From the NCBI GenBank assembly GCA_028287785.1, contig JAQBOZ010000032.1:1-50798 (forward strand): 50,798 bases of DNA, written 5' to 3'. The DNA is from Chlorobiota bacterium (lineage in GTDB: Bacteria; Bacteroidota; Ignavibacteria; OLB7). The first letter of the stretch is position 1, and each line of letters opens with the position of its first letter. Positions 1 through 50,798 of this stretch are shown in pieces. A program made the position numbers and the translations under genes. The notes beneath the pieces are model-generated. The model saw only the letters and a program-made list of their open reading frames with translations, did not search any database and was not told the origin of the DNA.

Positions 1-20
1 CCGCCCCGACCCGCCCCGAC
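1..20. repeat. Tandem CCGCCCCGAC 10-mer at window edge
   Basis: Two direct copies of CCGCCCCGAC open the window. The reverse complement, GTCGGGGCGG, recurs as one arm of the hairpin at 28166-28194 and again at 50761-50770 just before the right edge. I read this as a piece of a dispersed GC-rich repeat at which the contig breaks. Confidence 0.6.
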
Positions 21-52
21 CGCTGAATCGTTTTTCATAGTTCCGTTACATC

Positions 53-514
53 ATGCCACGTGCCCCATACCAGATCCTTGCGTTCCCCTACCGCATCCTG
101 AACGGCGAGCCTCGCTACGCGCTCTTCCGTCGCAACGCCGCGACCGGCGGCTACTGGCAGGGAATCGCGGGCGGCGGCGAGGAGGAGGAAACCCCGCTCG
201 AAGCGGCGCGACGCGAGTCGTTCGAGGAGGCGGGCATCAGCATCGGAAGCCGCTGCATCAGGCTCGACTCGATGGCGATGATCCCGGTGGTGCAGATCAG
301 CGGGTTTCTCTGGGGTGATGATGTTCTCGTGATCCCGGAATATGCGTTCGGCGTGGAGGTGGACGATGACCTGCTCGTGATCTCCGGCGAACACACGGAA
401 TATTGCTGGACCGATTATGAAAGCGCCCTGGCGATGGTGAAATGGGAGAGCAATCGCACGGCGCTCTGGGAGTTGAACCACCGTCTATGCCGTCATCCTA
501 TCCGCATGAGATAG
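53..514 (+). CDS. Nudix hydrolase, NTP pyrophosphatase-like
   Basis: A 153-residue single-domain Nudix protein. The Nudix box runs from about residue 39 to 61 (GGGEEEETPLEAARRE then SFEEAGI) and keeps the G-x5-E-x7-RE-x2-EE-x-G pattern whose glutamates bind Mg2+. Family members hydrolyse a nucleoside diphosphate linked to another moiety. The small size and the WQGIAGG approach to the box resemble the NudB-type nucleotide pyrophosphohydrolases, for example dihydroneopterin triphosphate or dNTP pyrophosphatases, but the substrate cannot be read from sequence. No strong Shine-Dalgarno precedes the ATG. It is convergent with the HPr-kinase-like gene, and a palindromic repeat lies between them. 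Confidence 0.85.
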   Translation: MPRAPYQILAFPYRILNGEPRYALFRRNAATGGYWQGIAGGGEEEETPLEAARRESFEEAGISIGSRCIRLDSMAMIPVVQISGFLWGDDVLVIPEYAFGVEVDDDLLVISGEHTEYCWTDYESALAMVKWESNRTALWELNHRLCRHPIRMR

Positions 515-576
515 TACCCCGTGCAGGAACCATGACGCCCCCGTCCGCCGTCTGGACCGGAGGAACCCCCCTTATG

Positions 577-630
577 TTCCTCAAGCCCCGGAGGGGCGCA
601 ATCCCTGCTGCGCGGGGCGATGCCCCGCGC
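577..630 (+). repeat. Dispersed double-hairpin repeat, copy 1
   Basis: Two perfect hairpins sit side by side: GCCCC-GGA-GGGGC (585-597) and GCGCGGGGC-GAT-GCCCCGCGC (610-630). The segment 577-607 is repeated almost base for base in inverted orientation at about 25154-25184, and a third copy lies near 26391-26445. It lies between two convergent genes and could act as a bidirectional terminator. It has no T-tract, so it looks more like a REP-type intergenic element. Confidence 0.8.
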
Positions 631-638
631 AAGCGCCA

Positions 639-1544
639 TCAATACCGGATATCATGCTCGCGCAGATCGGTTATGATGGCGGCGGCCATCTCATCCAGCC
701 GGTCCAGCGGAAACGCGCGGTTCAGCCGGCGGATGGGAACCACACGACTCAGAGCGGCGCAGAGATGGAAGTGCGAGGCCATCTCCCCCATCGCCATGAT
801 GCTCTGCACGCAGTAGGAATGCCGGGTAAGCGCGATGATCGTCTCCTGCGGCTCCATCAGCTCGATCGGCACGGCGCGCTCTCCGCCGAGCACGTAGATG
901 CGGTCAAGCCCCAGCAGGCGCCTCCCGTCGCCGCCATCCACCCTCAACATCCGCTTGTCCTTGGCCGAAAGTATTCCCGGAAGCGCCGCCGGATCATGTC
1001 CCAGCGCGCCGGCGGCCTCCGGCCAGAGTTTCAGGAACATCGGCCCCGGAGCAACCGCCGCGGTGTGCCGGTTGCCGTCGATCGCCACCGGCAGCAGGTC
1101 ATCGCTGATAAGCCTGTGCCCCGCCGCGATCAGCGCCGCCGCCGTGGTGGACTTCCCCTGGCCGGAATCGCCAAGGAAGCCGATGGCGCGCCCGTCCACT
1201 TCAACGCCGCTCCCGTGCAGCACAAGCATCCCCCGCTGATGCAGGAGCATCGCCATGAACGGGCCCATCAACAGGCTCCGCAGCACCCGCACATCGACGC
1301 CGGGATCGGGCTGCACGGTGATCTCCCGTCCATCCCGCATGCGGAACCGGCCAAGATCCGGCCATGCATAACAGGCCAGATCCGGGCGGAGGAGATAATA
1401 TCCCCTCTCCTCCACTCCATCCCCCGCACGCTCCTCGACCAGACCGCGAACAATGGAAACATCGGCAGCTCCCTCTCCCGGAAAAAGGTCGGGCAGAGTG
1501 ATATCCGATTGAAGAGTAAGGCCGAAAGCGATGTATGTTTGCAT
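639..1544 (-). CDS. HPr kinase/phosphorylase-like P-loop protein
   Basis: 301 residues from the chosen ATG. The C-terminal two thirds resemble the HPr-kinase/phosphorylase catalytic domain (COG1493-like): an HGSGVEVDGRAIGFLG strand, Walker A GDSGQGKS at residues 125-132, and an acidic LISDDLLPV motif at about 145-153. The N-terminal ~90 residues are not recognisable. Stand-alone proteins of this type are often annotated as serine kinases of HPr, though many occur away from PTS genes and their true substrate is unknown. No HPr or PTS gene is visible here. The reading frame continues upstream, so starts at 1583 or 1589, or further out, are possible; the 1544 start gives a normal-looking N-terminus but has a poor ribosome site. 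It is divergent from the MoxR gene. Confidence 0.7.
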   Translation of the reverse strand: MQTYIAFGLTLQSDITLPDLFPGEGAADVSIVRGLVEERAGDGVEERGYYLLRPDLACYAWPDLGRFRMRDGREITVQPDPGVDVRVLRSLLMGPFMAMLLHQRGMLVLHGSGVEVDGRAIGFLGDSGQGKSTTAAALIAAGHRLISDDLLPVAIDGNRHTAAVAPGPMFLKLWPEAAGALGHDPAALPGILSAKDKRMLRVDGGDGRRLLGLDRIYVLGGERAVPIELMEPQETIIALTRHSYCVQSIMAMGEMASHFHLCAALSRVVPIRRLNRAFPLDRLDEMAAAIITDLREHDIRY

Positions 1545-1791
1545 CTTCTGTCGATCGTTGCGGGATGATCGGCATCCGTTCATGAACATCTTCCCGCCGC
1601 ACTGTATATTCCCCCCATGATCCCGTTGCGTTCCCGATCGCGGGGCGCGAACAGGGACCATTCGCAAGACCGATTCTATCTTCACGCGCGCGGGCCGGGC
1701 CAACGGTTCCCGAGGATTTCGGGCCGCGCGGTTGGGAACTCCAAGATACATCCCCGATGGCGGATACGTGTCAAGCAACCAATCACTGTTC
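1545..1791. other. Divergent intergenic region before moxR
   Basis: 247 bases separate the divergent HPr-kinase-like and MoxR genes, so both promoters are expected here. A nested imperfect hairpin is visible around 1707-1741 (GTTCCC...GGGAAC enclosing CCCGA...TCGGG). I cannot pick a convincing -35/-10 pair or a sigma-54 -24/-12 site. Confidence 0.4.
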
Positions 1792-3111
1792 ATGACGACA
1801 TCAGCACCGAAGCCACTCAATGTCCAGCAGGTCATTCTCGATCTTCAGGACGCCATCGAATTCGTCAATGGCCGGCTGATCAACCGGGCCGACGTGGTGG
1901 AACAGATCTTCTGCGCGCTCCTCACCGGGGAGCACGCCCTGATCCAGAGCCGTACCGGCGTCGGCAAGTCGCTGATGACCGAGCAGATCTTCAGGATGTT
2001 CAAGGGGGCGCGCTACTTCAAGGTGCAGGCGTCCAAGGAGCAGCAGCCTGATACGTATTTCGGCGGGTTGAACATCGAGGAGCTGAAGCAGGGGCGGATC
2101 ATCCACAACACGGCCGGATCGCTGGTGGAGAGCGAGTTCGGGTTTATCGATGAGATATTCGACGCTAACGATTTCACCCTCCGCGCCCTCCTTGCGCTGC
2201 TGAACGAGCGGGAGCTTATCCTGGGAGCGCAGCGGGAACGGGCCGCCATCCACACGGTGATCGCGGCGACGAACTACCTGCGGATCAGCGAGATCACCGA
2301 GGCGCTGCTGGACCGGTTCACCTACCAGTCGGTGGTCTACCCGGACAAGGATCCGTATCTCCAGTATCGCATCGCGCAGCAGTATCTCCGCCACGGCGGC
2401 CAGCCGGCCACGCCTCCCAAGCAGATCGAGTTTGAAACGCTCAGACAGGTGACCGCGATCTGCACGGGATCGAGCGATCAGATGGAGATAGCGATACCGC
2501 CGGAGATCATCTACTACGGCAATGTGGTGGTGCGCTACTACGAGGAGCTTCGGAACCGGCAACTGGCGCAGGGAACCAGCTACGGCACGCCGGGAAGGGA
2601 TTATTATATCTCGCCGCGCAAACAGGTAAAGGCGTTCGATCTTCTCCGCGCGATCGCCTTCATGCACGGCCGCAGCTCCGTCACCCAGGCCGATGTCGAG
2701 AAGCTCTACGTCCTCTTCACCACGATCGGCATCGAGGACGAGCGGAACAGCTGGAACAAGGCGACATCGGCGCTGAGCCACCAGTTCGGCGCCAGCCAGG
2801 CGTTCGAGCAGCTCAAGACGCTGCTGGAGTTCAAGGCGCTGCTGGACCAGCTCAAGGTGAACCCGGATCTTCTCCAGCAGCCGCTTACCTCCATCGAAAA
2901 TCTCCCGATCAAGCGCACGCTCCGCGAATGGGCGAAGGAGACATTCGGCATGGCCGATGTCCAGGTGGAGCAGAACCGCCGGCTGATGACCGACTATCTG
3001 GATCGCTTCCAGCCCGCGACCGACGAAGTGCGCGATCTCCGCGCCCAGCTCCAGCACGATCTGCATCAGATCTTCCGCGTCCGCAACTCCGGCGAAACCC
3101 CTCTGCACTGA
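1792..3111 (+). CDS. MoxR-family AAA+ ATPase (RavA-like)
   Basis: 439 residues from the ATG at 1792; an upstream in-frame start at 1732 would add 20 unlikely residues. A MoxR-type AAA+ core is clear: Walker A SRTGVGKS at 53-60, Walker B FGFIDEIF at about 116-123, sensor-1 ATN at 159-161, and an arginine in LLDRF at about 172-176. After the core comes an alpha-helical lid and a long helical tail. MoxR ATPases work as chaperone-like remodelling machines with a von Willebrand A partner. The next gene, 26 bases downstream on the same strand, encodes such a VWA protein, so this looks like a RavA/ViaA-style pair. The client or cofactor being matured is not evident from the neighbours. Confidence 0.88.
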   Translation: MTTSAPKPLNVQQVILDLQDAIEFVNGRLINRADVVEQIFCALLTGEHALIQSRTGVGKSLMTEQIFRMFKGARYFKVQASKEQQPDTYFGGLNIEELKQGRIIHNTAGSLVESEFGFIDEIFDANDFTLRALLALLNERELILGAQRERAAIHTVIAATNYLRISEITEALLDRFTYQSVVYPDKDPYLQYRIAQQYLRHGGQPATPPKQIEFETLRQVTAICTGSSDQMEIAIPPEIIYYGNVVVRYYEELRNRQLAQGTSYGTPGRDYYISPRKQVKAFDLLRAIAFMHGRSSVTQADVEKLYVLFTTIGIEDERNSWNKATSALSHQFGASQAFEQLKTLLEFKALLDQLKVNPDLLQQPLTSIENLPIKRTLREWAKETFGMADVQVEQNRRLMTDYLDRFQPATDEVRDLRAQLQHDLHQIFRVRNSGETPLH

Positions 3112-3137
3112 CCACGCCGGATTGTGCCCCGCACTCG

Positions 3138-4679
3138 ATGAACGACGCAAACGGTATGAAACATCAGGTTCTGACGCACAGCACGTTTTTCGAGCACATG
3201 GAGGAGTTCGGCTACTTCCGTGGGATCGAGGATATGCTCCCCGAGGATTTCACCGCGGTCTTCGAGATTGCCCGCGTGCTGGAGGACCCGGAGTCCGCAC
3301 TGTTCCGATCAATCTCCCCGGTGATGTCCGTCTCCACCAACCAGCAGGAACGGAAGGAGGCGGAAACGCGCGAATGGCGACCGAACCGGAACGTGACGTA
3401 CAGCGAGGAGTACGAGGCGGCGCTGATGCGGAACGTGGCCGATATCAGGCGGATCTTCCCCCACCAGTATCTTCTTCCCGAGGATCTGTTTCTCCAGCGC
3501 CTGGCCCAGCGCTCGCTCTGGATCAACATCCCGCGGACGCCGGTGGTCCTGCCGTTCAAATCCTCCTCCACCGAATACTCCCCGAACAACTACAAGCAGA
3601 AGGTCTATCTGCTGCTGGATACATCCACATCCATGAGCTCGCACCATCGATTTCAGATGGCGAAGGCCGTGGTCTATGTCTTCCTGAAGCGGAACCTCCG
3701 GGAGCTTGGGCATGTCTACCTCCGGACGTTCGATACCGATCTTGGCCCGCTCCGCATCGCCACCGATCATGGATCGCTCCGGGGGCTTATCCAGTATGCG
3801 ATGCGGCTGAACAGGCTGGGAAACGGGACGGTGATGGAGCGGGCAATCCTTCAGGCCACCGATGATATCCGCGCGCAATCAGCATTGTCCGGCGCGGAGA
3901 TCCTTGTGGTGACCGATGGCGCGTGTCATCTGGACCGGGAGAAGATCCGCATGGCGCTTGGCGATACCATCAGGATCAACACCATCAAGATCGGCAACGC
4001 GGAGATCTACGGCGATGAGAAGTTCCTCCGCGATCTTGCCGCACGCGGGGAAAGCGCCGACAGCCGGAACCTGGGGAAGCTGGAAGAGGAGCTTCGGCGC
4101 ACCAGAATCAACCTGGAGCAGGCCACCATCGAGTCCGAAAAGCGAAGCCTCCGCTCCCACGTCGCATCGATCGAGGGACGCGCCGAACAGCTTCGATCCC
4201 ATATCGTGGGAAACCTGAAGAAGACCTACGGTCGCGAGATCGAGACGATCTCCCGCGTCTTCGTGAACATCGACGATATCTCCGCCGACGCGATCTTCGC
4301 GCTGCGGCAGAGCGAGATCGAGGAGATACACGAATTGCTGGCGGAGGTGGAGATGGATTTCGCGGAGGGGATCGATGCCGACTCGCTCCGGGAGGCGGCG
4401 CTCCTCTACGAGCACGTGCAGATGCTCCTGAAATCGGGCGGCGATCAGGAGCAGATGGCGCAGCTTCAGGAAATGGCGAACCGGCTGAACGAGCTGCTGA
4501 AGGATGTGATGGAGACGACCGATCAGATCGATTCGGCAGCGAAGAACCTTTCCCGCTCCGATGTCCACGACCTGCATATGATGTTGCAGATCCAGTCATC
4601 GCGCGGCAACTCCCTGATCAAGCTGCTGCTGGCCGTGCTGAAACGGTCGATCAACCGGCTCTTTCAGAAGCGGGGATAA
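3138..4679 (+). CDS. VWA-domain partner of the MoxR ATPase
   Basis: 513 residues from the ATG at 3138; the next ATG at 3156 is a possible alternative. The N-terminal ~150 residues are helical and unassigned. The VWA domain follows, with a complete MIDAS: DTSTSMS at 161-167 (DxSxS), a conserved threonine in GNGTVMERA, and VVTDGAC. The C-terminal ~230 residues are charged and strongly heptad-like, which suggests a long coiled coil. No signal peptide or membrane segment is seen, so it is probably cytoplasmic. It forms a two-gene operon with the MoxR ATPase. The overall design (N-terminal helices then VWA) resembles ViaA/CoxE-type partners, but the long coiled-coil tail after the VWA domain is unusual. 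Confidence 0.82.
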   Translation: MNDANGMKHQVLTHSTFFEHMEEFGYFRGIEDMLPEDFTAVFEIARVLEDPESALFRSISPVMSVSTNQQERKEAETREWRPNRNVTYSEEYEAALMRNVADIRRIFPHQYLLPEDLFLQRLAQRSLWINIPRTPVVLPFKSSSTEYSPNNYKQKVYLLLDTSTSMSSHHRFQMAKAVVYVFLKRNLRELGHVYLRTFDTDLGPLRIATDHGSLRGLIQYAMRLNRLGNGTVMERAILQATDDIRAQSALSGAEILVVTDGACHLDREKIRMALGDTIRINTIKIGNAEIYGDEKFLRDLAARGESADSRNLGKLEEELRRTRINLEQATIESEKRSLRSHVASIEGRAEQLRSHIVGNLKKTYGREIETISRVFVNIDDISADAIFALRQSEIEEIHELLAEVEMDFAEGIDADSLREAALLYEHVQMLLKSGGDQEQMAQLQEMANRLNELLKDVMETTDQIDSAAKNLSRSDVHDLHMMLQIQSSRGNSLIKLLLAVLKRSINRLFQKRG

Positions 4680-4695
4680 CCCGACCGGATATCGC

Positions 4696-5337
4696 TCACG
4701 CTTCCCCGTTCATCACCGCGCCGTACATCTCATCGAACTCCCTGTTCTTCAACTCCACCGCCAGCCGCGAGTGCTTTGCCTCCACGCCGGAGAGGAGCGC
4801 GATGCAGAGCTTCAGCGTATCGGGCCGGACCCCCTTGAAGATCATCTCCCCGGCCTTCCCCACATATTCATAACAGCCGGCAAGCACGCGCTCCCCCCTT
4901 TTCGAGAGGGAGACCAGCTTTGCCCGTCCGTCGTTTTCGTCGGGTCGCTCGGCAATCAGCCCATCGCGGATCAATCGGTTGATCGCCTCCATGCCGGTCG
5001 TGTATTCGGCCACCATGGAGTTGATCAACTCGGTCTTTCGGATTTCCCCCAGTTGCTTCAGGAAGTTGAGGTAGAAAAAGGCATCGGGAAACGGGAGTTT
5101 CGTCTTCGCCATCGCGGCGCGGTGATACACGCCGAACGCGCCGGCGATGCGCCCCATCAACTTCAGCAGCAGGCCGGAGTCCGGTATTCCCGCCGGCGTT
5201 GCGGTCGGCGCGGGGACGCTCATGGATGCCTGCTCCGCTCGCGCCAGGAAGTAGCGGCAGAAATCCTCGATCTCCGCATCGGGATGTTCGCTCTCGAAGC
5301 TGTCCCACTCATTTACCAACTGCACGATCCTGTTCAT
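4696..5337 (-). CDS. MarR-family transcriptional regulator
   Basis: 213 residues from the ATG at 5337, which is preceded by a good GGAAGG ribosome site; an ATG at 5364 would add nine residues. The C-terminal ~140 residues form a MarR winged helix: a recognition-helix region around MVAEYTTGMEAINRLIRDGLI followed by the wing DGRAKLVSLSKRGERVL. The first ~75 residues are an acidic extension not typical of MarR proteins of about 150 residues. It is divergent from the SnoaL-like gene at 5469, and a 45-bp palindrome lies between the two starts. By analogy with MarR systems it probably binds there and represses both genes. The ligand is unknown. Confidence 0.88.
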   Translation of the reverse strand: MNRIVQLVNEWDSFESEHPDAEIEDFCRYFLARAEQASMSVPAPTATPAGIPDSGLLLKLMGRIAGAFGVYHRAAMAKTKLPFPDAFFYLNFLKQLGEIRKTELINSMVAEYTTGMEAINRLIRDGLIAERPDENDGRAKLVSLSKRGERVLAGCYEYVGKAGEMIFKGVRPDTLKLCIALLSGVEAKHSRLAVELKNREFDEMYGAVMNGEA

Positions 5338-5403
5338 TTCAGCCCTTCCATCATGTTGTTCCACAAATTACCTATCGCTACTGAACCGATGCAACTTTAT
5401 ATC

Positions 5404-5448
5404 ATATATATCGCTTACGATGTATATTACATCATAAGCGATATATAT
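5404..5448. promoter_or_regulatory. 45-bp near-perfect palindromic operator
   Basis: A palindrome centred on base 5426. The outer arms 5404-5417 and 5435-5448 match 14/14 (ATATATATCGCTTA against its complement). The inner arms GATGTA (5419-5424) and TACATC (5428-5433) also match, leaving one mismatched pair (5418/5434). Within it, 5406-5425 reads ATATATCG-CTTA-CGATGTAT, an 8-4-8 imperfect inverted repeat of MarR-operator size, and 5427-5446 is a weaker mirror copy. It ends 20 bases before the SnoaL-like ATG and starts 67 bases before the marR ATG, where both promoters should be. Binding by the adjacent MarR protein is inference. Confidence 0.8.
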
Positions 5449-5468
5449 CAATCAAAAGAACTTCGAAT

Positions 5469-5915
5469 ATGATACAGACGAAGGATCGGGAACGGGATGC
5501 CGCGGCCATACGGGAACTCTTCACGCGGATGAATGACGCGTGGCATCAGGGGGATGCCGATGCGTTCAGCTCGATATTCACCGAGGATTGCGATTACGTG
5601 ACGTTCAACGGCATGCACCTGAAAGGACGCGCCGAAACGGTCGAGGTACACAGGGGCATGTTCAACAGCTTCATGTTCAGAGGGGCGCGGCTGGAGGGAT
5701 CGATGACGCAACTCCGGTTTCTGAACGATACCACGGCGATCGTCCACACGGTGGGAGCGCTGCTGCTCCGGTGGCAGAAGAAGGTCCCCGAAAGCCGCAG
5801 ATCGATCAACACCACGGTCCTCGTCAAGCAGGATGGCCGATGGCTGATCACGGCGTTTCACAACTGCCGCATCAGAAAGATGGGGAGGCTGGCGACATGG
5901 CTGATGAGCAGATAA
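5469..5915 (+). CDS. SnoaL-like / SgcJ-EcaC family protein (NTF2 fold)
   Basis: 148 residues matching the small NTF2-like SgcJ/EcaC (DUF4440/SnoaL-like) family. It has the N-terminal helical pattern IRELFTRMNDAWHQGDADAFSSIFTEDCDYV, then GMHLKGRAETVEVHRGMF, and a terminal strand VLVKQDGRWLITAFHNCRI. These proteins form a conical pocket that binds or isomerises small hydrophobic molecules; no specific reaction can be assigned. It has no signal peptide. It is divergent from a marR gene across a long palindrome, so it is likely induced by a ligand of that regulator. Confidence 0.83.
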   Translation: MIQTKDRERDAAAIRELFTRMNDAWHQGDADAFSSIFTEDCDYVTFNGMHLKGRAETVEVHRGMFNSFMFRGARLEGSMTQLRFLNDTTAIVHTVGALLLRWQKKVPESRRSINTTVLVKQDGRWLITAFHNCRIRKMGRLATWLMSR

Positions 5916-5947
5916 GCCCTGCGGGGTAAGCGATCCGCCGCCGCTGC

Positions 5948-6970
5948 TTATCGCCCGAACAGCACCGTCGCCCCTTCGGCCTGCGCCTGCGCGCCGGTAT
6001 AGGCAACGCCATCCACCTTCAGCCCGCGCGCGTCAAGGAGCGTGATGGTCCCGCCGCTGTTGGCGAGCGTGACGGCGGACGGCAGAACAATCCTCAGCGA
6101 CTCCCCCGGCGCGATGCTCCCGGCCAGCACCTGGGAGGCGTTGTCGCCGTTGACGATGCTCCAGCCGGTCAGGTCGATCGACTTCGGCGTGGTGTTGATC
6201 AGCGTGACGGTCTCCTTCCCGGCGTCGCTCCCCGCGGGGTTGATCAGGGCGGCAACGAGGCGCACCTTGAAGTCGGGATCGGAGGGCGTGGGAATCGGTC
6301 CGGGGGATGGAGCGTTCTGCTCCGGCTGTCCGGTGCGGTCGTCGGTATGCCAGATCTGCGACTGGAACGCCAGGTATATCGCCACCCACCGGTTCTCGTT
6401 TCTGTAGTTCAGGAGGAGCGCGCCATCCTGAAAGACGCCGTTATCACCATCGTGCGGGGGAGGATTTCCCTGGTTCATATGGATGTCGTGGATGCCGGCC
6501 TTCGGCGAGAAGTGAAACACTTCATCCTTTCCCGGCTCCGGGCCGAACTTCGCGCCGAACGCATGGACGATCACGTTCGGGTTGTTTTTGGCGCGCCGCA
6601 CATGAAAATCGATCTTCTCGTTGAGATCATTGTCCGGGCCGGGGAGATCGAACGGGAGCTTCCGCATCCTGGTCCGGTCGAAGAGGTTGCTCCTGATATA
6701 GTCCAGCGCCGGCGTTCCGGCCCGCGACTGCAACGCCGTATATCCCTCCGCGAGCCCGGACAGCCTGCCGGTGACGGCGTGCCTGAAATTATCATCGATA
6801 TAGTAGAGCAGCTCCGAATTCGACTGCTCGGTCGATTTCACATTGACGGCGATGCGATAATCCTTCCCGCCCGCGGCGATCCTGATGTTGTAATGCGGGC
6901 TGTTCGCCCCGAACTCCGCCACGCAATCGGTGACGCGCCCTTTCAGCACTCCATAGTTTGTGACCGGCAT
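5948..6970 (-). CDS. DUF2278 protein with C-terminal lamin-tail domain
   Basis: 340 residues from the ATG at 6970, preceded by GAGG at suitable spacing; the longer frame to 7042 is unlikely. Residues 1 to about 215 match DUF2278: MPVTNYGVLKGRV at the start, DLNEKIDFHV and VIVHAFGAKFGPEP in the middle, and GIHDIHMNQGN later. A proline-rich linker (PSPGPIPTPSDP) follows. The last ~110 residues are a lamin-tail (LTD) immunoglobulin-like domain, with VTLINTTPKSIDLTGWSIVNG, APGESLRIVLP and GGTITLLDARG. This two-domain order is known in the family, but no function is established. No signal peptide is visible. Confidence 0.82.
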   Translation of the reverse strand: MPVTNYGVLKGRVTDCVAEFGANSPHYNIRIAAGGKDYRIAVNVKSTEQSNSELLYYIDDNFRHAVTGRLSGLAEGYTALQSRAGTPALDYIRSNLFDRTRMRKLPFDLPGPDNDLNEKIDFHVRRAKNNPNVIVHAFGAKFGPEPGKDEVFHFSPKAGIHDIHMNQGNPPPHDGDNGVFQDGALLLNYRNENRWVAIYLAFQSQIWHTDDRTGQPEQNAPSPGPIPTPSDPDFKVRLVAALINPAGSDAGKETVTLINTTPKSIDLTGWSIVNGDNASQVLAGSIAPGESLRIVLPSAVTLANSGGTITLLDARGLKVDGVAYTGAQAQAEGATVLFGR

Positions 6971-7097
6971 GGAAAACCTCAGTCTGGTGTGAATGGATGG
7001 ATCGATGGCGATGTGAATCGCGCGCGGCAGCATATGCGGCACGGGGAGAACGAAGCGGCTCTCCCCGCGCAGGCATCAACATCGCCGGCAGCCGGGC

Positions 7098-8229
7098 TTA
7101 CTCTTCGGCCGGTGCCGAGAACTCCATCAGGTACGCCTTGATGAACTGGTCGATATCGCCATCCATCACCGCCTGCACGTCGCCGGTTTCAGCGCCGGTC
7201 CGGGTATCCTTCACCAGCGTATATGGCTGGAAGACGTAGTTGCGGACCTGGCTTCCCCATTCGATCTTCTTCTTCGAGCCCTCGATGGCGGCCTTCCGCT
7301 CCTCCTCCTCGCGCCGGAGCACCTCGTACACCTCGGACTTCAGCATCTTCATCGCCCGCTCGCGGTTCATCAACTGGGAGCGCTCCTCCTGGCAGCTTAC
7401 GATCAGCATATGCTTGTCGCCGCGCGGGCTGGTGTATTCGTAGCGGAGCCGCACGGCGGTCTCCACCTTGTTCACATTCTGCCCCCCCTTGCCGCCGGAA
7501 CGGAAGGTCTCCAGCGTCACGTCGGCCGGGTTGATCTCCACCTCCACGTCGTCCTCGACCACGGGATAGACAAAGATCGACGCGAACGACGTATGGCGGC
7601 GGGCATTGGAATCGAACGGCGAGATGCGGACCAGGCGATGGACCCCGTTCTCCGACTTCAGATTGCCGAACGCATACGGCCCGGTGATCTCGATCGACGC
7701 CGATTTAAGGCCCGCGCCATCCCCCTCCTGCTCGTCCAGCAGCGCAACCCGATAGCCCTTCCTCTCCGCCCAGCGCATATACATTCTGAGGAGCATCTGC
7801 GCCCAGTCCTGCGCCTCCGTCCCTCCGGCGCCGGCCTGCACCTTGAGGATCGTATCGCGGATATCATCGGGATCGGAAAGGGTGTTTCTGAACTCCAGCG
7901 CCTCCACCTTCGCGGCAAGCGCGGCCACCTCCGCATCCAGTTCCTCCCCCATCGAGTCATCGCCGGCCTCGCGGCCAAGCTCGATCAGCGCTGTCACATC
8001 ATCGGCCTGCTTGCGTGCCGCGCCCCATTCCTCCATCCATTCCTTGCGGATATTGATCTCCCGCATCACCTTCTGCGCGCCGATGTTGTCATCCCAGAAT
8101 GTCGGCGACAGCGACAGCGACTCCATCTCCGCTACCTCCCGTTCTTTGCGGTCGAGGTCAAAGACACCTCCGCAGATAATCGACCTTCCCGATCTGCTCT
8201 TCCAGTTTCGACTCTACGTGCTCGTACAT
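7098..8229 (-). CDS. prfB: Peptide chain release factor 2 (programmed +1 frameshift)
   Basis: RF2 recognises UAA and UGA and releases the finished peptide. Translation starts at the ATG at 8229 (MYEHVESKLEEQIGKVDY...) and runs 23 codons to an in-frame TGA at 8160-8158. The site reads CGG-AGG-TGT-CTT-TGA-C: an internal Shine-Dalgarno, the slippery CTT and a poor UGA-C stop, as in E. coli prfB. Skipping base 8160 and resuming at 8159 gives one 376-residue protein, join(8229..8161, 8159..7098). Residue numbering then fits RF2 well: the UGA-specific SPF tripeptide is near 203-205 and GGQ near 248-250 (205-207 and 250-252 in E. coli). An in-frame reading starting at 8126 would lose the N-terminus. 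Confidence 0.95.
8158..8174 (-). promoter_or_regulatory. prfB +1 frameshift site
   Basis: On the minus strand, GGAGG lies three bases before CTT-TGA-C. The in-frame UGA at 8160-8158 followed by C, the CUU slippery codon and the upstream SD-like element are the three classic components of autoregulated RF2 frameshifting. Low RF2 slows termination at UGA and favours the shift. Confidence 0.93.
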
Positions 8230-8368
8230 GGCTCCGTCCTGCTTGTATTTGAATGTTGATCGATGCCGTTTCGGTTCGACCTTCAATATATGACGAAGGG
8301 CGAACACAATGGCTCGCCCCGGTCGATATCCCTGATCTCCGGCAACGCGGAGATCCTCATCTGGAAGG

Positions 8369-9715
8369 TCAGTTGACGCCGTATTCCTTCAGCTTCCTCC
8401 AGAGCGTGGTGGTGCTGATGCCGAGCTTTTCGGCGGCGATCGTCTTCTGCCCCTCGTAGCGCTCCAGCATCCCGAGGATATACTGCCGCTCCACCTCCGC
8501 CAGCGTCTTGTCCTGCGCGCCGATCACCCCGTCGTTGCCGCTTGGGGACTGAAGGACTTCCTTCGGGAGATGCGTTTCATCAAGCATCGGCCCGTCGGAG
8601 AGGATCACAAGGCGCTCGATGATGTTCTGAAGCTCGCGGATGTTTCCCGGCCAGCCGTACTTCCGGAGCGCTTCGAGCAGCCCGGGGGAGCAGCCCTGAA
8701 ACGTCTTGTTCATCCGCTCCGAGTACTTCATGCCGAAGTAGTTGGTCAGCGCCAGCACGTCCTCGCCACGCTCCCGCAGCGGCGGGAGATGAACGGAGAT
8801 CACGTTGAGACGATAGTAGAGATCCTGCCGGAACTTCCCCTCATCCACCATCTTCCGCAGATCGCGGTTGGTGGCGGCGATGATCCTGACATCGACCTTG
8901 GTCGGCTTGGTATCGCCGACGCGATAGACCACCATCTGCTGAAGCACGCGAAGGAGCTTGGCCTGGGTTTCAAGCTGCATCTCCCCAAGCTCATCCAGGA
9001 AAATCGTTCCGCCATCGGCCTCCTTGAACAGGCCGTCCTTGTTGGCGATGGCGCCGGTAAACGATCCCTTCACATGGCCGAACAGCGTGGACTCCTCAAG
9101 GTTCGGCGGAATGGCGCCGCAGTTGACCGGCACGAAACTCCTGCTCCGCCTGTTGCTGAGCTGATGGAGCGCCTCGGCGATCAACTCCTTGCCCGTGCCC
9201 GATTCACCCAGCAGCAGCACCGTGGTATCGGTGGGGGCAACCTTCTCGACCATCGTAAGCACGCTCCGAAGCGCCGGCGAGTTGCCGATGATCCGCCCGA
9301 ACGCCTCCGGCCCATTGATCCGCGATTCGAGCATCTTCACCCTGCTGTTCAGGGTGCGCTTCTCCACCGCCTTCGTCACCAGCTCCAGAAGCTCCTCGGT
9401 GTTGGTCTGCTTGGTGATGTAATCGTATGCGCCCGCGCGCATCGCCGCGACGCCGTCCTCCACAGAGCTGAAGCCGGTCACCAGCAGAAACTCCACGTCG
9501 GGGCGCAGTTCCTTCCCCTGCTGAAGCAGCGTCATGCCGTCCACCGGCTCCATACGCATATCACTGATCACCAGATCCAGGTCTTCATCGGCAAGGAGTT
9601 TCAGCCCCTCCTCTCCGTTCCGGGCAACCGAAACCTCGTGACCGTTGGCACTGAGAATCATTGAGTAGGTCTTGCGAACGCTGACCTGATCATCGACAAC
9701 TAGAATGCGAGCCAT
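8369..9715 (-). CDS. NtrC-family sigma-54 response regulator
   Basis: 448 residues. The N-terminal receiver (1-120) has the acceptor aspartate in LVISDMRMEP, threonine in LLVTGFSS and lysine in YITKQT. The central AAA+ domain has Walker A GESGTGKE, the sigma-54 contact loop GSFTGA (consensus GAFTGA) and Walker B GGTIFLDELGEM. A C-terminal Fis-type helix-turn-helix ends in TIAAEKLGISTTTLWRKLKEYGV. It activates RNA polymerase-sigma-54 at its target promoters. It sits 5 bases after the soluble histidine kinase gene, its likely partner, and is the last gene of a four-gene signalling cluster. The second loop residue is serine rather than alanine, a substitution seen in some active members. Confidence 0.93.
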   Translation of the reverse strand: MARILVVDDQVSVRKTYSMILSANGHEVSVARNGEEGLKLLADEDLDLVISDMRMEPVDGMTLLQQGKELRPDVEFLLVTGFSSVEDGVAAMRAGAYDYITKQTNTEELLELVTKAVEKRTLNSRVKMLESRINGPEAFGRIIGNSPALRSVLTMVEKVAPTDTTVLLLGESGTGKELIAEALHQLSNRRSRSFVPVNCGAIPPNLEESTLFGHVKGSFTGAIANKDGLFKEADGGTIFLDELGEMQLETQAKLLRVLQQMVVYRVGDTKPTKVDVRIIAATNRDLRKMVDEGKFRQDLYYRLNVISVHLPPLRERGEDVLALTNYFGMKYSERMNKTFQGCSPGLLEALRKYGWPGNIRELQNIIERLVILSDGPMLDETHLPKEVLQSPSGNDGVIGAQDKTLAEVERQYILGMLERYEGQKTIAAEKLGISTTTLWRKLKEYGVN

Positions 9716-9720
9716 TATGT

Positions 9721-10389
9721 TTATCTGGAGCTTTGTGGAAACCTCATGGTCGCCGCCGTACCGGCAGGGTCGGCTGGAGCGACCTCGAGCGTACCGTCAT
9801 GCAATTCTACAATACGTTTTGCAATGGAAAGTCCCAGGCCAAGTTTCCCTTCACGGGTTGTAAAAAACGGGCTGAAGATGTTCGGGAGCTTTTCGGCAGG
9901 GATTCCGCCACCGTTGTCCCGCACCGAGAGGATCAGATCATCCCCTTCCACCACGGCGGAAACAAGGACTGAAGAGGCGCCGGATTCAGCGGCGTTCGAG
10001 AGAATCTCCTTGAACAACCGCGAAATCTGAGCGATATCGCCATAGATGACCGTCTGTTTCAGATCAAGGCGTATATCCAGCGGTTCGGCGAGCTCCGCCT
10101 GACGCATGACCGTATCCACGATCTGCGAGATCTCCAGCGAAACCGGCCTGGGCGCGCCGACGGAGACGAAATATACGGCGTTTTCAATGAGCGATTCGAG
10201 TCTTTGCGACTCGGACATTATAATTTGAAATAGTTCGGGGTGCATTTCGGAAGGATAATCTCCCAAAAGCATTTCAGCCGACATACGGATGCTCGCTACC
10301 GGGTTTCCCAGCTCGTGCGCCAGATGCCGCATGAACGTGGTGAGCGGTGGGGGCGCCGACGTTGCCGCCGCATTGGATGCTTCAGCCAT
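9721..10389 (-). CDS. Soluble sensor histidine kinase
   Basis: 222 residues from the ATG at 10389 (preceded by AAGG). It is a minimal kinase with no sensor domain and no membrane segment. The H-box is HLAHELGNPVASIRMS, followed by the N-box EILSNAAESG, the G1 box DNGGGIP, the F-box FSPFFTT and the G2 box GLGLSIA. The only upstream material is an Ala/Ser/Pro-rich tail of about 30 residues. Such a bare kinase usually takes its input from a partner protein or serves as a relay. Its gene lies between a receiver-TPR gene and an NtrC-type regulator gene, so the NtrC protein is the likely phosphate acceptor. Confidence 0.9.
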   Translation of the reverse strand: MAEASNAAATSAPPPLTTFMRHLAHELGNPVASIRMSAEMLLGDYPSEMHPELFQIIMSESQRLESLIENAVYFVSVGAPRPVSLEISQIVDTVMRQAELAEPLDIRLDLKQTVIYGDIAQISRLFKEILSNAAESGASSVLVSAVVEGDDLILSVRDNGGGIPAEKLPNIFSPFFTTREGKLGLGLSIAKRIVELHDGTLEVAPADPAGTAATMRFPQSSR

Positions 10390-10457
10390 CGGATAGCCTT
10401 TATGGGGTTGATTGTGTTGCAGAGTACACGATTGTATATCCTCCGGTGAGGGCCGGA

Positions 10458-11117
10458 TTATGATACTGGTTGTTCTGCCAGCCATGCCAGATACTCGGCG
10501 GCAGTCTTATTGGTGGCATCGATAACGAGCGCCCTGCGGAAGTGCTCGATCGATGCCGCGGTGTCATTCGTGAGCAATGTGCAGATGCCGAGATAGAGAT
10601 GGGCATCGACCAGCGCCGGATCAAGCTGGATGGCGCGACGCAGCCACGTCAGCGCCTGCGCGCAGTCGCGGGCCATCAGAGCACGCTTGCCAAGCTGGAG
10701 GCACCGGCCCGCCGTGAGGCTCCCATCGGCTGAAGCCGATGGGTCCAGGTCGATACGGTCGAATATATCGCGGATCAGCCCCCGTATCATCTGGATCGAA
10801 AACGGCTTTCTGATAAAATCTATCGCCCCGAGCTCCGCCGCCTCGAAGAGTTGCTTCGGGACGCCATAGGCGGTAATGATCACCGCGGGCGGCGCGTCAG
10901 GGCTTATATGTCTGATCTCCCGGAGCATTTCCAGCCCGGTCATTCCTGGCATTCTGAGATCGATAAGCAGAAGATCGTAGTGGCCCGCAACATATGTCCG
11001 CAGCCCCTCGATCCCGTTGGGGGCCGCATCCACCTCGTAGTTATCGCTTTTCAGCGCGTGGACCACCGTGAACCTGATATTCTTCTCATCATCGACAACA
11101 AGTAAACGTCGTGTCAT
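10458..11117 (-). CDS. Response regulator with C-terminal TPR repeats
   Basis: 219 residues from the ATG at 11117, which has a perfect AGGAGG upstream. Residues 1-120 are a receiver domain: DDEKN acidic pocket, acceptor aspartate in LLLIDLRMPG, threonine in VIITAYG, lysine in FIRKPFS. About residues 140-215 contain roughly two TPR units (LGKRALMARDCAQALTWLRR, then LDPALVDAHLYLGICTLL and SIEHFRRALVID). There is no DNA-binding domain, so the output is probably protein-protein interaction. The gene lies between the two histidine kinase genes and may connect them. Confidence 0.88.
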   Translation of the reverse strand: MTRRLLVVDDEKNIRFTVVHALKSDNYEVDAAPNGIEGLRTYVAGHYDLLLIDLRMPGMTGLEMLREIRHISPDAPPAVIITAYGVPKQLFEAAELGAIDFIRKPFSIQMIRGLIRDIFDRIDLDPSASADGSLTAGRCLQLGKRALMARDCAQALTWLRRAIQLDPALVDAHLYLGICTLLTNDTAASIEHFRRALVIDATNKTAAEYLAWLAEQPVS

Positions 11118-11371
11118 CTCCCCACCTCCTTCCTCTCTACTCCGCCACGGACCGCTGTCCACGATGGCATGCATGAATATGCCCCCAGGTATCTCTCCCG
11201 CGGGCCATACGGACGTTTGATACCGGACGCGACGTTCGATCCGGGCAATCATCGAAGCATTCCCATGCATTCGGTGCCGCCGGGATAATTATGGATCGAT
11301 ACCAGCCAGCAATTGCAATAGTATCCAGATGTACATGCCTCCAGTGGTATACATTCAACAATGCGCGGCGA
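11118..11371. other. Intergenic region between membrane kinase and receiver-TPR genes
   Basis: 254 bases on the transcript strand between the kinase ending at 11372 and the receiver-TPR gene. It ends in a perfect AGGAGG ribosome site at about 11125-11130. The base composition is less GC-rich in the middle (about 11285-11360). I looked for sigma-54 -24/-12 elements: a TGG...TTGCA pair is present but the GG-to-GC spacing is 8 instead of 10, so I do not call it. No ORF is convincing. Confidence 0.4.
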
Positions 11372-13294
11372 TCAGGATGATTCACCAATCTTCCGGTCTT
11401 CAGGCACCTCCCCCGGCCCTTCCAGGCCAACCGGAGAAATGGGAAGAGTAAATGCGAATGAGCTTCCCTGACCGGCGGCGCTCTCTACCCAGACTGTTCC
11501 ACCGTGCGCATCAATAATTTCCTTAACAATTGCCAGGCCAAGTCCCGAGCCTCCAGCCCTCTGATCGTCCCGGACCTGGTAGAATTTTTCGAAGATGTGC
11601 CGCGCATCACCGGGAGCAATTCCGGGACCATTATCACGGACTCTGAACTCGATCCCCCCATTCCCCGCCGACGCGATGACGGCAATCGTCCCCCGCAGTG
11701 GGGTATAACGGATGGCGTTGCTGAAAAGGTTGGTGAAGACCTGGGAGACTCGATCGCTGTCGCAGAGAACATCGGCGAGGGTGAGCGGAATGCCGGTCGT
11801 GTCGATCTGGATCTCCTGCCGCCGCGCCAGCGGAATGATGTTCCGCACGGCGTTTTCCGCGAGGCTTCTCGGGGAAATCGGCGCAAGGTTCAACCGCATC
11901 CTCCCCGATTCCAGCCGTGAGAGATCCAGGAGGTCGTTGCAGAAGCTCTGGAGCCGCCTGACATCCTCCTGCATGTTGTGGAGCAGTTCGAGCTGAAGCG
12001 GGTCCATCCCGGCCCCCATATCCTCCTCCAGCATCAGCTCCAGGCTCATTCCAATGGAGGTAAGGGGCGTCCGCAACTCATGCGACACGGTGGAGACCAT
12101 CTTCGTCTTGATCTCGTCGAGCTGCCTGAACCGGGTAACATCCTTCAGGTGAAGGACATAGCCGAGGATATTGCCGGTCTCGTTCCTGATCGATTGCGCC
12201 TCGTAGTTGTAGGTAAGCTCGGCCCCCCCCGCCATCGACGTCACAGTCTCCTCCGGCCCGTCGAACCGGCCGGCGACGATATCCTCCCGCATCTTCAGCA
12301 TCAGCGGCCGCGCGGGCGCAAGATCGGCCAGATCGCCGCCGATCGCCATCCGCGCCGGCAGCCCGAAGACATCCTCCGCCCGCCTGTTGAAATAGATCAC
12401 CCTGAAGCGCTCGTCCGTGGCGACAACCACATCGGTAAGGTCGCGGACGATAGTCTCGCACCTCCGCTTCTCCGCCACGATCTCCCCCAGCTTCATCGCG
12501 TCGTAGGCGCTCAACTGGCGGATCATCCGGTTGAACGCGCGCACAAGGCCGTTCAGTTCATCCTCCGATTCACTCTCGGTGATATCGTGCTGGAAATCCC
12601 CCTCGGCAACCCGCTCCACGCTTGTGGTAAGCTGCCGGATCGGCATCAGCACCAGTTGCAGCACCTTCTGGCTGGCGACAATGCAGAGGATCAGCATCGC
12701 GGCGGCGATGATCATCGTGGAAAGAGCGATATACCGGGCGCTGGAATCTATAAGATGGATCTCCTGCAGGCTGTGCCGGTAATCGGTATCCCTCTGCGCC
12801 CGCAATGCCAGCACGATGGTCTGATAGACCGGCAGGTACCGATTCGAATAGAAGTCGAGCGCGCGTGGCATGGAGAGGGATGCGTCGCTGCCCGAAGCCA
12901 CGATCTCCACCAGCTCCGTCACCAGCACGTTGAGGTGTCGGAAGCGGTCGCCGATCGTGTCCAGCAGCCCACGCATGGCGGTGTCGGCCTCGGAGTGCCG
13001 CATCTCCTCGATCCAGTGATGAACCTGCTCCTGATGCAGCGTCATTGCCGCGCGCGAACTATCGCCGCGGTTGGCCATATACTGGATCAGCGACATGTTG
13101 TAGCCGGACAGCTCGTTCCGCAACTGGCTGCCCGCGTCGATCGTGCCGAACTCACCGCCGATAAGCGATGTGGCGCGATGGCTGATGTCGTAGATGTTCG
13201 TCACGGTCCAGACCGATACGAACGTCACCAGCAGCACCACCACGGCAAAACCGAGCAGGATCTTTGTACGGAGCGAGCGAGGGACTAGTACCAT
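11372..13294 (-). CDS. Membrane sensor histidine kinase (HAMP-PAS-HisKA-HATPase)
   Basis: 640 residues. It has an N-terminal membrane helix (about 11-32), a periplasmic helical sensor of about 155 residues, a second membrane helix (about 188-210), a HAMP linker (MPIRQLTTSVERVAEGDF), a PAS domain (VVVATDERFRVIYFNRRAEDVFG), a HisKA H-box (STVSHELRTPLTSIGMS) and a HATPase domain (NLFSNAIRYT, DNGPGIAP, GSGLGLAIV). The helical periplasmic domain resembles four-helix-bundle MCP-type sensors. It is the first gene of the signalling cluster and probably detects an envelope or soluble signal. Its direct partner may be the receiver-TPR protein encoded next. Confidence 0.93.
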   Translation of the reverse strand: MVLVPRSLRTKILLGFAVVVLLVTFVSVWTVTNIYDISHRATSLIGGEFGTIDAGSQLRNELSGYNMSLIQYMANRGDSSRAAMTLHQEQVHHWIEEMRHSEADTAMRGLLDTIGDRFRHLNVLVTELVEIVASGSDASLSMPRALDFYSNRYLPVYQTIVLALRAQRDTDYRHSLQEIHLIDSSARYIALSTMIIAAAMLILCIVASQKVLQLVLMPIRQLTTSVERVAEGDFQHDITESESEDELNGLVRAFNRMIRQLSAYDAMKLGEIVAEKRRCETIVRDLTDVVVATDERFRVIYFNRRAEDVFGLPARMAIGGDLADLAPARPLMLKMREDIVAGRFDGPEETVTSMAGGAELTYNYEAQSIRNETGNILGYVLHLKDVTRFRQLDEIKTKMVSTVSHELRTPLTSIGMSLELMLEEDMGAGMDPLQLELLHNMQEDVRRLQSFCNDLLDLSRLESGRMRLNLAPISPRSLAENAVRNIIPLARRQEIQIDTTGIPLTLADVLCDSDRVSQVFTNLFSNAIRYTPLRGTIAVIASAGNGGIEFRVRDNGPGIAPGDARHIFEKFYQVRDDQRAGGSGLGLAIVKEIIDAHGGTVWVESAAGQGSSFAFTLPISPVGLEGPGEVPEDRKIGESS

Positions 13295-13440
13295 ACGGAT
13301 CTATCGGTATCACGACCGGAGACAGTCCGGTCGATACGTGATCTGAGCGCCACCCGTGTAACCACGGAGAGCTTCACAAGCCTTTGATGGGATGCGCCGC
13401 CGGCCGCGAGGAGCCCCTCCGGGAGATGCCGACACCGGCG

Positions 13441-15114
13441 CTAGTAGAGGTATGGGGCGGGCGGACGATAATCGAGCGTGCCGAAGAAGTCGAACGCCTC
13501 CTGGCTGCTGATGATAATCCTGCTGACCCGCCGCTCATCGAAATTATAGGGGATATCGACACGGAGCCATCCCTTGTCGATCGAGGCCCGCGCGTTGCCG
13601 ACCCGGATGCCGAGCCCGGCGCTGGAATGGAACTGAATGCCGCCGATCTGCTCCGACTGCCGCCAGACCGATCCAAGGTCGTAGAATGCGGCCGCCCCCA
13701 GATCGAAGATCCAGATCTTGAGAAGCGATGGGAACCGGAGATCGGTGTTGATCACGATCCGGTTGTCGCCGAAGATGGCCCCCTGCGAATAGCCTCGAAG
13801 CCCGTTCAGGTTGTCGATCGGCAGCGCGAGATAGCGGGGCCAGTTCCAGACGGTCGATTGCGAGATGCGCGTGACAAGCGCGCCGGGGTTGAACAGATAC
13901 GTTCCCTTGAGCGACGAGCGGAACGTTGTGAACTGCGCCGATTTCCCCGAAAGCCCGGTCCCGGATTCCACGGCCGCGGAGCCGATAAAATTATCCCACC
14001 TGACCGACTGGTGGGCGTCCGCCCCGATATACACCACGTTATCCCCCCCGCCTGACACCGGCGCGATCTTCCCCACCGTCACGCTCCCCATCGCGCCGAT
14101 CGGCACCTGCACGTCGCCGTCCATGTCCGCCCCCACCACGCGGGTGTATTCCCTGCGCCGCGAGCTGATGCCGCCGAACACCCCGACGCTGTTTTCAAAC
14201 GCGCGCGGAAAGACGGCGCCGGCATCGCGACGCATCCGGTTGTACATGACGCTCACCGATGAGCGGAAGACATCGGACGACGCGACCTGCGGCTTCGCGC
14301 TGCTGAACCAGCCGCTCAGCGTGGTCCTGTGCGCCGGCACTTCCGACGTCACCACCTCGGTCCTGGACCGCTGCAACCAGGAAAGCTCGGGGCCGAAGGC
14401 ATAGGAAGCCAGCGCGCTGAACGCGTAAGGGGTGCGGTCGGAGAAAAAGGGATGCGCGGCAAAGAGGTAGCCGGAACGCTCGGGGCCGGAGAGAATCGCC
14501 TCGCCGCCGATCTGGATATGGGTGCTGAAGATGTTCGGATTGAAATAGAACGTCCCATATCGCCAGCCGCGATTGTTGAAGTTGGTATAGTCCGCCGAGA
14601 GGCCGAGCGTTTTACCGTAGCCCAGGAGGTTTGCCTCTCTGAGCGATCCGCTGTAGGAGATGGTTGTATCATTGGTATTGTAGCTTCCAGCGGTTCTGAG
14701 CGACCAGCTATCCTGCGTCCAGACGTAGAGCGTGGCGTGGGGCATCTCCTTCACCTCCTCCTCCGCGGTGGTACGCACGTCGATTCTGATATCGGCGAAG
14801 ATTGTCAGGCCGCGGAGGTTCTGCTCGATTTCGTCCAGATCGGACTGCGTGACAGTATCGCCGATCTCCCGGAAAATCTCCTGGCGGATCACCTTCTCCT
14901 TCGTAAGCGCGTGAAGATGATCCAGCAGCCCGCCGATGATCGGGATCGTGGTGCTGTCAAAGACATCGGCCCGTGAGATTGCGATGCTGTCCAGGATGAA
15001 CGGGCGCACGCGCGGCTTGTCGTCATCGACCTGAGTGATTTCGCGCGCGACCGCCAGCGACGATACCACGCACAACGCGCAGATCGTCAGGATGATGTGG
15101 AACCGATCACGCAT
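13441..15114 (-). CDS. BamA/TamA-like outer-membrane barrel protein
   Basis: 557 residues with a signal peptide (residues 1-23, hydrophobic core ILTICALCVVSSLAVA). About residues 35-130 form one POTRA-like unit (LTKEKVIRQEIFREIGDTVTQSDLDEIEQNLRGLTIFADIRI). The rest is predicted beta-strand-rich with alternating aromatic residues typical of a 16-strand Omp85 barrel. GLRGYSQGAIFGDNRIVINTDLRFP matches the conserved VRGF/Y-type loop-and-strand near the end. Canonical BamA has five POTRA units and about 800 residues, so this is a reduced Omp85 member, perhaps TamA- or FhaC-like or specific to this lineage. The last residue is Tyr rather than the usual Phe. Confidence 0.78.
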   Translation of the reverse strand: MRDRFHIILTICALCVVSSLAVAREITQVDDDKPRVRPFILDSIAISRADVFDSTTIPIIGGLLDHLHALTKEKVIRQEIFREIGDTVTQSDLDEIEQNLRGLTIFADIRIDVRTTAEEEVKEMPHATLYVWTQDSWSLRTAGSYNTNDTTISYSGSLREANLLGYGKTLGLSADYTNFNNRGWRYGTFYFNPNIFSTHIQIGGEAILSGPERSGYLFAAHPFFSDRTPYAFSALASYAFGPELSWLQRSRTEVVTSEVPAHRTTLSGWFSSAKPQVASSDVFRSSVSVMYNRMRRDAGAVFPRAFENSVGVFGGISSRRREYTRVVGADMDGDVQVPIGAMGSVTVGKIAPVSGGGDNVVYIGADAHQSVRWDNFIGSAAVESGTGLSGKSAQFTTFRSSLKGTYLFNPGALVTRISQSTVWNWPRYLALPIDNLNGLRGYSQGAIFGDNRIVINTDLRFPSLLKIWIFDLGAAAFYDLGSVWRQSEQIGGIQFHSSAGLGIRVGNARASIDKGWLRVDIPYNFDERRVSRIIISSQEAFDFFGTLDYRPPAPYLY

Positions 15115-15194
15115 TTACAATGAAATCATCTGAATTATACAAAGTCAGTGCCAAACAGGGGCACGCGGTTGCCGGTCACAGGACGCCATGATGA

Positions 15195-16547
15195 TCACGC
15201 CGTATCATCGGCTCGTCTGACCACGATCTTCCTTCCGGTCACCTTCACCACCCGCACGCTCTCCCCCGCCTGAATAAAGCTCCCGTCGCTGACCACATCG
15301 AACCGGTCGCCATCGAGCTGCGCCACGCCGGACGGACGGAGCGTGGTAAGCGCGGCGCCCGTATGCCCCATCAACCGTTGAAAATCGACGCCGGCGAGAA
15401 TGGCATCGGACGCGGTTGCCGGCGATGCCAGCACGAACCGGCTGAATGTCCGGGAGGCGGGAAGATACTTGATCATCAGCGCGATCAGAATGAAGAGCCC
15501 GAGAAGCGATGCGATCATCGTATACAACGGAACCGCGAGCGATTGATAGGAGATGCCGTTGAACCCGCCGACAAGCGCCAGAAAGAGCCCCCCGAAGATC
15601 AGCAGGATGCCGAGGATGCCGACAACGCCAAACCCGGGGATCACGAAGATCTCCAGCATCAGCAGAAGCACGCCGGCCACGAAGATCAGCACTTCCACAT
15701 AGGTCGCAAGATCGGCGGCGTACTGCGCGCCGAAGAAGAGCGCGATCGCGAAGAGCCCGATTCCCGTGACCACGCTGGGGTGCCCGGTCTTGATCGTAAA
15801 GAAGATTCCCCCAAGCCCCAGCATGATCAGCAGCGCGTTGATCGCCGGGTGCGTCAGCACATTGACCAGGGTCTCCCCCCATGCCGAGCCCGTCTGGATC
15901 ACCGGCGCCGATCCGTAGCCGAGCTTCGTCAGCGCCTCCCTCATCGTTGGAGCGACAAGGTCGCAGTAGCCGACGCGGGCCGCCTCATCGGTGGTCATCG
16001 TCAACAGCTCGCCCGTCTTTTTCAATGTTGAATCGTCGATCGAGAGATGCTCATCCACCATCGCCTCGGCAAGCTGCGGGTTCCGCCCGTTCCGTTCGGC
16101 GGTGGAGCGCATCTCCCCGCGCATATAGCTCACCACCTTCTCCGAGGCCCGTTCCCCGTTGCTGTAGACCGGCGTGGCCGCGCCGATGCTCCCCCCCGGC
16201 GCCATCGCGATCTTCCCGGCGGAGAGCGCGATCATGGCGCCCGCGGAGATCGCCCGCCGGTCCACGTAGGCAATCACCGGCACCGGTGAGCCCAGCGCCG
16301 CGTCCCGTATCTCCGTCGCCACATCGATACGGCCGCCGAATGTGTTGATATGCAGCACGATGGCCGCGGCATGATGCTCGGCGGCATCCGCGAAGACGCG
16401 CCGCGCATAGTGCGCCATCCCCAGGTCGACCTCGCCCGAGATTTCCACAACGTAGACGCCCCCGCTCTGCCCCCATCCCGTCGCGGGAAGAAGGAGCAGC
16501 CCGATAAGCGACAACAGGTGAACCGATATGATGTTGAGTATACGCAT
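15195..16547 (-). CDS. NfeD-family membrane serine protease (long form)
   Basis: 450 residues from the ATG at 16547, supported by GGAGG upstream and by a signal peptide that starts there. Residues ~25-220 are a ClpP/SppA-like protease domain: LHINTFGGRI oxyanion-type motif, a candidate catalytic serine in RRAISAGAMIALS, and a lysine in ERASEKVVSYM. About five membrane helices follow (240-380), then a C-terminal OB-fold NfeD domain (HTGAALTTLRPSGVAQLDGDRFDVVS). Long NfeD proteases cleave membrane-protein tails such as stomatin in archaea. No stomatin gene adjoins it here, although long nfeD and stomatin genes are often linked. Confidence 0.9.
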   Translation of the reverse strand: MRILNIISVHLLSLIGLLLLPATGWGQSGGVYVVEISGEVDLGMAHYARRVFADAAEHHAAAIVLHINTFGGRIDVATEIRDAALGSPVPVIAYVDRRAISAGAMIALSAGKIAMAPGGSIGAATPVYSNGERASEKVVSYMRGEMRSTAERNGRNPQLAEAMVDEHLSIDDSTLKKTGELLTMTTDEAARVGYCDLVAPTMREALTKLGYGSAPVIQTGSAWGETLVNVLTHPAINALLIMLGLGGIFFTIKTGHPSVVTGIGLFAIALFFGAQYAADLATYVEVLIFVAGVLLLMLEIFVIPGFGVVGILGILLIFGGLFLALVGGFNGISYQSLAVPLYTMIASLLGLFILIALMIKYLPASRTFSRFVLASPATASDAILAGVDFQRLMGHTGAALTTLRPSGVAQLDGDRFDVVSDGSFIQAGESVRVVKVTGRKIVVRRADDTA

Positions 16548-16686
16548 GCAGGCCTCCGCATCGAAGCTGTTGATCATCGGATTGCGTGATTCGCCGACCG
16601 GAGCCTCCGGCACCTGAATATACCACGGGAAGCTCCCATCCGATTTGTCCGCCGCGTCATACGGAGCGCGCCGCCAGACGTTGCGC

Positions 16687-18318
16687 CTACTCCTCCTTCC
16701 GCTTCCAGATCACAAATGCCTCCGCCAGCGTATCGACGGGATGGTAGTGGCTGCGCGTCACGGAATCGGCAAACGCTTGGTCGGTGTAGAAATCCCAGTC
16801 GATGATATAGTCGAGGCGGAGCGAATCGATGTACCTGGAGATGGTCCCATGCAGAAGCGCGTTGAGCGCCGCGCCGTTCACCTTCCCATCCAGGTTGATC
16901 ACGTTCCGGTTCACGAATTCGGTCGTGCCGGACTGGAACATCCCGATCGAGCTGGTCGGCGGCAGCGAATCCCTGATAAAGAGCGCGGGGACGGCGAAGG
17001 TATTCCCGGACTGGCCGTTGATGTTCCAGGTAAAGCCGTAACAGGCGGCTCCCATGCAGGCGATCATCAGAATCATCAGGAAACGACGAATGGCCGGCCT
17101 CTCGGCAAGCCTCCATACCAGGTAGAGCAGGCTCACCATGGCAAGCGCGATGGCAAGCCGGACGGGAACAAGGTAGCGGACGATGAAGTGGGGAGCGCCG
17201 AAGAAGAAGTTGTAGTAGATCAGCAGGCACCCGCCAAATGCCAGCAGCGGAATCGCTCCGCTCAGATTCCAGGTCCTTCGCCATGCCGCGATGGCGCGAC
17301 GAAGCGTTGGAAACCCTCCGGTGACCGCCAGCCCGCCGGCCAGCACAACCAGAAGAAGGATCGTCCCGATCGCCGGAAATCGTTCGGCAAGCGTCCGCGG
17401 GGTGTTGTAGCTGACCGCGACGGCGTCCGAGAGGGCAAGGGCGGTGGCGGAGAGGTTGGTCCTCCAGTTCGGAAGGAGCATCCGTTGCGACTGGCCGCTG
17501 ATCGGCACAAGGCTGCCGAACCGCGTCACGTTGTAGACCCACCAGGGGGAGCTTATCGCAAGGCTCATCGCGCCGACGACAACGCAGCCGGTGAACACCC
17601 TCCGGGCGGCGCGGAGCCGCTCGTTCATCGGGAGAGATCGGAAGCGGAGATGTGCCTGGATAAGATGAACCAGAAGGATCATCGGGACCAGAATGGCGAT
17701 ATCGATCCGGGTCAGCACGGCGATGCCGAGCAGCGCCCCCAGGATGAGATAGTTTCGAAACGGCGGGGTCCCCGGGCCAAGCGGGTCGGCAACGCCGGAG
17801 TTGTAGTAGGCCAGCGTCACAAATGTGATGGTAACGGCAAGCCCCGTTTCAAGGCCGTTCAGCAGCCCGTTGACGATCGTGTAGCTCCACGCAAGGATCA
17901 TCGCCACCAGCCAGAACACCCTCCGCCGCTCATGCTCATCGTTCAACAGCGTGGTCACGAACCGCGCAATCGCGAAGACAGCGCAGCCCATGATGATGAT
18001 CTGAAGAAAAAGCGCCAGCCGGAGCGCGAGGAAATCATTCCCATTGGAAAGCGCGAACAGTGGGGCGTCGAGGAAACAGATAAGCGGCTGAACGCCGTTG
18101 GTGGGGTGAACGCCATCCACGGAGAGCCCCGTCCCCCGCGCCAGTGAGCGGGCAACGCTCATCACATAGAAGGAATCCTCCTGGAAGGGGCGGGAGAGAA
18201 ATAGCTCATCGGAGCGGAAGAGAAGAGCAAGCTGCAGCAGAAGGCCGATGAACGTGACAAGCCGCATGGCGGCAATTCCATTCCATCGAGGGTTGCTCCG
18301 ATCTTCGTTCAAATCCAT
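16687..18318 (-). CDS. Polytopic membrane protein, GT-C glycosyltransferase-like
   Basis: 543 residues with about 11 hydrophobic helices. The first loop has EDSFYVMSVARSLARGTGL followed by HPTNGVQPL, resembling the loop of a family of uncharacterised GT-C/GT39-like proteins with an acidic residue where the sugar carrier would bind. The C-terminal ~100 residues are a soluble segment ending in ADSVTRSHYHPVDTLAEAFVIWKRKEE. GT-C enzymes take sugars from polyprenyl-phosphate donors and act on the periplasmic side. The acceptor is unknown. It is not adjacent to the DprE-like genes at 36.8-39.1 kb but could use the same type of donor. Confidence 0.6.
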   Translation of the reverse strand: MDLNEDRSNPRWNGIAAMRLVTFIGLLLQLALLFRSDELFLSRPFQEDSFYVMSVARSLARGTGLSVDGVHPTNGVQPLICFLDAPLFALSNGNDFLALRLALFLQIIIMGCAVFAIARFVTTLLNDEHERRRVFWLVAMILAWSYTIVNGLLNGLETGLAVTITFVTLAYYNSGVADPLGPGTPPFRNYLILGALLGIAVLTRIDIAILVPMILLVHLIQAHLRFRSLPMNERLRAARRVFTGCVVVGAMSLAISSPWWVYNVTRFGSLVPISGQSQRMLLPNWRTNLSATALALSDAVAVSYNTPRTLAERFPAIGTILLLVVLAGGLAVTGGFPTLRRAIAAWRRTWNLSGAIPLLAFGGCLLIYYNFFFGAPHFIVRYLVPVRLAIALAMVSLLYLVWRLAERPAIRRFLMILMIACMGAACYGFTWNINGQSGNTFAVPALFIRDSLPPTSSIGMFQSGTTEFVNRNVINLDGKVNGAALNALLHGTISRYIDSLRLDYIIDWDFYTDQAFADSVTRSHYHPVDTLAEAFVIWKRKEE

Positions 18319-18399
18319 ATTCTCGGTTTGTTTCGGCGGAACCGGGTGGCGGACCCGGCGCTCGAAGATGAATAGAGTCTCAGGGGGAACATGGCGCGT

Positions 18400-19758
18400 C
18401 TAGCTCTTGTAGTCGTAGCCAAGCACCTGCACCATCACCCGCCGGTTGAGCTGCTTGCCGGCCGATGTCGTGTTTGGAGCAATCGGCTGCGCCTTGCCAT
18501 ATCCCTTCGCCTCGATGCGCCCCCCGGCAATCCCGTTATCCATCAGATACTTCTTCACCGTCATGGCGCGCTCGCCGGAGAGCGAGATGTTATGATCGTC
18601 GGAACCATCGCTATCGGTATGCCCCTGGATTTCGACCCGCATATTCGGATAGGCCTTCATCATATTCAAGAGCTTTTCCAACGGCTCCTTCGAATCGCGA
18701 CGGACCGTCGATTTGTCGGTATCGAAAAAGAGATTCTCCAGGCGGAGGAGCGCCCCGGTCGGCGGCCCGTCGCCGTTCGGCATCGGCGTATTCCCATGCG
18801 CCAGATCCGGCCCCTCCCCTCCCGGAATAAACGTCCCCGGCCGGTAGCGTTGCGGCATCGCGATCTTCCAGATATCGCTCTTCCCGTAGCCGCGGGAGGT
18901 GGTCTCGTGCCAGCTTGCAACGTAGGCGGTGTCGCTGCTGGCGGAGAGATCGAAATAGAAATCGGCCGATGGCGTGTTGATCGGCGATGGGAGCTTTTCC
19001 GGCTTCGTCCAGTGGAGCCATGTGCTGTCGGTGCGCCGGGTGACGAAGATATCGTGCGTCCCGCTGTCGGCGCCGAACCCGGTGGAGGGGAAGTAGAGCG
19101 TGCCGTTGTCGAAGCCGATGAACGGGGCTATCTCATCACCCGTGGTGCTCAACTCATCGATCAGCTTCGGCTCGGAAAAGGAGTAATCGCCGGTCTTGAA
19201 GGAGACATAGAGATCGTGCCCTCCCTTGGAATCCCTCCGCTTCACCGAGAGGATCAGCACCTTCTCATCCTGCGACACGGCGAGCGTCGCCACCGTGGTA
19301 TCGTTATAATAGTTCTCGATCTCCAGCGGCGTGGGATATCCCCAGCTTCCATCGGCCCCGCGCTCGCTGACGCTGAACCCCTTGCCGCGCGTTCCATCGG
19401 CGCGGTACTGATTCTGCAGATAGAGATGCGTGGTCGCGTTGTTCACGGCGCGGACGCCGTCATATCCGGCGGTGTTGAGAGGGCCGGCCAGATGTACCGC
19501 ATCGGTCCATGTGCCGTCGGCCTTCCGCGTCGCGTACCAGATATCCTCATCGTCCGGCCTGGTCGGATAGCCGACGTTATCGGGATGCCCCTTCCGCGTG
19601 AAGAAAAGAATCTGGTTGTCCGATGTTATCACCGGCTGAAGCTCGCTGTACGCGGAGTTGATCCCCGGCCCCATATTGATGCGGGCTTCCTGGGCATCGA
19701 GCATCGGAGCAATCGCGAGCAGACAGAAAACGGCGCAACACCATATCGATAGTTTCAT
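18400..19758 (-). CDS. OmpA-family protein with PD40 propeller repeats
   Basis: 452 residues; the ATG has GAGGT upstream. A signal peptide ends near residue 22 (MLDAQ). Residues ~35-310 contain WD40-like/PD40 beta-propeller blades (SELQPVITSDNQILFFTRKG, DDEDIWYATRK and others). Residues ~330-450 are an OmpA C-terminal domain with the peptidoglycan-binding signature GHTDSDGSDDHNISLSGERA and a final NRRV. The protein probably anchors an envelope component to peptidoglycan. This architecture is common in Bacteroidota, including the type 9 secretion component PorE, but no other T9SS core gene is adjacent. Confidence 0.87.
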   Translation of the reverse strand: MKLSIWCCAVFCLLAIAPMLDAQEARINMGPGINSAYSELQPVITSDNQILFFTRKGHPDNVGYPTRPDDEDIWYATRKADGTWTDAVHLAGPLNTAGYDGVRAVNNATTHLYLQNQYRADGTRGKGFSVSERGADGSWGYPTPLEIENYYNDTTVATLAVSQDEKVLILSVKRRDSKGGHDLYVSFKTGDYSFSEPKLIDELSTTGDEIAPFIGFDNGTLYFPSTGFGADSGTHDIFVTRRTDSTWLHWTKPEKLPSPINTPSADFYFDLSASSDTAYVASWHETTSRGYGKSDIWKIAMPQRYRPGTFIPGGEGPDLAHGNTPMPNGDGPPTGALLRLENLFFDTDKSTVRRDSKEPLEKLLNMMKAYPNMRVEIQGHTDSDGSDDHNISLSGERAMTVKKYLMDNGIAGGRIEAKGYGKAQPIAPNTTSAGKQLNRRVMVQVLGYDYKS

Positions 19759-19852
19759 AGCCGGACCTCAATAGCATCGAAAACATCAACATGATCGTGG
19801 CGCCGCCGCGGCAGCGACGGCGCCCCTGTTCATACGGTCACAATCAATCAAA

Positions 19853-22051
19853 TCAGAAGTCGAGCGCGCGACGCATCCCCTCGTACACCGTCCGCTCGCT
19901 CGGAAGAACGTCGTTCTCAAGGACCGGGTGATACGGGATATGGGAATCCTTCGCGGCGACGCGCTCCACCGGAGCATCCAGCAGGGAGAATGCGTCTTTC
20001 GCGATCACCGCGGCGATCTCCGCTCCAAATCCCATCGTCAGCATATCCTCATAGACCACGGCCACGCGGCCGGTCTTGCGGATGGAGTTCAGCACCATCT
20101 CCCGGTCCCACGGAATGATCGTCCTCAGGTCGATCACCTCGGTCGTCTTTCCGGTCTCCGACTCGATCTTCCTGGCGGCGTTGAACGCCTCCTTCACCAT
20201 CGCCCCCCAGGTGACGACCGTCAGATCCTTCCCCTCGCGAACGATCTTCCCCTTGCCGAACTCGACAAGGTAGTCCCCATCGGGCTCGGGACCGGAGGAG
20301 AACGGCATTCTGAAAAGCCCCTTGTGCTCGCAGAAGATCACGGGATCATCCAGACGGCAGGCGGTTTTCAGAAGCCCCTTCGCGTCGGCGGCGTTGGAGG
20401 GATAGGCGACCAGAAGGCCGGGAACATGCGAGAAGAATCCCTCGATGTTCTGCGAGTGATAGAGCCCGCCGTGGATATAGCCGCCAACCGCCACGCGCAC
20501 GACCATCGGGCAGGAGAACCCGTTGTTGGAACGATACCGGAGCGTGGCGACCTCGTTCCGCAACTGCATGAAGGCCGGCCAGATGTAGTCACCGAACTGA
20601 ATCTCCACACATGGCTTGTAGCCGCGCGTTGCAAGCCCAAGCGCCACGCCGACGATCGATGCCTCCGCCAGCGGAGAGTTGAACACCCTCTCGGCGCCGA
20701 ACGCATTGGTCAGCCCGCGTGTGGCGCCGAAGACGCCCCCCTTGTTATCGGCGATATCCTCACCGAAGATCAGCATCTTCGGATTGTGGGCCATCTCCTC
20801 GTGAAGCGCGTGGTTGATCGCGTCGATCAGCACAACCTTCTCCCCTTCCACCGGCGTTGCCTCGAACGTCAGATCGCCCCAGCCGTTGGGGGAAAGATTG
20901 AAATCGATGCTGGTTGCAGGATCGGGATCGGCCTCGGCAAGCGCCCAGTCGGCGGCCACGTCGATCTCCCGCACAACAGCATCGCGAAGCGCCCCGATCT
21001 CCTCCGCGGTCATCAGCCCGTGGGAGGTGAGATAATCGCTCAGCCTGACGATCGGGTCGCGCTGGAGATCGGACTCCAGCTCATCGGCGGGACGATATTT
21101 CTTCTGGTCGTCGGAGCTGGAGTGGGCAAGGATGCGGATGACGCTGGCATGGATCAGCGTGGGGCCATCGCCACGGCGGGCACGCTCGACGGCGCGGCGC
21201 CCGGCCTCGTAGCTGGCGAGCAGATCGGTGCCATCGGCGAAGATCACTTCGAGGTTCGGGTGGTTCTGGAACAGCTCCCCCACCCTGCCGCCGGCCGTCT
21301 GCTGCGATGCCGGAACGGAGATGGCGTAGCCGTTGTCCTGGATGCAGAAGATCACCGGGAGCTTCTCGCGCGAGGCCCAGTTGACCGCCTCGTAAAATTC
21401 TCCCTGGCTTGTCGTTCCCTCGCCCGAGGCCACGTATGTCACCTCATCGGTGCCGTTCATCCGGGAGGCCATCGCGCAGCCGACCGCGTTCAGGAACTGC
21501 GTTCCGGTCGGCGAGGACTGCGTGGGAAGATTGAGCCGTCGGTTGCCATGATGGCACGGCATCTGGCGGCCGCCGCTCGCGGGATCATCGGCCTTGCCGA
21601 AGGCGCCCAGGAAATGGTCGTTCGGCGTATGGCCGAACATGTATGCCATCGCCAGATCGCGGTAGTAGGTCCACGCCCAGTCGCGGCCGACCTGAAGCGA
21701 GCGGGCGATGCCGACCTGAATGGCCTCATGCCCCGACACGCCGATATGGAAGAAGCTCTTGTTCTGCCTCAGCATGATCATATGCTTCTCATCGGTCCGC
21801 CGGGCCAGCATCATCGTCCGGAGCGAATCGCGGAGATCATCGACCGTCAGGCCGAGAGCCGTGTGCGATGACTTCTCCGCGCTGCCGTTTGCCGAGCCGT
21901 TCGCGCCGTTCGATGGAATGACGGGGCCTCCCGAAGCGGGCTGATTGAACGCCGCGTCCAGATCGGCGGTGGCGGCGGATGTGCTCGCCCCCAGCGGTGC
22001 TGTTCCGGCAAGGCTCTTGGAGAGGGAGTTTCTATTCTTTTTGGATGCCAT
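19853..22051 (-). CDS. 2-oxoacid dehydrogenase E1, fused alpha and beta subunits
   Basis: 732 residues from the ATG at 22051. Residues 10-63 are a low-complexity Ala/Ser/Gly linker. Residues ~66-390 are E1 alpha, with the TPP motif starting GEG at 210-212 and ending at Asn240; a GEG in place of GDG is usual in this fused family. From about 400 the E1 beta module begins (LIDAINHALHEEMAHNPKMLIFGEDI) and ends in RTVYEGMRRALDF. E1 decarboxylates a branched-chain 2-oxoacid or pyruvate and passes the acyl group to lipoyl-E2. Fused alpha-beta chains are common in Bacteroidota and usually annotated as 2-oxoisovalerate dehydrogenase; the substrate is not proven here. E2 and E3 are not in the window. 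Confidence 0.9.
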   Translation of the reverse strand: MASKKNRNSLSKSLAGTAPLGASTSAATADLDAAFNQPASGGPVIPSNGANGSANGSAEKSSHTALGLTVDDLRDSLRTMMLARRTDEKHMIMLRQNKSFFHIGVSGHEAIQVGIARSLQVGRDWAWTYYRDLAMAYMFGHTPNDHFLGAFGKADDPASGGRQMPCHHGNRRLNLPTQSSPTGTQFLNAVGCAMASRMNGTDEVTYVASGEGTTSQGEFYEAVNWASREKLPVIFCIQDNGYAISVPASQQTAGGRVGELFQNHPNLEVIFADGTDLLASYEAGRRAVERARRGDGPTLIHASVIRILAHSSSDDQKKYRPADELESDLQRDPIVRLSDYLTSHGLMTAEEIGALRDAVVREIDVAADWALAEADPDPATSIDFNLSPNGWGDLTFEATPVEGEKVVLIDAINHALHEEMAHNPKMLIFGEDIADNKGGVFGATRGLTNAFGAERVFNSPLAEASIVGVALGLATRGYKPCVEIQFGDYIWPAFMQLRNEVATLRYRSNNGFSCPMVVRVAVGGYIHGGLYHSQNIEGFFSHVPGLLVAYPSNAADAKGLLKTACRLDDPVIFCEHKGLFRMPFSSGPEPDGDYLVEFGKGKIVREGKDLTVVTWGAMVKEAFNAARKIESETGKTTEVIDLRTIIPWDREMVLNSIRKTGRVAVVYEDMLTMGFGAEIAAVIAKDAFSLLDAPVERVAAKDSHIPYHPVLENDVLPSERTVYEGMRRALDF

Positions 22052-22282
22052 CAGTCGGAGGATATCAGAGACAAAAGGAGTTGATAATCGATGCACCGGA
22101 TCGACGGTGGCAGCGTGCTGCCGGACGAATCCACCCACGGGGACGGGCGGAGATGGAGAGACTCAAACTACCGAAAAGTGAAGGCTTTACCAATGGCGGC
22201 GGGCGCCGTGGAGAGGCCCATCGGCGCGCGACGGCGGGCCGGGATCGGGCGGATGGAGATGGTGCCCCGCCCCCGCCGGATA
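22052..22282. other. Intergenic region upstream of fused E1
   Basis: 231 bases on the minus-strand transcript between the lipoprotein gene and the E1 start. It contains a short perfect inverted repeat GGCAGC-GT-GCTGCC near 22110 and no clear ribosome site before the E1 ATG. I see no tRNA and no supported ORF. Confidence 0.35.
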
Positions 22283-22942
22283 TTATTTCTTTGCCGCCAC
22301 GGAGATCGAGAAGGGGAGCTTCTCCGAGAGCTGGCCTGCCAGCCGCTTGTAGGTGGACATCGGCGTCTGCACATCCTCCGGCGAGAGCGAGATATGCCCG
22401 GAGGTCATCACCTTTCCACGCTGCGAATCGATAAGGATGTAATCGGCATCCATCCCTTCCTTCCCTCTGGCGGCCGAGGAGGTGCTGTTCTTCATGGTGA
22501 CGTTGTTCAGGACGATCATATAATCGATCAGCCCTTCGCGCCCGGCGCGCTTCACCTCGTCCCATGACTTCGGCATGCCGCCGGCGAAACCGGACGTGGC
22601 GTTCAGGTTGACGATCCCGGCCACCGGCTGATCCTTGTAGCTGACGACCGTGTTGGAATCGAACTCCTCACCGAGCGTATGCGTCAGGTTCACCGGGAAC
22701 TCGGTGGCAAGGTGTGCGGCGGCCTCGCCGACATCGATGCCGCGGGAGGAGCCGTACGCCGCGGGATCTGCAAGGGTTAGATCACCCGAGGCCGGAACAA
22801 GCACGGCAATGCGCTTTCCAGCGAGCATCCCTTCATTATATCCTTCAAGCGTGATCCGCTTATGCGAGGGGCAGCCGCCGAGAGCAAGTGCAAGGGAGAC
22901 GATTGCGACCGACGCGAACAAGCTCCGTAATGAATACCGCAT
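22283..22942 (-). CDS. Putative lipoprotein, unknown function
   Basis: 219 residues; the ATG is preceded by AGAGG. A lipoprotein signal peptide ends in the lipobox LGGC (cysteine near residue 24). The mature part begins with KRITLEGYNEGMLAGKRIAVLVPASGDLTLADPAAYGSS and looks like one globular alpha/beta domain, with a region on membrane or stress behaviour not recognisable to me. It is followed by E1 on the same strand (231-base gap) and preceded by the GlmU-like gene's stop side. I recognise no family with confidence; it could be an outer-membrane-anchored periplasmic protein. Confidence 0.7.
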   Translation of the reverse strand: MRYSLRSLFASVAIVSLALALGGCPSHKRITLEGYNEGMLAGKRIAVLVPASGDLTLADPAAYGSSRGIDVGEAAAHLATEFPVNLTHTLGEEFDSNTVVSYKDQPVAGIVNLNATSGFAGGMPKSWDEVKRAGREGLIDYMIVLNNVTMKNSTSSAARGKEGMDADYILIDSQRGKVMTSGHISLSPEDVQTPMSTYKRLAGQLSEKLPFSISVAAKK

Positions 22943-23004
22943 GAGGCCTCTGCTCGTTAGGTTATGGACCGGGTGATCCTGAAGAAAAAGTAATATCGCA
23001 AAAC

Positions 23005-24201
23005 TTACCGGCTGCGCTCATACAGATATCGTAACAACGTTTCATTGGCCGGGCCGAACATGATCCCCCGCCGCGCAGCCACACGGCGGGAAAGCTCGAT
23101 GGCGTCCTCCAGCCGGAACCGCTCTGCCTCCCCGAAGCCCCCCCATGCGAACGATGGAATGGACTTCTCCGGGAACCCGCCGCCGAAGATATTCGCCGCC
23201 ACGCCGATCACCGTCCCGGTGTTCAGCATGGTGTTGATGCCGGTCTTGCTCTGGTCTCCGATCAGCGACCCGAGGAACATCCTTCCGGTATCGATCTGCA
23301 TGCCATCCAGCACAACACGAATCGTTCCATAATTGTTCTTCAGGTCGGACGTGTTCGTGTCGGCCCCCAGATTCACCCAGCAGCCCAGATAGCTGTGCCC
23401 CAGAAAGCCGTCGTGCTGCTTGTTGGAGTAGCCGAGGATGATGGAGTTCTCCACCTCACCCCCCACCTTGCAGTGCGGGCCGATCGACGTTCCCTCGTAG
23501 ATCTTCGCGCCGATCTTGATCCGGCTCCCCTCACCGATCGAGCAGGGCCCCTCGATCACCGCGTTCGGCATCACCTCCACATCCCTCCCGATGATCACCG
23601 GCCCGTGCGACGCATCGATCACGCATCCCGGCTTCACCACCGATCCTTCGCCGATCACGATCCGTTCCCCGGCGATGCAGTGCGCGCCGTTCATGACGGT
23701 CCCACCTGATGAAGAGGCCAGGGGAAAATCCTCGGCGATTCTGGCGCCGTTGTCGTAGATCAGATCCCAGAGATATTCGTAGGGGGCGGCCACGGCCAGA
23801 TCGACCACGGGAATACCGTCGAGCGCTGAAAAGTCCAGAGCGTCGGCATCCCAGTCGAGGGCGGCGATCGTTTCCGGCAGCAGACGCGCGGCAATCGTCA
23901 CCCCATCGCGACGGGCTATCCATTCCGGCTGATCGGGGAAATGGTCGATGAGCGCGCCGTTGAATGGAACGCGGGCATTGAGAAACGTCGTCGGGACGAT
24001 GGGCCGTTCCACGTTCTCACGCGCCGCCGCATAGTACTCGCGGATATATGCTCTGCCGTGGATGGTCACGTCGTGATCGCCGGTGGCCCGCATGGCGCGC
24101 GCGCGGAGCGTCCGTGCGCCAACCAGGAGATCGGAGAGATGGTGCGTCAGGGAGACGGGATAGAAATTGCCGGTAAGGTGATCTTCGAACAGGCAGATCA
24201 T
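23005..24201 (-). CDS. GlmU-family putative sugar nucleotidyltransferase
   Basis: 398 residues. The C-terminal half (about 165-340) has the left-handed beta-helix hexapeptide pattern (IGEGSVVKPGCVIDASHGPVIIG, IGEGSRIKIGAKIYEGTSIGPHCKVGGE), as in GlmU acyltransferases. The first ~160 residues replace the usual nucleotidyltransferase GxGTRxxP motif with a short MICLFEDHLTGNFYPVSLTHH start, as in Bacteroidota proteins annotated 'GlmU family'. They may act on UDP-N-acetylglucosamine synthesis or on other sugar nucleotides. Absence of the P-loop-like nucleotidyltransferase motif leaves that activity doubtful. tRNA-Ser lies just downstream on the same strand orientation. Confidence 0.8.
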   Translation of the reverse strand: MICLFEDHLTGNFYPVSLTHHLSDLLVGARTLRARAMRATGDHDVTIHGRAYIREYYAAARENVERPIVPTTFLNARVPFNGALIDHFPDQPEWIARRDGVTIAARLLPETIAALDWDADALDFSALDGIPVVDLAVAAPYEYLWDLIYDNGARIAEDFPLASSSGGTVMNGAHCIAGERIVIGEGSVVKPGCVIDASHGPVIIGRDVEVMPNAVIEGPCSIGEGSRIKIGAKIYEGTSIGPHCKVGGEVENSIILGYSNKQHDGFLGHSYLGCWVNLGADTNTSDLKNNYGTIRVVLDGMQIDTGRMFLGSLIGDQSKTGINTMLNTGTVIGVAANIFGGGFPEKSIPSFAWGGFGEAERFRLEDAIELSRRVAARRGIMFGPANETLLRYLYERSR

Positions 24202-24282
24202 GAAGATATCCGTATCGGGATTGTGCCAGAGCAGGCTGTTGAATTACTTCCGGGCCGTGAACCGGCATGGCCGGAAAATACA

Positions 24283-24316
24283 GAAGCGTGACGATCTTAA
24301 GCAATCGTCACGCTTC
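24283..24316 (-). terminator. Rho-independent terminator after tRNA-Ser
   Basis: A perfect 13-bp stem (24283-24295 with 24304-24316, GAAGCGTGACGAT arm) with an 8-base loop. On the minus strand it begins 4 bases after the tRNA-Ser discriminator and is followed by TGTATTTTCC. Confidence 0.85.
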
Positions 24317-24319
24317 GGG

Positions 24320-24408
24320 CGGAAAGGGAGAGATTCGAACTCTCGGTACGGTTTAACCCGTACAAACGCTTTCCAGGCGTTCCAGTTAAACCACTCCTGC
24401 ACCTTTCC
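24320..24408 (-). tRNA. tRNA-Ser (GGA)
   Basis: 89 bases. The acceptor stem GGAAAGG pairs with CCTTTCC, with G73 next to it. The anticodon arm reads ACGCC-TGGAAAG-CGT with GGA, so it decodes UCC/UCU. The long variable arm (TGTACGGGTTAAACCGTAC) and the T arm (GAGAG-TTCGAAT-CTCTC) identify a class II tRNA. CCA is not encoded. Confidence 0.95.
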
Positions 24409-24454
24409 GGATGCGCTCGTCGAAATTAAACGGCTACGAAATTACAACTGCCGG

Positions 24455-25108
24455 CTACGTTGCTGCAACAGGTTTCTTCGGAATCGCTTCGGGAACCGAT
24501 TTTTGTGGAGTTGCCGCGGCTACGCGCGGCTCCCCGGCGGCATCGGCCGGGTTCCCCTTCTCCGTCAACTGTCGCCAGTCGTTCTCCAGCCTGCGATAGC
24601 GCGAGGCATGCAGCTCCGTATACCTGACGAACGCCACGGTATGGAGGATCAGCACAAGCACGCCGCCGCCAAGAACCCCTTTCACCAGCGTCGAATAAAG
24701 AATGTGTCCCCTGTCGAACTCCGCCTTCATCTCCATCTTCTCGGCGGGGATGTTGTCGAAATCCCCGATCGCCACGCGCAGGCTCTCCATCTTCGGATAG
24801 AGAATGCTGGAGTAGTACCCGGCGGTCCCCAGCATCCCGAGCGACAGCAGAAGCACCGCCCAGTTCAGCCAGTGCCGGTAGCGGAACGCGGTGTAGAAGG
24901 TCCCTCCAAGCAGAAGCACCCCCGCCACGATTTCGATATCCTTGAGCCTGCCGAGAATTGCGCTGTTGACAGCGCCAGCCATCGTATGATTCGGAAGTAT
25001 CCCCTGCTGGAACACCAGCGAGGCAACCCCCGCTCCGAAGAACACCAGCCCCCCAATCCAGACGGCAAGCGACAGATAGATGACGACGTTGAGAATGTAC
25101 TTGAGCAT
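24455..25108 (-). CDS. DUF4149 membrane protein
   Basis: 217 residues from the ATG at 25108. Four hydrophobic segments are visible: about 3-33 (LAVWIGGLVFFGAGVASLVF), 55-72, 80-102 (AVLLLSLGMLGTAGYYSSILYP) and 133-158. The SLAVWIGGLVFFG opening and the paired central helices match the DUF4149 (TMEM205-like) family, whose function is not established. The last ~45 residues are polar and Ala/Pro/Lys-rich (AAATPQKSVPEAIPKKPVAAT), a cytoplasmic tail not typical of the family core. It lies downstream of the isocitrate dehydrogenase gene across a dispersed repeat. Confidence 0.8.
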   Translation of the reverse strand: MLKYILNVVIYLSLAVWIGGLVFFGAGVASLVFQQGILPNHTMAGAVNSAILGRLKDIEIVAGVLLLGGTFYTAFRYRHWLNWAVLLLSLGMLGTAGYYSSILYPKMESLRVAIGDFDNIPAEKMEMKAEFDRGHILYSTLVKGVLGGGVLVLILHTVAFVRYTELHASRYRRLENDWRQLTEKGNPADAAGEPRVAAATPQKSVPEAIPKKPVAAT

Positions 25109-25122
25109 AAGCTGATAGGATT

Positions 25123-25232
25123 GCCCTGGTGCGCGGGGCGATACCCCGCACACCAGGGATTGCGCCCCTCCGGGGCTTGAGGAAATTCTTCCGCCAACGC
25201 CGCTGATGGCGTTGTTCAACAATCTGTCAGCA
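25123..25232 (-). repeat. Dispersed double-hairpin repeat, copy 2
   Basis: Contains a 15-bp stem (25124-25138 with 25144-25158, one mismatch), then GCCCC-TCC-GGGGC (25164-25176). Further right, 25205-25230 (GATGGCGTTGTTCAACA...) matches the right end of the MITE-like element at 26500-26626 in about 22 of 26 positions. In opposite orientation it matches copy 1. It lies between DUF4149 and the isocitrate dehydrogenase stop at 25235. Confidence 0.82.
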
Positions 25233-25234
25233 CG

Positions 25235-26242
25235 TCAGAGAAGTTCGATGATCGCGTCCCGCATCTCGGTCGTGCCAACGCCCGACTCCGGGTTGAGATC
25301 GCGCGTTACCCTGGTTCCATCGCGAAGGACATCGGCAAGGGCCTTGTCGATCCGGTCAGCACGCTCCATTTCGCCGATATGGCGGAGGAGCATTGTGCCG
25401 GCAAGAAGGATGGCGGCGGGGTTCGCCAGGTTCTTTCCCGCAATATCGGGAGCGGAGCCATGAACGGCCTCGAAAACGGCCACGTCGTCACCAATATTTG
25501 CACCCGGCGCCAGGCCCAGGCCACCGACAAGGCCGCTCGCGAGATCGGAAAGAATATCACCGAAGAGATTGGTGGTTACGATCACATCGAACTGCTCGGG
25601 TTTAATCACCATCTGCATCGCCATGTTATCGACGATCTTGTCATCGCTCTCGATCTGCGGATAGTTCCTGGCAACTTCCCGTCCCACTTCCAGGAACATG
25701 CCGGAGGTGTACTTCAGGATGTTCGCCTTGTGGACGATCGTCACCTTCTTCCGGTCATGCTTTACAGCGTATTCATAGGCGGCGCGGACGATCCGTTCGG
25801 AATGCGGGCGCGTGACCACGGCGATCGACTCCGCGATCGTCTTCTCCTCATCCACGTATCGTTCAAGACCTGAGTAAAGCCCCTCGGTGTTCTCCCGGAA
25901 GAGGACGATATCGATATCCTTGAACCGGCTCCTGACCCCCTCGAAACTCTTTGTCGGACGGAGGTTGATATAGAGATCGAACTCCCGGCGCATCGCCACG
26001 TTGACGCTGCGGAACCCGGTGCCGACCGGGGTTGTGAGCGGGCCTTTCAGCGCCAGCCGCGTGCGGCGGATTTTTTCGAGCGTGGCATCCGGCATCGGCT
26101 CGCCGTGCTTTTCGAACGCGCCAAGGCCCGCCTCCGCTTCAATCCAGTCGATCTTCGCTCCGGATGCCTCGATGATCCGCATGGTGGCATCTACGATGCT
26201 CGGTCCGATTCCGTCGCCGGGGATATATACGACACTGGTCAT
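25235..26242 (-). CDS. NAD-type isocitrate dehydrogenase
   Basis: 335 residues, matching the short NAD-isocitrate / isopropylmalate dehydrogenase family. Key pieces are GDGIGPSIVDA at the start, LKGPLTTPVGTGFRSVNVAMRRE for the substrate loop, FRENTEGLYSGLE, TIVHKANILK with the catalytic lysine, NLFGDILSDLASGL with the metal-binding aspartates, and EAVHGSAPDIAGKNLANP for nucleotide binding. The S/N pair in RSVNVA and the RENTEGLYSG motif favour isocitrate over isopropylmalate. It oxidises isocitrate to 2-oxoglutarate in the TCA cycle. The gene is flanked by copies 2 and 3 of the dispersed repeat in the same orientation. Confidence 0.88.
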   Translation of the reverse strand: MTSVVYIPGDGIGPSIVDATMRIIEASGAKIDWIEAEAGLGAFEKHGEPMPDATLEKIRRTRLALKGPLTTPVGTGFRSVNVAMRREFDLYINLRPTKSFEGVRSRFKDIDIVLFRENTEGLYSGLERYVDEEKTIAESIAVVTRPHSERIVRAAYEYAVKHDRKKVTIVHKANILKYTSGMFLEVGREVARNYPQIESDDKIVDNMAMQMVIKPEQFDVIVTTNLFGDILSDLASGLVGGLGLAPGANIGDDVAVFEAVHGSAPDIAGKNLANPAAILLAGTMLLRHIGEMERADRIDKALADVLRDGTRVTRDLNPESGVGTTEMRDAIIELL

Positions 26243-26390
26243 GTTGATAGAGATTGTTTATTGGAACGCCGGCACGGAGCACATTGCCCCGGCTCCGCCC
26301 ACGATTCCGGAAGAACCGTGCCTGAGAGACGCCCCCATCGGGTGATGCCGGCGGCGCCAGCGCGCCGGCTGGCTGAGAGAGAGGATGGGG
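26243..26390. other. Upstream region of isocitrate dehydrogenase
   Basis: 148 bases before the ATG, reading on the minus strand. A hairpin GCCGGCG (26347-26353) / CGCCGGC (26363-26369) lies here. No promoter is evident, and no ORF is supported. Confidence 0.35.
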
Positions 26391-26490
26391 CAATGCGCCG
26401 GGCGCTGCACCGCGCACCAGGAATTGCGCCCCTCCGGGGCTTGGAGCGGTCTTCCACCAACGAGGCGGATGACGTCGTTACACGTACCTC
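26391..26490 (-). repeat. Dispersed double-hairpin repeat, copy 3 (degenerate)
   Basis: GCCCC-TCC-GGGGC is intact at 26428-26440, while the long hairpin to its left is partly eroded. The sequence GCACCAGGAATTGCGCC and the following CTTCCACCAACG tract align with copy 2. It has the same orientation as copy 2, on the other side of the isocitrate dehydrogenase gene. Confidence 0.7.
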
Positions 26491-26499
26491 GGAGACGCG

Positions 26500-26619
26500 G
26501 ACTGTTCAACAACGATCAAGATGCAAGGCGGCCGAACCTGAGCGAGTGAGGCGTCCTCCCGGACGCCGCAATGAGCCAACGGTGAAGGACAACGCAGCAG
26601 ATGACGTTGTTCAACAGTC
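26500..26619. mobile_element. MITE-like element with inverted ends
   Basis: Terminal inverted repeats GACTGTTCAACAACG (26500-26514) and CGTTGTTCAACAGTC (26605-26619) match in 14 of 15 positions. Between them is a central hairpin GGCGTCC-TCCC-GGACGCC (26550-26567). It is about 120 bp long with no coding capacity. A partial copy of the right end lies at 25205-25230. I see no clear target-site duplication. This could be a non-autonomous transposon or a REP/ERIC-like repeat. Confidence 0.6.
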
Positions 26620-26626
26620 TGTTAAC

Positions 26627-26665
26627 GAAAAGTCCCGTCATCGGCGTATGGCGATGACAGGACTT
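26627..26665 (-). terminator. Terminator after tRNA-Gly
   Basis: Stem 26630-26643 with 26652-26665 (AAGTCCCGTCATCG arm, one mismatch) around an 8-base loop. On the minus strand it is followed by CTTTTCG. It starts about 30 bases after the tRNA 3' end. Confidence 0.82.
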
Positions 26666-26695
26666 CTGGATCTATGGGAGTTGTTCTCCTCACTG

Positions 26696-26768
<73 letters not shown>

Positions 26769-27081
26769 TTGTCTCACCGATCCGGTACGCGCCGCGCGTG
26801 TTTCCGTGTCGTTGATAGGGTTGCAAACATACGGCACCACGAATGCCATTGCAACTATTCCGCCGAAGAAAATATTATCGCGATGTAACACGAACATTTT
26901 ATTCCGGCGGCGTATCGATTGACCTATTCCGAACCGGCATCATCTCCCCCGCGCCGCCGATGTTGCTCGAACGTTTTGAGCGGAAGGGCTGATGAACTGT
27001 TCGGGATGCGCGTATCTTTGTCCGGCTTTACAATCGGTCCAGCGGGCGATCGTTGTAGAGATATCCCGTAAATTTCTATCG

Positions 27082-28134
27082 ATGATGATCAAATCTTTCC
27101 TACGCGGGCTTCTTCTTTCAGCGCTTCTCCCGGTCGCCGCCTCGGCGCAGGGATTTGTCAACGCGAAATACGCCGGCGAGTTTCTCGGGTTCGGCGTCGG
27201 CGGTCGCTCGGCGGCGCTTGGTGGCGCCGGGATCGGCTACGCAAACGATGTGACGGCGGGATACTTCAATCCGGCCGCTCTATCGTGGATCGGCTACACG
27301 CAGTTCGCGCTGCTGCACGAGTCCCGGTTTTCCGGCCAGATCAACTATGAATATGCCGGCGGCGCCCTTCCGCTGACATCGAATCAGACGATCGGCATTA
27401 CCGCCATCAGGCTTGGGCTGGACGGCATCAAGGATTCCCGCAACGCGCTGATCGACCGCAACGGCAATGGAAAGCTGGATGAGGATGATCGCATCGATGA
27501 GGCGAAGATCACGCTTGGCGGCGCGGCCGACTGGGCGGTCTACGGCTCCTACTCGCGCAAGATCGACAGCACGCTGGCGGTTGGGGGAAGCGTGAAGTTC
27601 CTCTATAAATCGGTGCTGGAGCATTCGGCGTGGGGGGTGGGCTTCGATGTCAGCGCGTCGTATCGTCCCCTTCCGGGGCTTTCGCTCGGCGCCACGCTTT
27701 CCGATGCCACAAAATCGCTGCTGATCTGGGATACCGGCAATCAGGAGTTTATCGTCCCGGCCCTCCATCTGGGCGCCGCCTACAAATACCGGATCGGCGA
27801 TAAGCACAGCCTGATGCCGGTGGTTGATGGCGCGTTCCGGTTCGAGGGACGGCATGAATCCACCGAGCTGAATCTCGGCTTCACAAGCCTGGACGTTCAG
27901 GCGGGGCTGGAATATTCATACAAGGATCTGATCTTCCTTCGCGGTGGTTATACCGATCTGAAGCAGATAACAGCCGGCGCGGGCGTCAAGCTCCCCAAGC
28001 TGAATATCGATTATGCGTTCACAAAGGAGAACGCGGACCTGGAAGGCTTCGGCGCCACCCATCGGATATCGCTGATGCTCACGCTTGAGGAATCGAAGTT
28101 CGCGCGTCCGGAAGCGCCGGCTCCGGTGGAGTGA
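27082..28134 (+). CDS. PorV/PorQ-family outer-membrane barrel protein
   Basis: 350 residues. A signal peptide precedes AQGFVNAKYAGEFLGFGVGGRSAALGGAG, the characteristic start of the UPF0164/PorV-PorQ group. FNPAALSWIGYTQFALLHESRFSG follows, then alternating beta-strand segments through KVFKYGAG-like LKQITAGAGVKLPKLNIDYAFT. Family members are FadL-like barrels; PorV acts in attaching type-9-secreted cargo at the cell surface, but many members have unknown roles. The start could be 27085 (the second of two adjacent ATGs). A 30-bp hairpin lies downstream. It is the only plus-strand gene between about 6 kb and 33.7 kb. Confidence 0.85.
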   Translation: MMIKSFLRGLLLSALLPVAASAQGFVNAKYAGEFLGFGVGGRSAALGGAGIGYANDVTAGYFNPAALSWIGYTQFALLHESRFSGQINYEYAGGALPLTSNQTIGITAIRLGLDGIKDSRNALIDRNGNGKLDEDDRIDEAKITLGGAADWAVYGSYSRKIDSTLAVGGSVKFLYKSVLEHSAWGVGFDVSASYRPLPGLSLGATLSDATKSLLIWDTGNQEFIVPALHLGAAYKYRIGDKHSLMPVVDGAFRFEGRHESTELNLGFTSLDVQAGLEYSYKDLIFLRGGYTDLKQITAGAGVKLPKLNIDYAFTKENADLEGFGATHRISLMLTLEESKFARPEAPAPVE

Positions 28135-28165
28135 TGATCGTGTGGCGTGAGCACAATATGAGAGG

Positions 28166-28194
28166 GTCGGGGCGGCTCTAAGAGCCGCCCCGAC
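28166..28194. terminator. GC-rich hairpin between convergent genes
   Basis: Perfect 13-bp stem GTCGGGGCGGCTC/GAGCCGCCCCGAC around TAA. It lies between the convergent PorV-like and thiolase genes, so it could terminate both. It has no T-tract, and its arm recurs at both window ends, so it may be a dispersed repeat. Confidence 0.7.
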
Positions 28195-28232
28195 ACGACA
28201 TTACGTTATGACGTTACTTCCGCTGCCGGACT

Positions 28233-29438
28233 CTACATCCGCTCGAAAATCGCGCTGATCCCCTGCCCCACGCCGATGCACATCGTCGCCAGACCGTAGC
28301 GCGCATTGTCGCGACGATTCAGCTCCGCGCCGAGCGTCGCAACCAGACGGACGCCGGACATGCCGAGCGGATGCCCCAGCGCGATTGCGCCGCCATTCAC
28401 ATTCACGCGATCGATATCCAGCCCCAGCTCACCGATCACCGCCAGCGACTGCGACGCAAATGCCTCGTTCAGTTCGATCAGATCCAGATCGGCAACGGTA
28501 AGACCCGCGGCGGCGAGCGCCTTCCGCGTGGCCGGCACCGGGCCTATTCCCATGCAGCGCGGATCAACGCCGGCGGTTCCGCTTGAAACGTATCGCAACT
28601 GCGGCGCAAGGCCGAATTCGCGCACGGCGCGCTCACTGGCTATCAGCACCGCGCCGGCGCCGTCGTTCAGGCTCGATGAGTTTCCCGGCGTGACGCTTCC
28701 CCCCTTTCGGAATGCCGGCCTGAGCGCAGCGAGCTTTTCCAGGGATGTATCGGCGCGGGGCCCCTCATCACGGGCGACAAGCAGCGGGTTCCCCTTGCGC
28801 TGCGGGATCTCCACCGGGATCACCGTGGAATCGTAACGCCCATCCTCCCATGCCCTGACCGAAAGCTGATGCGACCGGAGCGCGAACGCATCCTGATCCT
28901 CGCGGCTCACCTTCCACTGCTCGGCGACGTTCTCCGCCGTCTCCCCCATCTGCTCCAGCGGGAACATCGCCTCCAGCTTCGGGTTTGGAAATCGCCAGCC
29001 CAGCGCCGTGTCGTATGCGGTAAGATTGCCGAACTGCGCCGCGCCGGAGACATTCTTCGCCATCACATACGGAGCACGCGACATCACCTCCATCCCCCCG
29101 GCGATGATCAGGTCCGCATCGCCGGAACGCACCGCGCGAGCGCCGTAGATCACCGCGTCGAGAGCCGAGCCGCAGAGTCGATTGATGGTTGTCGCCGGGA
29201 CGCTCTGCGGCATCCCCGCCAGAAGCACCGCCATCCTCGCCACGTTCCTGTTATCCTCGCCCGCCTGATTGGCGCATCCCATGATGACATCATCGATCCG
29301 TTCCGCCGGAACGCCGGTGCGCTCGATCAGAGTTCGCAGGACAAGCCCGCCCATGTCATCGACGCGAACCGCGGAGAGCGCGCCGCCGTATCTGCCGATC
29401 GGCGTGCGAAGAGCTGAGATGATATATGCTTCGGCCAT
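28233..29438 (-). CDS. Acetyl-CoA acyltransferase (thiolase, PcaF-like)
   Basis: 401 residues. It has the catalytic cysteine in [11 protein letters not shown], the second-half histidine in [17 protein letters not shown], and the final cysteine in TMCIGVGQG. It cleaves or condenses a 3-oxoacyl-CoA. Sequence style ([30 protein letters not shown]) resembles beta-ketoadipyl/phenylacetate-pathway thiolases, but the chain length is not decided. It sits 63 bases upstream of a 3-hydroxyacyl-CoA-dehydrogenase-like gene on the same strand, a typical beta-oxidation neighbour. Confidence 0.9.
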
Positions 29439-29501
29439 AGAAGTACGTTCGGTTTAGAGTTATCCCACGACGATGATTGATGTGCGAGCACGCGATGCCG
29501 C

Positions 29502-30239
29502 CTACGCCACATCGGCCTGATGAACGCCGCGCCCGGCGCGGACAAGCTGACGGAGAAGCACGCACGGGCGATATCGCTCCTCGCGATACTCATCAAGAAG
29601 CGCGTCGAGGATATGGAGGATGATATCGGCGCCGATACGATCGGCCCAGGCAAGCGGGCCTTCCGGGTAGTTGGTCCCGAGCTTCATCGCAACATCGATA
29701 TCGGCCGGCGTTGCAACGCCCTCCATCATCGCGAACATCCCCTCGTTGATGATCATCGCCATCGTCCTGGCGGAGACCAGCCCGACGCGATCGACCACGA
29801 TCTCCAGCCCGGCCCCCGTGATGCTTCGAAGCAGATCGAGCGCGGAGGATGTGCCATCGACGGAATTTCCAATCGCCGGCGCGACCTCCAGAAACGCGCT
29901 GTTCGTAAGGCCGGGGACCCAGCTTATCCCGATCACCGTGACGCCGGCCGGAAGCAGTGCGGCGGTGGCCGTCGCGGTGGCCGTCAGCGCATTGGTGAAG
30001 AGGATGGAATCCTTCGTCATCGCGCCGGCAAGGAGCCCGAGGTTGCGCGATTTCCCGGCGGGATCGTGATCAAGCTCGATAACGCAGTCCAGCGTTTCCG
30101 GGATATCCGCCGCGCCCGCAAGCGACGTGGCGCCGGGGATCGTCCCGGAGCCGAGCGTAAATATCGTATGGTCGTTCGAGAGAGTCTGCAAGAAAGTATG
30201 AACGAGCCGGGAAGGGCCAAGGATAAGGATCGATGCCAT
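29502..30239 (-). CDS. Reduced 3-hydroxyacyl-CoA dehydrogenase-like protein
   Basis: 245 residues from the ATG at 30239. The C-terminal ~105 residues (RVGLVSARTMAMIINEG, VATPADIDVAMKLGTNYPEGP) match the HCDH C-terminal domain well. The N-terminal half looks like a shrunken Rossmann domain: it has GPSRLV where the NAD-binding GxGxxG motif should be, and the stretch after the 'G' reads GISWVPGLTNSAF where active enzymes have an H-F-F-N-P motif with the catalytic histidine. I infer that it may not be a normal dehydrogenase. It may act with the upstream thiolase, or have a regulatory or other role. Confidence 0.6.
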   Translation of the reverse strand: MASILILGPSRLVHTFLQTLSNDHTIFTLGSGTIPGATSLAGAADIPETLDCVIELDHDPAGKSRNLGLLAGAMTKDSILFTNALTATATATAALLPAGVTVIGISWVPGLTNSAFLEVAPAIGNSVDGTSSALDLLRSITGAGLEIVVDRVGLVSARTMAMIINEGMFAMMEGVATPADIDVAMKLGTNYPEGPLAWADRIGADIILHILDALLDEYREERYRPCVLLRQLVRAGRGVHQADVA

Positions 30240-30285
30240 GGGACGGATTGTAAATCGCTGATGAAGATTACCGGCGGGAACATGC

Positions 30286-30330
30286 CGAAAAACCGAACTC
30301 CACATTCCCGCAATCGAGGATGTGGAGTTC
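30286..30330 (-). terminator. Rho-independent terminator after the DUF3276 gene
   Basis: An 11-bp stem (30295-30305 with 30320-30330, GAACTCCACAT arm), followed on the minus strand by GGTTTTTCGG. It lies between the DUF3276 stop (30379) and the dehydrogenase-like start (30239), so it separates these two genes into different transcripts. Confidence 0.85.
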
Positions 30331-30378
30331 CAGGGAAAATATGCAGCGGGGTGACGACTGGCAAACCGGAGAAGAGGC

Positions 30379-30714
30379 TCAGGCCTCTTCGATACCATCG
30401 CGAATACCATCGCGCGCGACCTGAGCATCAGGCTCATCGTACTCGCGACTGCGCGGCATGGCATTGATTTTCGTAAGCTCGGCGTAAATAAAAGTCAGAG
30501 CTTCATTGAATGCCTCGCGGAACTTTTCGAAATCCTCCTTGTAGAGAAAAATCTTGAATTTCTCACGATCAGTCTCGCCGGTACGCTTACTTTCGGTGAT
30601 CGTCATATAGTAATCGTTTCCGGCGCGGGTGGATCGGACATCGATGTAGTATGTCCGCTTACCCGCTCTCACCCGACGTGAGAAGACTTCGTCACGATTA
30701 TTTTCCACGTGCAT
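30379..30714 (-). CDS. PUR-alpha-like nucleic-acid-binding protein (DUF3276)
   Basis: 111 residues; AAGGGA lies before the ATG. The core VFSRRVRAGKRTYYIDVRSTRAGNDYYMTITESKR then KFKIFLYKEDFEKFREAFNEALTFI is the DUF3276 PUR fold (beta4-alpha) found in Bacteroidota and relatives. PUR proteins bind single-stranded DNA or RNA; the bacterial role is unknown. The gene lies 38 bases after the stop of the propeller gene and has its own terminator. It is one of the best lineage indicators in the window. Confidence 0.93.
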   Translation of the reverse strand: MHVENNRDEVFSRRVRAGKRTYYIDVRSTRAGNDYYMTITESKRTGETDREKFKIFLYKEDFEKFREAFNEALTFIYAELTKINAMPRSREYDEPDAQVARDGIRDGIEEA

Positions 30715-30752
30715 TCCCTTGTAAAAAGTGATACATAGATTGTGTATATCGT

Positions 30753-33041
30753 TTACTGTCTGACAACCGCGATTTTACCCACAACTGCATCTTCGCCGCT
30801 ATTTGCGCCAGCCGTGATTATATATATGCCGCTGGCGACAACGCGACCGGAATTATCCAGCCCATCCCACACTGCCACGGCACCGCCGGGCGATTGGAAT
30901 TCGCGGACGAGCGTCATATCGACTGAGTAGATCTTTATGTTGGCATCGGCAGGCAGTCCCTGGATGCGGAGCGGTTCGGCGGAAGGCACTGCAAACGGCT
31001 GCGGGAAGACCGTGATCCCGCCATTCTCCTTTGGTGACTCTACAGCGAGCGTGGAGACCTTATTCAGACCGTTCGCGGTTCCAATATAAATATCTCCGGT
31101 GGCATCCACCGAAAGTATTGATCGGATATCGTTGCTTACGAGAGGGGATGTTGCAACCGTGAAAGTCCTGATCAGCGAGTCCCCTTCGGGATTGAAGAGA
31201 AAGACTCCCTGATTGGTGCCGATCCATTTCCGGTTCAGCGCATCGACCGCGATGGCGCTGACCGGAATGTCGACGAGGGGACGAATGATGCGAAAATGCG
31301 GTTTACTTTTGCTATTCACAACAGATACCGGATTATCGAGCACGACAACCCCCTTTTCCGAGCCGATCCAGAGCTCGCCAAGCCGGTCGATCACCAGCGC
31401 GCTCTGCCTGTCGGATTGCAGCGAGTTGTCGCCGCCGGTGCTTCGGATGATCGAGTCATCATCATCATCGGGATTCGAAGGGGTGCCGCGATCGTTGATG
31501 TAGATCAGCCCGAGATCCCCTCCAAGCCACTTCGTTCCGTTGTCATCGATCGCGATAAGGTGATAGGCGCGCAGAATCCGGCCGGGGGTGTAGAACGATT
31601 CCCATCCGGTTCCCTGGCTCCCCTGCTCCCCATCCCGGAGCTTGAGGACCAGCACGGGACCGGACACCGATTCATCGTTGTAGAAATTGACGATCCACGT
31701 CCTTCCGTTCCGGTCCGTCACCGCCTTGCCGACGATTGGAAACTCGTTGGTGGCGTTCTTTCCGCGAATCGGGGAGTTGGCGGCATCGAAATATTCGGCC
31801 TGAAAACCGTTTCCCTTCGGGGTGATCTGCGTGGCACTTGCCCCGAATGTCCCGGCCCATACCGAGCCGCCGGTGCCGGCCCCGACATGCCATACGCGGT
31901 TGGCATGCAGCCCCGGCGTGTTCTGCGTCGTAAACCGACTCCAGATCCCATCCTTCAATCGCGAAAGTCCATCGCCGCCGCTCGACGAGCCGCTGGCAGC
32001 CCAGATGGCGCTGTCGGTCGCGATGGTGAGATCGGAGAAAAGATTGCCGACCGGGGCGTTTGGAACCTTCAGCGCGAGGGAATCCCCCTCGGAGATCGCC
32101 ATCCCCTGCCGGTCCAGCCCAACGCCCGATCTTCCATCGGCCGCCACCGTGATCGCCCTGATCACATCGGGCGTGGTGGCCCCGCCGGAGAAGACGCCGT
32201 TCTCATAACGATAGATCCTGTTGTCGTTCAGTGCCGTGGCGATCGCCGTGGTCTGATTTCCCGCGAGGAGAATCGATGTGCGGGGAAGGTCCGTCCGCTC
32301 CACGGGCGCTCCACCGGCCACAGAGGTGAACGCCGCCGTGTCCGATCCGATCAGCAGTGAATCGCCACGAACGACGAGAGAATTGATCCTCCGATTCCCC
32401 AGCTCCGGCACCTTGCTCCACTCGGTCGGCACCTGAAGGTTCGGTGACGATGTCGAGGCGACAACAAGGCCGCCGCTGGTCCCCAGATAGATCCCGTTTC
32501 TCCAGAATGCGATCGAGTAGACCGAGGAGTTGGACTGAAGCGGCCCAAGGCTCTGGTACGATTCTATAAAGCTCGATGACCTGGCATCGTACACTCCCAC
32601 GCCGAAATCCGTCAGGATATAGACGCGGTCCCCGGAAAAACCGAATCCATTGATCCGTCGGCTTGGAAGCTCGGTCTTGCTGGTGATTTCGGTGGAATAG
32701 ATCCACAGGCCGCCGCTCCGCCGTATGCTCACCGAGCCGTCCAGCCCCCCCACATACATATCGCCCGTGACCGGATCGAAACCGATCGCGGTCGCGTTGA
32801 GATTGAGCAGCCCCTCGCTGGTCCGATAGACGATGAACGAATCCCTCGCGGCCGAATATCCAACCACGCCCCCGGTCGTCGCCGACCAGAGCGTGCCGGC
32901 GCTATCGAACGCGATTCCCTGAACCGAATTCAGAGCGCTGTAGACCGACCACGTATACTCTTCCTGCGCGCGCAGCGGCATCCAGGCCGCCGCGACCAGC
33001 CCGCTGATGACCACTGCCGCCAGCACTCTTGCTAATCTCAT
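30753..33041 (-). CDS. Secreted two-component-type propeller protein with sorting domain
   Basis: 762 residues from the ATG at 33041. A signal peptide precedes AQEEYTWSVYSALNSVQGIAFDSAGTLWSATTGGV. The body contains a tandem row of Reg_prop-like blades (about 12), each with a G-IW-G or VW-GT type motif, giving one or two seven-blade propellers. The last ~80 residues (ITVFPQPF...IKIYSVDM...WDGLDNSGRVVASGIYI...GKIAVVR) are a FlgD/Ig-like C-terminal sorting domain of the kind used by type 9 secretion. No histidine kinase module follows, so it is a stand-alone extracellular propeller rather than a hybrid sensor. Confidence 0.85.
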   Translation of the reverse strand: MRLARVLAAVVISGLVAAAWMPLRAQEEYTWSVYSALNSVQGIAFDSAGTLWSATTGGVVGYSAARDSFIVYRTSEGLLNLNATAIGFDPVTGDMYVGGLDGSVSIRRSGGLWIYSTEITSKTELPSRRINGFGFSGDRVYILTDFGVGVYDARSSSFIESYQSLGPLQSNSSVYSIAFWRNGIYLGTSGGLVVASTSSPNLQVPTEWSKVPELGNRRINSLVVRGDSLLIGSDTAAFTSVAGGAPVERTDLPRTSILLAGNQTTAIATALNDNRIYRYENGVFSGGATTPDVIRAITVAADGRSGVGLDRQGMAISEGDSLALKVPNAPVGNLFSDLTIATDSAIWAASGSSSGGDGLSRLKDGIWSRFTTQNTPGLHANRVWHVGAGTGGSVWAGTFGASATQITPKGNGFQAEYFDAANSPIRGKNATNEFPIVGKAVTDRNGRTWIVNFYNDESVSGPVLVLKLRDGEQGSQGTGWESFYTPGRILRAYHLIAIDDNGTKWLGGDLGLIYINDRGTPSNPDDDDDSIIRSTGGDNSLQSDRQSALVIDRLGELWIGSEKGVVVLDNPVSVVNSKSKPHFRIIRPLVDIPVSAIAVDALNRKWIGTNQGVFLFNPEGDSLIRTFTVATSPLVSNDIRSILSVDATGDIYIGTANGLNKVSTLAVESPKENGGITVFPQPFAVPSAEPLRIQGLPADANIKIYSVDMTLVREFQSPGGAVAVWDGLDNSGRVVASGIYIITAGANSGEDAVVGKIAVVRQ

Positions 33042-33197
33042 ACGGTATTGTACTTTACACGAAAGCCTGATAACGCGCCCTGAAACGCGTTTGACAGGGT
33101 GGAATGGATGGGGCGCAAAACAACGGCGCACGATCGTCCAATGCAAGGGATTACGGGCGCACCGCGCCGACCGGAAAAGGGAAAGGGTTATCGGGTA

Positions 33198-33689
33198 TCA
33201 GGAACGGCCGTTGGAAGCCCCGGTGGGAAGATTGCGGAGAAGATTGATCATCTCTATGCCGGCCTGCGCCGCCTCCCACCCCTTGTTCCCCGCCTTCGAG
33301 CCGGCCCGCTCGATCGCCTGCTCGATCGTATCGACTGTCAGCACACCGAACAGACACGGAACACCGCTCTCCATCATCGCCGACGCGATACCGGATGTCG
33401 CTCCGCCGGCTACATGCTCGAAATGCGGCGTCGACCCGCGAATCACGGCGCCGAGCGCGATAACCGCGTCGTAGGCTCCCGACATTGCCAGCCTCCGCAC
33501 AACCAGCGGCAGCTCGAACGCGCCGGGGCAGTAGACGATCGTCACGCCGGCCTCATCTCCCCCATGCATTCTGATACAGTCGATCGCCCCTTCCAGCAGG
33601 CGCTTCGTGATGAACTCGTTCCAGCGGCTGATCGCGATCGCGAATCTCTGGCCGGATGCGTTCAGCGAACCTTCGATTACCTGAGCCAT
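33198..33689 (-). CDS. ribH: 6,7-dimethyl-8-ribityllumazine synthase
   Basis: 163 residues, close to the family norm of 155-165. Visible motifs are RFAIAISRWNEFITKRLLEGA, CPGAFELPLV, ALGAVIRGSTPHFEHVA with the catalytic histidine, and FGVLTVDTIEQAIERAGSKAGNKGWEAA. It condenses 5-amino-6-ribitylaminouracil with 3,4-dihydroxybutanone-4-phosphate, the next-to-last step of riboflavin synthesis, normally in a 60-mer or smaller shell. No other rib gene is adjacent. A longer open frame upstream of the ATG at 33689 overlaps the divergent DUF547 gene and is spurious. Confidence 0.96.
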   Translation of the reverse strand: MAQVIEGSLNASGQRFAIAISRWNEFITKRLLEGAIDCIRMHGGDEAGVTIVYCPGAFELPLVVRRLAMSGAYDAVIALGAVIRGSTPHFEHVAGGATSGIASAMMESGVPCLFGVLTVDTIEQAIERAGSKAGNKGWEAAQAGIEMINLLRNLPTGASNGRS

Positions 33690-33776
33690 ACAATATTTGT
33701 TGGTAGTCAAACCCCGGAGGGGAAAGCTCGACAAAGCCATTGTCGAAAAAATCGGTGGAAATATAAGGAATACGCG

Positions 33777-34535
33777 ATGACCGCTTCCCACAAATCTCTC
33801 ACGTCGGCACGCTGGAGCATCCCGGCGCTTCTGGTCATCCTGACCGCATTCCATGCCGCCGGAGCAATGGCGCAGACCGGGGCCATCGACCACTCGGCGT
33901 TCGGCCGGGTGCTTGCGTCGGCGGCCGCGAATGGCCGTGTCGACTACGCGAGGTTTCGGGGAAATGCCGATTTCGCCGCCTACCAGGCATCGATCGGCAA
34001 TGCATCGCTGCGCGGCGCCTCGGCCGATGAACAGATGGCGTTCTGGCTCAATGCCTACAACGCCTCGGTGATCAGAAACGTCATCGACAACCCCGGCATG
34101 CGGCGCCCGATCGATGTCAAGGGGTTCTTCGATGCCCGTACATTCAGGATCGCGGGAAGCACATTGACGCTGAACGATATGGAGAACAGGATGCTTCGCG
34201 AGCGGTTCAGGGAGCCTCTGATCCATTTCGGGCTGGTCTGCGCGGCGCGAAGCTGCCCTCCGCTGCAACCACGCACGTTCGACGCGCGCACCGTCCGCGC
34301 CCAGCTTGCGCGCAACGCCACGGCCTATCTCGCGTCCGCCTACAACCGTTTCGACGCGGCAACCAACACGCTCACGCTCTCGAAGATCTTCGACTGGTAC
34401 AAGGGGGATTTTGGTGGCGATGCCGGGATTCGCGAGTTCGTGAAGAAGTACGGCACGCCGGCAATGAGGCAGAGGATATCCTCATCGACAACGATCGCGT
34501 TCATGGAATACGACTGGACGCTGAACTCGAAATAG
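33777..34535 (+). CDS. DUF547 exported protein
   Basis: 252 residues from the ATG at 33777, with AAGGA upstream. A signal peptide ends at AMAQ near residue 33. The DUF547 core has MAFWLNAYNASVIRNVID, GLVCAARSCPPLQPRTFDARTVRAQLARNA and a final KIFDWYKGDFGG. This family has a papain-like fold in some members; the family's function is not established. It is convergent with the lipoprotein gene at 34539, only 3 bases from its stop. It is divergent from ribH. Confidence 0.88.
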   Translation: MTASHKSLTSARWSIPALLVILTAFHAAGAMAQTGAIDHSAFGRVLASAAANGRVDYARFRGNADFAAYQASIGNASLRGASADEQMAFWLNAYNASVIRNVIDNPGMRRPIDVKGFFDARTFRIAGSTLTLNDMENRMLRERFREPLIHFGLVCAARSCPPLQPRTFDARTVRAQLARNATAYLASAYNRFDAATNTLTLSKIFDWYKGDFGGDAGIREFVKKYGTPAMRQRISSSTTIAFMEYDWTLNSK

Positions 34536-34538
34536 CCC

Positions 34539-35036
34539 CTATTTCGGCGCCAGCATCATATGATACGCGCCGATGACGGAGTACGGACAGCATCCCTCCA
34601 CCGCGCGAATCGTGTCGGCCCGCTGTAGTCCGTAGCGGCTTCCCCTCTCCGCGCGTATGAGAAAACCACCGCCGTGCAATCCATCCTGGGAATTCAGAAG
34701 ATAGCCATCGCCGGAAGGCGGAACGGTCATGAACGTGGTGGTATCATGCACCACCGTATCCTTCCCGTTGATCTGCCTGTGCGTGCTGTCGATCCGTTGC
34801 AGCACCACCGTCGCGTCGGTAACGTTGCGCGGACGGAGTACCGTTGTATCGATCGGCCGATTCAGGGAATCGATGAGGACCGTATCGATCCGCATGCTGT
34901 CCAGCACATGAATCTGAAGCAACGGCGGCGCGGGGGCGCACTCGACGCCCGAGCAGTTTTCCTTGCATCCGGCGCCCCCAAGAATAAAGAGCACGAGGAG
35001 CGTGAAAAGGAATGGAGCGATCCGTTTCATAACCAT
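34539..35036 (-). CDS. Putative lipoprotein, unknown function
   Basis: 165 residues; ATG at 35036 or 35030. The signal peptide ends in a lipobox LGGAGC. The mature protein has a tandem cysteine-rich start (CKENCSGVECAPAPPL), a Thr/Asp-rich middle (DSTHRQINGKDTVVHDTTTFMTVPPSGDG) and a C-terminal CC-containing segment. I do not recognise the family. It follows the GT-C gene by about 33 bases. Confidence 0.7.
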   Translation of the reverse strand: MVMKRIAPFLFTLLVLFILGGAGCKENCSGVECAPAPPLLQIHVLDSMRIDTVLIDSLNRPIDTTVLRPRNVTDATVVLQRIDSTHRQINGKDTVVHDTTTFMTVPPSGDGYLLNSQDGLHGGGFLIRAERGSRYGLQRADTIRAVEGCCPYSVIGAYHMMLAPK

Positions 35037-35069
35037 CCGGCGTTCGAAAAGAGGGAAAAACGACGCGCA

Positions 35070-36773
35070 TCAACGCGCCGACGGGATCTGGAATGCAACA
35101 TACCGGCGCGTCTGAAACGCAACCGCATAGCCGACCGGGAGAATCTCCGGCGTGCTGAATTTCAAATGCCTGATCAGTCTGTCACGTTCCACCACGAAAA
35201 GGGCACCCGCGGGAGCATTGGCCGCCTCCGCCGTCAGCCAGGGCATCACCAGCGCGGAATCGGCGGGAGGCTGAACCCGTCGGAAGGCGATATCGGAACG
35301 CCACCCCACATCGATGCCACCGAGGTAATAGGAAATCTGCGGATTCCGCTCGAACCCGGCAACCACCATGTCGCGATAACCACCCCGCTCGACAAACCGC
35401 GCCAGCTCCCTCCCGCCGTCATCATACTGCTCGCGATCAAGCACGCCGATGGTATACAGGCCGAAGCCGGAGAGCGGGAGAAGAAAGAGATATGGAAGCA
35501 TCCCCCGCAGCCGCTCCGGAAGGCCAAACCGGTAGATGAGCAACGCCAGAACAACGGACGCCGCGATCAGCGCGTACAACGGAATCAATCCCCACCGGCC
35601 GGTGTCATGGAGGCTTGCATGGGGAGTTCCGCCAAGCAGGAGCTTTATCGCATCGCGCCATTCCTGGCTTGCCGCCCACACCGATGCCAGCAGGCTGATT
35701 CCGATCAGCAGCGCCAGCACTCTTTTCGGGATCTCTCCCAGCATCGCGCGACGGAATTCACGCCCGGCCAGCAGCGACGCGGGGACCAGCATCGGCAGGA
35801 TATAAAACGCCAGCTTCGTTCGCATTATCGAGAAGACGACAAAGAAGACGAGAAACCAGACCGCCGGAAGCCACCAGATCGCTCCATCGCCATTGTTCCG
35901 ATTTCTGAACGACCTTACGATTCCATACGCAAACCACGACAGCCCGATTGGGAAAAGCACCAGCAACTGATTGGCGAAATAGAATATCTCCAGCGATTTC
36001 TGATTTCCCTCGATGCCGCTGACCACGCGGGCGAACATCTCGGACGCACGCAACAGCCAGAGCGGATTTCCATTTCCGTGAACGATCACCATGTAGCCAT
36101 GCCAGGGACCCGCAACCAGCAGCGATGCAACAAGCATCAGAACGATTTTTTTTACGCGATCGCCGGAGAAGCGATCGCTCCGGGAAACCCACCAGATCCC
36201 GTACGCCAGCGGAATCCCGAAACCGACGAACAATTTTGTCATCAACGCGCAGCCAACGGCCAGACCCGAAAGAAATGCAAATCGATTGGAGGATTTTTTC
36301 TCGGCGATGATGATCAGATACACGGCCAGTGCCAGAAAAAAAACGAGCGCGGAATCGAACTGTCCCTGGCGCGCATAAAAATCGACAAACGGATTTATCC
36401 CATATAACAGCGCGGCGATAAATCCCACATCCCTCCCCGCAAGCTGTTTTCCGATGGCGAAAATAATCAGCAGCGTCCCCGCCGCGAGCAACGCCGACGG
36501 GAACCGAACGGCAAATTCGGTGATGCCGAATATTTTCAGCGAGAGCGCTTCCAGCCAGATATAGAGCGGTGGGTGAAGCGCGGAATAAAGCCCGTCGATC
36601 GCATGCGCGGATTGATCGATCCATCCGCCGAATTTAAGAATGCTGATGGCGCGCACGGCATACAGCCCTTCATCCCACGCCTGCATATCGGCAAACCCGA
36701 GATTCACGAAGCGAAGCGCCCCCAGGACAAGGAGAATCAGCGGATATGACCATGCTCTCCACCGCCCGGCCAT
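35070..36773 (-). CDS. GT39/ArnT-like polyprenyl-phosphate glycosyltransferase
   Basis: 567 residues from the ATG at 36773; a GTG at 36827 immediately after the DprE1 stop is an alternative that suggests translational coupling. About 11-12 membrane helices are visible. The first periplasmic loop has GFADMQAWDEGLYAVRA with the DE motif typical of GT-C/PMT_2 enzymes that use polyprenyl-phosphate sugars, and LHPPLYIWLEAL is the usual following piece. It should transfer a sugar from a lipid carrier to a periplasmic acceptor. Adjacent DprE1- and DprE2-like genes make arabinofuranosyl-phospholipid a plausible donor. Confidence 0.8.
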   Translation of the reverse strand: MAGRWRAWSYPLILLVLGALRFVNLGFADMQAWDEGLYAVRAISILKFGGWIDQSAHAIDGLYSALHPPLYIWLEALSLKIFGITEFAVRFPSALLAAGTLLIIFAIGKQLAGRDVGFIAALLYGINPFVDFYARQGQFDSALVFFLALAVYLIIIAEKKSSNRFAFLSGLAVGCALMTKLFVGFGIPLAYGIWWVSRSDRFSGDRVKKIVLMLVASLLVAGPWHGYMVIVHGNGNPLWLLRASEMFARVVSGIEGNQKSLEIFYFANQLLVLFPIGLSWFAYGIVRSFRNRNNGDGAIWWLPAVWFLVFFVVFSIMRTKLAFYILPMLVPASLLAGREFRRAMLGEIPKRVLALLIGISLLASVWAASQEWRDAIKLLLGGTPHASLHDTGRWGLIPLYALIAASVVLALLIYRFGLPERLRGMLPYLFLLPLSGFGLYTIGVLDREQYDDGGRELARFVERGGYRDMVVAGFERNPQISYYLGGIDVGWRSDIAFRRVQPPADSALVMPWLTAEAANAPAGALFVVERDRLIRHLKFSTPEILPVGYAVAFQTRRYVAFQIPSAR

Positions 36774-36827
36774 CGTTTCACGATCGCGTGATTCCACGTT
36801 TGTTCTGGGAAAATGGATAGCGCTCAC

Positions 36828-38315
36828 TCAGCGAGCATGTTCAACAGGCTCCGCGTCCGCGGCTTCCGGCGATTGGAACAGCCGGCGGTAGAGATTGGTT
36901 TCAAGAATTCCGTCGGGATCGCACGCCTCCTTCAGCTTCCTGAATTTCCGCACCGCCGATTCCCCCAGATATTGTTTCACCGATGGGGCGGAGAGCGTGC
37001 TGTCCTTGGCGAAATAAAATCTGCCGCCAGCGTTCAGCACAACCTGATCGAGCTTTGCGGCAAGCGCCCAGATGGCGCGACGATTTTTTTTCGTGATACG
37101 GAAATCGAGCGCAAGGGAATAACCATCCACGCCGTGAGTCATCAGAAAATCATCACGACGATGCCGTTTGAAGACCGCGAGATAGGGAGGAAATCCCGCC
37201 CGCTGCGCCAGCGTGAGCTGCTCCTTGAACGCGCCGGCGGCATGTGCCTCGGGAATAAAGCTCTGATATTGAATCAATCCCCCCACACCGTACGATCGTT
37301 TCCAGTTCGGCACATAATCGAGAAGAAATGCGAACGCGGCGTGCGACTGACGGAATTTCTTTCCGCCGCGATCGAGAATTCTGCTCGACAGGAATTTCGC
37401 GAGGTTGACGAACCGGACACCGGCGTTGTTGACGAACGGCCGCATAAACCGCCACAGAATCGATTTCGGCAGCAGGCCGAGAATGGTATCGGGAAGCTGC
37501 TGATAATCCAGCCGGAGCGTCTGCGCGGGATTGGGATCATCCCCCGGCTTCAGATAATTGGCCTCGTGGATCACGCCGCGCCCCAGATTTTTCCCCGACG
37601 CCACCCCGTCGATCCAGCCGACGAGATAATCCGCGCGCTCCATCCGCTCCTCGAATATCCGGATCATCGCATCGAGCGATGGCGTGTTGATCGGCTCCAC
37701 TTCCATCAGCCCCGAATAGACTTTTTTCATCCGGATCGTCAGGGTGATAAAACAGCCGAGCATGCCGAAGCCGCCGATTGCCGCGTAAAAAAGATCGGGG
37801 TTCTCCTGGCGCGAACAACGTCGCAGCTCGCCGGTTGGAAGGAGAATTTCGAATTCGGTGATGTGATCGCCGATCGGGCCGACGCGGAAATTATTCTTGC
37901 CGTGGATGTTCATCGAGGCGCAGCCGCCGAGCGTGGGGAACATCGTGCCGGGAACAACGGGGGGCCACCATCCATCGGGAAGGATGTACTCCCAGAGCTG
38001 GCGGATCGTCACGCCGGATTCCACGCGGATGATGCCGGTGTCCGGGTTCCAGTCGAGGATGCGGGAAAACCGGGTGAGATCGAGGACGACATTTTCGGAA
38101 TTGAGGGCCGCGTCGCCGTAGCTGCGGCCCGCGCCGCGAAATGCAATCGAGCGTCCCGATGTCCTCGCGATCTCGAAGACATCTCTGATCCCCTGAAGCG
38201 TGGAGGGCCGGAAAACATACGCCACGGCGTCGGAGCTCATCCCCCACCCCTCCACCAGCTCGAGATTCTGCGACGGAAGAATATAATTTCCTTCGATTCC
38301 CATACGTTCGGCCAT
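36828..38315 (-). CDS. DprE1-like decaprenylphosphoryl-ribose oxidase
   Basis: 495 residues. FAD-binding vanillyl-alcohol-oxidase-fold: FRGAGRSYGDAA (60-70), PGTMFPTLGGCASMNIHGKN (122-141), and the substrate-side motifs YGVGGLIQYQSFIP (342-355) and FYFAKDST (433-440), whose lysine corresponds to Lys418 of mycobacterial DprE1. The position of Cys387, the benzothiazinone target, is Ala402 here (GYSLALDF). DprE1 oxidises C2 of polyprenyl-phospho-ribose to the 2-keto form that DprE2 reduces to arabinose. The SDR gene just before it and the GT-C just after support that role. It could also be another sugar oxidoreductase of the same fold. Confidence 0.82.
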   Translation of the reverse strand: MAERMGIEGNYILPSQNLELVEGWGMSSDAVAYVFRPSTLQGIRDVFEIARTSGRSIAFRGAGRSYGDAALNSENVVLDLTRFSRILDWNPDTGIIRVESGVTIRQLWEYILPDGWWPPVVPGTMFPTLGGCASMNIHGKNNFRVGPIGDHITEFEILLPTGELRRCSRQENPDLFYAAIGGFGMLGCFITLTIRMKKVYSGLMEVEPINTPSLDAMIRIFEERMERADYLVGWIDGVASGKNLGRGVIHEANYLKPGDDPNPAQTLRLDYQQLPDTILGLLPKSILWRFMRPFVNNAGVRFVNLAKFLSSRILDRGGKKFRQSHAAFAFLLDYVPNWKRSYGVGGLIQYQSFIPEAHAAGAFKEQLTLAQRAGFPPYLAVFKRHRRDDFLMTHGVDGYSLALDFRITKKNRRAIWALAAKLDQVVLNAGGRFYFAKDSTLSAPSVKQYLGESAVRKFRKLKEACDPDGILETNLYRRLFQSPEAADAEPVEHAR

Positions 38316-38325
38316 GCCTCGAATA

Positions 38326-39078
38326 TCAGATGCTCAGACGCCGGAAAAGAAATGACGGGATGGCGCGCACCACCATCCCCACGATTCGCCAGCGACCCGG
38401 AATATAGGCGACGTTCCTGCCAGCGCGCGCCGCGGCGATAATCAGCTCCGCGGCACGATCGGCGGAGATCAGCCAGAAGAGCCCCGGCAATCCCTGCGTC
38501 ATCTCGGTATCGATAAAGCCGGGCTTTATGGTAACCACCTTCACACCGAACCGCGCAAGCCTGTTTCTGAGCGATTCGAGAAACGCGTTGAGCGCCGCCT
38601 TGCTGGTGCCATACGCGGGCGAGCCGCGCCTGCCACGATCGCCCGCAATCGAGGAGATACCGACGATCGTCCCGCGCTTCGTCCGCTCGAACCGGACTGC
38701 GGCCTGATTGAGCCACGCCATCGCGCCTATCGTGTTGACCTCCATCATCATCGCGTCCTTCTCGGTGTTGTACTCATCCACCGCCACGGTCGGCATTACG
38801 CCGGCCGCGTAGAAGATCGCGTCCAGCCCTCCAAGCTCCTTTGCCAGCTCCTGAAACAGAAACGGCACCTCTCCGCGATTAGCCACATCATGCGCCGCGG
38901 TGAAGGCGATCGTGCTGCCGGCGGCGCTGTTCAATTCATCGGCAAGGCGATCCAGAGAATCCTTCCGGCGTGCCACCATCGCCACCCGGCAGCCGTCTTT
39001 TGCCAGCCGCCGCGCCAGCGCCTCTCCGATGCCGGATGATGCGCCCACGACAATGGCATGTTTCCAGGGTAGACTCAT
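38326..39078 (-). CDS. Short-chain dehydrogenase (DprE2-like)
   Basis: 250 residues from the ATG at 39078. A classical SDR: VVGASSGIGEALARRLA cofactor loop, FYAAGV, the serine in GISSIAGDRG and the catalytic YxxxK in AYGTSKAAL. DprE2 is an SDR that reduces the keto-ribose lipid made by DprE1 to the arabinose epimer. Nine bases separate it from the DprE1-like gene, and the length and motifs fit, so I favour DprE2. SDRs are too alike to assign by sequence alone. It lies 81 bases after the trans-sulfuration gene. Confidence 0.75.
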   Translation of the reverse strand: MSLPWKHAIVVGASSGIGEALARRLAKDGCRVAMVARRKDSLDRLADELNSAAGSTIAFTAAHDVANRGEVPFLFQELAKELGGLDAIFYAAGVMPTVAVDEYNTEKDAMMMEVNTIGAMAWLNQAAVRFERTKRGTIVGISSIAGDRGRRGSPAYGTSKAALNAFLESLRNRLARFGVKVVTIKPGFIDTEMTQGLPGLFWLISADRAAELIIAAARAGRNVAYIPGRWRIVGMVVRAIPSFLFRRLSI

Positions 39079-39159
39079 AGTCGAAAAATCAGGGGAAAAC
39101 CGATCGCGATAAAAGCGGATCGGGAAATTGGAACGCGGGCGGGCCATCCGCCCCTTCCA

Positions 39160-40302
39160 TTACGCGCGGAGAGCCTGCTCGATATCGGCGATCAGATCAT
39201 CGACATCCTCGATGCCGACCGAAAAGCGTATCAGCCCATCGGTGATGCCGAGCGCGGCGCGGGTTTCCGGCGGCACCGAACCGTGCGTCATCGAAACAGG
39301 ATGGCAGAGAAGCGACTCGACGCCACCGAGCGATTCGGCGAACGCAAACACCCTGACGGCGGCGCAGAAGGCGCGGGCTTTTTCAAGCGAGCCGAGATCG
39401 GCGGAGATCATGCCGCCGAAGTTCCGCATCTGGCGGAGGGCAAGCTCGCGCTGGGGAAAATCGGCGAGGCCGGGGTAGTAGATCTTCGTGAACTCCGGGC
39501 GTCCCGTCAGATATTCGGCGACGCGGGCGGCGTTGGAGCAATGCCGGTCCATCCTGACGCTGAGCGTCTTGAGCGACCGCAGCGTGAGATAGCAATCCTG
39601 CGGGCCGGGAACCGCGCCGCACGCATTCTGAAGGAAGCCCAGGCGCGTGGCGATTGCGTCATCGTTTGTCACCACCAGGCCGCCGATCAGATCGCTATGC
39701 CCGCCGATATATTTCGTCGAGGAATGGAGCGCGATCGTCGCGCCGTGGCTGATGGGGTTCTGGAGATACGGGCTCATGAAGGTGTTGTCCACCACCAGCA
39801 TAAGGCCGGTTTCCTTCGCGATCGCGCCAAGCGCGCCCAGATCGCAGAGGCGCATCATCGGGTTGGTGGGGGTTTCGGCGTAGATCATCCGGGTCGCATC
39901 GGTGATCGCGGCGCGGACGTTCCCGGGATTACGGAGATCGACGTAGGTGAAGGTGTAGCCGTAGCCGCGGAGGACCTTGTCGAAGAGACGGAAGGTGCCG
40001 CCGTACATATCATCGCCGGCAATCACATGATCCCCCGGCGAGAGGAGCCGCATCACGGCGTCGATGGCGGCCAGGCCGCTGGCAAACGCAAAGCCGCGCG
40101 TCCCTCCCTCCAGATCGGCAATACAGGCCTCCAGCGCCGATCGCGTCGGGTTCTGCGTCCGGGCATATTCAAAGCCCTTGTGCTGCCCGATCCCCTGCTG
40201 CGCGTAGGTGGAGGTCTGAAAAATCGGGACGTTGACCGCCCCGGTCACCTCTTCGGGCTCCTGTCCCGAGTGAATAGCCTTTGTCGAAAAACCGTATCCC
40301 AT
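39160..40302 (-). CDS. Cystathionine gamma-synthase/lyase-type PLP enzyme
   Basis: 380 residues from the ATG at 40302. PLP fold-type I trans-sulfuration family: YARTQNPTRSALE, AFASGLAAIDAVM, FVDNTF-like VVDNTFMSPYLQNP, HSSTKYIGGHSDLIGG with the PLP lysine, and a final ESLLCHPVSMTHGSVP. It makes or breaks cystathionine in methionine/cysteine metabolism. Synthase, beta-lyase and gamma-lyase cannot be told apart here. The longer starts (GTG at 40371, ATG at 40338) are less likely. Confidence 0.9.
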   Translation of the reverse strand: MGYGFSTKAIHSGQEPEEVTGAVNVPIFQTSTYAQQGIGQHKGFEYARTQNPTRSALEACIADLEGGTRGFAFASGLAAIDAVMRLLSPGDHVIAGDDMYGGTFRLFDKVLRGYGYTFTYVDLRNPGNVRAAITDATRMIYAETPTNPMMRLCDLGALGAIAKETGLMLVVDNTFMSPYLQNPISHGATIALHSSTKYIGGHSDLIGGLVVTNDDAIATRLGFLQNACGAVPGPQDCYLTLRSLKTLSVRMDRHCSNAARVAEYLTGRPEFTKIYYPGLADFPQRELALRQMRNFGGMISADLGSLEKARAFCAAVRVFAFAESLGGVESLLCHPVSMTHGSVPPETRAALGITDGLIRFSVGIEDVDDLIADIEQALRA

Positions 40303-40391
40303 ATGCGTTCCCGTTCGTTTGATTGCTTCGCTCACCATATCCTCTTCAGTCAATGCGGCATCGTCCCTCACGCGCCGCCATATCCCTCAAC

Positions 40392-41711
40392 TCACTGTCC
40401 GGCCTCCTCGCCGGTCCCGGAGCTGTCGTTCCCCCCCTTTGCCAGCGTGATGCCGTACTGCGCCTGATCCAGCGCGGCTTTCGCGTCCTTATCCCCCTGC
40501 AACGCCTCGGCAACGGCATCCTCGATCGCCTTCTCCATCTCCAGCCATTTCGGGTGCATCGGGGTCATCCTGGAGGAGCGGAGCTGATCGGTAAAGACCT
40601 TGCGCGCCGGGCCCTGAAGGAATGGATCGCCGGCGAGCGAAAGATCGGCAGGCGTTGTGCCGCCGGGCAATGCCTTTGCGAATTCCAGCGCCTGTTTCGG
40701 CGAGGTAAGGAATGCGATCAGTTTCTTCGCCTCCTGCTGGTGCGCTGATGCGCCGTTGATGGCAAGATATTCCCCGCCGGCGAAGGAAACGGCATCCTTC
40801 CCCGCGAACTTCGGAAGCGTGCGGAGCGCGTAACGGAGATCCGGCTTGTCCTTGGCGATACGATCGACAAGCCACGGCCCGGAGATCCAGTAGCCGAGCT
40901 TCCCGCTCACAAAGAGCTGATCCAGCCCCTTCTGCGAATCGGTGAACCCGGCGCGCGCAAGGCTCAGGTACATCTCCAGCGCGGCGACGTTCTCGGCGGA
41001 GTTGATGACGGGAACGCCCTGGCTGTTCAGCACATCACCGCCGTTCGACCAGAAGAACGGGAGAATCTTCTTGTACAGCCGATGCTGGTCGGAGCCGTTG
41101 GCGCCGAACCCGTAGATCCCCTGATCGCTCGCGCGGAGCTTCTGCACCATCTCCGCGTGGTTGAGGACATCATCCCATGTTGCATCCGGCTTGGTGGTAT
41201 CAACCCCGGCCTGCGCCAGCAATCCCTGGTTCACGAAGAGGACGCGGGTATCGCTTGTCCAGGGCCATGCGTAGACGCCGTTGTTCCATTTGCCAGGGGC
41301 AAGGATCGTTTCGGTGAACCTCCCCGTGCTGTCGCCGCCCAGTTTGAGCTGATCGGCCAGCTTGCCGGACGCGGCGAACTGCGCCACCCAGTCGCTCCCA
41401 AGCTCCAGCATATCGGGGGCGGCGCTGGCGTTGAAGGCGGACATCAGCTTGGCCTTGCCATCGTTCCAGCTCAGATCCTGAAGCTCGACATGGATCGTCG
41501 GGTTCTCATCCTCGAACTCCTTGATCCTGTCCATCAGCGCTTTTTTCTGTCCCGGTTCCGACTGAAAATGCCAGAAGGTGATGACGGTTTTCCCGTCGGC
41601 GCCGGGCTTGCCGTCCCCCTTGCCACCGCCGCAGCCCTGAAGCATGAGCGATGTGGAGAAGCCGACCAGAAGGATTACAAGCAGCGGAAGGAAACGTGCG
41701 TAGCGGGGCAT
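40392..41711 (-). CDS. Sugar-type ABC solute-binding lipoprotein
   Basis: 439 residues from the ATG at 41711. The signal peptide ends in lipobox LQGC. The mature part has the family-1 extracellular solute-binding fold: TVITFWHFQSEPG near the start, PDMLELGSDWVAQFAASGKLADQL, and WISGPWLVDRIAKDKPD. It should bind an oligosaccharide or sugar and deliver it to an ABC permease. No permease or ATPase of an import type is adjacent, so it is an orphan binding protein in this window. Confidence 0.85.
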   Translation of the reverse strand: MPRYARFLPLLVILLVGFSTSLMLQGCGGGKGDGKPGADGKTVITFWHFQSEPGQKKALMDRIKEFEDENPTIHVELQDLSWNDGKAKLMSAFNASAAPDMLELGSDWVAQFAASGKLADQLKLGGDSTGRFTETILAPGKWNNGVYAWPWTSDTRVLFVNQGLLAQAGVDTTKPDATWDDVLNHAEMVQKLRASDQGIYGFGANGSDQHRLYKKILPFFWSNGGDVLNSQGVPVINSAENVAALEMYLSLARAGFTDSQKGLDQLFVSGKLGYWISGPWLVDRIAKDKPDLRYALRTLPKFAGKDAVSFAGGEYLAINGASAHQQEAKKLIAFLTSPKQALEFAKALPGGTTPADLSLAGDPFLQGPARKVFTDQLRSSRMTPMHPKWLEMEKAIEDAVAEALQGDKDAKAALDQAQYGITLAKGGNDSSGTGEEAGQ

Positions 41712-41814
41712 GAATCGGTTGATTATGTGCGAGAGAATATTGATCGTTCGATGGAACCGGATGCGCGCGCCCTCGGAAGCCGCGGACTGCATGCGAGAGC
41801 CGTGAGCGCCATCC

Positions 41815-42372
41815 CTATTTGGGGCGGATGGCGACAACCAGGCCGATGATCGAGATGGCGACCACCGCGACATCGCCGATGATCGAGAGCACCTGGGTGA
41901 GCGTGTTGATGGAATCGCCGGGGATGATCACCGTGTCGTCAGGATAGAGGACGCCGTTCTCCTTCGGGTTTCCGCTCTGCTTGAACTCATCAACGTTGAA
42001 CATCGCCACCGGCCGCGAGGCAAGGCTGCTGTCCACGTTGACATTATGAACGATGCGGACTTCGGTCAGCTTTGCACGCTCCACGGGGCCACCCGCGAGC
42101 GAGATCAGCTCAATCAGCGTGGTGGAGCTGGAGACCCTGTATTTTCCCGGCGCGCGGACAAATCCCCAGATGTTGACGTTGATCGGGATCTCACCGCTTC
42201 GGCTGTAATCGTAGAACGATCCGCTGGCGTTCCCCGCCACCGATGATCCGCTCGTGGTGGTCGCTCCGCCACCGGTCGGCTGCCCGCTGGCGATCGTGAC
42301 CGCGAGGAGAAGACCGAGCGAAACGGCGATGGCGCCCGCGGCGCGATAAAACCGGCAAAGGCGATTGATCAT
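41815..42372 (-). CDS. SLBB-domain exported protein
   Basis: 185 residues from the ATG at 42372. A signal peptide (hydrophobic core AIAVSLGLLLAVTIA) precedes a Gly/Thr/Ser-rich linker. The conserved segment INVNIWGFVRAPGKYRVSSSTTLIELISLAGGPVERAKLTEV is an SLBB domain, as in polysaccharide-export and periplasmic accessory proteins. A membrane segment ends the protein (VLSIIGDVAVVAISIIGLVVAI). It lacks the full poly-export N-domain, so it is a reduced relative. Confidence 0.8.
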   Translation of the reverse strand: MINRLCRFYRAAGAIAVSLGLLLAVTIASGQPTGGGATTTSGSSVAGNASGSFYDYSRSGEIPINVNIWGFVRAPGKYRVSSSTTLIELISLAGGPVERAKLTEVRIVHNVNVDSSLASRPVAMFNVDEFKQSGNPKENGVLYPDDTVIIPGDSINTLTQVLSIIGDVAVVAISIIGLVVAIRPK

Positions 42373-42453
42373 GAAGTACACGGATGTTGACGAGAGCCCG
42401 ATGGAGGCGCGGGCTCCGGATTGACCAGGTGAAGTCCCGGACGTTATAGCACG

Positions 42454-42498
42454 GCAGAGGCCCCTGGCATCCCTTGGGAGGTGCGCGAGGGGCCCTGC
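42454..42498. terminator. Long hairpin after secA
   Basis: Arms 42454-42464 and 42489-42498 pair (GCAG-a-GGCCCC with GGGGCC-CTGC). The hairpin lies between the secA stop (42527) and the SLBB gene. It lacks a T-tract on the minus strand, so termination is only probable. A second, 7-bp hairpin lies at 42394-42416 in the SLBB 5' region. Confidence 0.5.
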
Positions 42499-42526
42499 AA
42501 GATACATCGTCACGCAGACACGGCCG

Positions 42527-45500
42527 CTACTGCTGTCCGTGGCAGTGCTTGAACTTCTTTCCGCTTCCGCAGTAACAGAGATCGTTTCGTCCGACCTTCG
42601 GGTTGTCGCGCACCACGGTCCGCTGGACCGGCTGTGCTTCCTCGCCGCCGCCGGCATCGACGGTTCCGGGAACCTCTCCACCGGCCGCGGCAACGGCGGC
42701 GGCGGTCTCGGGATCGGCGTTCAGCCCCATGCCCGACGCGTTTGCGTGGGTAAACCGAAGCTGGCGCGTGCTGGAGGTTGTCCGGCGCTCGCGCGGAAGC
42801 CCCTGGTTGCTCGGGTTCGGACGGCGGCGTGCCTCGGGCGCGCGACCGGGGATTTCAGGATAGTAACGGTAGACGAACGACATCACCTCGACATCGATAT
42901 CCTGAATCATCTTGGAGAAGATCTCGAACGCCTCCTTCTTGTACTCCAGCACCGGGTCCTTCTGCCCGTAGGCGCGGAGATAGATGCCCTCCTTCAGCTC
43001 ATCCATGTCGCGGAGATGCTCGCGCCACCGCTCGTCGATGATCGAAAGGACGGCGTAGCGCTCCAGGTTCGCCATGAACTCCGAGCCAAGCTGCTCCTCC
43101 TTCCGCTGGTACCAGTCCCGCGCGAACTCCATCATCTTCTCGCGAACCCCATCCTCGCCAAGCTCCTTCGCCTTTGCCGGGTCAAGATCGACCGGCATCA
43201 CCAGCTTGGTGCGAAGCTCGTTCTCGATCGTCTCGATGCTCTCCGGGAAGTTGGCGTCGATCAGATTGTCGATGAAATCGGCGACGTAATCCATGATCTC
43301 GCTCTTCAGCCGCTCGCCGTGCAGCGCATGCCGGCGGCGATCGTAGATCACCTCGCGCTGCTGGTTCATCACGTTGTCGTACTCCAGCAGGCGCTTGCGG
43401 ATCGCGAAGTTGTTCTCCTCCACCTTCCGCTGCGCGCGCTCCACCGACTTGTTGAGCATCTTGTGCTCCAGAACCTCATCGGCCCCTCCCATCTTGTCCA
43501 TCCAGCCGGCGATCCGCTCGCTTCCGAAGAGGCGCATCAGATCATCCTCCAGCGAGATAAAGAACTGCGACGAGCCGGGGTCGCCCTGACGACCGGCGCG
43601 GCCGCGAAGCTGGCGATCGATGCGGCGCGCCTCATGGCGTTCGGTGCCAAGGATGTGCAATCCGCCAAGGTCCTTCACCCCCGGCCCCAGCTTGATATCG
43701 GTGCCGCGACCTGCCATGTTGGTGGCGATCGTCACGGCCCCCTTCTGCCCGGCGCCGGTGACGATCTCCGCCTCCCGCGCGTGCTGCTTGGCGTTGAGCA
43801 CCGAGTGCGGGATCTTCGCCCGCTGAAGCATCCTGCTGATGGTCTCCGAGACTTCGACATTGGTGGTACCGACCAGCACCGGACGGCCGAGCGTGCGGAG
43901 CTTCTCCACTTCCTGCACCACCGCGTTGTACTTCGCCCGCTTGGTGCGGTAGATCAGATCGTTGCGGTCGTCGCGAACCACGTTCCGGTTCGTCGGGATC
44001 ACCACAACGTCCAGTTTGTAGATCTCGTTGAACTCCCCTTCCTCTGTTTCAGCCGTGCCGGTCATGCCGGAGAGCTTCTTGTAGAGGCGGAAATAATTCT
44101 GAATGGTGATGGTCGCGAACGTCTGCGTGTCCTGCTCCACCACCACGCTCTCCTTTGCCTCGATCGCCTGATGGAGCCCCTCGGAATAGCGGCGCCCTTC
44201 CAGAATGCGGCCGGTGAAGGTATCCACGATCTTGATCTTCCCCTGGTCCACCACATACTCCACGTCCTTCTCGTACAGGGCGTAGGCGCGGAGAAGCTGG
44301 GTGATGGTATGGATACGATCGGAGCGCTCGGCAAACCGGCGGACCGCCTCCTCGCGACGCTGCTGCTTGACCTCGTGCGTCTCCTCGCTCCCCTCGATCA
44401 GGCTCAACTCGGTGGCAAGATCGGGGAGAAGGAAGACATCGGGATCTTCGCCGGCGGCGGCGATCATCTGGCGTCCCTTGTCGGACATGTCGATCGAGTG
44501 ATGCTTCTCCTCGATCGCGAAGTACAACTCCTGATCGATCTCCTGCATCCGTGCCCCCTTGTCGCGGAGGTAGTCCAGCTCGGTATCCTGCACCAGCTTC
44601 ATGATGCCGGGCTCCTGCGTGAGCTTCGCCAGACGGTTGTTCTTCGGCATGCCGCGCCGCGCGCGGAGCAGGAAAACGCCCGCGGCCTCGCGATCCTTCT
44701 TGTCGCCGGTTGTCAGCAGCTTCTCCGCGTCGGCGATCATCTTGGCAACCTCGCGACCCTGCACCTGCACCATCTTATCGACGCGCGGGCGCATCAGATC
44801 GAACGTCTGATCGGCAGCGTTCGCCACCGGGCCGGCGATGATAAGCGGCGTGCGGGCCTCATCGACCAGCACGGAATCGACCTCGTCGACAATCGCGTAG
44901 TTATGGCCGCGCTGCACCATATCCTCGGGGCGCTGCACCATGTTATCGCGCAGGTAGTCGAAACCGAACTCGTTGTTCGTGCCGAACGTGATGTCCGCCG
45001 AATACTGGTTCAGCCTGTGCTGCGGCTCCATGTTGGACTGAATGCAGCCCACCGTCAGCCCCAGCCAGCGATAGATCGGGCCCATCCACTCGGAGTCGCG
45101 CTTGGCGAGATAATCGTTGACGGTGATGATATGGACGCCCCGGGCCGGAAGCGCGTTGAGATAGGTGGCAAGGGTCGAGGTAAGCGTCTTTCCCTCGCCC
45201 GTCGCCATCTCCGCGATCTTTCCCTGGTGCAGAACCATGCCGCCGATAAGCTGGACATCGTAGTGGACTTCCACCCACGTGATGATCGAGCCGCCTGCAT
45301 CCCACTGCTTGCCCACATGACGGCGGCAGGCCTCCTTCACCACGGCGAACGCCTCGGGAAGGATCTCGTTGAGGATCTCCTCGGTGGCCTCGTAGATGGA
45401 CCGTTCGAGCTGATCAAGCTCCTCGTAGATCTCATCCCGCTCCACCGAATCGATATCCTCCTTCAGCCGGGCGTTCAACTCATCGACGTGCGCCTTGTCC

Positions 45501-45676
45501 TCGGCGATCCGCTCCTCGATCCTCGCGCGGAACTCGACGGTCTTCCCCTGAAGTTCCTCGTCGGAGAGCGACTGATACTCCTCGAACAATTCGTTGATCT
45601 CGTCGACCATCGGCCGGAGATCCTCGACGTCCTTCTGACGCTTCGAGCCGAAGAACTTTTCTAATACTTTAAGCAT
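42527..45676 (-). CDS. secA: Preprotein translocase ATPase SecA
   Basis: 1049 residues. SecA drives pre-proteins through SecYEG. The Walker A MATGEGKT lies at 157-164, about 50 residues later than in E. coli because of a charged, coiled-coil-like insertion around 45-105. VDEVDSVLVDEART is the Walker B/DEAD region, and GRAGRQGDPGSSQFFIS is in the second nucleotide-binding fold. The C-terminal ~80 residues are a linker ending in the zinc/SecB-binding CYCGSGKKFKHCHG. The total is longer than E. coli's 901, as in many Bacteroidota. A leader of almost 390 bases precedes it. Confidence 0.97.
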   Translation of the reverse strand: MLKVLEKFFGSKRQKDVEDLRPMVDEINELFEEYQSLSDEELQGKTVEFRARIEERIAEDKAHVDELNARLKEDIDSVERDEIYEELDQLERSIYEATEEILNEILPEAFAVVKEACRRHVGKQWDAGGSIITWVEVHYDVQLIGGMVLHQGKIAEMATGEGKTLTSTLATYLNALPARGVHIITVNDYLAKRDSEWMGPIYRWLGLTVGCIQSNMEPQHRLNQYSADITFGTNNEFGFDYLRDNMVQRPEDMVQRGHNYAIVDEVDSVLVDEARTPLIIAGPVANAADQTFDLMRPRVDKMVQVQGREVAKMIADAEKLLTTGDKKDREAAGVFLLRARRGMPKNNRLAKLTQEPGIMKLVQDTELDYLRDKGARMQEIDQELYFAIEEKHHSIDMSDKGRQMIAAAGEDPDVFLLPDLATELSLIEGSEETHEVKQQRREEAVRRFAERSDRIHTITQLLRAYALYEKDVEYVVDQGKIKIVDTFTGRILEGRRYSEGLHQAIEAKESVVVEQDTQTFATITIQNYFRLYKKLSGMTGTAETEEGEFNEIYKLDVVVIPTNRNVVRDDRNDLIYRTKRAKYNAVVQEVEKLRTLGRPVLVGTTNVEVSETISRMLQRAKIPHSVLNAKQHAREAEIVTGAGQKGAVTIATNMAGRGTDIKLGPGVKDLGGLHILGTERHEARRIDRQLRGRAGRQGDPGSSQFFISLEDDLMRLFGSERIAGWMDKMGGADEVLEHKMLNKSVERAQRKVEENNFAIRKRLLEYDNVMNQQREVIYDRRRHALHGERLKSEIMDYVADFIDNLIDANFPESIETIENELRTKLVMPVDLDPAKAKELGEDGVREKMMEFARDWYQRKEEQLGSEFMANLERYAVLSIIDERWREHLRDMDELKEGIYLRAYGQKDPVLEYKKEAFEIFSKMIQDIDVEVMSFVYRYYPEIPGRAPEARRRPNPSNQGLPRERRTTSSTRQLRFTHANASGMGLNADPETAAAVAAAGGEVPGTVDAGGGEEAQPVQRTVVRDNPKVGRNDLCYCGSGKKFKHCHGQQ

Positions 45677-46062
45677 AAGAGGTTTGATACGTTATCGAAA
45701 CAACATCCGGCATGCCGCACCGCGCTGAATATCTTCACGGGACACATGGCCGGACCGTACGCCACAAGCACGTTCATGGTTTCGTGTGGTAGCGCCTTCT
45801 GCTGTTCTTCGGTTGATTGTGATAACACGGCGACTGGGAGCCTCTTCGACGCCAACCCCCTGTTCAGAGGGCTTTCACGAAGCTAGAGCCTTCCATGATT
45901 CGAGCCGGTAAAACTTCGTGAGCGAGAAACCGACCCTCCTTCGGAGAGGCCGCCCACCGGGGAAGTCGGTATCGAGACGAAAGATGAAGGTACGAATTTT
46001 TGATAATGTATCTCAGGGGCAATATCCTTCCCGTTTGCTGAAAACGGGGTTTCCGCCCCCGT
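45677..46062 (-). other. Long structured leader between cadA-like terminator and secA
   Basis: 386 bases upstream of secA on the transcript strand. Predicted stems include ACCGAC...GTCGGT enclosing CCTCTCC-GAA-GGAGG (about 45930-45985), CACGAAG...CTTCGTG (45877-45921) and CCCT-CTGAAC-AGGG (about 45855-45871). A 38-codon ATG reading frame (45777 to 45661) overlaps the secA start by 16 bases. I recognise no Rfam family. It could be a structured regulatory RNA or a leader-peptide region controlling secA, or an old mobile-element remnant. Confidence 0.45.
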
Positions 46063-46063
46063 T
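46040..46063 (-). terminator. Terminator at the end of the P-type ATPase gene
   Basis: AACGGGG / CCCCGTT arms (46057-46063 and 46043-46049) followed on the minus strand by TTTTC. The stem overlaps the first base of the stop codon. It separates the ATPase gene from the secA leader. Confidence 0.75.
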
Positions 46064-48195
46064 CAATCGCTGCCGGATCGCTTCCGCAGAAGCCGCAGTC
46101 CATTCGCCACCACGATCAGCGAGGCCCCCATGTCCGCAAAGACTGCCATCCAGAGGGTGGCATGGCCGGCAAGCGCCAGGGCAAAGAAGATGAACTTGAT
46201 GCCGAGCGCGATCCCGATGTTCTGCCAGAGCAGGCGCATCGTCCGCCGCGACAGCCTGATGAACTCCGGCAGCTTCAGCAGATTGTCATCCATCAGCGCC
46301 ACGTCCGCGGTCTCCAGAGCGACATCGGAGCCGGCCACCCCCATCGCAAACCCGATCGTCGCCAGCGCCAGCGCCGGGGCATCGTTCACGCCATCGCCCA
46401 CCATTCCCATCGGGCCGTAGCGATCCTGAAGCCCGGCGAGCGCGGCAAGTTTTTCCTCCGGCAGCAGATCGGCCCGCACATCGTCGATCCCGACGCTCGC
46501 GGCGATGCTCGCGGCGGTCATCCGGTTGTCGCCGGTGAGAATCGCCGTCCGAAGCCCCAGCGCGTGAAGCTCCTCCACGGCTCTGATGCTTGTCCGCCGC
46601 ACCGTATCGGCCACCGCGATGACCCCGATCACCCGTTGCGGCGTCATCACCACCACGGTGGTCTTCCCCTCCTTCTCCAGCCGCTCCAGCACAAGCTCGA
46701 CCGACTCCGAGCAGAGATCGAGCTCGTGCGCCAGCCGATGATTCCCCACGTAGATCACCCCCTGCTCCACCGTCGCGGAGATCCCCTTGCCGGCGATCGA
46801 GATAAAGTCGTGCACCGGAATCTCCCGCTCATCCCGGTGATGCAGCTCATGCTCCGCGATGATCGCCGAGGCGATGGGATGTTCCGATTTCGCCTCGACC
46901 GCGGCGGCCAGATGGAGAATCCGGTGTGGGTCGAGCCCATCGAACGGCACCACATCCGTGACGCGCGGAAGCCCCTCGGTAAGCGTCCCGGTCTTATCCA
47001 GCGCTATCCCGCGCAGGCTTCCGCCGATCTCCAGGAATATCCCCCCCTTGATCAGAATCCCCCGCCGCGCCGCCGCCGCAAGCCCGCTGACGATGGTGAC
47101 GGGCGTAGAGATGACCAACGCGCAGGGACAGCCGATCACCAGCAGCACCAGCCCCCGGTAGATCCAGTCCCCCCAGAGGCCCCCCAGCACCAGCGGTGGA
47201 ACCACCGCCACAAGCAGGGCGATCACCACGATCGCGGGGGTGTAGTACGACGCGAACCGATCCACGAAGCGCTCAGCCGCCGCGCGGTTCCCCGCCGACC
47301 GCTCGATAAGCTGAATGATCCTGCTGATGGTCGATTCCGACGAGATGTTCGTGACCTCGTAATCGAACGTCCCGCTTCCGTTGATGCTGCCGGCGAAGAC
47401 GCCATCCCCCGCCTCCTTCTCCACCGGCATCGACTCGCCGGTGATCGGCGCCTGGTTTACCGAGGAGGCGCCGATCCGCAGCGTTCCATCAAGCGGCAGG
47501 CGTTCCCCCGGCCTGATCCGTATCATCTCGCCGCGCGCCACCTCCGCCACCGGCACCTGCCGCCATCCCCCGTCACGGTACACCGACGCGGCCTCGGGCG
47601 CCAGCTCCATCAACGATCGTATGGCATTGCGGGCGCGGTCAAGGCTTCGCGCCTCGATCAGCTCGGCAACGGCAAAGAGGAAGATCACAAACGCCCCCTC
47701 CGTCCACTCCCCCAGCACCAGCGCCCCCGCCACGGCGATGGTCATCAGAAAGTTGATGTTGAGGGTGAACGCCCTCACCGCCGTCCATGCCTTGGTCGCC
47801 GTTTCGTAGCCCCCCAGCACGATCGCAAGCCCGGCAAGTATCCGTATCGGAATGCTCCCGGCAACGCCGGCCAGCTCCAGCAGCTCCGCGGCGACCGCGA
47901 GAACGCCGGAGGCAATCGTCAGCATCGTCCCCGTCTTCCTCCAGATCGATGGCCGCACCACCGGCAGCTCCACCCTCGCGATCTCATCGCTCCGTGAAAC
48001 CGCATCCATCCCGAGCAACCCGATGGCGACCGTGATATCGGATTCGTTGGCGAGCCGGTGGGTGACGGTGAGCACGCGCGACATCAGGTTGAACTCAAGC
48101 GCGTCGATGCCATCCATCCCGGAGAGCCGGTTGCGGATCAGCTTCTCCTCGACGGGGCAGTCCATCTTCTCGATATGGAAGCTCGATATCTTCAC
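46063..48195 (-). CDS. Zn/Cd/Pb-type P1B-ATPase
   Basis: 710 residues with a GTG start at 48195. The N-terminal HMA-like domain has MDCPVEE (11-17), a CxxE-type metal site instead of CxxC. The pump core has TGES at 252-255, the transport motif CPC at 356-358, phosphorylation site DKTGTLTEG at 400, SEHP, TGDN and GDGVNDAPA. The last helix has VFADMGASLIVVANGLRLL, whose aspartate marks the ZntA/CadA subgroup. It exports Zn2+, Cd2+ or Pb2+. A 42-base gap separates it from the EI24 gene; no metal-sensing regulator is adjacent. Confidence 0.93.
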   Translation of the reverse strand: MKISSFHIEKMDCPVEEKLIRNRLSGMDGIDALEFNLMSRVLTVTHRLANESDITVAIGLLGMDAVSRSDEIARVELPVVRPSIWRKTGTMLTIASGVLAVAAELLELAGVAGSIPIRILAGLAIVLGGYETATKAWTAVRAFTLNINFLMTIAVAGALVLGEWTEGAFVIFLFAVAELIEARSLDRARNAIRSLMELAPEAASVYRDGGWRQVPVAEVARGEMIRIRPGERLPLDGTLRIGASSVNQAPITGESMPVEKEAGDGVFAGSINGSGTFDYEVTNISSESTISRIIQLIERSAGNRAAAERFVDRFASYYTPAIVVIALLVAVVPPLVLGGLWGDWIYRGLVLLVIGCPCALVISTPVTIVSGLAAAARRGILIKGGIFLEIGGSLRGIALDKTGTLTEGLPRVTDVVPFDGLDPHRILHLAAAVEAKSEHPIASAIIAEHELHHRDEREIPVHDFISIAGKGISATVEQGVIYVGNHRLAHELDLCSESVELVLERLEKEGKTTVVVMTPQRVIGVIAVADTVRRTSIRAVEELHALGLRTAILTGDNRMTAASIAASVGIDDVRADLLPEEKLAALAGLQDRYGPMGMVGDGVNDAPALALATIGFAMGVAGSDVALETADVALMDDNLLKLPEFIRLSRRTMRLLWQNIGIALGIKFIFFALALAGHATLWMAVFADMGASLIVVANGLRLLRKRSGSD

Positions 48196-48237
48196 GAAGG
48201 ATCACCGCATGGAATCCATGCCGCTCCGGCATCCCGT

Positions 48238-48963
48238 TTACAGGCCATCATTGTCTTCCACGAAGAGGATCGCGGCGGCGGTAACGCTTACCGGAAGGAG
48301 GATAAAGTTCAGAATCGGCACCAGGGCGATTGCCACGCACACCAGCCCGAATCCGAGATAGCGCGGCTTCCGGCGACCGATATACCGCATCCGGTCGCGG
48401 AGTTTCGGGATATGGCGCTCGAACACCGGATCGCTGAAATCCAGGGAGAGGACAAACGCGCCGTACAACGTGGTAAGAAGCGGCTGAAGGACAACGCCCG
48501 CAACGGGGATAAGCGCGGTGGCGAGAATGGGAGGATACAGGAGGGCAAACAGAAGCAGCCGTCCCAGCGCGGTGATGATCGATCGAAACGCGCCGGAGAC
48601 AAACCCCGGATCATCCCGCAACGGCCTGCCGGTGAGATGCTCCTCCACCGCGCGCGCAAGCAGTGAGTGGAACGGCGCGGCGATCACGCCGCCGATGGCG
48701 GTGAACGCGAAGACCGATCCGATCACCAGCGCCAGGGCAACCACGATCTGCATCAGCATCCGCAGCGGCCCGAATCCCGCGGCCGGCATCAGCCTCCCCA
48801 CCTGGCCGATAACCAGCCAGACCAGCAGCGGCACGCCGATGGCGAAGAGCAGTAGATTGATCAGCAGCGGCATCATCGCGTAGCGACGGACCGAACGGGC
48901 TGAAACCAGCAGCTTCATGGCCCGTCCGGAGGCGCCGATGCCGCGAAGGAATTCGCGAAACAT
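48238..48963 (-). CDS. EI24/CysZ-like integral membrane protein
   Basis: 241 residues. Four main hydrophobic regions are seen, about 28-55, 75-98, 130-165 and 205-235. The start MFREFLRGIGASGRAMKLL followed by RYAMMPLLINLLLF resembles the EI24 (CysZ-like) family. Conserved AAPFHSLLARAVEEHL and FSDPVFERHIPKLRDRMRYI are typical. CysZ transports sulfate in proteobacteria, but most other members are unassigned. Two bases separate its start from the ABC exporter's stop, so they are co-transcribed. Confidence 0.85.
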   Translation of the reverse strand: MFREFLRGIGASGRAMKLLVSARSVRRYAMMPLLINLLLFAIGVPLLVWLVIGQVGRLMPAAGFGPLRMLMQIVVALALVIGSVFAFTAIGGVIAAPFHSLLARAVEEHLTGRPLRDDPGFVSGAFRSIITALGRLLLFALLYPPILATALIPVAGVVLQPLLTTLYGAFVLSLDFSDPVFERHIPKLRDRMRYIGRRKPRYLGFGLVCVAIALVPILNFILLPVSVTAAAILFVEDNDGL

Positions 48964-48965
48964 CG

Positions 48966-50729
48966 CTACAGGCTCTCCAGTTCGGCTTCCAGAAGCTGGC
49001 GCTCGTAGATGCGCGCGTACTCCCCCTTCAGCGCCAGCAGCTCATCGTGCGTCCCGCGTTCCACGATCTCCGCATGATCCATCACGATGATCTGGTCGGC
49101 ATCCTTCACCGTGGAGATTCTATGAGCGATCAGGATGCTTGTGCGCTGCCGCATCAGGCCGCGCAGCCCATGAAGGATCTGCTCCTCCGTCTCGGTATCC
49201 ACCGCCGAGAGAGCATCGTCCAGGATCAGTATCGTCGGCTCGCGAAGGATGGCGCGGGCGATTGCCGTCCGCTGCTTCTGCCCGCCGGAGAGGGTGATTC
49301 CCCGTTCGCCGACGATCGTATCGAACTTCTTCGGGAAACGCTCCACGTTGTCGTAGAGCTGGGCGATCTTCGATGCCCGCAACATCGCCTCGTCGCTGGC
49401 GTCGCGGCTGCCGAAGCGGATATTGCCGGCGATCGTATCGGAGAAGAGAAATGTCTCCTGCGAAACCGCGCCGATGGCGCTGCGAAGGACATCGATCGGG
49501 ATATGCTGGATCGGCTCCCCATCGATCAGAATCGTCCCGCTGGTCACATCGTAGAGTCGCGAGATAAGGTTGACGATCGTAGTCTTGCCGGCGCCCGTGG
49601 TGCCGATGATGGCAAGCGTGCTCCCGGATTCCACGGCGAAGCTGATGTTCTTCAGCACATCCGGCAGCTCGGGACGATAGCGGAAGGTGACATCCCTGAA
49701 CTCGATCCGCCCCTTGATGGCGAGGATCGCGTTGTCGGTCTGCGCTCCATCGGCCACTTCCGGCCGGATATCCAGCACCTTGTTGAGTCGCGCCATGGAG
49801 GCGGCGCCGCGCTGCACCAGGTTGGTAACCCACCCGACGGCGATCACCGGCCAGATAAGCTGCGAGATATAGGCGAAGAACTGCGCGATATCGCCGATCG
49901 TCGAACGGCCCGCCATGATCTCGTTCCCGCCAACCACAAGCACGATAAGCTGCGATACGCCGATCAGCGCCATCATCGCCGGCATCATCATCGCCTGCGT
50001 CTTCACCAGCTTGATATTCTTCACCTTGTACAGCTCGCTCAGCCTGGCAAACGCGCTCATCGAAAACGCCTCGCGAACGTAGGCACGCACCACCCGGACG
50101 CCCGACATGTTCTCCTGCGCGTACGATGTTATATCACCATACTGCCCCTGCACCTCGGTGAAGAGGGAGTGGATTTTCCGGCCGAGCCAGTAGACGGTGT
50201 AGCTGACCAGCGGAAGCGGGATAAGCGAGAGCGCGGTGATCTTCCACGACAGGGTCAGCATCCGCACAAGCACGAACCCGAAGGTGGTGATCGTGTTGGC
50301 GGTGTACATCAGCCCCGGCCCGGCAAACTCCCGCACGGCGGAGATATCGTTGGTGGCAAGCGCCATGATATCTCCGGTGGGAGTGTTGTTGAACCATCCC
50401 ATCGAGAGCGATCTGACGTGGCCGAGGAAGTTGTTGCGGATATCGTACTCCAGCAGCCGTGACATGACGATGATCGTCTGCCGCGTGAGGTAGAGAAAGA
50501 TGCCGCTGCCGATCGAGAGAAGAACGATGATCCCCGCCTGCTTCGCCAGATAAGCGCCGGTGGCCGGGTTGCCCGTCCTGGCGCCGGTGTTCAGCCGGTC
50601 CAGCGTGGTCCCGACGAAGTAGGGAATGGCGACGGAGAAGACATTGGAGATCGTGATCGCTATCAATCCCCAGATCAGCCGCGCTTTGTATTTCTTGAGA
50701 TATGGCAGGAGGCTTCGAAGAGCATTCAT
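48966..50729 (-). CDS. ABC exporter half-transporter (MsbA/MDR-like)
   Basis: 587 residues. Six membrane helices fill the first ~315 residues, followed by an ATPase domain: Walker A GTTGAGKTT, Q-loop SQETFLFS, signature LSGGQKQR, Walker B ILILDDALSAVDTET and the H-loop IAHRIS. It forms a homo- or heterodimer and exports a lipid, peptide or drug. This is a single polypeptide with one ATPase domain, and no second half is adjacent, so a homodimer is likely. The substrate is not assigned. Confidence 0.93.
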   Translation of the reverse strand: MNALRSLLPYLKKYKARLIWGLIAITISNVFSVAIPYFVGTTLDRLNTGARTGNPATGAYLAKQAGIIVLLSIGSGIFLYLTRQTIIVMSRLLEYDIRNNFLGHVRSLSMGWFNNTPTGDIMALATNDISAVREFAGPGLMYTANTITTFGFVLVRMLTLSWKITALSLIPLPLVSYTVYWLGRKIHSLFTEVQGQYGDITSYAQENMSGVRVVRAYVREAFSMSAFARLSELYKVKNIKLVKTQAMMMPAMMALIGVSQLIVLVVGGNEIMAGRSTIGDIAQFFAYISQLIWPVIAVGWVTNLVQRGAASMARLNKVLDIRPEVADGAQTDNAILAIKGRIEFRDVTFRYRPELPDVLKNISFAVESGSTLAIIGTTGAGKTTIVNLISRLYDVTSGTILIDGEPIQHIPIDVLRSAIGAVSQETFLFSDTIAGNIRFGSRDASDEAMLRASKIAQLYDNVERFPKKFDTIVGERGITLSGGQKQRTAIARAILREPTILILDDALSAVDTETEEQILHGLRGLMRQRTSILIAHRISTVKDADQIIVMDHAEIVERGTHDELLALKGEYARIYERQLLEAELESL

Positions 50730-50768
50730 ACAAATTCCGATATCGACTGAGATGCGTTATGTCGGGGC

Positions 50769-50798
50769 GGGGGGGGGGGGGTGTAAACCCCCCCCCCC
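50769..50798. repeat. Poly-G/poly-C run at window edge
   Basis: A run of about 13 Gs, then TGTAAA, then about 11 Cs to the end. It starts inside the GTCGGGGCGG motif at 50761. It is probably a sequencing or assembly artefact at a contig end, though a real homopolymer hairpin cannot be excluded. Confidence 0.5.

Follow-up and report, generated by a model that had tools for sequence, protein, structure and literature searches.

We are fairly confident that the SDR and the DprE1-like FAD enzyme encoded next to each other in the window (the whole stretch of DNA analyzed here, 50,798 nucleotides) form a polyprenyl-phospho-β-D-ribofuranose 2′-epimerase, which would serve a lipid-arabinose pathway for an envelope glycan. 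A route from polyprenyl-phospho-ribose to polyprenyl-phospho-arabinose is well supported because of the identity of the DprE1-like protein, the NoeO-like family of the SDR, and the presence of a suitable UbiA in the genome.

Results

The window is the complete contig C3 of a 4.75-Mb genome (95% complete), whose class takes in Kapabacteria and Ignavibacteria-like MAGs. As described in the initial annotation, three consecutive minus-strand genes are present at positions 35070 to 39078. They encode a DprE2-like SDR, the candidate 2′-keto reductase (38326..39078, minus strand; adh_short, 4e-46), a DprE1-like FAD oxidase, the candidate polyprenyl-phospho-ribose 2′-oxidase (36828..38315, minus strand; assigned by NF053785, DprE1 in the PDB, residues, and fold), and a GT-C glycosyltransferase of the PMT_2/ArnT kind (35070..36827, minus strand; PMT_2, 1.9e-23; ArnT structure 5ezm, 1.8e-08). 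The SDR frame is open up to an ATG at 39147 (longer open reading frame, 38326-39147), and alignment with relatives of 247 to 250 amino acids makes ATG 39078 the most likely start. The SDR and DprE1 genes are close, as claimed, but the distance from the SDR stop to the DprE1 ATG is 10 bases and not 9. The GTG start proposed for the GT-C gene does lie at the DprE1 stop, which it abuts directly (TGA-GTG), and an in-frame ATG follows 54 bases downstream of the GTG. Given the abutting stop and start, the GT-C may be cotranslated with DprE1. From 30379 to 45676, the gene order SecA-SLBB-SBP-cystathionine synthase-[SDR-DprE1]-hypothetical-DUF547-lumazine synthase-PorZ-DUF3276 is kept across the family, PorZ being suggestive of type IX secretion. 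A tie of the trio to porZ, 2 kb past it, was considered and dropped; only the family-conserved gene order is common to them.

The DprE1-like protein gives a full-length match to the DprE1 model NF053785 (286 bits, E = 6e-85, model positions 4 to 447 of 449), with the runner-up family at 67 bits, and matches mycobacterial DprE1 in the PDB over residues 21 to 479 (E = 2.4e-57); by these two comparisons, a chance match is excluded as the source of the similarity. The motifs IHGKN, YGVGGLIQYQSFIP, and AKDS, all named in the initial annotation, were found. In Mtb numbering, Y60, D62, G117, T118, H132, K134, W230, L317, Q334, Q336, V365, K367, and D389 are invariant in 88 of 88 subfamily members, and K418 is kept in 87 of the 88, the remaining one being gapped. 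The window protein itself has all of the catalytic and substrate residues (Y60, H132, K134, W230, Q334, Q336, K367, D389, and K418), with K418 corresponding to its K437. The canonical DprE1s in the comparison, NoeH among them, also retain the residues listed for the subfamily (one canonical sequence lacks Y60 and D62 because its contig ends there). Mtb C387, the target of benzothiazinones, is replaced by Ala in the window protein and in all 88 subfamily members.

The structural comparison with mycobacterial DprE1 points the same way. An AlphaFold2 model built from 11 relatives (pLDDT 73.8) had DprE1 entries as its top matches in both structure comparisons (Z 33 to 36); the best of them reached a TM of 0.87 by target length and a Z of 35.9 (2.7 Å over 406 residues), followed by the next fold family at Z 29.7. 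These data bear on another view, in which the FAD enzyme would oxidize small-molecule sugars or alditols and the adjacent SDR would have nothing to do with it. The FAD_binding_4 superfamily is indeed common to both, and lactone and alditol oxidase structures have the same fold as the model. However, DprE1 is the best match in fold and sequence by a clear margin, the pocket residues are absent from the other FAD oxidase compared, and pairing with an SDR across phyla as well as the UbiA operons described below argue against an isolated oxidase. We regard this view as largely refuted and as very improbable. A phylogeny in which DprE1 branches with unrelated oxidases had been named in the initial annotation as evidence against the pathway; scores, structure, and conserved residues all contradict it, although the rooted tree gave no information.

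At 286 bits, the DprE1-like protein is below the NCBI equivalog cut-off of 500 bits. Since canonical nonactinobacterial DprE1s also fail to reach it (401 bits in Paracoccus and 417 bits), the cut-off marks the actinobacterial enzyme. We class the window protein as a separate-clade relative of DprE1, outside NCBI's actinobacterial equivalog, with C2′-oxidation of polyprenyl-phospho-ribose as its candidate reaction.

In the SDR, a glycine-rich GASSGIG motif and a YxxSK motif are visible. Its best NCBIfam is PRK07102 (209.6 bits), ahead of the DprE2 model (140.9 bits), and PRK07102 is also the top family for NoeO of IRBG74 (336.5 bits) and for every other DprE2 tested. The DprE2 equivalog cut-off is reached neither by the SDR (141 versus 250 bits) nor by NoeO itself, which scores only 192. 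The DprE2-like identity proposed for the SDR held up through its pairing with DprE1 and the family in common with NoeO, although the assignment rests mostly on the partnership with DprE1. It is imaginable that the pair epimerizes a polyprenyl-phospho-pentose to a product other than arabinofuranose, for example another epimer, with the SDR of this clade reducing differently. On the DprE2 model, the SDRs of the clade score 110 to 157 bits, compared to 178 to 192 for the rhizobial and canonical enzymes, and the scores of several other SDR models are not far below. Moreover, xylofuranose is known to be made from the same lipid-ribose by an SDR epimerase (PMC11127046). Conversely, the full pocket of a C2′-oxidase in the DprE1-like protein argues for oxidation at C2, and the xylose enzyme acts alone, as a GalE-like epimerase with no DprE1 (PMC11127046); a different product is, in our view, improbable.

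The genome encodes four UbiA proteins: a heme O synthase, an MqnP/UbiA-like enzyme, a DPPR synthase, and one that is unassigned. Absence of a UbiA-type DPPR synthase had been put forward as an argument against the pathway; since the protein on contig C30 scores above the curated cut-off (284 versus 234 bits), this argument falls away. The C30 UbiA also matches the mycobacterial structure 8j8j and carries the PRPP-site signature NDIADRRADAEHPKKRFRP. The signature NDxxDxxxDxxHxxKxxRP was present in 78 of the 78 UbiA loci examined; it replaced a stricter pattern requiring KR, which matched 30 to 42% of the loci. The UbiA gene is unlinked to the SDR-DprE1 pair in this genome, being on a different contig, and the protein has no HAD domain. 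A search for a GtrA-type flippase, limited to PF04138, gave no match in the 95% complete genome.

Scanning 84,980 species genomes yielded 245 relatives, the best 80 of which (50 to 78% identity) were analyzed as loci. According to the phyla named in the records, these best 80 come from Armatimonadota, Sumerlaeota, Chloroflexota, one planctomycete, and Kapabacteria/Ignavibacteria. An SDR is found in the neighborhood cluster of DprE1 at 74 of them, and several of the remainder are cut by contig ends. One locus (L083, JADZEY010000018.1) is recorded as Armatimonadetes, a public name that looks wrong; its contig equals in length C18 of G003, a genome grouped in the window's family and having its PorZ synteny. 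Genomes with two or three DprE1-like matches include G303, G184, and G153 of the Chloroflexota.

At five loci (L103, L105, L107, L110, and L137), DprE1 is directly followed by a UbiA of the same type, the two genes usually overlapping by 4 bases. Three of these loci (L105, L107, and L110) continue with an ABC transporter ATPase and then a glycosyltransferase; a Pfam check of the L105 operon gave ABC_tran and GT4. Judged by this gene order, SDR-DprE1-UbiA operons are formed in Armatimonadota. At three more (L095, L112, and L109, whose contig is also that of L067), UbiA lies at a distance of 3 to 4 kb, in a convergent cluster that includes GT-C-like genes. Altogether, UbiA is within 7 kb of DprE1 at 8 loci, compared to about 0.3 in 80 expected by chance (our own estimate for a single gene in a 4-Mb genome), and these 8 loci fall in two separate UbiA clades.

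Co-occurrence was seen on a wider scale. UbiA is present in 47 of 50 MAGs with window-type DprE1 and, among 201 Chloroflexota genomes, in 39/41 with DprE1 of either clade versus 88/160 without (Fisher P = 2e-7, uncorrected for kinship). In the window's class, the figures are 22/24 with DprE1 and 31/37 without (P = 0.31), which says nothing because UbiA is nearly universal there. The DPPR synthase-type UbiAs in genomes without DprE1 presumably make lipid-ribose, and their frequency would fit a lipid-ribose pathway that works alone, with epimerases as accessories (PMC11127046).

The claim that SDR, DprE1, and GT-C form a unit did not survive comparison with relatives. Three of the four family relatives have the SecA-to-DUF3276 order and the pair at the corresponding site, and in the fourth (G002), the order is partly kept, with a GT2-like gene (named by eye from its sequence) in place of the GT-C; in all four, other genes or nothing follow DprE1. 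Since the GT-C is missing from these relatives and the SDR is kept with DprE1, it is the pair that is conserved as a unit, and we gave up the idea of a conserved trio completed by the GT-C. The GT-C is a later neighbor whose partnership with the pair is uncertain, and the odds that it is the transferase using the product of the pair are about even. Alternatively, and with a roughly equal chance, the GT-C is unrelated and uses another lipid-linked sugar, which would be compatible with the pair as an epimerase. Besides being absent from the family relatives, the GT-C has homologues in 22 of 61 class genomes irrespective of DprE1, the closest one (44%) sits in a genome without DprE1 (G006), and the window's genome offers nine PMT_2 stretches, four of them clustered on contig C13. 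On the other hand, the gene abuts the DprE1 stop, and known systems likewise end in poorly conserved transferases, such as the NoeP product, which has no Pfam match. GT-C enzymes are acceptor specific and diverge fast, and nonconservation is therefore not decisive. The four tandem PMT_2-type genes on C13 (G000:C13:29341-34863) are possible other users of a lipid-linked sugar.

Rooting of the DprE1 tree with GlcD-like and lactone oxidase-like proteins failed, with branch lengths of 10 and long-branch warnings, and therefore, only the unrooted split was used. It separates the window subfamily from mycobacterial, rhizobial, and other canonical forms with an SH-aLRT of 93. In the UbiA tree, the NoeC and HAD-UbiA types, which are found beside canonical DprE1, are split from the UbiAs of the window subfamily with a support of 100. 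The coupling of the two clades is not strict, since in family f13, the second UbiA type goes together with a canonical DprE1.

Discussion

The trees and the distribution make it somewhat likely that a second polyprenyl-phospho-arabinose lineage, with its own DprE1/DprE2 and DPPR synthase clades, evolved separately and extends across Armatimonadota, Sumerlaeota, Chloroflexota, Planctomycetota, and Kapabacteria/Ignavibacteria; arabinofuranose would thus be a common but unrecognized part of envelope glycans. In our model, for which we infer the chemistry, the stereochemistry of the product, the flipping, and the acceptor, the UbiA-type synthase on C30 would transfer ribose-5-phosphate from PRPP to polyprenyl phosphate, and a phosphatase would then strip the 5′-phosphate from the polyprenyl-linked ribose. 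The FAD enzyme would oxidize C2′ of polyprenyl-phospho-ribose, and the SDR would reduce the ketone from the opposite face, giving polyprenyl-phospho-arabinofuranose. A flippase may turn this product across the membrane, where GT-C transferases on the outside would add arabinofuranose to the envelope glycan; the GT-C beside the pair is one candidate.

DprE1 ranks among the leading drug targets in tuberculosis and is usually treated as a mycobacterial specialty. The separate clade seen in several environmental phyla keeps the DprE1 pocket but has Ala at Cys387, and it offers natural variants for studies of mechanism and selectivity. To our knowledge, the surface glycans of these lineages are almost unknown; the model predicts arabinofuranose in their envelopes. 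Literature searches for DprE1 together with Chloroflexi found nothing, and those with Bacteroidetes found nothing relevant.

The novelty implied by an occurrence outside Actinobacteria is gone. DprE1 of either clade is present in 64 of 296 sampled Bacteroidota genomes, mostly canonical by score, and the pathway is known from published cases: the noeCNHOP arabinosylation operon of Rhizobium sp. IRBG74 and Azorhizobium, which puts D-arabinofuranose on Nod factors (PMC5080398), the pilin of P. aeruginosa, which is decorated with D-arabinofuranose (PMC10115798), and DprE1/E2 homologues in systems for O antigens and arabinofuranose-containing glycans (PMC11127046). What is new is the separate DprE1 clade and its spread. 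The three-component systems for extracytoplasmic pentofuranosylation have, as here, a polyprenyl-phospho-ribose synthase and a GT-C, and an accessory epimerase sets which pentose is added, DprE1/E2 homologues being named for arabinofuranose glycans (PMC11127046). The prototype combines a MATE flippase and a GT136 transferase with a fused PRP phosphatase (PMC11127046), whereas the UbiA of the window's genome carries no HAD domain. Like this genome, the noe system (L079) comprises a UbiA DPPR synthase, DprE1 (NoeH), DprE2 (NoeO), and a transferase outside Actinobacteria. However, its genes form one operon that includes the GtrA-family NoeN and has DprE1 ahead of DprE2, whereas the SDR comes first in the window and UbiA is elsewhere; NoeH is about 31% identical to the window DprE1, and the noe UbiA belongs to another clade. 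In mycobacteria, DprE1 and DprE2 work with the DPPR synthase Rv3806c and GT-C arabinosyltransferases. Mycobacterial DprE1 is about 28% identical to the window protein and differs at Cys387, and the GtrA-type partner of the mycobacterial system has no counterpart by the PF04138 search; yet the proposed chemistry, the fold, the pocket residues, and the signature of the DPPR synthase are alike in both.
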